From NCBI GenBank assembly GCA_002917775.1, contig KZ627153.1, positions 878,692 through 942,691 of the forward strand: a stretch of DNA of 64,000 bases, in the 5' to 3' direction. The notes below the pieces were generated by a model. The model was not told the origin of the DNA. It saw only the letters and a program-made list of their open reading frames with translations, and searched no databases. Position 1 is the stretch's first letter, and each line of letters opens with the position of its first letter. The position numbers and the translations under genes are program-made. The DNA is from Glaciozyma antarctica PI12 (lineage: Eukaryota > Basidiomycota > Microbotryomycetes > Kriegeriales > Camptobasidiaceae). This document shows positions 1 through 64,000 of this stretch, piece after piece.

Positions 1-473
1 CTGCTGAGCGGAGAAGGAGAGCGGGGGAAGGGAGGAGGTCGGAGGTGCGGAGGTTCGGGGGCAGGAAGGCCATGCTGGCGTTGGTGGGGTGTGGTGATGC
101 AGAGAGAAGGTGGCTGCTGAAAGACGACGAGGGCGTGCGCGCGGGTTGACTAGGGTCTCTCTTCTCGCCTCAAGCTCTGGAACGACTGTGGAGCTACTGG
201 GAAGAGACTGCTTGGCCAAGGAATACTCGGTGGGGCGACCGCAGAGGGAGACGGGAGGGACTGCTTCCTGTGCTGTTTCTGCGTCGGACGAGGAGGACGG
301 GGGAGCTGAGCTCTTCCAGTGCTGCCGCCGGTTCAGGATCGAAACGTCTAATGGCTGTGTGAGTCCTGCGAGTACTTTCGCAGGTAGCGACGCTGCTCGA
401 AGCCCTGCTTGCTGTTGTACAGTGCTCTCCCCACTCGCTCCGTTCGTCCTGGCACAAACTCCATTCAACTTCC
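1..473. other. No gene recognised (left edge)
   Basis: Open frames exist on both strands but none has a convincing start, intron signals or recognisable protein. The stretch lies downstream of the minus-strand MBL-fold gene and may hold its 3' UTR and the edge of a gene outside the window. Confidence 0.4.
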
Positions 474-1769
474 CTACGCCTTGCTATGCTCCAGCTTGAC
501 CTGGTTCCCAATCACGTACCCGTCGAGACTCTCTGCCGTGCGAGCCCCGACGTTGTGGTGCCTGTTCTCCTCCCATTTATCCCCTCCTTCCCCGAACTGG
601 TTGCTCAGTTTGCCGAGGAAGAACTGCTCGTCTCTTAGCGTCGTTCTCGATGCTGTGTAGGATGACTCACGTCAAGGTTGGCTTCGCAGACGGGGAAGGC
701 CTCCTTGAACGTATCGAAGATCTGCTCGCTGCATCAGCTCTCGCTCCTGAAACGGAGGAGAACGACTCGCCTCCTTCACGCCAGGCTGCTTCTCCGCATA
801 CGCAATCTTGGTCGCAAACAGTTCCAAGTACTTCCTGTTATGCGCGAGATCCTCGTCCCTGCTCAGCTCAAAGCCCGACTCGAGATGACCGGGAATGATC
901 TTGGTCGGTTCGAGCGAGTCGATGAGGTCGAGGATGTTGCGCCACGCTTCAAGGATCTGAGGCGTCTCTATCTCCTCGGCCCAGACGTGCGTCGAGCGGC
1001 CGTACATGCAATCACCGGTGATGATGACCTTCTCTCGGGGGAGCCTGCGAAGGAGGATTAGCGACGAAGCTCAGCTGGCGAGAGTGCGCGCGCACCAGAA
1101 CATGGAATGGTCGACGGCGTCGCCTTGGACGGGGCCTAGGAGGATTACGGGCGAGTTGGCGTTTCCGGGCAGGATGAAGAAGGAGAAAGGGTAGACGTCG
1201 GGCTTGCGCGGCTTGGTCGGGACTCTGCGTCGTCGTTCAGCTCTCGCTCGAGGTACGGAGTCATTCTCCGAGGACTCACTCGTCTCCGTAAATCGTTGGC
1301 CAGAACTTGATCTTGTCGTCGTACTCCCTGTCGATCCCGTCGCGGACGTACTGCGCTGCGAAGAAGGAGGATTCGGGCCAGGCCTCGAGGATGGGGTTCG
1401 CGGAGAAGAAGTGGTCGGGGTGACTTTGGTGCGCTATCAGCTATCGCTCTCTCCACGCAACTCCGCGACTCACTGATGCGTAACAAACACGGCAGCCACA
1501 GGAAGGTCCGTCTTCTCCTTGACAAACTTGATGACCGCCTTTGCGTCCGAGATGAGGAATGGCGGATCGATGATAACGGCTGCTTGGGCTCCAACGATGA
1601 GAGTCGTGACGGAGGAGAGACCTTTGGCGGAGGAGATGCAGATGTGCGTCTCGAGGAGAAAGTCGCTCTTCTGAGCGAGGAGACCGGTCGCAGCTGATGA
1701 GTTGGTCGGAGGGGCCATTTTCGAGGTGAGTTCGAATGGAGTGAAAGAGACGGCGCCGGCGTTTATCAA
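474..1769 (-). CDS. MBL-fold metallo-hydrolase
   Basis: Predicted zinc-dependent hydrolase of the metallo-beta-lactamase superfamily; the substrate cannot be read from the sequence. The N-terminal exon (from 1769) ends in VFVTH. Splicing out an intron with a GTGAGT donor restores HHHPDHF, the HxHxDH metal motif. Further on are GDAVDHSMFW, ITGDCMYGRSTHVWAE (bridging Asp) and IIPGHLES (a later metal His). The tail FFLGKLSNQFGEGG...KLEHSKA ends at a stop at 474-476 after two more short introns. About 310 residues, normal for a single-domain member. The gene shares a 185 bp divergent promoter region with the SDR to its right. Fold assignment is firm; detoxification or thioesterase roles would be guesses. 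Confidence 0.8.
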
Positions 1770-1954
1770 TCACTCTGGGAGCACAGGAAGATGGATACAC
1801 CGCGATATGCAACGCGGGGTAAGCAAAGGCCGCAAGATCAAGATCCGGGGCGGAAAGTGCGTTCCAGCCGTCACGTTCTCGAGCTCGTCGCCCTGACTCT
1901 CCTTTCCTCCGACCCTATCGACCCCTCGCGCCGCCCATCTCCTCTGCTCTCCGA
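1770..1954. promoter_or_regulatory. Divergent promoter region, MBL hydrolase / SDR
   Basis: A 185 bp gap between two divergently transcribed start codons, so both 5' UTRs and core promoters must lie here. I see no clear TATA box. Confidence 0.4.
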
Positions 1955-3028
1955 ATGTCTGCTCTAGCTCTCGCCTCCAAAGTCGCCATCATCAGTACGT
2001 CCCACCCGCCTTGCTCCCCTTCGCACGCTCTAAACACCTCCTCAGCCGGTGCAGGACGCGGTATCGGTCTCGCCGCTGCAAAGCTCTTCATCGAGAACGG
2101 CGCCAAGGTCTTTCTCTCCGATCTCGACCTCTCGGAAGTGCGCGAGGAGCTCAAGGCGTACGGTCCTGAGGTGGTCGGCTTCCTCGAGGCAGACGTGACG
2201 AGCGAGGAGTCGGTCGCTGCTATGTGTGCTGTACGTTGAGCTCCTCACCTTCTACGCGAATCAAAGAGAGCTCACCCACGCGTACGTGACAGGCAGCAAC
2301 CGCGCAATTCGGCAAGCTCGACATCGCGATCCTCAATGCCGGCGTCTTCTCCGGCGTCAAAAACTGGCTCGAAACAGACTCTTCCGAGGTGGATTTCCAG
2401 AATGCCGTGAACGTTCGCGGGAGCTGGATTACGGCGAAGCATGCCGTCAAGTCGATGATCGCTTCTCCTTCGGGGGGGAAGGGGTGTAGTCTCGTTTTCG
2501 TGGCGTCTGTGGCGTCGCTTTACGGACAGCCTGGGATGGCGTGAGCTATTTATACTTGCTTAAACGTATTTAAGCTGCTGACGACGATTGCAGAGCGTAT
2601 TGCGCCTCGAAATGGGCCGTGAGAGGACTTTCGCTGACCGCTGCCGCCGAGTTCGCTCAATACGGTGCGTTCCTTCTCCTCATTGCAACCTTTTCATCAT
2701 CCTAATTCACTTCCCAGGCATCCGAGCAAACGTCGTTCAACCCGGAGCCACCGCGACCGCAATGTACGCCCTTCGCACAGCTGCTCCCTCTCCGCTGATT
2801 CCCCTTCGCAGGTTCGCCAAATTCCCCGAAGAGCTTCAAACCGCCGTCAAAGGTTCGTTTCTCCTCCTTTAAGAAGCCCGCCTAACGTCTCTCGCAGCGA
2901 GCAACGTGATGAACCGCGCGGCTGAGCCTATCGAGATCGCTGAAGCGATGTTGTTCCTCGCGAGCGACAAGAGCAGCTTCATGACGGGGTCGACGGTGGC
3001 GGTGCATGCGGGGCAGACTCCTACTTAA
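1955..3028 (+). CDS. Short-chain dehydrogenase/reductase (SDR)
   Basis: Classical NAD(P)-dependent SDR of about 250 residues. An early intron splits the Rossmann motif; joining the exons gives VAIITGAGRGIG (TGxxxGIG). An acidic residue after the second strand (FLSDLDLS) suggests NAD rather than NADP. NAG is present in LDIAILNAGVF, and the catalytic YxxxK in AYCASKWA, preceded by a Ser in VFVASVAS. The C-terminus is MTGSTVAVHAGQTPT. I count six introns with CAG acceptors; they are short and the frame is intact throughout. The substrate is unknown. The family includes many xenobiotic, polyol and secondary-metabolite reductases. Confidence 0.88.
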
Positions 3029-3453
3029 TATTATGTAAACGATGTGTTCGGGGAAAGCAGTGGCAGTCTCAGTGAGAGGAGGTGCCGAGTGAGCGAGCGA
3101 GGAACGCAGCATCACTGAACGAGGGATTTACGGGGCATGCTAAGGCACGCAAGTCTAGTTGAGAGAGAGATTGATAAGTGCGATCTGAGAGGTGCACGAC
3201 GCTGGATCCGCGGGAGTAGGTGCGCAAAAAAGCAACCTGCGAAACACGGAACGTCCAAGTCGCCTCGCAAACGACGACGAAGCAGGGAGAACGAGCTCTT
3301 TCCGCTCTTACGAAAGCCCTGTAAGGTACAAGGTTTCAATAGGAAGCGAGGAGAGGAGAAGTCCACCGAGCAGGGGCAAGAGCAGTCGCAGAACCAATCT
3401 CGATATTCTCCAACGCGCTCTACCAACATCTAACACTACGAACTCTACGAAAT
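3029..3453. other. Convergent intergenic region
   Basis: Lies between the stop codons of the SDR (plus) and the nitrate reductase (minus). An open frame at 3192-3746 runs into the antisense of the nitrate reductase and has no protein-like features. Probably only 3' UTRs. Confidence 0.5.
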
Positions 3454-6400
3454 CTAGAACACAACCAAGCACTTCTCCACGTCCCACCCCAAGGCCTTCA
3501 ACCCTGGCTCGACAATCTCCTCCACCATCGGTCCCGGCCCACAAACCAGCACGAGCGAGTCCTCGCCCGGCGGCGGGAGGTGCCTCTCCATCATCGCCAT
3601 ATCAATCCGTCCCCTCGAGTACTGCCAATCTTCGGGAGGGTTCGAGAGGCAGAAATGCTGTTGGAAGCGCAAGGGACCGGCGAGGGTGGCGAGGGAGTCG
3701 AGGGAGGAGCGGAGGAGGATGTCGGACTCGGTTTTGTTGGCGTTGAGGAGCCAGAGCTTCGTTTCGAAATCTTTGACGTCGTGGATGACTCCTTTGAGGA
3801 CTTGGATAATGGGCGTGATTCCTACGAAGCGTGGAGAGGTTAGCGAGGAGCGAGGAACGAAGGGAGAGAAGGACGCACCACTGCCACCGCAGATCAGGCC
3901 AATGTTCTTCGCTCGCCGCTCGACTCCACGCCATTTAGCGAGGCCCTTGCCGAGCCATTGGAAGCTACCGAGAGGTCCTTTGAACTCAACGCAGTCGCCG
4001 ACTTGGAGCTCTTCGAAGCCGAGCGTCATTCGTCCGCCTTCAGGGAAGTCCTTCGTGCGATGGTAGACCTGCGCGATATCCTGTCAGCGAGTCGCACCGC
4101 GAGCAGAGAGAAAATCGAGAACGCACCTTGATAAGCAGCTCCAAATGCCCCTTCGCATCCGACGCCGAGACCGGCGTATAAGCTCGCTGGACGAGTTCGC
4201 CTTCCACCAACCCCGTCGCAGCCTCCACGACCTTCCTCCTCAACCTCGCATACACATGCTGACCCGTCGGAAGTCCAAGCGGTTGATCCGGGTGCTCGAG
4301 CTGGAACTTGTAGAGGCGGGAATCGTGGTTGACGATTTCGATCGAGACGAGTTGGGCCGACTTCCATTTGGACTTGTGGAGGAAGGTCGCGTCGGGTACA
4401 GTGGGGAGGATGGAGAGAGCGGTGGTGAGGGTGGAGGGGATGAGTGTGCCGATGTGGTATTCCCGAAGCTTGATCTTTGCGTCCTGCGATTACGAAAGGG
4501 GTCAGCAAAGCTCGCAAGCGGGAGGGCGAGCGAAGGAACGCACGACCGAGTGAATCGCCATAAAGTCCTCCGAAGCATCCTCGCCTGCGACGATCGTGAT
4601 CGACTCTGCTCCTCCAGGGTGCGCCTTGAGGAACGGCGTCCCATCGTACACCTCGCCGTTAACGGCGAACCAGGGCTCCGCCTCAGTGTTGTGCGCCCGG
4701 AGTTCCTCGACCGAGATCCTCCTATCGACTCCCGCCTTGGTCATGACGACGACGGCCTTCTGCTGGCTGAGCTCGAGAATCTTGGTGTCCTCGACGGCGG
4801 GAGAGTCGGTGAAGATGGGGTTGAGAACGTCGAGGCCGAGATCCTTCATGCGCTCCATCCAACCGCCGGGCTGCGTCCCTGGCATTGTCGGGTGCTCGAA
4901 GCGGAGAGTCGTGAGGCCGTTCTCGAGCGTCTTGTGAATCGCGACGCGGAACCACCAGTTGCTACGAGAGGATAGCTCATCAGCGAGCGTTCGTCGAAGC
5001 GAGGAGGAAGACGCACTTCATCATTCCAGTCGGGCTGCGAAAGCAAAGTCAGCTCAGCCCGAATCGCATGAAAGACGCAGCGACTCACTTCCAGTACATG
5101 CTCTGACCCTGAACATGCAAACTCTCATCCATGCCCCTCACCGCCACGCTTCCCGCCTTCTCCAACTCCCTCACATCGACCTTACACTCCCAGAACGCCC
5201 AACAAAAGCACTCGTCGCGATCCGTCAAATCCAACGTCCCCCATACGGGCCCCGAGAACGCCTCAGTGCGGTACTGATCCTCGGGGTACGACACCTCTGC
5301 AAGAATCCAGGAGACTCCAGCGTCGAGAGTGATTTCGACTCGGTTGACGCGACGACCTCCGCCGGCGTAGGCGTACCCTGCGAGGGTGTAGTAGGTCGGT
5401 TCAGGAGGGGAGGGGAGGATGAGGAGCTCGTCGTGTGCTGGGTGGGCGATGGCGGAGTTGGTGTTCAGGTCATTGATGATGTAGCTGTGGAGCTGGGTTA
5501 GCGGGGAGGGGGAAAGCGATGCGAGGACGTACCGAGGATCGTACCACCATTCGCGCTCGCTGCGAGCTTGCTCGGGCATGAGAGTTGTGGGAAGTACTTT
5601 GTTGTCCTGCACATCGAGTTAGCGAGGATGATCAGGAGCGAGAGCGAGGAGACGTGCCCAAAAATGGAGATGGTGTTGCGACTCCTTGTCGCTGAGAATG
5701 ATCTTCTTGAGCCACTTGACGCTTCGGCCTGTGAATTAAAGGCGTCAGAGGAAATCGTCTCAGAGAAAGCGAGGATAACGCACCTCCAATCTGGCCAGGA
5801 ACGACGAGACGGAGAGGGTATCCATGATCCGGCTCGAGCGCCTGCGAAGGGAGAGATCGTTGGTGTCAACTCGATGTAGGAAGAAAGCGAACGCACCTCT
5901 CCATTCATTGCCCAAGCGAGCAACATCCCCTTCTCCTTCATCCTCGCCCACCTCAACCGCTGCGAAGTTCCGTACTTGCCATCGGGCAAGTCCTCGGCTC
6001 CCTCAAAAATGACATGCTCAGGCTTCCTGAACCCCTCACACCCCTCGTCACGTCCCTCTGCACCTCGTCCCGACCATCTCCAGCACGTCCACCAGGTACA
6101 CCCCCGTGAACAACGCCGTGCTCAACCCCGCCGGTCCCCAACTGAATCCCAAGCTCTTGCGCACGACGTTCTGCTCCTTCCTCCGATTCCCAGCGCACAC
6201 GAGCGTGATCGGTAGTGTGACAGTGTTGAAGAGTGCTTGATCGAGGAGGTTGGCGAGAGTGAGAGTGAGAGGGCGAGCGACGAGGCCGGAGATCTCGAGA
6301 GTCCAGTTGTGGGCTTCGGCGAGGGAGACGCGAGGGACTAGACCGTGGTTGCGGACGTAAAAGAGGTTGGTAGGGGTGAGGAATCCCTGTTCGTGGCTTG

Positions 6401-6832
6401 GGGTTAGCGTGCGTCAAGGGAATGGAGGGAGGGACGAACGGCAGAGAAGAGGGAGGGAAGAGGAGCCTCGCAGTTGAACGGCCAGCGTCCGGTGAGGCGT
6501 ACGAGCTTCTCTTCGCGAAGAACCCATTCGTCAGGAGTCCCGGCGTCCTTGAGATCGGGCTGAGCGACTGGCACGGAGGGCGGTAGGGAGGGGTAGGCGA
6601 TGGGGAGGGGAGGAGCGGCGTACGAGCTCTTGAGGCCTTCTTGCGCCGCGAGAGTCGGGGGGTAGAAGGGTGATGGTAATACGTTCGAGGGCTGGGAAGG
6701 ACGGGTGTCGGAGGTGCGGCGATGCTGGAGGGGAGCTGGTGGTGAAGAACGAGATCGCGACCTGCCAGAAGTGGTGGGAAGGCGGACTGCTTGTCGTGAG
6801 CGAGGCGAAGTGAGGAGGATCGGAGCTTCCAT
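3454..6832 (-). CDS. niaD: Assimilatory nitrate reductase (Moco-heme-FAD), with one frame break
   Basis: Cytosolic NAD(P)H:nitrate reductase, first step of nitrate assimilation. Domain order from the N-terminus: low-complexity leader; sulfite-oxidase-type molybdopterin domain with LVCAGNRRKEQN (Mo-ligand Cys), GFSWGPAGLST, YGTSQRLRWA and PDHGYPLRLVVPGQIGG; Moco dimerisation domain ending WGMMNNWWF; hinge; cytochrome b5 domain (HPGGAESI axial His); FAD domain with RAYTP; NAD(P) domain with GLICGGSG and VCGPGPM; C-terminus CLVVF. About 900 residues, normal for the family. The start at 6832 (MEAPILL) is preferred; an in-frame upstream start would add a poly-Thr stretch. The exon joins I traced keep the frame, except that it slips by one base around 6054-6071 inside the Moco domain (see findings). 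No nitrite reductase or nitrate transporter lies in the window. Confidence 0.93.
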
Positions 6833-6852
6833 CGTCGTCGTCGTCGTCGTCG
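6832..6852. repeat. (TCG)7 microsatellite at the nitrate reductase start
   Basis: Seven perfect TCG units lie immediately upstream of the preferred start codon. If translation starts further upstream they encode a run of Thr; otherwise they are in the 5' UTR. The tract is likely to vary in length between strains. Confidence 0.8.
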
Positions 6853-7295
6853 TTATCGCCTCGTATCCGAAGCAGTGGGGAGGAGAGAGAGGAAGAGAAG
6901 CTGGGGCAAGGCGCAATCGCAGCCGATTTCCGATAGGAGTGGCCCTTTCTGAACCGACCCGGGGTTAATCAGGCGCGCGGTGAGGGCGGAGTGAGCCTTA
7001 GCGTTGATCTGGGCGCTCAAGCTAAAGCAAGACTTCGAACCAGGCAGGAGAGGAGAGAGGAGAAATAGAAGAGGAGAACAACCGAAAACTCTCGAGTCTC
7101 CGCGGAGCTCAAGCGCTCAGAGGCGGCTGGGGCTGCCAGTTCATCCTCAAGTAAAGCCAGCCCAGCGTGGTCGACTATAAGCCAGAGTTGAACCCTTGAG
7201 AGGAACTGAGGCAGTCACCTTCAGCTCGTCCATCCCAGCTGCACCTCCCTTCACCTCCTACCATCACCTCGTTCTCCAGGTCTCTGCCCAGCGGG
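6853..7295. promoter_or_regulatory. Divergent nitrate reductase / DUG2 promoter region
   Basis: Lies between the nitrate reductase start (minus) and the DUG2 start (plus). It holds the perfect palindrome TCCGCGGA (7099-7106), inside a 10 bp palindrome CTCCGCGGAG, which matches the known NIT4 site of Neurospora and resembles NirA sites. A CGATAG (GATA core 6932-6935) fits the HGATAR consensus of AreA/NIT2 nitrogen regulators. Their function here is inferred. Confidence 0.5.
7099..7106. promoter_or_regulatory. Candidate NIT4/NirA-type binding palindrome
   Basis: TCCGCGGA is the palindromic octamer reported for Neurospora NIT4, the nitrate-specific Zn2Cys6 activator. It lies about 270 bp upstream of the nitrate reductase start and about 190 bp upstream of DUG2. 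The match is exact, but one octamer can occur by chance in GC-rich DNA. Confidence 0.45.
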
Positions 7296-10200
7296 ATGAC
7301 CTTCGCACCATCAACCAGTCCACCACCCGACACTACCAGCTCATCGTTACCACCCTTCTCAGTCGCGACTTCCCTCCCCCAATCCCCCACCGTCTCCCAC
7401 CTCTCCGCCTCGCGTCCTCTCCCACCCACTCAACCCGCTACGCCCACTCCAGCAGAGCCGGCAAGGGATCCACCGGTGTTATTGAACGTACTGGGTGCGA
7501 GCGATGGAGAGAGCATCTTGGTGTTGGTCGTCGAGGAGGATCGGGAGAGGGGGAGGGTGTACGGAGGGAGTCAGGCAGGCGATATTCACGTGAGCACGCG
7601 TGTGGTTCTGCTGTGGGCTGCTCGGAGAAGCTGGATGTGGAGTTCGTGGAGGAAGAGCTGGTGTGCTCGTTGAGGCTGCGGCGGGGACGTCGAGCCTCAG
7701 GCGTGTGCCCTGCTGGTGACAGATGCACGCCTACGCTACCTTCTCAGGATGGATTGCACCAGTAGAACCTACTGGAGCTGGCAGGGCGAGTGGTGCCCTC
7801 CTCGGAACTCTCCCGTAACTCCTTCCTGTGGAGGAAGGGGACAGGGCAGAGTACCTGACTGGCATGGACTCGTCCTGCCCCGTTCGTCCAGCTGCTTTTG
7901 AGCCCGCCGTTTGAGACGGTGGAAATACAAGGTTGGAGCAGGGCTGGGTTGGAGCAGCGCGGTTGAGGGCAGCGCGTTCACTTGCGAAGTGCGTTGTCCC
8001 TCTGAGCTGGCTGCAAGGATAAGGATGGCAGAGGGAGACAGGAGACAGCAGGACCTCCGCATCTGACTCTCTTCTCTCGCGGTGGAGAGATCGACGCGGT
8101 AGACGTACTTGTAGAGAGCTGTCACCCTTCGTTCCCACTTCCGCAACACCATGACTCTGGATGACCACTGACTCTCCCTCCCCCCGACGACAGGTCTGGG
8201 ATCTCAGTACTCTCACCCTCCGCGCCCGACTCAGTGGCCACACCGGCGCCGTCCTCGCTCTCCAAATCGTCAAAGCCCGCGAATGGCTCATCAGCTCCTC
8301 CGGTACGTTACTCTCCTCTCCTCTCCAGCTCACACTAACGACTCAACTGCAGGCGACGGGACGATTCGTGTCTGGCACACTCCTACCCTCTCGGCGCTCT
8401 ACGTTGTCCACCCTCCGCACGATAACGTCGGCGACATCTTCTCCCTCGCCTGGGTCGACAACGATCGCCTGCAAGGGGAGGATCCACACCTGTCGCTCTC
8501 GAGGCACGCGAAAGGCAAAGGAAGGCTGTACGCTGGAAGCCAGGACACCTCAATCCAAGTTCGTCCTTCTCCCCTCCTCTCGCGATGAGGCACTGACAAG
8601 GCGCAGTGGATCGACCTCCCACCAGCGTTCCACCTCGAATCCCACGCGCACCCACTCGGCGGGATACCGCCCTACCTCTCCTCCCCACCACTCTCCTCCT
8701 CACCGCCTATCCACCGCGTCGCGAACAAGTTCTTCGACTCGGTCTCGATCGCCGACCGACCGCGGGCGCAGTTGAAGCGGAATCCGGATTCGACTACGAG
8801 CTTGGCGGGGATGGGGAGGTCGTTTGAGGAGGGATTGTGCAGTGGGACAACGCCGGTGGAGCATGTGGTCGATCTGCAGTTTGAGGACGACCACGTCGCG
8901 CCTTACGCTCATTACGGCTACGTCGTGAGTGCTGCTCGAGCTCGCTTTTGGGAGGGGAGCTGATCATCCTATCGCAGTACTGCCTCCTCGTGGCGAAGAG
9001 CAACGACCGGGACGTTCTCATCTCAGGCTGTGAGCTTGCTGCCTCTCCTCCTGTTTTCGAGCGAAGGCTGATGCGACGTCCTCTGCAGCTGGCGACGAAC
9101 GCATCAAGCTCTGGTCGATGTCGCACAAAGAACTCACGAATATCGCAACGCTGGACTCGGTGGCCGACGCTGTGCTTGCGATCGCTGTTCGCGACAACAC
9201 GCTGTTCGCAGGGCACCAGGGAGGAGTTATCAAGGTCAGCTTTGCGCGTCAAAGAGTGCCATTACCGTAGCTGACATTGCGAGGGCAGATCTGGGATCTC
9301 GACACGTTCACCTGCATCCGAAACCTCAAGTCCCGCTCGGTACGTCTGACCTCGGTACGTCTGACCCTTCGCGCCTCCACCCTCGCACACAGGCCGACAT
9401 CCTCACCATCTCCGTCGTCGGCCAAGATTTCTACTCGGGCGCAGCGGACGGGACGCTGCAGAGGTGGGATAAAGCTTTCCATGCCGTCACGACTTGGGCT
9501 GCGCACAAGAGCATCGTCCTCGCTTCGGCCGCCAGTACTGCTCATAGCACGCATCTTATTACGGGTGGCAATGATGGAGTCGTCAAGGTTCGTCCTCGCT
9601 TGCAGCTTGGACGGATGGGCGCGCTGACCTTGTGAGGGCAGATTTGGGATATTATCGACGACGAGAAGCCTGCGTCGTCAGAAGAGCTTCCGAAGGGCTT
9701 CCAAGGTGCATTCTACTCTCAAAGCTGCATCAAACTCTCGCTGATCCCTTCTCGCAGGCCCTCTCTTCCACACCCTCAGCAAGCTCGTCTCTTTCAAAAC
9801 GATCGCCGACGAGGAGCATCGCGAAGAGTGTCGACAAGGCGCACTGTACCTCAAGCGTATTCTGCGTCAGCTAGGCGCCGAGACTGCTCTCGTCAGTCCT
9901 CCTCATTCTCTCTGCGAGCGTGGCTGAGACCGCCTTGCGCGCAGCTCCCTGGCGCGACGGGCCGAAATCCTCTCGTCCTCGCGACTTTTAAAGCGAACGC
10001 TCCTCCCTCGGGCGGCAATACGATGCCGAGGAAGCGCGTCCTCTGCTACGGTCGTGAGTTGTCTTCCTATCGCTACCTGCGCCGCCGCTGACTCCCCCGT
10101 CGCAGATTACGACGTCGTTTCCGCAGCTGACGGACACAAGTGGTCGAACGATCCTTTCGAGATGACGGGCAAGGACGGCTGGATATACGGCCGAGGCGTT

Positions 10201-11631
10201 TCGGACAACAAGGTCAGCAGGCGTTCGTTGTCCTTAGGAGATCGTTGCTGATGCCAGTCTCGCGCTTAGGGACCAATGCTCGCGATCGCTGCTGCTGCTT
10301 CAGATCTCCGAATCACTCAGGCTTTGGACGTTGATCTCGTCATGATCGTTGAGGGGGAGGAGGAGACGGGTAGCGCGGGGTTCCAAGACGCGATTCGGAA
10401 GAACCGAGTGAGTTCAACTGCGTTGGGGCGAGGTTTTGCGGCTGACCGCTTCTTCAGGACCTCATCGGCGATATCGACGTGATTCTCGTCAGCAACTCGT
10501 ACTGGATAGGCGAGGACATCCCCTGTCTTACGTTCGGTCTTCGAGGAGTCATTCACGCTACGATCAAGGTGCGTCCCCTCTTCCTCCTCTCGCGTATCGC
10601 CCGCTGACGCCCTCTCCTTTGATCTCAGATCAACAGTGACCAGCCCGACCTGCATTCCGGGATGCAAGGAGGAGTCGTCAGCGAGCCGCTCATCGACATG
10701 GTTCGTCTTCTCGCGAGCTTGACGGACGCCGATGGCCGAGTACGGATTCCTCACTTCCTGGACGACGTTCGCAAGCTCGGTCCGGAGGAGAGCGCGCTGT
10801 ACGATGCGGTGATTGAGCGATGCAGCAGGTTCGTCTCGTTCGGCTGAACTCGCGAGACTGAGTTCCCTGACGAGGTCTTTCACAGCGACAAGCAGGACAA
10901 GCTGCACCAGAACTCGCATATTACCGACCCTCGCCGCTCGCTTATCACCAGGTTCGTCTGCGCACATCGCTTCGTTGATTGCGGCGCTGACGCAGCTTGC
11001 TCAGGTGGCGTCAACCCGCTCTCAGCATCCACAAGGTCAACGTCGCCGGTCCCTCTCAAAAGACCCTCATCCCTTCCTGGGCTACCTCTTCCGTATCGAT
11101 TCGCATCGTCCCCGACCAACCTCTCCTCGACATCGTCGAGCAGCTCAAGGCTCACCTCCACAAGGCCTTCGCGTCCCTCCGAACCCACAACATGCTTTCG
11201 GTGAGTCCCTCTCTCGTTCTTTCGTGAACTGCCGCTAATCTTCTACACTGTGCAGGTCGAGATCAACCACGTCGCGGATTGGTGGCTCGGCGACATCGAG
11301 AGCCCTTACTTCAGCGCGCTCGCCAACTGCATCGAGGACGAATGGAAGATCAAGCCTATCCTCATCCGCGAAGGAGGGAGCATCCCTTCGCTTCCGTTCC
11401 TCGAGCGCGAGTTCGCTGCTGCCAGCGTGCACTTCCCCATGGGTCAAGGATCCGACTCGGCCCATCTCCCCGACGAGAAGATCAGGATCGTCAACCTCGA
11501 GGTGCATTCGACTCTTTCTCTTCACCGGAGACTCGAGCTGATCCTTGCACGCACTACAGCGCGGCAAGAGCATCATCTCCAAGTGGCTCTGCGCTCTCCC
11601 CAGCCTGCCTCGCGAGGAGCACGACCTCTAG
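7296..11631 (+). CDS. DUG2: DUG2, WD40-M20 peptidase of the glutathione degradosome
   Basis: In yeast, Dug2 forms the (GSH) degradosomal complex with the amidotransferase Dug3 and the peptidase Dug1 and cleaves the gamma-glutamyl bond of glutathione outside the gamma-glutamyltranspeptidase route. The N-terminal half carries WD repeats (VWDLSTLTLRARLSGH, DGTIRVWHT, IWDLDTFTC, LITGGNDGVVKIWD). The C-terminal half is an M20 metallopeptidase fold: LCYGHYDVV (metal His and Asp, split by an intron), GRGVSDNKGPMLA, VEGEEETGS (catalytic Glu), LHSGMQGGVVSEP and RWRQPALSIHKV. This WD40-M20 fusion is diagnostic. There are about 15 introns. All are short except one of 604 bp (7590-8193) that joins GDIH to VWDL. 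The last exon, RGKSIISKWLCALPSLP, ends at 11631. The frame is intact across every join I checked. Confidence 0.92.
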
Positions 11632-12022
11632 AAGTCCCTGCTCCTTCGTTCGCTAGAGCCCCTTCATCCACCTTCGTACCATACCCTGCGTGCTCGATAT
11701 ACCCAACCCACTTTTGCATCCTTTTCGACGCGCTCCTCTGCTCTGCTCTGCTCAGCTCCCCGCCGCGCGCTCCACTCTAAGCTGACCTGTCCCGTCCCTC
11801 GCAGATTCACTTTCTATGCGCAGGGAGTTGAACAGGCTCATATCTGGACAGCAGCCTCACTCCGTCCGCTCGCCTTGTCAGCACGCCGTCCTCGGGAGAA
11901 GAAGATGCGAGATGAGGTCCGACCGGAGTCCGGGAGCCCGGCAGCCACGGCAAGAGCGAGAGTCGCCTCTTTTTTTGGGAAGACTCTGCTGCTGCTTTGA
12001 CCAGCTCCTTATACTCTCGACA
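11632..12022. promoter_or_regulatory. Upstream region of the heme-flavin reductase
   Basis: No gene seen. A CTGACC branch motif followed by CTCGCAG near 11777-11806 looks like the 3' end of an intron, so the reductase may have a 5'-UTR intron. No TCCGCGGA palindrome is present here, unlike in the nitrate reductase promoter. Confidence 0.4.
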
Positions 12023-13447
12023 ATGCCAGGACTTTCGACGACCGCTACCTCGCCTCAGTCGGCGCCTGCTTCGGACGTGTCCTCCTCGAAGGCGCAGGTC
12101 GCGAAGGAGGTGCTCAACGAGGGCGCCTCCGTGAGAGAGATCACTCCCGAGGAGCTCAATCAGCACAACACGGCGTCGGTGCCGTGGTTCGTCGTCAACG
12201 GCGAGGTCTACAACGGGACAGCATTCCTGGACGACCATCCCGGAGGACCGGACGAGATTATCGGCGTAGCTGGCCAGGACGCAACCGAGGCCTTTATGGC
12301 GATTCATCCTCCCGTAAGTAGCGCTCTCGATACCCTTGAGAGCTCCGCTGACGCTTTCCGTGACCGCAGGAAGCGATGGAGCAGCTCAAACGCTTTCACA
12401 TCGGCACCTTCGTCTCATCCCGTGCACCTCTCTCGACCCTCCCTCTCCCAGACCTCTCCAACCTTTCCATCCACTCTCCCCTGACCACTTCCCTCACTCC
12501 CGACCCCCAATTCCTCCACGCAACCAAGTGGAAGTCGGCCAAGCTCGTCTCCATCGACCTTGTCAACCACGATTCCCGCCTCTACAAGTTCCAACTCGAG
12601 CATCCCGATCAGGCACTCGGTCTTCCGACGGGACAGCATGTCCATGCGCGCTTGAAGAGGAAGCCGAAAGCTGGGAAATCTGTGAGTGTGGGAGAATCGA
12701 ACGTCGAAGGGGAGCTTGTTCAGCGTTCGTACACGCCGCTGTCTTCGTCCGATGCGAAGGGACATGTGGAGCTTCTCATAAAGGTGCGTCTTCGCTCTCC
12801 CGCCAGCTTTGTTTTAGGACTGACGATCCTGCCGCAGGTCTACCCTCGCACGAAGGAGTTCCCTGAAGGAGGACGGATGACGCTGGGCTTCGAAGAGCTC
12901 GAAGTTGGCGACGGCGTCGAGTTCAAGGGACCTCTCGGAAGCTTCGAGTGGCTTGGGAGTGGAAAGGCAAAGTGGCGTGGAGCCGAGCGACGCGTCAAGA
13001 ACATCGGAATGATCTGCGGTGGCAGTGGTGCGTCTCGCTACTCTCCCCTCCCTTCCTCCTCACTGACTAGTACTCGCAGGTATCACTCCGATCATCCAAA
13101 TCCTCAAAGGAGTCATCCGCGACGACACGGACTCAGAAACGAAGCTCTGGCTCCTGGACGCGAACAAAACAGAAGCCGACATCCTCCTCCGCACCGAGCT
13201 CGAAGCTCTCGCCTCCGCCGTCGGCCCCTCTCGATTCCACCTCCAATTTTGCCTCTCAAAAGCACCTGAGGAATGGCAGCACTCAAAAGGACGGATCACT
13301 CGAGCGATGTTGGATGCGCATCTCCCGCCGCCGGGCGAGGATTCGCTGATCCTCGTTTGCGGGCCTCAGCCGATGATTGATGCGCTCGTGAAGCCCGAGT
13401 TGACGGCGTTGGGGTGGGACGTAGAGAAGTCGCTGGTCGTATTTTAG
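12023..13447 (+). CDS. Cytochrome b5-FAD-NAD(P) reductase, partial copy of nitrate reductase
   Basis: About 410 residues. A hinge-like leader is followed by a cytochrome b5 domain (DDHPGGPDEII, FMAIHP), an FAD domain (LGLPTGQHVHARL, QRSYTP) and an NAD(P) domain (GMICGGSG, LVCGPQPM), ending KSLVVF. It is strikingly close to the C-terminal half of the nitrate reductase 5 kb away. KWKSA.LVSI, NHDSRLYKFQLEHPDQ, FPEGGRMTLGFEEL, ITPIIQVLKGVI and LGWDVEK match nearly residue for residue, and the three introns sit at equivalent positions. No molybdopterin domain precedes it. It should pass electrons from NAD(P)H through FAD to heme, but the final acceptor is unknown. All catalytic motifs look intact and the frame is open, so it is not a decaying fragment. 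Generic annotation would be cytochrome-b5 reductase. Confidence 0.9.
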
Positions 13448-13581
13448 AGCTGCTAGATCCCCCTAGACGATTTTGTAAACACGCATCGCCTTCGCTCGAC
13501 GCTCGCTCCTGCGCTCCTCTCCTCGCTGCTCCCCAAAGCTCCCCACTTCTCTGAATCTCTCGTGTCTCTAATTCCTCCGCT

Positions 13582-15889
13582 CTACGATAGTTCAACCTCA
13601 CTAACCCACTCCCCCGCCTCAATCCCCAACCCCGCAAACGCATTCAACCCCGCCTGCAAGCTCATCAAACCCCTCGTCTCGATCGTCGCGCTCCCAATAT
13701 GGGGCAACAGCACGACCTTCTGCTCCTTTACCAGCGGATGATTGGCTCCAATATTCGGTTCACCAGTAACGACGTCCAATCCCGCTCCCGCTATCCCCCC
13801 ACTCTCAATCGCCTCCGCCAGCGCCTCGGAATCCACCACTGGTCCTCGAGCCGTATTGACGACGTAAGCGTTCTTCTTCATCTTGCTCAAAAAGTCTTTG
13901 CCGACGATCCCCGCGGTGTCGGGCGTGAGAGCGCAGCAGATGATGAGGAAGTCGGATTCGGAGGCGAGTTCGTCGAGCGAGGTGGCGGCGCGGATTTGGA
14001 TTTCGATCGACGACATGAGGTTGAAGTAGTCTTTGGAGGGGTCGAGAGCCGCGCCCGGGCGGGAAGTCATGTAGAGGGCTCGACCGATGCCGAAGCCGAG
14101 TAGACGCTTGAGAGTGAGCTGGCCGATCTTGCCAAAACCGAGGACGCCGACGGTGCTCTGCGGGTCGGGTTAGCTAGCGTTTTTGAAGGAAGAGATGTGG
14201 TCTCGTACCCGTTGTAGAGCGTGTCCGCAGAGGAGAAGGGGAGACCAGGGCATCGAAGGCCACTTGCCGTCGACGACCGCTCGGATTCCCTGAGACCGTC
14301 ATCAGCTACGCTCGTGGAATCCTGCTCGGGAAAACGCACCTCTCCAGCTCGTCGGGAAGCCATAAGGACGAGCATCGCACCGATATCGGCAGTCGCGTCC
14401 GTGAGAGCGTCGGGAGCTGTGAACTTCGTCAGTTGGGTCGGCGGAGCGAAGACGGCCGGGCGCACTGGTGCCGAGACGGATACCACGCGAAGCGAGAGCT
14501 GCTGTGTCGACGTGGTCGTAGCCTGCCGACATCGATGAGATTACCTTAAGGGAGGGTCCAGCTGCGAAGGAGTCAGCTCGGTAGCGAGGAGGCGAGAGGT
14601 GGAACGGACCGGCTATGACGAATTCCTCGTCGATCTGCGGAGTAAGGATATGTTAGCTATCGTGAGACGCGAGAGCTAGCAGTGATAAGTCCTCAGCGGG
14701 TGTCAACGAGCTCGCGTTCCAGCGGTGCGCCTCGGTTTTCGCAACTCGAGCGGAAATCGACGCAACACCGCAGGAGCGAGACGAAAACCGCTTTGCAACT
14801 AGCAACTAGCTCCATCCCAGGAAGCCAGATTGTGCTCAAATATAATCACGCGAGGCTAGCAGCAAGGGGATACCAGCAGGAGACGAACGAATTCGAAGAG
14901 GCCCGACATCTCGCAGACGTCGAGGCCACAACGCAAGCCCATCCGCCGGAGGCGATTCTCCTTCGCTCTCTCACCAGGCGATATCTTCCAAGCAGCAGAT
15001 CGTTCGTTCTCAGGCTAAAAAGCGGTGAGGAAAGCTCCCAGTCTCCTCATCCTCCACCCGCACCGGACTGCCGAGAGCTCTCGCCGACGATCTCATCAGC
15101 TCGCCACCTAGCAGGCTGCCATAAGTTGCAGCGAGAGGACAAGGCACTTCGTCAAGCACTGCGCTCCCATCCACGTGAACGGAGGAAGGAGCAACAGTGT
15201 AGGCGAGATGCTTCGACTCCCGCTGTAATCGCCGTCAGCTCCTCAACACACCGGCAACAATGGATCCCACTCTGGCTATCCTTGTCGATCTCAGCTGGAA
15301 CTGGCGCCTCCTGGTCCTCACCTCCACCGACGCTGGCGCGGGGGAGCGGGCCGGCATCATCCTGGCAGCAGCCCTCAGCAGCGAGGGTCCCGCTCGCATC
15401 GGTAGCGCTGTGCCTCCCCTGCTAAACTACAGGAAAGGAACGCTCCGACGCTAGCCTGAGCCGGAGCACCCGCTGCCGAGAGCTCTCCAGCTGCTCCCCA
15501 CCCCCACTCCCTCTCCCGACCCAGCTCACCACCAACCTCGCGTACTCACCTTATCCCCCCAGCATACAAATAACCCCCTCCACGCCTCCCTTCCGCAGCT
15601 CGCACAACAGCCATCCCCGCTCAGCCGCGCTATCCTCCGTCCACTGGACGAGCTCGATAAGGCCCCCCGCTTTCGCCTTGTTGAGGAAGTCGGCGCCTTG
15701 AGCTGGTAGCGAGCGGGTGAGAAGAATCTTGGGTGCCATGGCGTGCTTAGTGGCGAGGTGGGCGCGGTGAAGTGTGAGGGAGGAGGGAGAGAGGGGACTC
15801 CGGGTGAGGGCGGGGGAGATTAGGCTGAGTAGCTGGGCTGCGGGTGGAGGCAGTTTCGAGCGCAGACTAAGGAGAACTGCTGGCCGCAT
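13582..15889 (-). CDS. D-isomer-specific 2-hydroxyacid dehydrogenase (glyoxylate/hydroxypyruvate reductase type)
   Basis: Reduces glyoxylate or hydroxypyruvate with NAD(P)H if it follows its closest family (GRHPR). Visible motifs: SAGYDHVD, the Rossmann VLGFGKIGQ followed by MTSRPGAA, NTARGPVVD (substrate-binding Arg), GLDVVTGEP (catalytic Glu) and LLPHIGSAT (catalytic His). The start at 15889 gives a 50-residue leader rich in Ser, Arg and Leu with no Asp or Glu, which is a good mitochondrial presequence. An internal Met at 15739 (MAPKILLTR) starts the enzyme proper. Exon 1 and the next exon are separated by a 915 bp intron (14635-15549). Just before its donor, a run of six G (15555-15560) puts a stop in frame; one G fewer would read LGDKIDEE. 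Confidence 0.88.
14635..15549 (-). other. Unusually long intron (915 bp) in the hydroxyacid dehydrogenase gene
   Basis: GTGAGT donor at 15549 and CCGCAG acceptor at 14635 on the minus strand. It is roughly ten times the usual intron length in this window. It contains a long plus-strand open frame and a weak match to a Ty1/copia reverse transcriptase (see next entry). Confidence 0.65.
14832..14926 (+). mobile_element. Possible relic of a Ty1/copia retrotransposon (reverse transcriptase fragment)
   Basis: The translated stretch ARLAARGYQQETNEFEE resembles the conserved copia-type polymerase segment around ARLVARGYxQxxGxDFxE, followed by a spacing-consistent VEAT. It is short, broken and has no visible LTRs, integrase or protease, so if real it is an old fossil fragment lying in the long intron. 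Chance similarity is a serious alternative. Confidence 0.3.
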
Positions 15890-17410
15890 CGCTTCTCTGT
15901 GATGTTGCACTAAGTGGTTAGGCGGGGTGAGGACAGAGGCAAGAGCGAGGGGACCGAATCGAAAGGATCGCCCCTTGTCCTCTTCCGCACCTCCCTCTGC
16001 TCGTGGTCTTGACTTCTCCGTTTCTGTCGCGCCTGTAAGACTTGCCTGAGCACCCAGTCGCCCACCCAGACGCTCGAACAAGCTGCGAACGCCGCGCTTG
16101 TCTCTCCAGACAGCATCTCGGTGGTTCGAACTCGCTGCCAGGAATGCGGTCGCTGTCAGCGCACGAGCTTCCAACTGCGCCGTTTCATGATTAGGATTTA
16201 GGCTGCGATCAGATGCGCCGTCTTTGAGGGAATCCCTCGAAGCAAGCACGTCCAGAACGACGGAGGAGCTCGCTCAGCGAGTTCAGGATGGTTTGGGTTG
16301 GACGTTCCCTGGCCGGCTCCAGCTGCCCAAACCGAATTCCCAGAGTAGTTAAATATCTCCCCAATCTTAGCTCCTTTCTAGCGAGTCCCCAACGGAAGCT
16401 GCTCGCTCAATTCCATCGCCCTTTCGCAGGCGCAGCCTCCCCTTGCGGAGAGGGCAGCGGCTGCGATGAGAACGATGAAGTCGATGCGCACTCGTACCGA
16501 TCCACTTCACGGAATCAAGCTTTGCTCAAGTAATTGACGCGAGCAAGCGAGCAGCGAGATGTCACATTCCTCAATCGCTGCGTTCCACCTTCGCACCAGC
16601 TGCCTGGAGGTTTCGGGATCTGACGGACCTTGCGACGTTATTCAGCGATTCGAGTTGAATGCGGTTTTGCGCCTTGCGTACGGGTCCCAGCGAAGACGCG
16701 AGCGCTGGTTAAGGTACTGGTCCCCGGAACTCCGGCTCTTCTGGCCTTCGCGTTCCTCCTTCATTTTTTGTGAAAAAGTCCTTTCTTGCTCGCTTACAGC
16801 CGTGGCCAGCATCTTCTGCTCAAACGGAGTGCGCTCTCGAACTCAGCAAATTCCTCCTCCTCCTCCAACAAACCCTCTGCACGAATCCACTTTCTCCCCT
16901 TCACCTCTTCCCCCCCTCTTCAGACGCTCGCTTTCAAGATCCTCGTCACCAGCCCTCTCGCCGATACGCTCCCCATCCTATATTCTCACTCTCGAGCTTC
17001 ACTCTCAACGGCCTTGCCCCCGCAGGCTGTCGCAACCTTCTAAAACTCCCCCACGCTTCCGCGCGACGATCCAGCTCCTCGTCCTCACATCTAAGCGAAC
17101 GAGAACGAGAGAAGCAGCAACTTTGGCTGCCCATTCGATACATTCCTATACGTGGGAGCTCTCGAGAAGAGGGAGAGGGAGAGGGAACTCGCATTTTCAA
17201 CGAGCTCGCTTCTGCCGAGTTGTCGGATCGCGGGATTGTCACTGGCGAGGACGGAGCGGGAGCAGAGTGCGCGAACGATTGGGGAACGATACGAGAGCAG
17301 GAGTCGAGGCGAGAGAAACTCGAAAACCGCTCGCTGGCCGACGACTCCACGGCGAAACGACCTTGGCACAAAGCTACGCGCTCTCTCCTCCTCAAGACGC
17401 TCCCTCTTCC
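15890..17410. other. 1.5 kb intergenic region, no gene recognised
   Basis: Lies upstream of the 2-hydroxyacid dehydrogenase and downstream of the AIF-like gene, both on the minus strand. Long open frames (for example 16770-17660 plus) consist of Ser/Arg/Leu-rich low-complexity protein with no motif. Pyrimidine-rich tracts are common. Confidence 0.4.
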
Positions 17411-19633
17411 TCATGCCAACGCGACCTCCAACGGATTCTGCACTCCTCATCAGCTCCCTTCCCCCGCCCGAAACGAAAATGAACTCACCTTGCCCGCCCT
17501 GACCTCGCTCGCCTTAAGCATCTTCCCAAGCGCAAACAACTCCGACACCCTCGCAACAATCGGGTCATTCTGCATCGACGCCGCCGCCACGACCTCATCT
17601 CCCTCTACTCTCATCAGCTCCCGCTCTCCTGCACAGAAAGGAACGAACGTACTCGTGTAGTACGCCACGAACTTAAGGTCCTCCGGCTCGCCTTGGATGA
17701 TGACGTCCTCCCAATCTTTCGCCCTCGAACTCCCCGCATACCTCAGCTGCTGACCCTGCGCGCTCCAGAAGATAGGGACTTTATTGAACGCTTCTTCCGA
17801 AGTTCCCGCGATGACCTTGGCGACGCTCCGGGCGTGGTTCTGTGTGGTGTTAGCGAGGTAGAGGAGGGAGGGAAAGGGACGTACGGAAGCGACGTTCCAG
17901 TGCTCTACGCGCACAGTCTCTCCCGTTACGGAATCGGGGTAGGTAGCGATGTCTCCCACCGCAAACACATTCCCCTTCGCGACCGCCTTGACCCTCAGCT
18001 GTCCATCGACAAGGACGGAGCCGTCCTTCTCCAGCTCGAGTCCGCTGGATTTGAGGACGGAAGTGGCAGGCTTGACGCCCACGCCGAGGATGACGAGGTC
18101 TGCTGGGATTGTGGTGCCGTCTTTGAGGACTACGGCACCGACGGAGGAGGGAGAGGAAGTGGAGGGATCGAAGTGGGAGAGGGCGGCGGGGAGGTAGAAC
18201 TTGGTGCCTTGAGCTTCGTGGTACTGCGTTCTGCTTGGTTAGCGGAGAACGAAGCGGGAGAGGAGGGACGGACCTTGCGAATACCGTTACCGATCGCAGG
18301 ACCGAGGATCCGCTCGAAAGGAGCCGCTTCCATTCCTACGACCGAGACGTTCGCGCGCTTCGAGCAAGCCAACGCTCCCTCCATTCCAATGAACGAAGAT
18401 CCCACGACAACGACATTCTTCTTCACCTCGGCGTCCTTGCCGAGCGCCGCATCGATAGCAGCTGCGTCGTCGACGGAGCGGAGGACGAAGATGTTGTCGA
18501 GCTTGTGACCGTCGACGGGGATTCGGTTCGCCACAGCTCCGGTAGCGACGATGAGGTGGTCATACTTTTCCGATTGGCCGTTCGCGAGGAGGACGGTATC
18601 CTTCTCAAAGTCGATCGATTTGACCTCCTGCGAAGCGAGCGCGCATTAGTTCTCGCCCACCCGAAAGGACAGAGAACGACGCACAGTAGAAAGGTGGAAG
18701 TCGACACCAAGCTTATCGTAGAACTCCAAATTCCTCAACGCAATCTTCGCTGGGTCCGCCACAAGCGCCTTGGAGAGCTTGGTCCGATCAACAGGGAGGT
18801 AGGATTCGGCCGAAAGAACCTTGATTGACCCCGCGTACCCCGCCTCACGAAGTCCTTCGACGGCGTGAGCAGCACCGGCTCCTCCGCCGATGATGATGAC
18901 GCCTGGAGTGGTGGAAGGGGCGAGGGTGGAGGGGGGAGCGGGGGCGCGGGAGGTGCTGATGGTCGAGGGGTCGGCGGTGACGAAGATGCTGTTCGAGTCG
19001 ACGTCCACCTGTGCGTTCGAAGGGTCAGTGAGGGTGCTTAAAATTGGAGGAATGGACGGACCTTGAAGCTCTGGAGAGCGTTCATGCCAGGAGCGTCTGC
19101 GCGAGAGGTGGGGTCAGCAGCCGTTCGAGGAGGAGCTGGGAGCGAGCGCACCTTCAATATCTCCAGTGCAGACATCGAAGCAAGCGCCGTGCCAAGGGCT
19201 GTAGAGCACGAGTCAGCTCTCCCTCCTAGTCCTTTGACGCCCGCCGATCGCGCGAGCTCACCAGACGACCCTCCCGCTCTTCGTCAGCACACCCTTGATG
19301 AGCGGTGCTCCGTAGTGAGTGCACTTGTTGCTCGTGGCCTGCAATACTACCTGGTCAACTTCCCTCCGTGCTCCACCGCCTTATGAACGCACGTAGTACT
19401 GGCCAGCAACCTAAACACCGAGATCGAGGTCAGCGACGTTCTCAGCTTCGTGCGGGGGACTACGCACCCTCGAGAGGAGGATCTTGGAGGTCGAGTCAGG
19501 CTCTGGGAAAGGGACTTCCTTCCTGAGGCAGTCGTCAGCTCCTGCCTTGTCGCTGTTCGCTGTGGTGACCACCTCACATCTCTCCGTCCTTGAGAAGCTC
19601 TACAGCTCCGATTTCGATTCGAGTTGGTGCCAT
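17411..19633 (-). CDS. Rieske-AIF-like FAD/NAD oxidoreductase (AIFM3 type)
   Basis: An N-terminal Rieske [2Fe-2S] domain carries the ligand pairs CTHYGAPL and CPWHGACFD (CxH...CxxH), followed by a linker and a pyridine nucleotide-disulfide oxidoreductase fold. That fold shows VIIIGGGAGAAHAVEGL (FAD), LIVATGA, VVVVGSSFIGMEGAL (NAD), NVFAVGDIA and a reductase C-terminal domain with HWNVA and FWSAQGQQLRYAG. This order is that of AIFM3/NFRL proteins. It differs from mitochondrial AIF, which lacks the Rieske part. Short introns interrupt the Rieske domain at least five times, and one intron falls between the Cys of the second ligand pair and PWH. The last exon reads NPLEVALA and stops at 17411. 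About 560 residues. The electron partner is unknown. Confidence 0.88.
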
Positions 19634-19965
19634 GGTGCGAGTGCTGGTGATGAAGGTTCTTGTGAAGGGTCTGAGTTGGTTGAGTGCTCGTAAAGGTGTA
19701 CGGAGCATGTGGACTCGAACAAGGCGATGAGCAAGGCGCTTCGTATCGACGGCGAACTCAATCTCTTGGTTTTGATTGGTTGAATTTCACAACACGCGTC
19801 ACTCACTATGTTTACTTTCGCTGGGGAACAAGCATGGGAACTTGTAGAAGATGGTGAGGCTGAAGCTGTGCTGTTGAGCATTAGCATAGCCCACGGCGAG
19901 AGAGACTGAGCAGGCAAGCGAGCAGTCCAACCCCAAAGCGAATCCCACAACAACCATCGCATTCC
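19634..19965. other. Upstream region of the AIF-like gene
   Basis: A 332 bp gap between two minus-strand genes. No motif stands out. Confidence 0.4.
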
Positions 19966-22147
19966 TCAATCGTCCTTGGTCGCCAGCGCGATACACCCTC
20001 GAATCAACACCACCGTCCCAAACGGCAACAGTCCTCCAAACACCAGCACGTCCTGCCAGATCCTCCTCCCCGAGAGCCGTCGTTGGACCTCGCGCTCCTT
20101 GCGCATCAAGAGCGTGTCGGTCGCGAAAACGGGGGCGGAGGGGTCGGAGATGAAGATGGATCGAGGTCGTCGGAGGTGGAAGAGGGCGATGAAGAATAGT
20201 GCTGCACGATTCGAGGTCAGCCACGCGCGGGGAGAGGAGAAGGAGGAACGCACATGGACATAAGAACGCCAATAATGTACTCCCCACACACCCCACCACC
20301 TCGGCAATACTCGCCAGCCCCTCTCCCTCCACTCCGACCGTACTACCCGCCACCGTGACGCTCACCACCGCCGTCCACACCCCTACTCTCGCAACCATCG
20401 CCCTCCAATCCCACTTCTCCTCCTCCCTCCCGAGTCTCACAAACGACCCATTTCTCACCGCCTCACTCTCCTTCCCCCACCGCATCGCGAGACCCTTCCT
20501 CACCCTCCCATAAGCCGGCTCCAAGCTCGCTTCCAGCTCCGCCCCAATCGCCACCAGCACGAGCAAGCGCACGACGAGTAGCCACCCGTCCCTCCGATCC
20601 AACCTCGGTGACGCAAAGAGGTTCCCCTCGCGTCCTCCACCCTCGATACCGAGGTATCCGACCAGCCCCCATCCCATCTGAATGATCGTGGCGCCTCCTA
20701 CACCAAGAGCAGCGGCGAAAGGCCATTGATTTCGTCGTCCTTCCGGTCGTCCATCCTTGGGTGCATTACTCCCTCCTCCGCGCGAGATGGAGGGACTTCT
20801 CACTGCGCGCGAGGCCGTCGAAGGAGGTCTAGCGAGGGAACTCAAGTATTTGAACGTATTCTGGTGCGCCGAGAGCGAGAAGACGAGGATCGCTACGCCT
20901 CCCCATATCGATAGGCCCATGATTTCGCGAGAGGAAGGGGGAGAGGAGGGAGGGGAGGGAGAGGGGAGGGAGTTGAGAGTCTTGAGACGGACGCCGAGGA
21001 TGAGGAGGGCGAGGGGATAGAGGAGGAAGGCGAGGTAGGGTGGGGTGCGGGAGAGGGAGGAGGGGGTGGAAGAGGAGGGACGGCGGGAGCGGATGAGGGG
21101 GAGGATGACGGTGGGGAGGAGGACCTGCGTTCCTTATAAGGTTAGCTCATACGCGGGTAGCCGGAAGAGGGACGTACCCAAACGAGGGCGATAGCTCCGG
21201 AACAGGCTGCGCGCTCCCACCACCGCTTCCCACCGTCAGGGAGGAGAACGTCGACAAGGATCTCGGACGCCGCAACAACACTAGCGGCACCGCGAGCGAT
21301 GGAGACGAAAGTGACGAGACACGAAGTAAAGAGTTCTCCTAGTCGGTGCAGCTTGAATCGATGTGGAAAGACGGCAGAGGCGAGGGAGGGCCATGATCTG
21401 CGGTGCTCGCTTTAGTGCGTGCGAGCGGAAGGGGGAGGTGGAACGTACCGAGCTCCGACGTAGCGCGCACCGACACCCAGAACGACGTAGGAGAACCAGC
21501 TCAACGCGCCCGTGAGGAACAGCAGTGGGAGGAACAGCGGTAGTCCCAACAACGCCGCCGCGTGAGGCAAGATCAACGGCGTCGGACCCAGCCTGCGTCG
21601 TCGTCGTCAGTCGTCTCTCACCCGGCACAGAGGAAGGTCCTCACATCCCAGCCATCACCATCCCCGCTACCTCTCCCACTCCCAACCCCGCTCCATCCTC
21701 AGCCTTCCCTCCATACACCCTTCCTCCTCCATAAACCCTTCTCTTCTGGCCCTTACTCAACCCTCCACTCTCCCTCCTCCTCCCTCCCTCCTCCTCCCAA
21801 CTGCTGTCCCACTGACCACTCAACCTCGACCCACTCGCACTCCCCGTCCCAGGTATCAGCTCCTCCTCCTCCTCCCACCTCGGCATCCTCTCCTCCCCCG
21901 GACTCGCAACATCCTCCTCCCACTGCTTCAACATCGGACACCCTTCTCCCACCTCCTCAGCGCTCTCGTCGTCGCCAGACGAGGTGGTGGGGTGGTTGAA
22001 TGGCGCTGGAGGGCGGTCGGGGGAGGTGGAGGTAAAGCGGTCGGGGGAGGAAGGACGGGAGGAAGGGGTGCGAGCGAGAGAGATGGCGGTGGGGAGGGAG
22101 GAACCGTCGGAGGAGTGGCGGGGGGTGAGAGGGACCGACTCGGGCAT
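19966..22147 (-). CDS. AVT/SLC38-type amino acid transporter
   Basis: Predicted multi-pass membrane carrier of the amino acid/auxin permease family (PF01490), likely at the vacuole or another endomembrane. A disordered acidic N-terminus (Ser/Pro/Glu-rich, about 160 residues) precedes the first helix, GVGEVAGMVMAGMLGPTPLILPH, which has the family's Gly- and Pro-containing pattern. Later helices include LSWFSYVVLGVGARYVG, LFTSCLVTFVSIARGAASVV, SIWGGVAILVFSLSAHQNTFKYL (the F-x-H-N motif of the family) and a terminal VLIRGCIALATKDD. Short introns split the helices. The start at 22147 (MPESVPL) is chosen because the upstream frame has no conserved sequence of this family. The substrate cannot be inferred. 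Confidence 0.75.
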
Positions 22148-22640
22148 CGTTGTTGTTGCTGCGCTCTGGAAGGGGGCGTTAGTGCGGGCCTGGAGAGGAA
22201 CTAGGACGGCGCGGCTGGGGAGCGTGTCGCGCCCGTGGTCGACCAGCTGGTAGGGGATGTGTAGACCCCAGGGCGCGGAGGACGGACTCACGAGGGGAAG
22301 CAGGAGAGGCGCAGTTGGCGTCAGGCCAGCGCGCAGCTCGGCGGGCGTTTGGTTGGGTGGTTGGTCCTCCGCGGCGCTGATGGCGTGCTGTACGGTCAAC
22401 GTATCTGCGCTGTAATGCAAGCTGGGTGAAGGAGCAGAGAGTGGGCGGCAAGAGGCGAACGCGCTGAACGTCTTCGTCCTCTTCGCTTCGCTTCCTGCCA
22501 AAACTCTGCGTGTGGCTCGAGCCTGCTGCTGCACTGAGCTCTGCCTGCCTACACCAAACGCCGACAGAGCACAGCAACCACGACACGACTCGATTACACC
22601 ACCTCGCCCTAGTTCCTCTCCCCCAGCCTCGCCCACTCCT
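22148..22640. other. Gap between the epimerase-like and AVT genes
   Basis: Promoter region of the amino acid transporter. One minus-strand reading frame stays open from the conserved tail of the epimerase-like gene right into the transporter's first exon. No stop codon ends the upstream protein here. Confidence 0.4.
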
Positions 22641-22760
22641 TCCTGTTCAAGATCAAGATCTCCTCTCAACTCCCTCTCCACGCTCTCCCAAACACTCTCC
22701 TTGTCCTCCGGCTTCCACCCCAGCTCCCTCAGCACCTCGGCCCTGCTCCTCGAGTTCGAC

Positions 22761-22780
22761 CCTATATAACCCTATATAAC
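22761..22780. repeat. Perfect 10 bp tandem duplication carrying a stop codon
   Basis: CCTATATAAC is present twice, head to tail, at the 3' end of the epimerase-like gene. On the coding (minus) strand it brings an in-frame TAG. Confidence 0.9.
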
Positions 22781-23861
22781 TCTCGTGAACGCCAGCGGAC
22801 CCTCGACCAGCCCCCGCTTCGAGAGGGCAGCGTACATCGCCTCGCCAACGGAAAGCCAGGTGTGCTCGCCTGTTTCGGCGAAGATGTAAAGGGATCCCAA
22901 GGGGGCGGAGAGGAGGGAGGCGAGGAGGGTCGTGTACGCGAGGACAAGGTTTGAGACCTGCGTTTCCGTCAGCGAAGGGAGGAGCGGGGGAGAGGGGACG
23001 AACGTGGATGTTGTTCCAGATGGAGGCGCCGCGACCGGTTACGACGACTTGCTTGCTGAGGATCGACGAACGGATCCATCCCTGCTTGTCGAACCATGTC
23101 AGCTGCCTCCTCCTACTGCTCCAACGTCGAACGCACAGGAATCTGAATCGAGATCTTGTTGAACGGTCTGCTCTTCATCAGCTCCTCCTCTTCGACACGC
23201 AGGAGCGCGACTCACCCAGTTCCGATGCCGTAGATGAGCGGAGGAAGGATGATGGCCACTTTTGCGCTCCCCACCTTCCCTCCCTCAACAGCGTTCTTGA
23301 TGAGCAAATCCACATCACGGTGATACGCCGTATCAGGCAGCGCATCAATCTCCTCCGGCTTCTTATCGGAGAAGACATGAGGGTCCGCTCCGAGTCCTGC
23401 GCCGTCGTCTGCTATCAATCCCGCTGCGTAGGGTTAGTCTCTGCGTCGAAGAGGGAGGAGGAGGGACGGACTGCCGGAGGTGTGGATGTAGACGGCTGCT
23501 GGGGAGGTGGAGGGACGTTTGGCGAGGCCAGCGAGGATGGCTCGAACGGAGGGGATGTCGTCCGCCGTCGCAGTGTGGATAATGATCTGCTCTTCCTCGT
23601 CAGATCCTCTTTCTATTGAGGGATGAACGAACGCACATCGTGCTCAAGTACGGCGTTGCTGATGAGTTCCTCGTCGTCGAGCGAACCGAGGAGGGACTTG
23701 ACGCCGAGAGATTCGAGGACGGCAGCTTTGGCATCGGAGCGTACGAGAGCGGTGATGGCGTACCTCTCAGAAGCAAGGAGGGACTGGAGGAGGGAGCCAC
23801 CGATGAAGCCAACTCCGAGGAGGAAGAGGGGGATCTGCTGGGTCGAGGTCGTCGAGGTCAT
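22772..23861 (-). CDS. NAD(P)-dependent epimerase/dehydratase-like protein, internal stop
   Basis: Extended SDR fold. The N-terminal LLGVGFIGGSLLQSLL carries the GxxGxxG dinucleotide-binding motif. It is followed by ALVRSDAKAAVLESLG, IHTATADD, VYIHTSG, ILPPLIYGIGTG, a region beginning IWNNIHVSNLV (common in this family) and LYIFAETGEHTWLSVGEAM. The frame meets TAG at 22772-22774. However, the next 40 codons in the same frame (GSNSRSRAEVLRELGWKPEDK...) look like the normal family C-terminus, to about 22642. The TAG lies in a perfect 10 bp tandem duplication (22761-22780). So the gene is either damaged, misassembled or ends early. Substrate unknown. Confidence 0.72.
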
Positions 23862-25248
23862 TCTGAGAGATGGGTGATTAGGTCTGTCCTTGGTTGCGAG
23901 CTGGAATGAATCGATCGTCGAAGAGCAGTGGGTACAAGGCCGGAGAGCTTAAGGAGAGCTCGCTGGGGACCTCGCTGGAGAGCCTCAGGCTAAGGATCGC
24001 GACGACGGCGCAACTCGCACGCCGTGTCCAGGTAGTCAGTCAGCTCACCTTGTGGGACTGTTACGAGTGAACAAAGCTAGGTAGAGAGTAGGACACTTCG
24101 AGGTTAGCAGCTCTCTCTTACTCAGCCAACTCCGACGCCGTCATCTATTCCTTCGCCATCGCCCACGAGCTACTCAGCCCCGAGCAGGACCATCGGGACC
24201 ACGTGAGAACATTCTCTCTCGCAAGCCCAGCGCGCCTCGCCCCCGCCAACCGCTTGCACAGCCAGCGCGCCCAGACGCGAGCAGGGGGACTCGAGATCTC
24301 CGGGGATCGCTGGGGACGCACGGCGAGGGAGGCAGCAGGGGAACAAGGTGTGTGGCAAGTCGGTCTACGCGGGTGGGAGGGAAGCTGAAGGAGGGCGAGC
24401 TCTCGGCGATCAAGCAGCAGCAGGAGAGAGCCTTCCGACACGGGCTGAGGAGCCATCGCTCTTCGGCTATGGCGGGTATACGCTCCAAAAGCTCCCTGCT
24501 TGTTGATTCGCGAAGGCCGGCGAAGAGACTGGGGAGACTGGCGTGCTGGCGCCTTCGCTCGCCGAGGGACAGCACTGGTGCAGAGCAGGAGAAACGGTTT
24601 GCTACGCGGCGCACGATGCTCGGGGCGTACCTGGAGCAAAATGTACTGCTAATCGTGGGACTGGGCTCTTGCTCTGGCGACGTCTTGAGGAACGAAGGAC
24701 TGCTTCAGCTCGCCTTACAGCAGGGACCTCGTGTTGGCCACGAGTGACGTCTGCTGTATATCTGTCTCAAATCGTCCTTCCCTTCTATGAAACGGCCGTC
24801 TCCGGAGGCAGGAGTTAGCTTGAATAGGACCCGAGGAACGGCTCGCGATCGTATCCTCTCCTCTGAGCCTTGTTCGACGGGAGCTCGTCCTGGCTTCTTG
24901 GTTCAAGTCGGTGCTTCAAGGCGTACGCGATTCGCGTGAAGCAATGGAGGCGGCCACGAGGAACATCGATTCACGGCGCATCAGAGTGCCCAGGGAACGA
25001 GACTCGGTGGCTTCCCTAACAGCGATTTCGGAGGCACCACTCACCGCAACGACGAGCAGGCAGCGTGGAGACGAGCGGGAATTGCTCGTGAACGGACTCC
25101 ATGGCAATCTCGGCGAGCCATCAGCTCACCAAGTCTACCACGGTGTGCCTTCAGTCGAGCTCCCCCCGCTCGGAGACTCCGCGAGATTCCTACCACAGCC
25201 TCCCCCCGCGCAGGGTCTCGCTGAATTCGCTCCTCTTCGCAGACGCTG
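23862..25248. other. 1.4 kb divergent intergenic region
   Basis: Lies between the epimerase-like gene (minus) and USB1 (plus). Open frames are Arg/Ser-rich and overlap on both strands with no motif. No tRNA-like B box was found. Confidence 0.4.
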
Positions 25249-26194
25249 ATGACCGAGCCTCCGAAAAAGAAGCGGTGCGTCCCTTGCTGCGTCTGCGTAC
25301 TTCTCGTTCTGACGCTCGACCGCAGAAAGCTTCCCACGCTCGACGACGACTTTTCCCCTCGTGCGCTCATTCTGCGCTCTTTGTGAATCCCGCCTTACTG
25401 ATCATCTTGCTCGCAGCTCCTCGACCAGTCCTCCCTTCTCACCAAAGACGCTCGCGAACCGTCCCCCACACCCCAGGTCAATGGGCCTCGCACATCTACC
25501 TCGAGCGTGCGTCGTCCCAGCCCTTCCATGCGCCGCTAACTCCCCCACAGTCACCCCCACCTCGTCCCTCCGCAAGACCCTTCTCGCAGCACACACTCTC
25601 GCCTCCTCCTCCCCCTCCGTCCTCTCCCTCCTCGAGCCCTCCGAACCTCTCCACCTCTCCCTCTCCCGCCCTCTCTTTCTCCAAACCAACCAGCGCACCG
25701 AACTCCGCTCCTCGCTCGCCGAAATCGTGCTCAAGTTCTCTCCGTGAGTGCTCCTGTCCGGCTTGGCGTGAGGCGGCGCTGAGGCTTCGCAGGTTCCATG
25801 CTCGGTATGCTACGTTCGCTGTGCTGGAGAACGACGAGTCAACGCGGAGGTTCCTAGGCGTTGAGATCGGACACGGCTGGGCCGAGGTCCGTCTTTCCCT
25901 CGCCCTCCTTTCGCATTCTAACCCTCGACACAGATGAAGGACCTCGTCACCTCCATCGACACGAAGCTCTCCCGCCTACGTCTCCCACCGTACTACGAGA
26001 CGCCGCGATTCCATTCCTCGATTTCGTGGAGCGCACGAACGACGAAAGTGGGGGAGGAAGTGCCGTTTGGGGAGGAGGAGCTCGCGGAGATGGAGGAGAG
26101 GTTTGGGAAGGAATTGAGGGGGGAGGAGCTGTGGGTTGGGGAGGTGTGTGTAAGGATTGGGAGGGAGGTGAGGAGGTATTCGCTGGGAGGATAG
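25249..26194 (+). CDS. USB1: USB1, U6 snRNA 3' exonuclease (2H phosphodiesterase)
   Basis: Trims and caps the oligo(U) tail of U6 snRNA in the nucleus. Start ATG at 25249 reads MTEPPKKKRKLPTLDDDF, a basic leader. The next exon gives RTVPHTPGQWASHIYLE, matching the family's PH..G.WA.H.Y motif. Then come the two HxS motifs of the 2H superfamily, LHLSLSRPLFLQTNQ and RFHSSISWSA, separated by FAVLENDESTRRFLGVEI. It ends VRRYSLGG. Five introns of about 45-65 bp; the second must use the GTGCGC donor inside the fourth reading block to keep the frame. About 240 residues, normal size. Confidence 0.85.
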
Positions 26195-26977
26195 GCAGGT
26201 GAGAAGTGAGCGGCCGATTGATGGACAGAGACAGGATCGGTCGGAGCAGGTAGACGGTGTTCTGAGTGACAATGAATGGACGTTCGTTTATCGCGTGCTG
26301 CTGGAATGTTACGCTGATGAGAAAGTAGCGAGGTAGTCGAGCGTGGGGATTGCCCACTGATTTCCGTATGTTTGCCTCTTTCGCTCGTCGGAGAGCGCCT
26401 GTGGACGAACTCTGAGCTTGGAACAGGGTTCCTGCCTAGAGCAGAGGCTCGAGCGTCCGCCGGATCTGGAGAGCGAGAGGGGTGGTGGACCTCGCTGGGC
26501 TTGGTCCGAGGAGTCGCAAGAACGCGGCGCTGTAGTTAAATCACAGATGGCAGCGCTGAAAGAGGAGCAGCAGGTCTAAAGAGCAAGGTTTTAGAGCAGA
26601 GGGGGGTGAAGTGAAGGTTCGAAGAGAGTTGCTCCGAGGAGTTGAAGGACTCCCTTCACACTCACGTCACCGCCAGCCAGTACAACTTGTCGACGCTCCG
26701 TAGCCAGCACCGCGTAGTAGAACAAGCACAGGACGTTCGCGGCCTAGAAGAGATCCTCTTTGAGTGGGCCAGTTTCTGGAGCCCACGGAGTCGAGCTGAC
26801 CAGCCTCTCCCTTCCTTAACCCTCCCCCCCTACTTTTGTACACTCGCATTACTCACAGGAACGACTCTGAGCAGGAAGAGCGCAGCCCGCCTGAGTCTCC
26901 CCCTTCCGCGCCGTCCCTTTCCGCCGCCGCCTCCACCTCTCCTCTCCAAGCGAGTACGTCGGCGCACCCACTCCTCC
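26195..26977. other. Upstream region of the RasGEF gene
   Basis: A 783 bp gap between two plus-strand genes. An upstream in-frame extension of the RasGEF frame exists but lacks conserved sequence. It probably holds the promoter and the 5' UTR. Confidence 0.4.
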
Positions 26978-29900
26978 ATGTCGCCTGCCACCTTCTCAAG
27001 ACCGCCGACGCCTTCGGAACCAGAGTACGCACGGGCGCTGCACGACTTTATCCCCGTCTCAGGCACCAACACCTGCCTATCTTTCGAGGCGGGCCAGGTT
27101 ATCCGTACCCTCAACAAGGACGCGAGCGGGTGGTGGGACGGCGAGCTGGATGGGAAGAGGGGCTGGTTCCCGAGTAACTACGTCGAGGTGTATGCCGTCG
27201 GCGCGGGAGACGACTGGGAAGAACCGAGGAGCAGAGCTGTGAGTTGTTGTATTCTTGGGCGGCGGGATAAGCGGGACTCTCGTGGGTCCAGGGACCGCAG
27301 GGCTGACGTGTTTGGTGTGTCCTCGCAGACCTCTCCAGCAGACCTGCACCGGTCACCGAGCGTAACTCCCTCGGAGAGCTCGATTAAGTCGCGCTCCGCC
27401 TCCTCCCTCTCCTCTCGCCATCCTTCAGACGGAGGATTCATAGAATCGATCCAACAGGCCATTGCGCTCCTTCAGAACGCCGTCCTCGCCAATCGTGTAA
27501 CTCACTTTCAGCCCTCGACCGCCTGGTTCGTCTCCCTGCTTCCGCCTCCACTCCGCCCAGCTAACTCCTTCTGCACAGCGTCATCTCCTCCGTCCGCACC
27601 GTCCTCTCTTCCACCGACTGCCTCACCCGCGAATCCAGCATTCTCAAGCGCCATCCCTCACTTGCTGTCGAACGGAAGCGCATCCTCTCCTCTCTCGCCG
27701 CTCTCGTCAACCAAGCCCGTAACGCTTCGAGCCTGAATACGACCGAGGAGGACCGTCTCGAAGGCACGGAGCTGATGCTCTCAACCGCCGAGGGCGTCAG
27801 CACCAACGTCTACTCGTTCCTCTCCGTCGCGGCGAGGCTGGGAGTGCGGTTGGCGGAGCAGGATCGCGCGGGCCACGGGAGGGAGACGGGGAGTGACGCA
27901 AGAGGGAACGGGACGTTGGAAGTACGGAGGCCGCCCGACTTGCGAGGAGCGAAGAGCGTAGGCGACTTGCGATCTCGCAAGCGACCTCAGCTCCACATCG
28001 TCCCCGACAGCAACCTCCACCCCCTCTCCCACACAGGATCCAACTCGCCCTCTCTCCCCTCTCCTTCCTTCCGCGACTCTCCCTCATCACCCACTTCACG
28101 CCACCGCCCCGGCAATCTCGTCGTCCGCTCTACCTCGGAACTCATCCTCATCCTTTCAACAATCCACGACCACCTCCTCTCGACCATCGCAGCCTTCATC
28201 GGCCACGTGCACGCCCACACGCGCTCCTCCCATTCCTCCAGCTACGCCTATCTAATCGATATGACGCGCGAAACGATCGAACAAGTGCGCGAACTCCTCG
28301 TCGTAGTCGAAGCCGTCTCGCACCACCCTTCCCTCCCGGCCTCTCAAGCCGCCTACCTCCCCGCCCTTGCCAGCTCTCGAGAAGCCTTATACGTCGCTAC
28401 AACCGCTCTCGTCACCGCCGCGCGGATAGCGACTTTGAGTCCGGAGGAAGGGAGCGGAGGGACGGAGGATGATGAGCGTAGGAGCTTGTTGGGGTCTGCG
28501 ACGGCGGTGCTTAGGCTTGGAGGCGAGTGCGTCGGAGCGGTAAAGGCGTGCATCGTCGCACCGGGGAAGGGGGACGACTTGTTTGAGCTCGTGCTGCCGG
28601 AGTTGGAGAGAGAGGAAGAGGGGAGAGCGAGGTCGGCGTTCGACAGGGTCGAGGAGAGGAGTGGGAGGGCGGGACATACGCTGTCGATGTTGGGGAGGAA
28701 GGCGACGAGCTTGAGCTGCTTGTGGGATAGGTACGAGGCGGGAGGAGAGGCGGTAGAGGAGGAGGAGGAGGAGGAGCGAGCGAGGGACGCAGAGGAGGAC
28801 GACCAGTCGCGCGAGACGAGCGACGATGACCGGCAAGCCAACCAGACGCCTCTTCCGACGCATGGCCGCAACATCAGCGTCTCGTCGAACTTTGGCGCAG
28901 GACACGGGCGCGGCAAGAGCATCACGTCCCTCTCGAGTCAAGGCCACGCGCGCAACAGGAGCGTCTCGTCGAGCAATGGCGCCAACAGCGAAGCAACCCT
29001 CACCTCCGCCAGGTCGAGTCCGAGCGGAGGGGCGGGAGCCGTCGTTCGGTCGAGCGTATTGTCGAGAGCGAGCTCGGCGACGCGCGGCGCCAGCGTGCCG
29101 ATGTCGCGGGGCGAGTCGAGCAGGACGTCCAATTCGGCTGCGTCGTCGAGGTCGGCTTTTTCCCACACGTCGACCGCTGGGACTTCACCTCGGACGTCCG
29201 TCGAACCCGTCAAGCACGAACCGGTCCCCGTCTTTCCCCTCTTCTCCAAAGAAAGTCGATCTCCTCGCTCCGCCGTCTTCCCCCCGCATCCTCTTCCTTC
29301 GCCTCTCTCCGCGCCCCACGATGGATCTCCTACGACGAAAGACGGCGGCGCGTGGTTCCTGGAGCGGGACTACGAGGCGCGCGAGATCTCGTTCAACGGC
29401 GACGGACACGTTACCGGTGGGACGTTGCGGTGCCTCATCGAGCGCATGACGCTGCACGATACGACGATCGACCCCACCTTCTCCAACACCTTCCTCCTCA
29501 CCTTCCGCATGTTCACCAACCCCTCCGAGTTGGCCGACGCTCTCTTCCGCCGCTTCGACATCTCCCCTCCCACGGACGCCTTGTTCCGACCCGAGGATCT
29601 CAAGGTCTGGACCGACAGCAAGGCGACGCCCGTCCGGCTGAGGGTCTACAACCTTTTCAAGATGTGGCTAGAGAACTACTGGCATCACGACACGGACAGC
29701 ATCGTCGTCGACAACCTCCTCGCCTTCTCCCAGGACCGCCTCGCGAGTACCATGCCGAGCGCTTCGCAGCGCCTTATCGACCTCATCCAAAAGCGCCTGA
29801 CGGCCGCCGCCCCGGCAACTCCTCGTGGGCTCTCGAGGATGAAATCGAACGAGCGGATGCGCGCGGGGAGGATCATCGGGATGGGGGATTCCTACAGCTC

Positions 29901-30949
29901 GCTCGGAGGGCGGGGGACGCTCCCGCCGGCGTCGATCTTGTCCAAGACGCTCCTTGCCAACCTCCGTACCCTTCCTCATACCGCCATCAGCGTCCTCGAT
30001 ATCGACCCTCTCGAACTCGCGCGCCAGCTTACGATCCTCGAGTCGAGGCTCTATTGCGCGATAAAGCGCGATGAGATCCTCAGCAAGGACTTTAGTCGCA
30101 AGGCTAGCATTGCTGTTAACGTGCGCTCCATGAGCACGCTCAGCACGAGGTTGACGGGGTGGATCGCCGAGACGATCCTCAACGAGCAGGACGCGAAGAA
30201 GCGGACGACGCTCATCAAGTACTTTATCAAGCTCTGCGACGTGCGTTCCTTCCTCTTCTTCGCCAGGACTTTTGCTGATAGTCTCGAATTCGTAGCGATG
30301 TCTCTCGCTCGACAACTACAACACCCTCATGGCCGTCCTCTGCGCCCTCAACTCGTCGACCATCTCGCGCCTCAAGAAGACCTGGGACGGCCTCTCGAGC
30401 AAGTACCGCATCAGCCTCGACGTTCTGCGCCGAGCGACGGAGCACAGTCGCAACTATGCCGAGTACCGCTCGAGGATCCGCAATGCCGTCCCGCCTGCGC
30501 TGCCATTCCTCGGACTCTTCCTGTGCGTTCCTTTCGTCGAGCACTTGCTCTCGAGCGTTGCTGACGTCGCATACACCGCAGCACCGACATTACGTTCTGC
30601 TACGAAGGCAACCCCGCCGACCGACCCTCCCCCGTCGAGCCCACTCTCCGCCTGATCAATTTCGATCGCTACCAAGTACGTCGCTGCCCTCTTTCTCCGC
30701 CGTTCCCGCTAACCTCCCGCACAGAAAATGAGTAAAATTGTCTCGGACCTCCAGCGCTTCCAAGTCCCCTACAACCTCGTCCCCGTCCCCGTACTCCAAT
30801 CCTTCCTCGACGCCGCGCTCGACGGGCTCCAGCACGGCGGCGACGTGACGAGCTTGTATCGTCAAAGCCTTAAGGTTGAACCGAGGTCGGACAACTCGTA
30901 TAACCCGAATGCGGCGAATCGCGCCGACCTCTTCAACTGGAAGGGCTGA
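26978..30949 (+). CDS. CDC25: CDC25-type Ras guanine nucleotide exchange factor
   Basis: Activates Ras by GDP/GTP exchange upstream of adenylate cyclase and cAMP signalling. Near the N-terminus is an SH3 domain (ARALHDFIP, ASGWWDGELDGKRGWFPSNYVEVY). A helical region and a long Ser/Arg/Gly-rich linker follow, including an acidic Glu run near codons for VEEEEEEE. Next is the RasGEF-N domain (GGTLRCLIERMTLHDTTIDPTFSNTFLLTFRMF) and the catalytic RasGEF domain (LDIDPLELARQLTILESRLYCAI, SLDNYNTLMAVLCALNSSTISRLKKTW, AVPPALPFLGLFLTDITFCYEGNP, LINFDRYQKMSKIV). The C-terminus is RADLFNWKG. About 1,200 residues. Introns cluster in the first 700 bp and in the catalytic domain, with one exon of about 2.5 kb between. 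The start at 26978 (MSPATF) lies just before the SH3 domain. Confidence 0.92.
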
Positions 30950-31284
30950 TTCGTCGTCGCTTTTACTACTACCCCACTCGTCGCACTTTAGTGTTATCCT
31001 CCCCGCCGCGCAGTGGGACGCTGTAGATCCCCTCGCCTTGATCGTGCCTGTATGTTGTTACGAACCCCTCATGTTGATCCCTCACGAACCCCTCGCAACG
31101 AGCCATTATTTGAACCCATCACTGCTCTCGCTCATTCTCTCTGCTCTGCTCGAATCAACCAACTCCATTCACGTTCGACAAACGCCTACGACCTCCCCCC
31201 TACGGCCTCCTCCTCGAATTCAATCGCGCCCTCCTCGAACTCGAACTCCGCCCTCCTCAAATCTCGACGACCCCTCCCTCCCTT
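30950..31284. other. Convergent intergenic region
   Basis: 3' ends of CDC25 (plus) and the two-pass membrane protein (minus). Nothing else seen. Confidence 0.5.
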
Positions 31285-32649
31285 CTACTCTCTTCCCCGC
31301 TCCGAGGCTCCTGCGATCATCGACAGCGAAGGACGTAACGACGCCCTCCTACTCGGCGTTTCATGCGAGCGCGGCGAAGGGATCGGCGAGGGCACGAAAG
31401 CGTGTCTCCCGCTCTGCTCGGTGGGATCAAGCTGGATGAACGACGAGCTAATCGACGCCGACCTGCTCAGCGCCAACGGTCGCAAGCGGTAGGACGGAGC
31501 CAAACTCGGGGTCCTCGACGGCGCGACGCTTCGCCAGCTGAACCTTTCCGCGACTCTCCCTCGCATTTTCGGTCCAGCGAGGAGCGTCGTGCTCCCCTGC
31601 ATCTCCTCGGATCCGTATCGCGGGGCGGCGCCAGATCGCTGAACGCGCTGGATCGGTTCCTCCTCCGGGGAGAACTCGAGGGTTGCTCTGTGCGATGGAG
31701 CTGGTGATGGAGGCGGGAGGAGGAAGGTGGGAGGGAGTCGGAGGAAGAGCTCGAGGATGCGGATAGAGCCTACGGGGATGTAGGGAAGTAGGGTGCGGGA
31801 GGGCGAGGCGGATTCGAGGTCGGGAGGGATGGCAGGGGTTCGGTGGAGGTGGCGACGGCGGTGGAAGATGTAGGTCTGGCGGAGTTGGGAAAGGATGAGG
31901 ACGGTTTCGAGGATGAGGAAGATTGCGAAGACGAGGTGGATGAAGGAGGAGGAGGCGAGGCCGAGCATGAGCTGGTCCTCTTGCGAAGTCGTGCCGTCTG
32001 CGATTGGCTGCATCGTCGTGGGATCCATGGGAGCGACAACGGTTGTACTGCTATTGTTTGACTGCTTTTTCATGACGACGAGGAAGGCCACGAGAGTCGA
32101 GATAAGGAGGATGACCGCGAAGAATGAGAGCGAAGAAGAGAGCACGAAGCCAGAAGCGGAGGTCTGGCGGAGAAGTCGAGGGTGACGAGCCAGTGGGGAG
32201 GCTCAGTCATAGGCGGCAGAGGAATCTCTATGGCTGGAGAAGTCAGCAGCTGCAAGGAAGCGACCCGTCAGCTGGGGAGAGGGGGACTTACCTTCGGTCT
32301 CCGTAGCTGCTCCCGCCTGGAGAGACGCCCGATAATCAATCTCTCCCGGCTTCAACGAGAGTACTGCCTCCTCCACCGCCTGTTCCGTGCTTTCCTCCTG
32401 CCTTTCCAAGCCCGACCCAGAAGTTACCACACTCCGTCGAACCTGCACCATCTCCCTCTCCGCATTGCTCGCCTGCTGCACCGTCGCCTCCTCCCCGATA
32501 GCCGACATGCGAGAACTGGGCCTCTCAAAAGCGCTTATCGAAAGAGGGCTGATGGGGGAAAGTGGGGCGACTGAGAAGACGGACAGAGGGCGACTGTCGG
32601 ACCAGCGACTTGGAGGAGTGGGAGGAGCCTGTCCTCTGGGAGAAGCCAT
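31285..32649 (-). CDS. Unrecognised two-pass membrane protein
   Basis: I do not recognise the family. From the N-terminus it has a Ser/Pro-rich leader (MASPRGQAPPTPP, alternative Met at 32508), an acidic Gln/Glu segment and an intron with a GTAAGT donor. Then comes a hydrophobic segment LSFFAVILLISTLVAFLVVM, a polar loop with NNSSTTVV, a second hydrophobic segment FIHLVFAIFLILETVLILSQL, and a basic Ser/Arg-rich tail of about 200 residues. The exon reading EPPHWLVTLDFSARPP is in a different frame from the first membrane helix. Either an unusual GAG acceptor or a one-base deletion near 32150 is needed (see findings). Probably a fungal-specific membrane protein with a long cytosolic tail. Confidence 0.6.
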
Positions 32650-33316
32650 CCAGGGCTGTTGATCGGCCTGCGATCTGAAGAAGGGGAGTGCGAAGGGGGA
32701 GAAGGATATGAGAGAAGTTGGGAGAGAGAGTCGATCGAGGAGGAGCTGCCTCACGACCGAACTCCCTCTCGCAGTCGAGCCGTTTCAGAATCGCTTTCTC
32801 GTCGACTTCGACGTTCTTTACACTCAATCTCTCCGGATACGTACGACGCTTCTACATAACACTAGATTCGCATGGTGAAGCTCGCAGCGAGCGGCGCGAA
32901 ATCGAGAAACTACCTCGCAGCCTCGCTCGCTTCGAGACGAGCAACTCCTCTCCCAACCTCAGTCCAGTCACCCGATTCCTACGCGTGAAGAGTTCTCGGA
33001 GCACTGCAGAGGAGAAAAAGGTCAGTTTCGGAATCCTACAGAACCACTAGCGAGACCTGCGGAGGTATATGCGAGAATTGCCCTCCTCTCGCCTGCTTCG
33101 CAGTGCGCGAGGAAGTTTACCGGACAGAATCCCATGCTCCGGTGCGAAGGAAGTGTGCGAAGGTAGAGTATCTGGTCGGATGAGGGGACGGCGGGCGGGA
33201 CCTTCCCATTGCACGAAGCGTTCCAGCGCAATGCCAGAGCTACACGTGACCGAGGGGCCCCTCGCGAGCCTCCTCATTCCCGGCGCTGGCTGTGCAAAAG
33301 AGCCCTGGCGAGGAGG
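32650..33316. other. Divergent intergenic region
   Basis: Upstream of the two-pass membrane protein (minus) and of the small two-exon gene (plus). No motif recognised. Confidence 0.4.
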
Positions 33317-33539
33317 ATGGACTACACGTACAGCGAGGACCAATTTTACGAGCGTAAGTCGCGCAATCGAGCCCCAACGCAGTGGTTAGAATCACTCCTA
33401 GCGACACCCCCCGAGCTAAGCTTAGAATGACCCCACCACAGAACCCTCATCATACGGCGTCGGCGAGGACGCTCGCGTAGACCGCATGGAGGTCGCAGGT
33501 GGCTCCTTCTCAGCCGGCAAAGCTGGCTCCTGGATTTAG
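33317..33539 (+). CDS. Small two-exon gene encoding a 44-residue acidic protein
   Basis: Exon 1 (33317-33353) reads MDYTYSEDQFYE and ends at a canonical GTAAGT donor. The intron (33354-33441, 88 bp) ends CCACCACAG. Exon 2 continues in frame as QPSSYGVGEDARVDRMEVA, then GGSFSAGKAGSWI and a stop at 33537-33539. The protein is hydrophilic, acidic, rich in Gly, Ser and Tyr, and has a Gly/Ser-rich C-terminus. I recognise no family. Support is the clean ATG, consensus donor and acceptor, frame-preserving splice and protein-like composition in an otherwise empty 2.1 kb gap. A branch point is not obvious beyond CTAAG near 33414, so expression evidence would decide. Confidence 0.45.
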
Positions 33540-34774
33540 CTGGCGCAGGCCAAAAAAGAGGACCGAAAGAGACAAGCTACTCTGGAGACTACTCGAAGTG
33601 CTCGAGAAACGTCCGCCCGAGTGCTGTCCGCCCGAGTGCTGCTCCCCAAGTCCCGCTGCTCGGCTCCCGCCGCCCGAAGAACGGAACGATGCTCGTCGTC
33701 TGCTCGCTTGAAGCCCAGATAATGCGCGGGGAAGACGGATCTTCTGCCTGCCAGTGAGGACGAGAAGTTCAGAATAGAGAGCAGCGGGCACGAGAAGCAA
33801 AGCACCGGTGAGAGCTCCTCGAGCTTGCAGGCTCCAGCAGCTCCAGCGGGAAGCTCGTGCCAGCGCTGCCCCCAGCCTCCCTCCATAACCCTCACCCACT
33901 CCAGCAGTTCACCACTCCTGCAAAGAAAGCGCACAGCGAACAGCAGTGCCGCCCGAGCTGCTCGCCCCACCCCGAAGGCTCGCCTCGCTCCCTCCACGCC
34001 AATCCTGCAGCGCACGTCGCCCTCCACAGACCGAGATAAGCGCACCCGTATAATCTGGACCGAGTTTCGAGGACTGCTGGTGCGGAGTTGGCGAGCTGAA
34101 GAGCGGGTGAGAGGTCGGAGGAAGCTGGCGAGGAGGAGGAGGATTCTCGCTCGGGGATAGATCGAGCACGGTGCGGACCGGCTGTGGCGGAGCACGGTGG
34201 AGCAGAGCAGTCGGATGGTGCGTGTGATAGCACAGAGGCATTGAGAGCTGTGGCAGAAGACAAGCAGCAAGCAGTCGCCAATCAACTCTTCTCCTCCTCC
34301 CCCAGACCTCACCTCCCCTAGCTCGGCCGCACAGGAGTACCTCCCAGCCCCAGCTCAGCCCACCCCACCCACTCCTCCGCCGACCCCGCTGAGCTCCAGC
34401 TGCGAATCGACCTCGGCGACCTCGAAGGAGCAGCGCTCGCAGTTAGCAGCCATTTGAGGACGCGAGGGACTAGCAGTAGCTTGAGAGGTGAGTGTTGGCG
34501 ACCGTGTGGGGAGCCGTGTGGGTAGGAGGGTTCAGGTATTGCCGGGGGAGCTGGTAAAGCTGATGAGACGCCGCTGGGACGAGAGCACTCCTGGTCGGCT
34601 GTGGAGCTGCCGCAGCTCTCTCCTAGCCTGGAACGCTTCGTTCCGGAGCATATGGAGGTGCTATGAGGAACATACGCTCTCAGCGCGCTCCCAGCAACAG
34701 CTCTCGTGCCGCCAACCAGCTCCGTCTTGATGCACCTCGCCACTGACTCCCTCCCTTCACAGCTCTCCGCCAGG
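33540..34774. other. 1.2 kb upstream region of RAD3/XPD
   Basis: Overlapping Ser/Arg/Pro-rich open frames on both strands, none convincing. It contains a short tandem repeat at 33611-33640. Confidence 0.4.
33611..33640. repeat. 15 bp tandem duplication
   Basis: GTCCGCCCGAGTGCT occurs twice in perfect tandem in non-coding DNA. Confidence 0.9.
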
Positions 34775-37700
34775 ATGAAGTTTATGATTGACGAGCTCGA
34801 GGTTATCTTCCCATACGACAAGATCTATCCAGGTACGCTCCCACTTGGCGGCACAGCTTCAGTCGCGTCCTGAACTCTCCTTCAGAGCAATACGACTACA
34901 TCTGCGATCTCAAGCGGACGCTCGATGCTCAGGTTCGTTTACAATCTGCTCAGCCGATTCGTCCTCATGTTCTGCGCAGGGCCACTGCGTGTTGGAGATG
35001 CCCTCCGGAACGGGGAAGACCGTCTCGCTGCTCTCCCTTATCATCGCGTACCAACACGTGCGTCGTTCTTCCTCCCGTGCTTGCCTCCGAGCTGACGTTA
35101 CACGATTTGCAGCACGAGAAGCTGGCCGGACGACCAGAGCGCAAGCTGATCTACTGCTCGCGAACCGTTACCGAGATCGAGAAGGCGTTGGCGGAGTTGA
35201 AGCGGCTGATGGAGTATCGGTACGTCCTTCCTCTCCGCGAAGCCAGCCAGATGACTGATTATAGCTATAGGCATGAGCACGGCATCGATACTGAGGACTT
35301 CCTGGCATTGGGCTTGACGTCGCGGAAGAACCTTTGCGTGCATCCTTCGGTGCGCCCTCTCTGTCGGGCCGATGGACGCTAGCTTATGCCCGCACAGGTC
35401 TCGAAAGAGAAGAAGGGAAAGGTGGTCGACGCGCGTTGCAGGGATATGACGAACGGCGCAGCGAAGGCGAAAGCTGAGGCGGAACCGGGGAGTGTCGAGT
35501 TGTGCGCGTGGCACGAGGTACGTCCTTCGCTGCGAGAGATTGGGGAAAAGAGAAAAGAGCTGACGAAAGAACGCAGGAACTGGGGCTACTGGATCAGGAC
35601 AACATCATGCCGAAGGGTGTTTACACGATCGAGGACATCAAGGCGTACGGGATCGCGCACGGAATCTGCCCGTACTTTGCTGTTCGCCGAATGGTGCGCT
35701 CGCTTTGTCTCTCTTGCCTCCTCACGAGCTTACGAATAACGTAGATGGGCCACGTCGACGTCATCATCTACTCTTTCCACTACCTACTCGACCCCAAAGT
35801 CGCCGAACAAGTCTCGAAGGAGATCAGCAAGGACGCCATCGTCGTCTTCGATGAAGCTCACAACATCGGTCAGTCCTCGCTATTTTCTTTGGTCACGTCG
35901 CTGATTCTGAACGCGCAGATAACGTCTGCATCGAATCTCTCTCGATCGACCTCACACGCCCGATGCTTGACGCAGCGGGAAGGAGTGTGGAGACCTTGAC
36001 GCAGAAGATCGAGGAGTGCGTTCGCTTGCTCTTCCTGAGACGCGCTCGAGCTGATGACCGTGCGCAGGATCAAAAAGACGGATGCGAGCAAGTTGGAGGA
36101 GGAGTATCGGAAACTTGTGGACGGGTTGCAGGCGACGGGGGATCATGCGGAGGACGACGACTTTATGGCGAATCCAAGTGCGCACCTTTCGCGCTGAATC
36201 TGCCTTCGATAGCTGACGTCGAACTGCAGTTCTTCCGGCGGATATCCTGAGCGAAGCAGTTCCAGGGAACATTCGACGCGCTGAGCACTTTACCGCCTTC
36301 CTGGCTCGCTTCGTCGAGTATCTAAAAGTGAGCGCTCGCTGGGTTTCCCAGAAAGCCGAGCTGAGCTCTGAACGCAGACCCGAATGCGCGTCCTCCACGT
36401 CGTCGCCGAAACCCCTCTCTCATTCCTCCAGCACCTCAAAGACATCACCTTCATCGAGAAGAAGCCTCTCAAGTGCGCCCTCCCTTGACGGGATCCTCGC
36501 AGCAGCTCACTCCCCGTTCCAGATTCTGCGCCGAACGCCTGACCTCCCTCATCCGCACCCTCGAGCTCACTCGCATCGACGAGTACGCCCCTCTTCAAAA
36601 AGTCGCTGCCTTCGCCACGCTCGTAGCGACGTACGACAAGGGTTCGTCCTGCTCTCTCCCCCTATCTCCTACGCTAACCTCTCCGCAGGATTCCGCCTGA
36701 TCCTCGAACCCTTCGAGACGGACAATGCGACCGTTCCGAACCCCGTCTTCCACCTCGTCTGCCTCGACGCCTCCCTCGCCATGGCTCCCGTCTTTGAGCG
36801 CTTCTCGAGCGTCATCATCACAAGCGGAACGCTCTCCCCGCTCGACATGTACCCCAAGATGCTCGGATTCGAGGCGACGGTCATGGAGAGTTATGTCATG
36901 ACGCTCAGTCGCGAGTGCTTCCTGCCGCTCGTAAGTCCCTTCAGCTCGAGGCAGAAGAAGAGGCTGACCTTGCGCAGGTCATTACGCGAGGAGCGGACCA
37001 GGTCGAGATCTCGTCAAGGTTCGAAGTCAGGAACGACCCCGCCGTCGTGCGCAACTTTGGAACGATCCTCGTCGAGTTCTGCAAAGCCGTACCGGATGGG
37101 ATCGTCGCCTTCTTCCCGAGTTACCTCTACATGGAGAGCATTGTCTCAGCGTGGAACGAGATGGTGCGTTTCTTCTGCGCGCAGGGGTGAGGAGGACTGA
37201 TGAGGCGCGCAGAGTATCCTGAACGAGGCGATGAAGCACAAGCTCATCTTCATCGAGACGCCCGATGCGGTCGAGACGGGTGTGGCGCTGACGAACTACC
37301 GGAGGGTGCGTTGACACGGGGCGTTCCACCGAGATTCGGTGGCTGATCATCTGGCGCAGGCTTGCGACAACGGCCGAGGAGCGGTACTGCTCTCGGTTGC
37401 TCGAGGCAAGGTCTCGGAGGGGATCGATTTCGACCACAACTACGGACGAGCTGTCATCATGTTTGGCATTCCGTATCAGGTGCGTTCGCTGCTCGCTCGG
37501 GGAGATATGAGTTGTGACCAACTCGCTCCTTTTGCAGTACACTGAGAGCAGGATTCTCAAGGTCCGTCAGCTTTGTCAGCCCTACGAACGCCTGCTGATG
37601 CTTGTACGAACCAGGCTCGACTGGAGTACCTCCGCGACACGTACCGGATCCGCGAGAACGACTTCCTGACCTTCGACGCGATGCGACACGCAGCTCAATG

Positions 37701-38155
37701 CGTCGGGCGTGTCTTGCGAGGAAAGACGGACTACGGGCTCATGATCTTTGCCGACAAGGTACGTCGTCTCGCTTCTCGCTCTCCACCCTCGCTGACCACT
37801 CGCTCCAGCGCTTTGCCAAAGCCGACAAAGTTCGTCTCCTCCTCCGCTCTCCCGCCACCACTAACACGAACACCCCTCTCCATAGCGCGCCAAGCTACCA
37901 AAATGGATTGGTCAAACGATCAAGGACCCCGACACGAACCTCTCGACCGACATGGCGATCAACCAAGCGAAGCGCTTCCTCCGCGCGATGGCTCAGCCGT
38001 TCGAGCAGAGCTCCAAGAGCCTCTGGGGCCTTGAGGTAGTGCTGAAGAAGCAGGCTGCTGCGCGAGGGGAGGTAGTGGAGGAGGAGGGGGATTTCGATAT
38101 GGAGGGCGTGTTTGATGAGATTCCGGATGAGGCGCTCATGGAGATGGATCTGTAA
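34775..38155 (+). CDS. RAD3: RAD3/XPD (ERCC2) DNA helicase of TFIIH
   Basis: 5'-3' helicase of TFIIH for transcription initiation and nucleotide excision repair. Start at 34775 reads [21 protein letters not shown]. Motif I is [13 protein letters not shown], motif Ia IYCSRTV and motif [10 protein letters not shown]. The FeS-domain cysteines lie around KNLCVHP, ARCRDMT, ELCAWHE and HGICPYF. Helicase domain 2 has [44 protein letters not shown] and [25 protein letters not shown]. The C-terminus is acidic ([13 protein letters not shown]). About 17 short introns; every join I followed keeps the frame. It ends 24 bp from the stop codon of the convergent arrestin-like gene. Confidence 0.95.
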
Positions 38156-38179
38156 CGTCGTCTAATGTTGTGTTCGCAT

Positions 38180-40967
38180 CTACGCCCTAATCGCCGTTGT
38201 CCCAAACCCATCGTCGTCGTCCCACATCCCCGCCGCTTCAAGAAACGACGGCGGCAGCCTCATGGGCTCAAACTCGTCCAGCTCCCCTCGCATCCCAATT
38301 CTCGGATCAACATCACTATCACTCTCCCCCTCGCTAACAGCTTCCGGAGGTGGTTGCCGCGGGAGACTCGCTCCTCTCATCCGCTCCTTCTTCGGCGACC
38401 TCGCTCCGCTTGCGAGGGTCTCGATTTCAGGGGAACGACGTCGAGGAGTGAGATAGGTCGAAGGATCGGAGGGGCAACGTTGAGGATTTGGAACGGAGCT
38501 GGGGGAGGAATCTGGTTCGGCGGAACGACGTCGAGGGCCTGGGGCGCGAGGTTCGAGGAGGGGAATTGGGTCGTCCGAACGTCGTCGAGGGGGATCTGGG
38601 AATCGGGTACTGAGGGGGGAATGAGGAGAGGGTGCGATGCGAGCGAGAGGTGAGGGCTGGCGATACCGACCTAGAGGTGGTGGGTCGAATTCGAGGGGAG
38701 GTCGTGTGGTGGGAGGAGGGCTGGTCGGGAGTTGGAGATTGAGATTAGGTGTGACGAGGCTGATTTCGGAGGAGATACCAGCACTGGGGAGGGCTCGGGC
38801 TGAGAGCATGTACCTGGAAATTAAGCTCGTTAGCGGGCGCGCGGAGGAGGGGAGGGAGAGAGGAGACGTACGTGACGGAGACTCTGCACGTCCTGACGCT
38901 CCTCGTCTCGCTCTTCGGCGCCTCCAAGCTCCCCTCTACTCTCCAAACCGTAACCTCCTCAATATTCTCAACCCCACTCTCCCCCCTCCTCTCCGTGATC
39001 TTCTCCCCCAACGACTCATGCACCTCCTTCGTTCTCTTCCTCCCCGTACCACTAAAGACGACTCGGCGGTCGAGAGTAACTTGCGTGGCCTCGACGAGCC
39101 GCGTGAGGATTTCTTCGTTGAGATGGTGTGTCGGAGGGAGGGGGCCGAAGATGAAGGAGATGCGGTACGGGATCCGAACGACTGGTTCCTCTGTCGAAGG
39201 GCGGATCTGCCATGCGAGCTGAAGAGAGATGTCAGTGCGCGTTGCGCGAAAGATAAGAGCGAACGCACCTCGCTGCCTGTGATAGCGGCTGTTTGGTCCG
39301 CGACGAGGACGAGCTGGTTGAATCGGTTTCGTCGCCAGGGTCCATCCACAGTGCTATCCCGGAACCTCGGTCCCTCTACAGGCGGAACATTGACGAGGAA
39401 CGGGATCCTGAACCTGTTTCCAGGATCAGCGACTCTTAAATCTCGGCAGCGAAGGAGCGAGACGTACTTCTCCGTCGGACCCATCTTGAACTTTCCCCGC
39501 TTCTTGGCGACGAGTTCGACGCGGTAAGTGATGCAGAAAGAGGGGTGGCTGAAGCTGGGAGAGAGAGGAAGGGGGTCGGGACGGCAGTCGCAGTTTTGGA
39601 GTTCGGGGAGGATGGTGGACCAGGAGAAGGTGCTGAGGGGTTGGCCGTCGCTGTGCGCGAGTGGGGTAATGGGCGTGCAAATTGTGAGAAAGTCGTGGGT
39701 GTCTGGTGGTTCCTGTGCGTGGATTCGAGGTCAGCGAGGTCAGCAGGGGGAGCGGCGGGGGTACGCACGCCGTAGATGTGCGAATCCCCGATCATCCGGA
39801 CTTCGAGCTTGGCGAAGCTCGAAAGAGATGTCTTGGGCTTGAGCTCGAGGCGGAACTGGAAGACTTGGCTAGGCTTGAACTTGAGTCCGCTGTCCAGAGG
39901 AGGCGAGACCGAGAGCTGTTCCCTCGTCAGCTTTCGCACCCGTTGCGAGGAGCGAAATAACGAACCGTCATCGAGTTACTACTATAATCCCTCCACACAG
40001 GCAGCACCTCAATCTCAGGCTGCAGATGCGATCCATCATCAGCTCTCCGCACAACCCTCGACGAGCGAAACTCACCCTCAGCGACAGCATTGATTCCCTC
40101 CGCCTGACCATCCTCGCTCCCGCCGTCTCGCTCCCGGCTCCATCAACGCTCGTACCCGCACTCCCCGATCCTCTCCAAACGCTTCCCTCCCTGCTCGAAT
40201 ACCCCGGATCCCGAATCAGGTCCTCGTGAATCAGGTCCTCGGTATTCCGTCGGTGCCCTTAACGACAAGCTCCCGGCATGCAAGAGTGTCGGCAAAGTCG
40301 GTAGAGCGGGAAATCCGAGATATTCGCTTGTCGGGGAGTGATGCTTCGCAGGAGTGGAAGGTCGCCTAGGCGGAGGTCTCGATGGCTTCCGCGGCGGTGA
40401 AGGGAGTGGCTGATTCGGTGGCGGAGGGTAGTGCCAGGTGTGAGGCCCTAGAACGGGAGATCCAGCGGCGCTCCAGGCTTCGGAGGAGGGTGGGCTGGAG
40501 TAGGCGGAGGGAGGACTGGTGTAGTGCGAATGCATGCTGGCGCGGGAAGAGCTGGAGGAGGCGCGGGAGAAAGGGGCGTAGGAGCCTCTTCGGCTTGAAG
40601 AGAGGAGAGGAGAGGTCTGCACTTGGCACATCAGCTACCTAGCGTCCCCCCTTCACGAGAGAGAGGAACGTGCCGTCGACCGCTTCTTATGCCCGCACAA
40701 CGTGCAATCCCCCACCGTCCCTCTCACAAAAACAGTACAGGGACACTCCCTCCCGTCCTCCAGTCGATCCTTGCACCGCTCCAGCACCTCCTCCCCGCGC
40801 GCCTTGCGCTCCCTCGCCTCCTGCGTCGCCACCACTCGCGGGTTCGTGTGCCATTCTGGCGTGTGGTCGCAGAAATTGCAGGGCGCTGAGGGGTCGGTCG
40901 ATTCCGGCTTGTATTCTGGGCAACGGCAGCCGGGAAGTGAAAGGGAGTTGTTGCAGGCTGAAGACAT
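38180..40967 (-). CDS. Arrestin-fold protein with Cys-rich N-terminus
   Basis: Start at 40967 reads MSSACNNSLSLPG. A Cys/His-rich block follows (CRCPEYKP, CNFCDHTPEWH, CKDRLEDGRECPC, CTLCGHKKR) that could bind zinc. After a Ser/Pro-rich linker come two beta-rich blocks that look like an arrestin fold: DYSSNSMTLSVSPPLDSGLKF, FQFRLELKPKTSLSSFAKLEVRMIGDSHIYG, CITYRVELVAKKRGKFKMG, FRIPFLVNVPP and VRIPYRISFIFGPLP. The C-terminus is long, Pro/Arg-rich and disordered. Such alpha-arrestins usually recruit ubiquitin ligases to membrane cargo. I see no certain PPxY motif, so that role is inferred. In the linker the frame slips by one base at a GGGG run near 40202-40208. Confidence 0.65.
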
Positions 40968-43389
40968 GCCCGGGGAGTCGGACTGTGCGCTGGCGAGGAC
41001 GTCGTTCGCCTGAGGGAGAGTGCGGAAGGAGAACAAGCAGAGGAACTTGGAAGGGAACTATGTACGCCCCGTTGAGAGAAGGGGTCTTAGAGCAGAGTGA
41101 GCGGCTGCGCACTAAAGCAGCGCACGTGTGGGTTCGCTCAGTTCGAGGGTTGGCTCCGAGTCTTCTCAGCGAGCAGTATCCACCGACAGAGTCTGTAGTC
41201 AAAAGAGCAGTGCGTTGAAGAAGGGACAGTGTAGGGAAGGAAGCGACTTTAAGCTTCTCCGAGTTGAACTCTGTTGACCTCCGAGTCTCGGGGAGAACAG
41301 TTTCTTGATTTCCTGAGCATGGAAGCTGATGCGCAGTGGTTGCGGGAGTGGCTCGTTCGCATTCAGCTTGTTGTATTTCTGCAGAAGGAGCAGCAGAACC
41401 TGGAGGAGAGAACGTGCAGGCTGAGACGGCGGCGCGAGATGGTCACAGCTCTCCTTCGTCGACACTGGATTCCAGTACCCGTTGTTCTTCGAAACCAGCT
41501 TTTCTGCTTCTCGCGCGCCTACTTGACCTCCGTCGTCGCGCGTCGAGCGCGTACTCAGCCTGGTTTCGTGCGAGCTTCGTCCACCGTGGACCTTTTGTCC
41601 CGAATTCCTGGCTCTCTCGCTTCGCACTGATGCCGAACTCTCTTCGCTGTACACAACGCATCAATCCTACAGTCTGTCTGTATGTGCAACCACATTAACT
41701 ACATTGCGATAAATGAGGGACGGATGGAGAGGCGAAATTGCTCGGCTTCCGCGCTCAGGGCGCCGCTTGCCAGCTGCCTCTATCCCTTTCTCCTCGCTCT
41801 CGAAATGTCTGAACCAAGTGCAGAACTTTTGATGCGCTCATAGACTGCTTCTTTGCCTGATGGTACCGCGAGACGTGGAAGAGACAAGCCCAAACTTCGC
41901 ATGAATCAAGCTTGTTCATTCTCCCCGGCATTTCGCGCCACTCCACCCGCCCGAGACCAAAATGCTTCCTCCAACAGGTCCAGCCCAAACCTTTCTTCAA
42001 GCTCAAGCAAGGATGGGCTGAGGAAACGTCGCCGCTCCGACGGCGGACGGAGCGAATGTTGCGGAGCACCTCGCTATCTCTCTCTCGCCCTCCCAGCCTC
42101 GCAGACTTACCTGCACTGCCTCATATCTTAACTCAAATATCTATAAACTTTGTGTTGAATCTTTCTTTCTGGAGCCACCTGGAGCTGAAGAAGGGGAACC
42201 TGCGTGCAGAGTCATTTTTTAGATCACGACAAAGGGCGGGGAGGAGCCTGGTGGGGCGCGCTGTACGCAGGGTGCAGCCTCCACGTAATAGATACACAGG
42301 AACTAGCTGTATCAGAAGAGAGTGATCGCAAGACGCAGAGGCGGGATCGACTGTGGCGCAAGGCGGAGGGAACGCGAGTGCTCTCATTGTTCCTCGCCGA
42401 GTTGTTGCCCCAGTCGTACAGGCTTCCTCTCCTTTGCTTGGACTTCGAAAGAGGGTGTGTTGATCCTGAGATTCCTACTCTGCGGCGGGTCCTCTCAACC
42501 CTGGCCGTTCGCCGCGCTCTAGTCTTGCTCGAGCAGGTCTGTGACTCCACACACTTCGGATCAACCTTGTGCTCGGGTTGTAACATGATTCAGTGAGGTG
42601 AAAAACCCAGAACATATTACTGCTTATTGAAAACTAACGTCTAACGACGTGTTGAGAATTGTTTCTCAACCAATCTTTCGATCCTGGATCTCCTATCCAC
42701 GTAAGGTTTTTTGCTGAGCGTGTGAACGTGTAGAGTGGATGAAGTGCGTCCAAAAGGGGAGTGGTGAAAGGGAGCAGCGGCGTGTTCTCTCCGTCGTTTG
42801 AAGGAGCTTGTCAGCTCGCTCCACCTCGCTACCGCAGAGCGCCGTCGGTTGCTTGTTCGTCGCGCGAGACCAGAAGAGCCCTGCACTTTGGTACCGTAAA
42901 ACGTTCCAGCTCATGCCGCTCAGAGAGAAGAGGCTGGGAACAGGTCGAGCGAGGCTTCAACCGAAGCGGTGGAAGCCCTCGCAGCTCAACGTTCACGAGC
43001 AGGTGTAGCCTTCGAGCTGATTTTGGCCTTGAAGACTGCATTGCTGTATTGGAGTGAACCTCGAAAAGTGAGAGGAGCACCAAAGTCTTGACCAGGCACA
43101 GGACCTCGGTAGCATTCAGCAGTTGAGCGCGAGGAAGTCGCAGAAATCGGGCTGATTAGCTCCCAACGGCAAAGACGGAAAGGTGAGGTGTTCAGAGATG
43201 CTAGGTTCAAGATACTCAAGCAGCTGAGAGCAGTTGAGAGCGATCTCTCGAGCCAGCGAAGGAGGGAGGAGCCACCTCTCCCCCGAGCAAGTTCCTCCTC
43301 CTGGCCAATCCTGGCCTTCGTAAGGGCGACTCATAGTTGCTCTGCAAAACTGCTTTGCGAGATATTACACCTACAGCAATGTCTATAAT
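40968..43389. other. 2.4 kb intergenic region, no gene supported
   Basis: Lies upstream of the arrestin-like gene and downstream of PRM1, both on the minus strand. One plus-strand frame from an ATG near 41319 reads MEADAQWLREWLVRIQLVVFL and then a charged, coil-like stretch. It has no family match I recognise and no splicing signals. The part around 42130-42690 is more AT-rich than the rest and could hold a non-coding RNA, but I see no diagnostic motif. Confidence 0.35.
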
Positions 43390-46189
43390 CTAATCCTCAT
43401 CCTCCCCATCAAACGGCGTCGCAAACGGATTGACCGTCCTCCCCTTCGCGGGCCTCCCATCCCACGCACTTTCCGCCTTCAGCACCCCATCCACCTCCAT
43501 CACCGGAAACGCGCTCAAATCCCCCTTTCTCCCCACCGGCTTCGGCGACAACGGTCCCTGAACCTCCCTCCCTCCACCCAAATAATCGCCAAACGGGTCC
43601 ATCCTAGCTTTGTACGAACCCCTTGCGTCCGGCACAAATCCCCACCCCTCCGCTGCGCGCGAACGCCTGTCCCCGAAGCTCATCATTGAGGCGTTCCTGT
43701 CCGTGCTTCTAGTCGCGAGGTTCTTGAACGCGGCCGAGACAGCCGTTTTGAGCTTGGTCGGCAAGGCGATTCGCGCGCAAAGGTCCGTTTTCGCTGGGAA
43801 GCGATGCGGTGGCGGAGGAAGGGTTGGTCGTTCCTCCATCTCCCTCGCCTCGGGCTTGAAGAACTCGATGAGGGATCCCCAGGAAGCTCCTTCGCCCCTC
43901 GTCGGCGGGGCAGCGAGGGGAGTAGTCGGGGGGAAGCTAAACGTCGCCAGTTCGTGCGCGATTGGGGATTTGGGCGGAGAAGAGGACGCGCGGAGGTGGA
44001 AGGGACGGAGGTCGTACTTCTCCCCTCGACTTGCGCTCTCCGGCGCCGATCGACCCCTCCAGCGCATCCAGAGCTGCTCGCCACGATGCGTCCACCAGAC
44101 GCCGAAGAGTCCCACAGCGAGGACGAGGCCCCAGAGAGCGAGGCAGATGATGAAGCCTAGTCGTTGCTGTCGTAAAGATTGGGCGTAGCGATCGACCATG
44201 CGGTCGACGATGGAGGTGGTCGAGAGGGAGGAATTGGAGGCGTTGAGATCGTCGGTGAGCTCGGAAGTCCGGTTCGAGGAGAGGAGGAGGACGGAGGGGG
44301 AGACGGTAGGGAAGGAGATGTGAGCGTGCGAGTGGATGAAGTTGAGAGCGGTTTGGATGTTGGAGACTTTCGAGCCGATCAGGCACTGTGAAGGAGGTTA
44401 GCGAGGTTGAGGAAAGGTGAGAGGGGACTCACGAAGATGAGGTCGAGAGCGGGGTCGTTCAGAGGCGTCCCGGAGAAAGTGTCGTTGATAGCTCCCTGCG
44501 AAAGAAAGGCGTCAGCTCGGGCTCCATCAAGAGAGAAAGCAAGCCGCACAGTCAGTCCATCGTAGAACGCGTTTAGCGTCGAGTTGATCGCCTCGGACGT
44601 CCCATTAACCCATCCAAACTGCGCCTCCCATCAGCTCCACTTCCTCACCACCCTCGCGCAGATAACTCACCAGATCCTCATTCACCCCGTCCTGCAGCCC
44701 CATGATAAGCCTATTCGAATCCCTCGCAAACTCAACGCTCGTCTCGTTCATCCTCCCATTCACCGCCGCCAGCACCTGCGCACTGAAATCCCCGAATCCT
44801 TCACTCGCCGTATCCTGCACAGCCCGCCTCACCGGTCCCTCCACAATCGCCAGCTGAATCTGCACCATCAACAGCCCCGCGACTCCGAGGACGAGGAACA
44901 TCGTCGGCGCCGGATGAAAGACGTAGCTTCCCAGCCAATGCAGGCTCGCTCGTCGCTGCGGGGTGAGGCGAAATCGGTTCGCTAGTCGCGCGAGGAAGAG
45001 GGCGAGGGTAGGGTGTTCGGCGGCGGAGAGGAAGGCGAGGAGGTTGGGCGTCGAGAGGGCTTGTTCGGGGGAGACGGATCCTGAATCTACGCGCCAGGCG
45101 TCTCGGGCTCGTGCGACAGATTCCAGGTAGCACCGATAGCGGTAGCGTTCCCAGGAGGCGTTGAAGGCGATGAAGAGCGCTGCGAGGAGTGCCAGGATCC
45201 CGAGAGCGATGCGCGCGAATTTCGCCATTTCTTCCCCGGCAGAGGAGATGGAGGAGGTGTCGAGAGTGCTGCAGAGGTCGACGGATTGTTTGGCGGGAAC
45301 GGGGAGGAGCTCGATTGCGAGAGTGGCGTTGGAGAGGGAGGTGGAGACTTGGGCGCGGAGGGAGTCGATAGGAGTGGAGATGAGGGAGTTGAGAGAGGCG
45401 CGGAGGGAGTCGAGTGTTGGGAGAGACGAATTGAGGGATTCGAGGGAGGATAGGATGGAGGAGGGGAGGGTGACGTTGGAGAGGGCTGCGAGGGAGGGGA
45501 TTGTGATTTGAGGCGGGTCGATGTTGACTCTGCGAGCGATGTTAGTGCACGTTTCGTGAAGGAGAATTGCAAACATACCCAGGGAGGTCGTTGATGAGGC
45601 CAATCGAAGAGGAGAGCCCCGAATTGATCTCGGAGATGGCGTCCTGAATCTCGGTCCGCACGTCCTGGAAAGCGGAGGTAACGAAAGCCTCTGCTTCCTC
45701 CGTCCCAGCAATAAGGAGGTCTACGGATCCATGCACGACCAGGTTGAGCAAGCAAAGGAAGAGAGAGCGGTACATGTCTATGATGAATCTGCAACGCCAC
45801 CATCAGCTTCCTCCCCTCCGTCCTCCTGGGCCCACTCACATCGCAATCGACTTGATACTCAACAGCGTCACATCAATCACCGTCGCCGCTCCCTCCGTAA
45901 TTGCCTCCACGCTCTTTGCATTGAGCTCATTCACCCCGTCCGCCATGAAATGTGGCAGCGAAACTATGACGTTCGCGGCCCCCTGTACGCCCTGGCACGA
46001 AGCCTCGAAAGCACTCTTGGCATCGGTGACGAGGTTATCGATCGAGGCGAGGAGAAGGGAGAGGGAGATGGCGAGGAGGAGGAGGGCGAGGAACGCCTGG
46101 GAGAGCCAGGAGAGCGAGAGGTGGGCGCGCGGACCGAGGTACGGCTGGAGAGGGCGTGGAGGGGAAGGAGAGGAAGGAGGGTAGTTCAT
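43390..46189 (-). CDS. PRM1: PRM1-like plasma membrane fusion protein
   Basis: PRM1 proteins promote plasma membrane merger during mating. The layout fits: a short Pro-rich N-terminus, TM1 (AFLALLLLAISLSLLLASI), a large extracellular loop containing amphipathic stretches and N-glycosylation sites, TM2 (FARIALGILALLAALFIAF), a cytosolic segment with ESVARARDAWRV, TM3 (PAPTMFLVLGVAGLLMVQ), a second loop with NGRMNETS and FGWVNGTSEAINSTL, TM4 (RLGFIICLALWGLVLAVGLF), and a long basic cytosolic tail ending TPFDGEDED. About 850 residues. Five short introns with intact frame. Family assignment rests on topology and loop features and is good but not certain. Confidence 0.82.
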
Positions 46190-48583
46190 GGTGCGTGGTG
46201 GGAAGCAGGCCAGTGAGCGTGGAGGTTTGCAGAGCCCCATTTGAGGAACAAGGGGAGCAGAGGCGGCAACCGTGCACGGCAGGACAAAGGGAGATGGCCG
46301 ACCCCAGTTCATTCGGGACTACAAGCGACCAGCGGTGCGTTGATACTGCTAAGCGAAGCCTTGCCTCAGCAGGAAGTAGAGGAGACCGTTGGGTGGAGGA
46401 GGGCGGAGGGAGCGGGAGCAGGTGCGTCGTCGCTCCGAGTCGTCCGGAGCACAGAGGGCCTCCTCCCCTCCCCGACGCCAACTCCAGCAGCTTCCAAGCA
46501 GTCCTTCGAGTCTACGGACGAGCAGCACTTGCAGCCAGTCGAGGAAGGGACGAGGTCAACTAGCTTCGCGCGCCTTGCAGCTCTTCCCCTCTCTCCCTCT
46601 CGACCAACCGGTCCACCACTCCTCTCCCCTCCCTTCTCCCCTCCACCACCATCGCACCATCTCCTTCCCCCTGTCTAAGCAGCCCCACGCAGAAGTTCGG
46701 GCGTCACGTCCTCCCGTCCCTCGACAGCCTCGTGCTCACCACCCTCGGAACGTCTTGCCTCGCACTCCTCCCCTCACCGACTGTCCCACCCTTCCTTCCA
46801 CCGACCCTCTCCAGCAAGTTACCGACGGCACGGCGCGGGACTGGCGGAGGAGGCCTGGCGTGCGCGCTGTTCTTGTTACGAGGGATCACAGCTGACCAGT
46901 CGCGCGGACGCTAGCTCGGTGGGGGTTGCAGGACGGCGCCGACGACGTCGTTGCTGTAGAAGATGTTCCGTAGCCGTAATGCGGCAGCTGGAGCAGGCTC
47001 CGACAACCCGGTCTCAATGAAGGCGCGACGCCGACCTCTCTCTCTCTCCTCGCGGCAACGAGGGAACGAGCACACCAGCGATTCGCGACTGCACCTCTCG
47101 ACGAGCGAGCTTGAAGCGTTCTCACCGCGGTCGACTCGCCCCTTTCCTCGCCACGCGCGCGCCGCTCTCCGGATCCGCACCCGTCTTCGCGCTCTTGCTA
47201 TCCTCAACCTAGCGTTTATCAAGCAGGAGAGGGCAGGAGACGGCGAACTGCTTCGTTTTCCGCCGCAGGAACCTGCTCTTCGAATGCAGCGCTGGCTTCG
47301 TTTCCGGCCGGTACGCTACACCTTCGTGAATCTCAGCTCTGGCGCTCCTGCGCTGTTCCCTTCTCCACCTCATGGCGGTTCTGCTGCTCGCATACTGCAT
47401 ACTGCTGGCGGCCCGCTCGCCTGGCGGTTGGCGTCGGCTTGCGAGAGCGAATCGAATGGTGACTGAGCGTGGGAAGGCGAGAACGTCGGGGAGCTGGCCT
47501 CGGGAGCGGCCATTTCTCGCTGAAGATTTCGTTTCGACAGCGGAGGGACGATGAGTGAGGCGGAAGGTGGAACAGAAGCGAGAAGCGCTTGGCGCGTGGT
47601 GAACGAGGGATGGACTTGAGCAGCTCTTGGATCGCACGTTCGCCGGCATAGTGTCTCGACGAGTGAAGAAGCAGCAGAGGTTCGGAACTCTGCAGAGCGA
47701 AGAGTCGTTGAGGATGAAGCTGCTGCCGAAAGCTCCCTACTTTGAGTAAGCCAGCGCTCCGTCCTCCCCGCGGGAGATCCTCTCCACCCACCTGCTCAGT
47801 TCTGCGCACCGTCTCCCGCTCCATCAGCTCCACCATCCCTCGTCTGCGCACGCACGTTGGCAGCCCGATAAATCCTGCTCGTCCTCCGGTCATCAAAACG
47901 ACTCGTCCATCGCAAGCACGGCTCGATACCGATACTTGGCGCCAGCTGGTGTTGAGCAGGGGGTGCCTGCTGAACCGAATCGAATCTCAGATCGGGAGGA
48001 GCTCGCCTGCCGACCTCTTTCCACCATACCGGCCTCAACCCCGACCATGAGAACATATCTGCTTTCGTTAGAACTTGGGACCCACGCCAGCGGGTTTTTC
48101 GTAGGAGTCATCTGTTCTTCAAACAAAAGGAGTGCAGAGGGAGCGGATCTGGCAATTCTGCTCGAGGCGGGCTGGAAAGTCGGGAGGAGAAGCCACGCCG
48201 CGCAACGCCCGCTGTAATGAATTTATGGAGAAACACTTATCAGCAGGTCGTCCCCTGAGCTGGGGATTGCCGCAAGAGGAACGAGTTGCGATAACGGACT
48301 GTTACGGGAGAAGGAATGAGTTCTTCCTGCTCGAACCTTCTGGTATTCGATCGCTTTATCGTTGAATATCCCCCGCATCTCGACGCAGCTAGCAGGGCGC
48401 CTAAGAAAGACAGTCGGTAGCGTCGTAGTGAGGCTCGAACACACGTGGTCATTCTATTTGGCTCAACTCTTCCCGCTCCCGTTTCCTCTGGAGATCGAGT
48501 CTTGGCCCGCCGCCATCTCTCACCCCGAGAACAACTTCCTCCCTTTCTCTCCTTCTCCTCTCTCTCTCTGGGCTCCCCCTCGA
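46190..48583. other. 2.4 kb divergent intergenic region
   Basis: Lies between PRM1 (minus) and the unrecognised gene at 48584 (plus). Open frames are Ser/Arg/Pro-rich and overlap on both strands. Pyrimidine-rich tracts, including CT repeats near 47036-47050, are frequent. No RNA gene or mobile element recognised. Confidence 0.35.
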
Positions 48584-51154
48584 ATGTTCCACTATGCTCC
48601 CACCTTCCAGCCTCTCCAGGATTCGCTCTCCTCCTTCTACCTCCCTTCACCAACGCTCAGCAATCCAACTCCGCCGCAAACGGGATCCGACCTGCTCTCC
48701 CGGCGAACAGCAGGCACGCTCGGAATCTTTGTACCGCCTCTCAGCTCAGCTGGTGCGTCCTCGTTCCTTTCTTTGCGTCTGCGGCGAGACGGGCTGCTAA
48801 CGACTGTCAATGAAAGGTGGCGCCTCTTCGGACGAAGACCAGTACGGCGCTCTCAGTCCCGTCTATTCCGACCTCCCTGCCTCGGTCCACGTCGCTTTCA
48901 TCGTTGCGTTGGGTGCGAACGACGGCCACATCCTCTCGCTCCGCCTCCTTCCAGCCGAGACGCTGGGCTCCGACGTTGGGCCGATGTCGCTAGGTTGGCG
49001 ATTGACGTGGCCGCAGATGGCTGCCAACCTCGTCCTGCATCTTCTAGAGGGTGATTTTCCTTCCTCGGTGCACACCTTAGTCACTTTCGAGCTAACGTCG
49101 CTGCTCTTTTTGCAGTCGCGGAGTTCAGTTCGGTCGGACTTCCAGCTTTCGAGCCTCTCCTCGCGAAGCTCCCTCTCTACCGCTCCGAGATTCAAGACCT
49201 CTCGCCCGCGAGCAAGGTGCGTTCTTCGTACGACTTGATCTTCTCCTCCGCGCGCGCTAACACTCTTTTGTTTTGGTTTTAGATTCCTGTGACTGTGCTC
49301 TGCGTCCTTGGCGCGCGGGCAACCTCCCACTCTGTCAGTCAGCGCTTCCTCGCTCTCCTGGGCTCTCGCTAAGTTCTCCGCTGCAGGAACTATTCGGCGT
49401 CGTCGGCGTCGACGTTGTGGACCCCGTGTGCTCCTCCGAACTTGCCTCGCTCATCGGTCGCAGGCGCGAGGAAGTCTGCCAGAACCTCGTGGAGCTCGCG
49501 CTGGATCTCTGCGACGACCACAGTGTAGCTATCGACGCCTGTACGCTCGAAAGCCTGGCAGCTCTCGTCCAACTTTTCACCGGTTCGTCCGCTTTTCTTT
49601 TGTCTCGCTGATTCGCTAGGCCGCTTGCGAAGAGTCCTTTTCGCTGATTAAGATACTCTTGCAGTCGAAGAAGCGTGGGAGGGACAACATCGGCACATTC
49701 TGCACTTGGCGCACACGCTCTACGTCGAGCGACTTCACGCCTGCACCACCGTCGACGAGGTCAACATTCTCAAACTGCAAGCTGGCGTCGCGCTCTTCGT
49801 GCGTTCCCTTTTCCACTCCGTACCTTCGCTCTTCCTCACCCCTCTCGTCTCAGGAACACGACTGCATCTCCTCATCCACCGCCAACCGTCGTTGCGAGAT
49901 CACTCAAGTCACCGACTACATCGACTCGCTCATCCAGCTCCCCTCCCTCTCGGCACCACTCTCGCTCCCCTACTACGCCGACCCTCCACACTCCCACCCT
50001 TTAACCTCCAACGACCACGCCGACTCCTTCCTCGCCGCCATCTGCTGGGTCGGAGGTCTCCAACGCATGTTTTCCGAAATCCTCGAACAACCTCGTTCGT
50101 CCCTTCACCCTCTCCAAAACCCCCGCAACGAGCTAACTCAGCGCCGCAGATCATCCTCAACAAGCCGACCCAGTCCTTCATCTCATCCCCGCGCTCTGGG
50201 ACCAAGTCGATCACGTCCGAACGACGATCCAGCGGCGTCAGCGAGCGCTACACGAGCTTGCGGACGCAGGAGCAGACGCTGTTGCGATCGAGGGACAGGT
50301 GTTTGCGGGGATGAGGGCGGATTTGAGGGTCGTGGAACTGCTCATGGTCGTGCATGGTTTCTTGCTCGGGTTGAGAGGAAGGAGTAGGGAGATGAGAGGG
50401 TTGGTGGAGTTGAGCGAGTTGAGGATGCGCAAGTGCCTGAAGCTTCTCTCGTGAGTTGTTTCTTCTCTTCGAGAGCTGGCTTGAACGGTGACTGACGACG
50501 TTCTGCGAGCAGATATTGCGCGAAAGTGTACCTCGCTTCGGCGAAAGGACGACCACTCCTGTACCACCTCGTCGTTCAGCTCGAGCTGTTGCCCAACTGG
50601 ACTTTTCTCGTCGTACAACGAGTTGGAGAAGCTGGAGGTCCTCGCGAAAAGGAGTACGAAGTTTCGGAGCAGGAGCTTGACTGGTGCGTCGGTCTTCGCT
50701 CGTCTGGACTCAGGAACGGAAGCTGACGAGATGGGTACACAGGTTGACGAGCGCGATGCGCGTAGCAGAGTTCTATATCGCAATCGCAAGTGAACGCCTC
50801 AAGCAGCTCATCCTCACTCGTCGAATCCTTTCCCCTCCCCTCTGTACGCTCTCCCCACACCACCTTCCTCTCAAATCCTGACGATCCACAGCTCCATCCT
50901 CGCGACTCAATCCAGTCCCCCTCAAGACGATCCAGGAGATCAGTTTCTACCCCTCTCCACCCCTCCCCACCAAACCTCTCGCGTTCGACTTGTCCGCCTA
51001 CCTCGCTTCCCCGGTCGAAACCGGCTTCAGGAGTCAAGGGGTCGAGGCACAGTGGGAGGAGGAGCGGGAGGGGAGTGGGTATGTGGGAGAAGAGTTTGAG
51101 CAGGGAGGGGAATGGATGGAGCAGGAGGTCGGAGGGTTTGGAGAGCGCGTTTAA
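48584..51154 (+). CDS. Unrecognised helical protein (possible fungal transcription-factor-like domain)
   Basis: About 630 residues in about 10 exons. It starts MFHYAPTFQPLQDSLSSFYLP. Helix-rich blocks follow: HVAFIVALGANDGHILSL, WPQMAANLVLHLLEVAEFSS, VDPVCSSELASLIGRRREEVCQNLVELALDLCD, HILHLAHTLYVERLHACTTVDEVNILKLQ, RVVELLMVVHGFLLGLRGRS and KGRPLLYHLVVQLELLPNWTF. An acidic, Gly-rich C-terminus (EEFEQGGEWMEQEVGGFGERV) follows a join at 50850-50892 that keeps the frame. The helical middle is loosely reminiscent of the fungal-specific transcription factor domain. No Zn2Cys6 cluster is visible here or upstream, so I do not assign a function. Confidence 0.65.
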
Positions 51155-51781
51155 GGAGGAGGGAGGGAGGAGGGAATCGGTTCCTGTTGTTCGCTTAGCA
51201 AGCTTGTTGTAGTACACTCGACGCAAACATCCGGGCATTCATCACTAGAGTTGAAGGAGCAGAGAGAAGCGAGATCGAGACGACTCCGTCAGCAGAACTG
51301 AAAGAGGCTCGCTAGCTCGAGAACGCGCCCGAGAAGAGCGACAGTCGCGCGCCAGAATGCTGGGTACTACGCGATCAGAGCAGATACTTGGAGAGAGGAG
51401 AGCGTGGAGAAAAGAAGAGCGTGCGAAGACCGAGCGGGAGGACTCAATGAACGAGACGAGGTCGCGCTGGGTCAGCCTGAGCAGCCTCAACGCCGTTCAA
51501 GCGGGTCCAGCGTGGTGTTCTCATGGACCTCAGGCAATTTCGACCCTCAGCTTTGGGAGGAGGAGCAGAAAGCGGTGTGCTCCCAGCCAGCGAGCGAAGG
51601 GAGCCTGCCGAAGCCGAAATCGCTGAAGGTCGAAATCTTCTCGCGCCCTTTCTCTTGCCCTCCTCCCTCCGCGACCCCTCCCACCCTCCTTCTCCTCCCA
51701 GTTTGATTGCGGCACCCAGTCGTTCGGGTCTGCCCGCCTCCGCCTCCACCTCGCCTCCCCCTCCTCCCTTCCCGACGCCCC
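51155..51781. other. Upstream region of the NAD carrier
   Basis: A 627 bp gap between two plus-strand genes. No gene or clear regulatory motif seen. Confidence 0.4.
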
Positions 51782-53471
51782 ATGCATGGCGCCGTCAGGG
51801 TCATCCTGAGCGACCGTGACCCTGAAACCGTATGGTTCAAGGGGATCGAGTCGATGCTGGCTGGTGCGGGTGCAGGACTCGTTAGCAGCATCGTCACTTG
51901 CCCGCTAGATGTCATCAAGACCAAGTTGCAGGCGGGAGGGATCAAGGCGGCGACAGCGGGAGGTCTGACGGGTGAGTCGCTCGCTTTCGTTCTGCTTTGG
52001 CGGGGGAAGGGTTACGGCGGAGTGCTGTGCGGGCCTGTCGAGCTACGCGCTCCCTCTCCGGTCGAGGTTGGCGTGTCGGAGCTGTTCGGTGTCGACCGAC
52101 TCGACCATTTTTTCTCCGACCTCCCCGTTCTCGTGTTAACGAACAAGTCCCGTTCGTGTCCAGTAGCTAACCCTAGCCTCTTTTCCCCCTTAGGCACGTT
52201 CAACTCGATATGGAATCAAGAGGGATTTCGAGGTCTTTATCGCGGTCTCGGACCCACCATCTTCGGCTACCTCCCTACCTGGGCCATCTACTTTACCGTG
52301 TACGACAAGGTCAAGGCGCACATGGGCGCTCTACGAGGTGAGCTTCTCATATATCTCGTGTTTGAGGGCGGAACAGTCGATGGGCGACGACGAGGAAGTG
52401 GGACAGGATGACACCAATCCTTAGACCTCTGACGAACCTTCTGTCCCGTGCTCCCCCGCGCGCGTTTACGCAAACGGGGATCAGAGTGTAGGGCAGATGT
52501 ACCTGAATATAGAAAACTTCCCTAACCAGGGCGTCTGATCTCGTCTTCCTCGTCGTCCATCGCGCTTTCCGTCCCCCGACTCCAATTGCGCAACGCGCAG
52601 AATCAGAGCTGACGACCTCTCGCAGGCAACGACGATCCCGTGGCGCACATCGTAGCAGCTATGACGGCGGGCGCGACGGGTACAATCGTGACGAATCCTC
52701 TCTGGGTCATCAAGACGCGGTTCATGGTGCGTCCTGCGTTCCCTCGCTCCTCCTCTCCCGTCCTCAGCTAACCCATCTTGCTGCGCAGACTCAAGAACGT
52801 GTTGTCGGCGAAGAGCGTTACCGCCATACCCTCGACGCCATCGTGCGGATCTACAAGACGGAGGGGCTCACAACGTTCTATCGCGGGATGCTGCCGAGCC
52901 TGATCGGCGTATCGCACATCGCTGTTCAGTTCCCTCTATACGAGCAGCTCAAGGTCTACTATCGTGCGTTCTCTTCTTCCTCCATCGCGCCTCAGCGTAT
53001 TCGACGAGCGAGAGCTGACGCCGCTCTTCTCGCAGGCCCCAAGGACCACTCCGATATCCCCTCTTCAACCATCCTATTTTGCTCCTCGACCTCGAAGATG
53101 ATCGCCAGCGTCGCCACCTACCCGCACGAAGTCTTGCGCACGCGCCTACAGATTCAGAAGCACGCCGTCGACACGACCACCACGGCGGGAGACCCTCATC
53201 CGTACGAGGGTATCGGCAAGACGTGTAGGAAGATTATGAGGGACGAAGGCGCCAAGGGCTTTTATCGGGGCATGGGCGTCAACTTGTTGAGGACGGTTCC
53301 GGCGAGCGCGATGACGATTCTCACGTACGTTCCTCTCCTTCCCCCGTCCTCCCCGAGTCGACTCGGTGCGGGAGGCGTGTGCGACAGCGATAGCTGACCC
53401 GCCTTCCTCGCAGTTACGAAGTCATGATGCGACGCTTACTCGCTCTCTCCAACCCTCTCGACGAGGACTAA
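51782..53471 (+). CDS. NDT1: Mitochondrial NAD+ carrier (NDT1/YIA6-like)
   Basis: Inner-membrane solute carrier with three repeats. Signature sequences are CPLDVIKTKLQ, NPLWVIKTRFMTQ and YPHEVLRTRLQIQ (PxD/ExxK/R in each odd helix). GFRGLYRGLGPTI and GLTTFYRGMLPSLIGVSHIAVQFPLYEQLK lie between them. The segment SSTSKMIASVATYPHE closely matches yeast NAD carriers (YIA6/NDT1), and the Trp after NPL is typical of the NAD, folate and pyrimidine carrier branch. About 320 residues, normal size. The first two introns are long for this window (222 bp at 51972-52193 and 288 bp at 52338-52625); the others are short. The start at 51782 (MHGAVRV) gives a short matrix-free leader. Confidence 0.88.
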
Positions 53472-55744
53472 CGCCTGTCCCCACCTCTCCCCTACCTGGA
53501 ACGATCTCGACGACCGTCTTCCTCGCCTAACCTTCGCCGCCAAGGATGGCATCCACTCCTCGGCGTCGCCAGCCTCAGGCTCCCATCCTCCGCACCAACG
53601 GACCCCACCCTCGCATCGTCCTCGGCAACCTCCCTCCCTCCCTCCATCGTACGGACGGACGTCACATCTTCGCGCGCTCCTTTCAGCTGCACGAACCCCA
53701 CGCCTCCTGCGACTTCGACATCCTCGCACCCACATATCGACGACCCTCTGCATCCAGCATTTCTATAGACTCCTCCCCCCATCCCTTTGCGTGCTCCTAG
53801 CGTTGTTATTCCCCCTTTGGTAGCTGTTGAAACCTGTCGTGCTTCTTGCTTTTCGCCGTTCTTTTGTCGTCGCAGCGAGGTGGGGGGGAGAGGGACTTGG
53901 ACTGCTCGCTGGGATACGACCCTGCGCTGGTGGAATCGAAGGTTCTGCGTGGGTACGAGGGAGAAGGAACTGCTCGGACATAACGTGGTGTGCGAGGAGG
54001 CGAGCGTCGCGCTGCAGGTGGCGCTGTCTTCGCTGTTGGTCTGGTCTCTGCTCGCTGCTCTGCTCGCTCTCGCTCCTCGATGCTCAGTGCGCCGTTTCTC
54101 CTCTCAAGGTTTGACCTCTATACTGCGGCAGGCTCACTCTCGTGCGAAGTCAGCACGGCCGTGGACACCCACCGTCGGGTCGTCGCGCGGGCTCGAGTTT
54201 AGGTCGCTGCTCGGATCTCCTCCATTGTTCTCCTAGGCGAAGCCTAAGCTTGGTTCGCTGTTCCAGCCTCCTCGTTCTATACAGCGAGAGTTAAGTTGAA
54301 CACATCAAGCGTGGACGCAAGACAGGCACCTCAAGCTACCTCGAGCTAGGTTTCTCTCGGGCGTTGTAGCTAGGTTCGCACCGCGCCCTGATCTTTAGAT
54401 TACCAACCAAAGTAAGCAGCAGTGGTGTCGAGAGCCTCGCAGGACTGCCCAGGACCGACGTCCGCGAGTAGCGAGCTAAGCATCTGGTTTGCAAGGACTG
54501 CGCTCGCGCGCGAGGGGATGGATTAGCAAGCAGCGACCGCCACGGAAGTAAGTGCCAGAGAGCGACAAGGAGAGATAGGCGATGATTGGTGGCAACTAGG
54601 CCCAGGCAGGAAATAAGGTGTGGCTACTACAGTGGCTAGGGCGAAAGAGGGAATAACGAGATTCGGCGATTTCTGCAAGAGATCGTCGTTTGTTTATCGT
54701 CACGCCGTCTGTTGCCGCCACGTATCTGCAACTTTGACCCAGCACCCTCGTCCCTCGCGAAGTACTCTCTCGCGTGTTTGGCGCCAACGTCAAACGGTGA
54801 AGGCGGCGTTGCGAATCCTGTCTCAGCCGACGGCAGCACCGTCTCCTGGCTTGGAGGGAACGGCAAGGGCTTTGATAGCGAGGTTATCATGTCTGCAACT
54901 GGATCCGGAAGAGAGAAAACGGTCTCGAAGGTCTGCTCCAGTACCTCGAAAAAAGAAACTGGCCTGCTCTCTCTCTGCTCTCCCCCTACTCGGTCTCGCC
55001 GCCGACTCGGTCTGCCGCCTCTGCAGGAGGACGCACGCCGTACTTAGGCTAGCGAGTAAGCTCGGCCGACATCTCGCCTGCTCGTCACTTCGGCCCGCGA
55101 GCTGGCGTTGATCGTCGGTTCCTGGTGGACGCTTATTATGATTCCGATTTTCTTCGTCACAGCAGGCTCTGCGCCAGCTTGTGCGGTCGGAGGAGGGGGA
55201 AAGGTACTGCTGGAGGCGAGGGAGGACAGAGTGCGAGGCTCGAGTGCGTGTCGGCAAGTCCTGCTCTCAGCGAGGTCCGAGGGGAAGAGGCTGGTTCAAC
55301 GACCGGACCAAGGCGCTGCTTGGTAAACAAGCTTCCGGACGCCGGGACGACTTATCTGCATCACGCCTTCTTCGTAGCTTCTCGTAGCCACGCCTTGGAA
55401 CCGATCAAAGCTCTGGGATCAGGCACCGGAGCAAGTCTTTCCTCTTCCTCTCTCTCAGTTCCGGTTTCGGTGGTCCCCTCGTCACGTCTTGCCTGGCTCC
55501 CTCTCTGCAAGCGTTCCCCGCGGAGCTACAGCTCCGTGGCCTTACCTTTTTGAGCGTCAAAGCCAGGTAATCCATGTTGACAGGGGAGCTAACTTGAAGT
55601 AACTTGAAGTTGCAAATGATGATTCGGTCTCCGCACTCTGCGAAGGACTTTGCGACTCTCCTCTCCTCTCTCTTTACCACCTTCACCACCTTCACCGCCT
55701 TCTCCCCTTGTCGACCAGCTTTCCACCGCAACAGCTCGCTCAAG
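53472..55744. other. 2.3 kb intergenic region, no gene supported
   Basis: Lies between two plus-strand genes. A short ATG frame at 53546-53800 (84 codons, MASTPRRRQPQAPIL) begins 75 bp after the carrier stop. It has no family and could be 3' UTR. The rest shows only overlapping Arg/Ser-rich frames. Confidence 0.35.
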
Positions 55745-57099
55745 ATGATTTCCCCTCGCCCCCTCCTCACCTCGCTCCTCGTCGCTTGCCTCGCCTTCTC
55801 CACTCTCGCCACTCCCGTATTCCGTACGTCACTTTTCCTCAGCTTCTTGCCCACCTGCCCTCCCCATCCACTACTCGCAAGCTAACCCACACCCACGCAT
55901 CGCAGCTCCCACGGCTCCTCTCGACACCCGATCGCTCTCCACTCCCCTCGATAACCAATCCATGGACACCTCCTCGTCGGTCCCCAACCCTATCGTCCCT
56001 CGTGCGATTCCCGAGACGCGTTCCCAAGCCGCTGCGCGCATTCGCAAAGCCAACGCCCTCGCTGCGAAGGCGAACGCGAAAGCGATTGCGAAGGCCAAGG
56101 CGCAGGCGGTGAGGAAGGCGGCGGCTACGGCGAAGAGAGAGGCGACGCTTGCTGCTCAGGCTGCCGCTCTCGCTGCTGCGAAGGACGCTTCCGCTTCTCG
56201 CGCCGCTGCTGCTTCCGCTTCCAGCGCTGCCGCCGCCTCCGCTACCACCACTCCTTCTGCCGCAAGACTCTCCGCCTTTGATCCTTCGAATGAGAGGGCC
56301 CTCGCTGCCTTCAGGCGATACCGTTGCAAGTCGGGTGCGTTCTTCAGCATTCCGCCTCTCCTCCTTTTGCTGATTCTCCTTCGCTGCAGACCGAATCTGC
56401 GCCAACCACGAGGACAAATTCGCGCTCCCTGAGAACGGTCAAGCTACTTGCAACCTCTCCACGTTCACCTGCCAAGTCGGTTCGTCCCTTCCTTCACCAC
56501 TTTCGAATCTTCGCTAACCTTTTTCGCAGGCTGCATGGACGGCTTCTTGCTGAACTTTGGCACCTGCGTGGCGACTGAGACTTCTTGCGGACCTAATGTA
56601 CGCCCTTTCGTTCGTATTTGAGCCCGTGCGGTGCTGACTTGAGGACGTCGCAGGTTTGCCCTCCGATCTCGAACGGCATCAACGTTTGCTCGGGCACCAA
56701 CGTCTGCACGCCTGGTGCGTCTTCTTCGCTTCGCCTGCCCGTTTTCGCCCGCTGACGTTTCTTTCGCAGTCTGCGACGCAAGCCTCAACTACGTCCTCTC
56801 TTCGTCCGGAACGAGTTGCCTCCTCTTCACGAACGACGCCAACAACTGCGGCTCAGTACGTTCCTCTCTACATCTTTCTACCTGAGCTAACGCTCTGCGC
56901 GCTTCCTAGGAAGGAAACGTCTGCCCTCAATCCTACTCGGCCTCCGGAGCACCCTGGTGCCGTCGTGGAGCCTGTACGCTCGGTACGTCTTTCCCTCTCT
57001 CTTCATCGACACAGGAACTGACTGGCTTCTTTGTATTCAGCGTGCCCGCTGGGTGAATACCCCACCACGACCTCTGATGGTCTTTCGTTCTGCCAATAG
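55745..57099 (+). CDS. Secreted Cys-rich protein with Ala/Lys-rich helix
   Basis: Signal peptide MISPRPLLTSLLVACLAFSTLATPVF is followed by an intron. A Ser/Thr-rich spacer leads to a long Ala-rich segment with regularly spaced Lys/Arg (KANALAAKANAKAIAKAKAQA...), predicted as a continuous helix. Six short exons then each add Cys-containing modules: DRICANHEDKF, CNLSTFTCQV, GCMDGFLLNFGTCVATETSCGPN, VCPPISNGINVCSGTNVCTP, NNCGSEGNVCPQSYSASG and ACPLGEYPTTTSDGLSFCQ. The spacing resembles EGF-like or other disulphide-rich repeats of basidiomycete cell-surface proteins, but I assign no name. No GPI signal is seen, so it is probably released or wall-associated. About 330 residues. Confidence 0.75.
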
Positions 57100-57467
57100 T
57101 CGGAGAGTGGCTTTTAATCGTCGTTGTTGTTTGTGAGGAGGGCGCAGTTAGGCTCTCGGGTAGTGATTTAGAACATGCACATAAGGTTAGACTGTTTATA
57201 CACCATTTGCGCGACTGAGAAGAGAGGAAGGGAACTGAGACCTACTCGAGACTCCGGACTCCGGGAGGAGCTCTCCAAAAACGCCTTTGTTCCGTCGAAA
57301 GTTGAGTCTCTACAGCAGAGTGGTACAGGAGACATCAACGCTGCGAACGTACCCCCTTCCTCAGGGAAGACAGCGGCAAGTCAACGTGCGCAGGCTTGGC
57401 TCGTCGACCTCCCCGAGCTCTTTCGCGTCTCTTCCTTTTTTCCTTCTCCCTCACGCGTCCCTCCACC
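57100..57467. other. Intergenic region
   Basis: A 368 bp gap between two plus-strand genes; 3' UTR and promoter only. Confidence 0.5.
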
Positions 57468-59034
57468 ATGCCGCCATCCAAGCGATTCAGCATCGTCGAG
57501 TACGTTCTTCGCTTGCCTCCGAGCTCCCCAAGCCAGGCTGACGTCCCCCTTAAGTATTCTCAGCTTCCTCGACCGATTCCCGTTCTCGCTGCACGGAGCA
57601 GCCATCGCCGTCTCAGTCCACGCCAAAGCGCTCGCCCACCCCACCCACTCCCTCCTTCAGCATCTTCGCTCCTCGCCTGTCCTCCTCGCCTTCCTTGCGT
57701 TCGTCGTCATCAAGACGTGCAGCCGCGCATTCACGCGCGCCGTCCTTAACCATGGCTGGGCTGCCGATAAGCCGGATTGGAAGAAGGAGGTCGTGGTGAT
57801 CACCGGGGGGAGTGCGGGCATTGGCAAGGAGCTGGTGGAGCTCTTGGCGGGCAAGAGTGATAAGGTCGCGGTGCTCGATATCGCTGCGCCGACTTACGCT
57901 GCCAGTGAGTGAGCTCGTGGGAGGAAGGAAGGGAGCTAATGGTGCTCTGCCTGCAGAGAACGCCCACTTCTACCGCTGTGATATCTCGAACGCCAACGCC
58001 GTAGCGGAGGCAGCTCAAGCAATCCGCCGTGACGTGCGGCGCCTCTCTCGTTGCGGTGCCCCAGGGTCTCACTGACCAGCTATTCTGCAGCTCGGAGAAC
58101 CAACCATTATCGTCTCCAACGCTGGAATCATGAAAGGCGCGTATTATCCTCTCCTCGCGCTTGCTTCTCTCTGACTCCCCTACCGCAGGCAACACGATCC
58201 TGGAGACGACTCCTGAGCAGTTCTTGCTCACCTACAAAGTGAACGTGGTCGGCGCCCTCAACATTCTGCGTGAATTCCTGCCCCATCGTACGTTCCTCTT
58301 CCCTTCCCGACCTAGCTCCCCTCTGACTCCTCCCTCTCAGTGGTCTCCGTGCGCTTCTCCCTTCTTCCTTTTCGCAGCCTACCGATCCTAACAAACGCAG
58401 ATTAACCGAGGACACATCCTCACCACTGCTTCTCGTTCATCCTACACCTCTGCGGCCCAGCTGGCCGATTACAGCTGCTCGAAGGCGGCGACTCTCTCCC
58501 TTCATGAAACACTCGCAGCTGAGCTCGTCCACCGGTCCGTCCCTTTCGCTCCCCACTGTGTCCTACCTCCTGACGCCGAATCGAACAGGTACAACGCCCC
58601 CAACGTCCGTACGAGCGTCGTCTGCCCCGGCAAGGTGTACACTCAGCTCGGCGAGACGCTCAAAGACGGCGCCGCGCAGTTGTACGTCTTCCCTCAGTTC
58701 ATGAAACCAAAGCTGATGCCTCGCAGCCTCATCCCTACTCTCACAGCGCACGCGGTCGCTTCGTCCATGGCTTCGATCCTCGATTCCGGTCTCTCGCAGC
58801 ATGTAATCGCGCCTTCGACGATTAACATCCTAGTCTGGACTCGGAGCATGCCCGCTTGGTACTCGTGGCTTTTGGGTCGGGTGAGCTCGCTCTCGGCTGG
58901 AGAAGGGGCGGAATGCTGATGTAGCTGCGCAGGTGTGGAAAGCGCACGGGCTGGTGACGGATGAGATGAAGAAGAAGATCCGAAAGACGTACAAGATCCA
59001 GTCGGAGCTGGAGGCGAAGCATAGGGTAGCTTGA
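57468..59034 (+). CDS. Membrane-anchored short-chain dehydrogenase (retinol dehydrogenase-like)
   Basis: SDR with an N-terminal hydrophobic anchor (SSPVLLAFLAFVVIKTCSRAF), probably in the ER or lipid droplet membrane. The Rossmann motif is VVVITGGSAGIGKEL. After it come FYRCDISNANAV, IIVSNAGIMKG (NAG), KVNVVGALNILREFLPH, GHILTTASRSSYTS (catalytic Ser), QLADYSCSKAATLSLHE (YxxxK) and TSVVCPGKVYTQLG. The layout is that of DHRS3/RDH10-like enzymes, which act on lipophilic alcohols or ketones. The substrate is not known. Eight or nine short introns, frame intact. The C-terminus is basic and helical (MKKKIRKTYKIQSELEAKHRVA). About 380 residues. Confidence 0.85.
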
Positions 59035-59182
59035 AGTGGGGTTCGGTAGTAAATTTGTTGGCCTCGCGAGCTTCAATCCGCGCAATCTCTCTGCTCTGGC
59101 TGGAGGCGCTCAAGTCGTTTGACGGGCTCGATTGGACTCCTTGACGCTCTACGCACGCTCGCTCACTGCTCTCAACGAAAAG

Positions 59183-61842
59183 TTACCGCTTCTTCAAAAC
59201 CAAAGCTCCCCACATCGCAACCCTCAGCACGCCGATGATGATGAGCAAAATCCCCGCAAAGAGCGCCTGCGAATGACCCGCGTATCCGAGATCCTAGCGC
59301 GAGAGCGTCAGCTCAATCCTCGGCGAGCGAACCGAAACTCTCACCCTGATAACGTCCTCCCCCGCTAGAGCACACTGTCCGACGAGCGAGCTCGGGATAG
59401 GACAGGTGCATACGTCGTTGATAGTCGGGCAGCTGAATGTCCTGCCAGCGAACTCGTTCTGGACGAGGATGTCGAACGCGCTGCGAAATTGTTAGCGAGG
59501 TCGTATCAGCGAAGTGAAGTTCCTCACAAGTTCTGGTAGTCCTGGCGGCAATGGTGCGTCAGTCACGGTCAGAGAGAAGGATTGAGGAGCTTACGATCCA
59601 GTGGAACGTGTAGAACCAAAACCGCGGGAGAAAAACTGCTCGAATAAAGTATCCTTGAACGACCTGCTCGCAGCATCAGCTCCTTCCTAACGTACGCCGA
59701 ATTCGTAACTGACCATCCAAAGCCCCTGCACAGTGGTGCGTTAGCGTTGTTTTGGCTCGAGGGGGCGTTCACTCACGTTCAAGAAAGCGACGATCGCCAG
59801 CGCAGCGACGAAGACTGGGATGAGAGCGGCGACGAGGACTGACTGGCTTTCGGCAGCGAGGATTCCGAGGTAGAGGTACGCGAGGAACTTGAAGAAGTGT
59901 CCCGCGCCAGAGTTCAAGCCTATCGCCCAGTAGCTGCGCTGCATCGTCAGCAGCCGCCGCCAGAACGGAGATGAAAGTCGAACATGATGAGGGAGTAGAG
60001 GACGGTGCAGCCGAACAGGAATGGGAGAACTGTGATAGTGTTGGCGACGACGTAGGCGGCGGGGCCGTAGAGGCCGTTAGCGCGTTCGCGAAGGAAGACG
60101 GTGCGTTCCTGCGAAGGTCGTCTAAGTCTCAAACGTCGCGTGGTGGCATGCGCAGGCGTACCTCGAGGAACGCAGGAATTCCGGCGACGCTCATAAAGCC
60201 TAGGAAAGCGACGGAGAAGAACCTGCGACAGCGAGGGGTGGTCAGCGCAAGTCGCGAGGGTGAAGAGACGACTCCGCACATGACGCTGAGCCTGTCGTTA
60301 ATTTTCGCGGAGCTCGTTCCAAGATTTATCCAGACAGTAGCCAGGAGTAGCCCCATGCCCGCGTAGGTCGCCACTGAGGAAGGCATGAGCGCCGCAGGAA
60401 CGAACGCGAATGTTGCAAAATCACGCACTCCTGATGCCAAACGCAAAGACGTTCCTCGTGTAGTTGACGACGTTGCGCTTCATGAGGATTCCCGTCTTGT
60501 ACATCGCATTCCTGAGCCCCGTCGTCCTCATCTCCGAAACGAACTTGGTCGTGCTCTCGACCTGGGGCGACCCAGCCAGCTCCAAGCTCGCCCTCTCCGA
60601 CGCTTCGCTCCTCTCCTTCCAAGTACGCTCAAGTCGGTCGATGTGCTGCTGCGCCGAGAGATCCGAGGTGCCGGGATCGTAGAACTCGGTGTTGACGAGG
60701 TTGATGGCGTGGTCGGAGGGGTTCGAATGAAGAGGCGTAGGGTGTCCGATCTCTTCGAGGTAGGAGGGGAGAGCGGCTGCGACGGAAGTGATTAGCAAAC
60801 GAGGGTTGTGAGTGGGGACGGAAGATGGCGCACCAGTCGAGCCGTTGTACATGGTGCGCCCGCCAGCGAGGAGAAGCAGCTTGTCGAAGAGGGAGAACGT
60901 CTCGTAGTTCGGTTGGTGGATGGTTGCGATGCAGATTGTGTTCGTGTCCTTTGCCAGGCGCTTGACTGCTCGAACGACCAGGGTTAGTCTCGTCTCGCGA
61001 ATCCCAAAGTTCGATAACGAAAGACGCACTCGAAGCAATGACCTCCCTCCCACTCGCTGCGTCCAGTCCACTCGTCGGCTCATCCAACACCAGCACACGA
61101 GGACGAGCCACCATCGAAATTGCGATCGTCAAGCGGCGTTTCTGCCCTCCCGAGATCCCTCGTCGCAGCGGGGTACCAACGATGTTGTTCGCGACGTCCT
61201 GCAGGCCGAGAGACTTTATTGTGCTGTCAATATGCTCTTCGATACCCGAGGTTCCACACGGAAGCCTGGGAGGAGTCAGCGAGAAGTCCGAGGAAGGAGG
61301 GAGGACGCACGAGAGGCGAGCGGCGAAGGATACCGTCTCCCTAACTGTGAGGATGCCGTAGAGGGCGTCGTCTTGCTCGACGAAGGAGAAGACTTGGCGC
61401 GTCTTGAAGTTGCGACTTTCGTCGAGGAGGATCTGTGGGAGCGAAGCGGTCAGCTGCTGCTGGGGTGGAAGCGAGGGACGGTCGCACGGTGCCGCTGAGT
61501 AGAGGAACGCGCTGGCAGAGACAGTCGAGGAAGGTTGATTTGCCGGCGCCTGCGAGTACAGCAAAGGGATCGTCAGCGATGGCTCCTCGGCAGCGGAGAA
61601 CTCGGACTCGCCTGAAGGTCCCATCACTTCAACCGCGAGATCAGCTTTCGTTCCTCCCCGGCGAGGACGAACCACTCACCCGCCATGAGCTCCCCCGAAA
61701 CGATGCTCCCATCCACGCCTGCGAGGATAACCTTGCCGTTCTTGGTCGCGAAGCTGAGGTTCTTCCAGCTGAGCGAGATAGGCCGAGGAGGCTCCTTCCC
61801 TTTCTCCATGTCGCCGGAGGGGTAAGAGAGGTCGCTGGCCAT
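59183..61842 (-). CDS. ABCG-type half transporter
   Basis: One nucleotide-binding domain followed by one membrane domain (about 620 residues). Walker A, GPSGAGKST, is created by splicing a 62 bp GC-AG intron (61550-61611). Then come the Q-loop region FSFVEQDDALYG, the signature ISGGQKRRLTIA, Walker B VLVLDEPTSGLD and the H-loop ATIHQPNYETF. After a linker the membrane part has GMGLLLATVWINLG, FFSVAFLGFMSVAGIPAF, ERANGLYGPAAYVVANTI, FKFLAYLYLGILAAES, the Cys-rich ectoloop FSCPTINDVCTCPIPSSLVGQCALAGEDVI, and the last helix QALFAGILLIIIGVLRVAMW ending VLKKR. It probably works as a homodimer or heterodimer; the cargo is unknown. More than ten short introns. Confidence 0.92.
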
Positions 61843-62623
61843 GCTTTGAATTCAGAGAGGTGTAGGGAGGGGGTTCTGAGGGTTGGGGTAGAGGAGCAAG
61901 AGGGAGAGCAGCGAGAAACGCCGAAGAGGCTCGAAGCCGGGCGCGGCGTTAGACTGCGAGACGATGGAGACTTCGCAGAGGCTGCAAGGGGAGAGAAGAA
62001 GTGTTCACGTGAGAGCGAAAAGGGTGAGCAGGAGTGGTCCTGCTGAACCGTCGCTGGGAGAGCAAGGGAGAGACTGGAAGAGCGGAGGAACTCCCACTGG
62101 CAGTCAACACTTCCGGAGGCTTCATGCCTACGTTCCCAGTTCGACAGATCGTAGACTGCCAATTTTCAGCTCGCTGCGAGAAGCTCCCAGTCCACAGCGG
62201 GGACACTGAGCTCCACGCTCGACCGCTCCAGGAAGGCACCTCAGCTCTCCCTGCTTGGAGCACACCACTTCGAAGGGACGCACGACCATTTGCGAGGTTC
62301 TTCCAGCTCCGGAAGATCAGGAACAAGACGAGTTGGGAGTGCAGAGGTGGCTGAACTGAGCAGGGAGCAGTGGGGAGCGAGGGTCGGTGCAGCTCCCAAG
62401 CTTGCGCTTGTGGTGGATGCTAGCCGTTCCAAGGAGCAGCCGGTAGAGTCCTTTTGCGTGACTCCAAGGCAACTTTTGTCACTCAGAGCGACGGCCAAGG
62501 GACACCTTGAATTTGTGAGGAGAGCTCGCACGCAGATCATTCTGCTCCCTCCCCGCGAGGAACGACGACGACGACGACGGTAGCCCTCAGCCCAGCCCAC
62601 CGCCTTATTCTCCTCCTGGCCGG
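61843..62623. promoter_or_regulatory. Divergent ABCG / membrane protein promoter region
   Basis: Lies between two divergent start codons. It contains an (ACG)6 microsatellite at 62562-62579. No regulatory site recognised. Confidence 0.4.
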
Positions 62624-63967
62624 ATGGTCTCCCCATCGGTCTCCCCGTCCCTCCCGACACCAACCGTGGCCATCGCGCCTCTGCTTCCCCTCTCAGCACC
62701 GACTCCCCCTCCTCAAGTCGCCGATCCCCGTCCCACCGCCCCCCAGCTCATTCTTCGACCGGATACGGGGCACTGGGAGGCCGTCGATGTGCGGGAAGTG
62801 AAGGAGCGCGTTTTGGAGAGCACGAGGGAGGGAGAGGGTCATCGGGGACAAAAGAGGCGGAGGGCAGAGCTGGTGGAGCGTCAAGGGAATGGGCTGCCGT
62901 TTGCAGAGGGATGTGAGTGGTGCAGCTCTGATCTTGGGGTGGGTGCTGACCTCGTCCCTCAACAAGATCCCTCGTGCAACCTCGTATCGAACGGCGTCCT
63001 CTCGTGCTTCCCTGTCGCCGGCACGACCCTCGTGCAGAACGTCTGGAGCAAATTTGTATGGAACGCACAGTTTCCTTCATTCGTTGGTGACAACCGCGAT
63101 GGGTGAGTCTCTCTTCCTCTGCCTCGCTGACCGCGCTTTCTGACGCTTGAGTGCGCGTGCAGCCGAGTCGATATCTACCTCTTCCACGCGGATCAAGAAG
63201 CCATCGCTACGTCGTACCTCGACGTGGCGAACGCGCGATCGATGATTGGGATCCTCCCGAACGACGACTGGCTCCCCGAGATGGACTCCTGGACGGACGG
63301 CGTCAATCGCACCTGGCCTTACTTCTTCGTGATTGTGCCTTCGAATACGTGAGCTCAGGGACGAGGGGTGATGGGACTTGGGAGCTAACGTTCTTGTAGG
63401 TCGCTCACGGGCGGAGAAGTTCATCAATCGACGTTCACCCTCGTCCAAACCATCGCGCCGCAATCCCTCATCGCCTCATCCCTTTCCAGCCTGAGCCGCG
63501 CCTGGTCAGCCGCGTCTGCCTCCTCCGCCTCCGCCGCTCCCTCCCTTGCATCCTCCTCCTTTGGCTCTCGCTCCTCCTCGAACCCCACCTCGACCTCGAC
63601 CTCGCTCCAACCCTCGTCCTCCTCCACCTCCCTCCCCGCCTGGGCCATCGCCCTCCTCGTCGTCTTTGGCGTTCTCTTCCTCGCCGCCTTCATTTTCCTC
63701 GCCTACTTCTTCATCGCTCGTATGCGTCGACGCCGTAGCGGTTCCGACACCGGTAGCGCGAATGGAAGCCAGGAGCCTATCCTCGCGAGCGGGATCAGCG
63801 ACAAGGAGAAGAAGGTCGACGACGGCCCGATTACGGGCACGGATGCTGCGATGATGGCGGAAGCGTTTAGGGCGGCGTTGAGGAAGCCTGCGTTTGTCGA
63901 GTCGGTCGATTCGAGTCCGGGAGGGGGAGGGGGAGGTTGGCGAGATGGGAGAGGGGGAGATGGATAG
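62624..63967 (+). CDS. Single-pass membrane protein, unknown family
   Basis: Pro-rich N-terminus with no clear signal peptide (MVSPSVSPSLPTPTVAIAP). A region follows with PSCNLVSNGVLSCFPVAGTTLVQNVWSKFVW and DIYLFHADQEAIATSYLDVAN, then a Ser-rich stalk, a transmembrane helix (WAIALLVVFGVLFLAAFIFLAYFF), a basic stop-transfer (ARMRRRRSG) and a cytosolic tail of about 75 residues ending in a Gly-rich run. An intron with GTGAGT donor near 62911 and AAG acceptor, plus two further introns, keep the frame. The layout suggests an extracellular beta domain on a stalk. A signal peptide may lie in an upstream exon I could not find. No function assigned. Confidence 0.68.
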
Positions 63968-64000
63968 GAGGGGGAGGGAAATTATGGAGAGGGAGTTGGC

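Follow-up and report, generated by a model that had tools for sequence, protein, structure and literature searches.

The diaphorase gene and its neighbours

The window, a stretch of 64,000 nucleotides (bases 878692 to 942691 of contig 8 in a genome of 19,983,266 bases and 18 contigs), encodes a nitrate reductase (NR) and, at 12023-13447 on the forward strand, a shorter gene for a putative flavo-heme diaphorase, hereafter the diaphorase (Table 1). Its four exons, joined across GT-AG introns, encode 420 amino acids with no inner stop codon. The N-terminus is uncertain because in-frame ATGs at 11816 and 11912 would extend the protein by 69 or 37 residues, respectively.

Table 1. Features of the diaphorase and NR genes in the window
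Feature	Position	Strand	Basis or remark
NR gene: Mo, dimerisation, b5, FAD and NAD domains	3454..6832	-	sister copy of the diaphorase
NR reading-frame break (approximate), Mo-domain exon	6049..6075	-	this assembly; proteins of 25 relatives run through
TCCGCGGA palindrome	7099..7106	.	267 bp upstream of NR start; sole copy in the window; between the divergent NR and WD40/peptidase genes
Diaphorase upstream region: 0 NIT4-like sites, 0 HGATAR sites, 2 bare GATA cores (1.4 expected)	11634..12022	+	site scan; shuffles
Exon 1: new N-terminus (about 20 codons), hinge-1 remnant, most of cytochrome b5 with axial His72 and His95	12023..12313	+	gene model; Pfam; DNA homology from 12085
Intron 1, 56 nt, phase 0; place of NR intron 4546-4484	12314..12369	+	phase read from joins
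Exon 2: end of b5, hinge 2, FAD-binding domain with RSYT motif	12370..12783	+	gene model; Pfam; motif comparison
Intron 2, 54 nt, phase 0; place of NR intron 4126-4069	12784..12837	+	phase read from joins
Exon 3: remaining FAD domain, start of NAD domain (GGSG)	12838..13027	+	gene model; motif comparison
Intron 3, 52 nt, phase 1; place of last NR intron	13028..13079	+	phase read from joins
Exon 4: NAD(P)-binding domain (ITP, GRI and CGP motifs), stop codon	13080..13447	+	gene model; motif comparison

Using Pfam, we detected three domains in the diaphorase, all above the cut-off: Cyt-b5 (residues 41-110, 4.7e-22), FAD_binding_6 (154-273, 1.6e-27) and NAD_binding_1 (293-401, 5.8e-27). As the original prediction had it, a molybdopterin domain is absent, and so is any further Pfam domain, at E values up to 0.001. 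The two domains that mark a full NR, PF00174 (molybdopterin) and PF03404 (dimerisation), were likewise not found by Pfam, nor was a CS or other Pfam domain in residues 111-153, between b5 and FAD. NCBIfam returned 13 weak matches, none of them close to the cut-off. Among structures matched by sequence, the reductase part resembles b5 reductases and reductase fragments of NR (1cnf, 2cnd and 5yly) and the front resembles cytochromes b5 (60 of the 76 matches listed).

The heme and flavin motifs, predicted to be intact, are all present: the protein keeps the axial His72 and His95, HPGG, RxYT, GG, GGSGIT, CGP and the arginine of GRI. It thereby carries the whole motif set of a flavo-heme diaphorase (two axial His, HPGG, RxYT(S), GGSGxT and CGP), with a change from Ser to Pro in the residue after the second His. 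The GRI position is Arg in 111 of the 120 NRs listed (best 120 of 1,601 matches); since we take this arginine to be part of an NADPH-preferring fungal pattern, the diaphorase may use NADPH.

The NR gene and the diaphorase lie on opposite strands with one gene (approximately 7296-11631, forward strand, by eye) between them. By eye, this gene joins WD40 repeats to an M20-type peptidase and is presumably DUG2-like; one of its introns is about 600 nt long and the others look to be about 50 nt. The description of the diaphorase as kept intact next to its parent thus holds for the diaphorase, which is open, but applies less well to the arrangement and to the parent, whose frame breaks once in this assembly. 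The residues of NR are otherwise well kept. Against the 120 NRs listed, no near-invariant column is changed, either in the Mo and dimerisation domains (117 of 117 kept) or in the diaphorase part (57 of 57); against 20 Microbotryomycete NRs, 209 of 215 and 133 of 140 are kept, respectively. Conservation this extensive points to an assembly error, a short splice (intron) that went unrecognised, or a very recent lesion. NR intron 5657-5607 (reverse strand) was inferred from the conserved protein join and is GC-AG.

Descent from nitrate reductase

Chance or a gene-model artefact is ruled out as the source of the diaphorase by its clean four-exon frame and by its BLASTP match to the NR of the same window (259 of 405 positions identical, E = 1e-179). 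The match to NR had been predicted to cover the whole length. It falls short of this at the front: protein homology begins at residue 18, and DNA homology at 12085 (approximately residue 21), inside hinge 1. Over 363 aligned columns, the diaphorase is 69% (0.686) identical to its own NR, compared with 0.55-0.66 for 21 Microbotryomycete NR rows. As predicted, the introns are at equivalent places: all three coincide in residue position with the three final introns of NR, and the phases, read from the joins, are equal too. The retained introns and the open frame rule out a reverse-transcribed copy or processed pseudogene.

In a tree of 30 rows (the diaphorase, its own NR and 28 others, 20 of them from Microbotryomycetes; the partial row P0141 was excluded), the diaphorase and its own NR pair with support of 100/99, apart from the 28 other NRs, on end branches of 0.52 and 0.27, respectively. 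A topology in which the own NR joins the other 20 Microbotryomycete NRs to the exclusion of the diaphorase was rejected (p-AU 0.00577). An older duplication lost in other Microbotryomycetes is accordingly disfavoured (p-AU 0.006), with the b5 part alone silent on the point. The pair also appears in trees of the FAD domain (97/99), the NAD domain (97/97) and both combined (100/99). The tree of b5 only (76 columns) places the diaphorase elsewhere without support, and neither the pair (p-AU 0.443) nor the alternative (p-AU 0.315) is rejected. The diaphorase and its own NR share nine derived residues, all of them in the FAD or NAD part; b5 contributes none.

Comparison within the genome gave the same kinship. 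Two pieces of NR match the diaphorase at 66% and 51% identity, spanning introns. Three of the four other NAD-binding loci match it over 68-181 residues at 25-50% identity, and the fourth (L011) has no match at E 1e-3. The diaphorase thus groups with NR and not with ordinary b5 reductases, as predicted, the former by the NR tree and the latter by pairwise matches only; on these two grounds an origin from an ordinary b5 reductase (CBR1/MCR1) is ruled out.

Judging by the matching introns, the 69% identity and the pairing with its own NR, the diaphorase is a DNA-level partial duplication of NR that arose within this organism's lineage and was broken inside hinge 1. Its reductase part may conceivably have undergone later gene conversion, because the b5-only tree lacks the pair, no derived b5 residues are shared and dS is lower in exons 3 and 4 (0.62 and 0.77) than in exons 1 and 2 (1.11 and 1.17).

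The original prediction assumed a setting in the Sporidiobolales, which the NR phylogeny contradicts. In a tree of 25 full-length NRs, the Sporidiobolales form a clade of 17 rows (98/98) that does not include the NR of the window, which adjoins Microbotryum (91/87) on a long branch of 0.62. By this one gene, the organism appears to be a Microbotryomycete outside the Sporidiobolales, and none of the NRs found is from a close relative.

A search with the diaphorase scored 7,993 candidates and gave 899 matches. Among the best 120, which were listed, 33 have no Mo-type Pfam domain, and we inspected the starts of all of them. Nineteen start within the last part of the NR dimerisation domain and are therefore pieces of NR; eight have no HPGG heme motif, so that their b5 is missing or cut. 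Three (P0013, P0021 and P0118) open at the first residue or lack an initial Met. The last three (P0004, P0014 and P0037) have a Met just before b5, come from contigs of 1.2-1.4 kb, show at most 51% identity to the query and are indistinguishable from cut NR pieces. With residues 1-150 as query, 44 matches were found and all were listed; 12 have no Mo-type domain. Judged by sequence or start, these 12 comprise a b5-peroxidase, a different b5 protein and ten apparent pieces of NR. A third search, with residues 1-913 of the 940 of NR, gave 1,601 matches; the best 120, which were listed, are headed by 21 Microbotryomycete rows, which represent 19 taxa. The database includes full Microbotryomycete NRs and no close relative, and among the matches listed we saw no clear stand-alone orthologue of the diaphorase. 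In the open-access literature searched, judged by title or the start of the abstract, we found no description of a stand-alone NR-derived diaphorase in fungi.

Sequence conservation and upstream regions

Between the diaphorase and its own NR (NG86, 363 codons), dS is 0.90 and dN 0.21, giving a dN/dS of 0.235; by domain the ratio is 0.26 for b5, 0.17 for FAD, 0.23 for NAD and 0.78 for the hinge (16 codons). The differences avoid conserved sites, affecting 16 of 140 near-invariant columns compared with 98 of 223 variable ones (p = 1.7e-11). Together with the open frame and the cofactor motifs, these values indicate that the gene is apparently maintained under purifying selection. The prediction of a partial NR duplication that became a functional diaphorase is in line with this as far as descent, frame and selection are concerned.

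That the diaphorase is instead a decaying fragment, still open by chance, seems highly improbable. Its branch is longer than that of NR, its GC3 is lower (0.71 compared with 0.78 in the corresponding part of NR), and it has changed 20 of the 146 columns that are near-invariant in 20 Microbotryomycete NRs (126 kept), where NR has changed 7 (139 kept). Yet a neutral copy at a dS of about 0.9 would be expected to show far more replacement as well as damage to the frame, and here the three introns are intact and the cofactor motifs kept. Measured against 120 NRs (the best 120 of 1,601 matches to NR, basidiomycete where named), the diaphorase keeps 53 of 57 near-invariant columns, the exceptions being S78E, D90A, S96P and A217S.

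Three of these exceptions are in b5, and Pro96, which directly follows the second axial His, is Ser in all 120 NRs listed. Given these three changes, the heme affinity or potential of the diaphorase may differ. Identity to the own NR is 43 of 75 positions in b5 and 203 of 272 in the reductase, and the tip lengths for b5 and reductase are 1.1 and 0.33 in the diaphorase compared with 0.23 and 0.22 in NR. Stronger divergence of b5 would be expected if its surface no longer docks on the Mo domain of NR. Changes in the diaphorase without a counterpart in its own NR are also denser in b5 (13 per 75 columns) than in the reductase (16 per 272; p = 0.004), including at near-invariant columns (7 of 39 and 6 of 101, respectively; p = 0.047). 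Still, by the count test this imbalance is not special to the diaphorase (13:16, compared with 4:6 in NR; p = 1). Since tree tips suggest a b5 acceleration peculiar to the diaphorase and the count test does not, we do not press the point.

The upstream regions differ between the two genes. We take the TCCGCGGA palindrome upstream of NR to be a NIT4-like site, although a literature search with its letters gave no match. A second copy (L036:9479) lies approximately 307 bp before the start, read by eye, of the nitrite reductase gene. Across the six loci scanned, the palindrome also occurs inside coding stretches (L036:8033 and L013:1276) and is absent from the NRT2-like locus L038. The nitrite reductase gene, identified by its NIR_SIR and Pyr_redox_2 domains, starts near L036:9172 on the reverse strand of contig C8, approximately 2.8 kb left of the window, and forms with NR a loose nitrate-assimilation cluster. 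The NRT2-like locus, on contig C3, has weak transporter matches, all below the family cut-off, and three frames there have no Pfam match.

The 389 bp before the diaphorase contain no NIT4-like site, which speaks against nitrate-specific regulation and, because NR and nitrite reductase both have one, against a nitrate-linked role. Nothing in this region resembles the NR gene (its Mo part included) or the NR promoter above the level of shuffles, the antisense NR promoter scoring 35 where the shuffle maximum is also 35; a remnant of the Mo domain upstream of the diaphorase is rejected on the same basis.

The diaphorase might also support NR, either passing electrons in trans to its Mo domain or competing for that domain, as the common locus and origin could suggest. 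We regard this as very unlikely, since the diaphorase has no dimerisation domain, its b5 is its most diverged part and the NIT4-like element is not shared, while NR has a diaphorase of its own in which 57 of 57 residues near-invariant in the 120 NRs listed are kept.

Candidate acceptors and known systems

The gene probably encodes a soluble NAD(P)H diaphorase, derived from NR, that serves a separate acceptor. By analogy with the family, hydride from NAD(P)H would reduce FAD, from which single electrons would move on to the heme of the fused b5 and, by way of the exposed edge of that heme, to the acceptor, presumably one other than the Mo domain of NR. The protein would be cytosolic, as no anchor was noticed in the 420-residue model, and monomeric, as the dimerisation domain is missing. 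The gene would have originated when the 3' part of NR was copied at the genomic level, not by reverse transcription, with the break inside hinge 1; the copy would have come to lie approximately 5 kb away in the opposite orientation with a new start and a new upstream region.

The genome encodes several proteins that bear on the choice of acceptor. A MOSC gene on contig C6 (L013; 30.8 bits, cut-off 22.7) begins by eye with an N-terminal motif that we assume to be mARC-like, though in the two frames scanned MOSC_N received no Pfam score. A gene on contig C12 (L012) combines MOSC_N, MOSC and aminotransferase V and fits a Moco sulfurase, and a second Oxidored_molyb gene, on contig C16, may be a sulfite oxidase. 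Further b5 and NAD-binding loci are also present. We found no sequence tie between the diaphorase and the mARC-like gene or the other candidate partners.

The diaphorase could be a dedicated donor to an mARC-type molybdoenzyme acting on N-hydroxylated compounds or converting nitrite to NO, with the pair formed in algae by the NR diaphorase and ARC here built on a separate gene. The mARC-like gene would supply the partner, and in Chlamydomonas crARC reduces nitrite with electrons from the FAD and heme domains of NR (PMC10637980). We nevertheless consider it rather unlikely, as the mARC-like gene is unlinked and is itself unscored for MOSC_N, the diaphorase lacks the NIT4-like site of NR and nitrite reductase, and the further b5 and NAD-binding loci could serve mARC equally. 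It is quite unlikely that a eukaryote has here split off the NR diaphorase as a dedicated, separately regulated mARC-type donor, with a nitrate-independent chain for NO formation or N-hydroxylamine reduction; if so, a reduction chain that relies on NR itself in algae would in this organism be independent of nitrate.

A place in lipid or sterol metabolism, with the diaphorase feeding desaturases or P450s in the manner of the b5-fused reductase ZtCBR2, is unlikely. Fusions of an N-terminal b5 to b5 reductases are reported from several fungi, their function being little known, and one in Z. tritici co-varies in expression with a neighbouring putative P450 (PMC4557397). Against this role, no membrane anchor was noticed in the diaphorase, and it descends from NR and not from the reductase family of the ER.

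NR is a textbook modular flavo-heme-molybdo enzyme, and were its electron-delivering half maintained in nature as a separate gene, the module would prove useful alone. The duplication being confined to one lineage, parent and offspring can be compared directly, and through the diaphorase gene one could test cleanly, by genetics, whether partners such as mARC are served by diaphorases of the NR type.

Among known systems, the diaphorase shares sequence, domain order and intron places with the C-terminal half of fungal assimilatory NR (niaD/nit-3 type). It differs from that enzyme in its new N-terminus and diverged b5, and since the Mo and dimerisation domains are both missing it is not expected to reduce nitrate unaided. 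Like CYB5R4 (Ncb5or), it combines b5 and reductase in one chain, the reductase part matching PDB entry 6mv1 (E = 2.7e-21) and the b5 part 3lf5 (1.9e-11). In Ncb5or a CS domain sits between b5 and reductase, whereas Pfam finds none in the diaphorase. The Chlamydomonas NR diaphorase and ARC illustrate that a heme-flavin module of the NR type is able to supply a molybdoenzyme outside its own chain (PMC10637980); there the module belongs to NR, whereas here it has a gene to itself, for which no tie to mARC is shown. The b5-fused reductases of filamentous fungi (such as ZtCBR2; PMC4557397) have the same domain order and presumed flow from NAD(P)H to b5. Because fungi have such other b5-reductase fusions, the architecture of the diaphorase appears ordinary; its descent is unusual, origin from NR being established for the diaphorase only.
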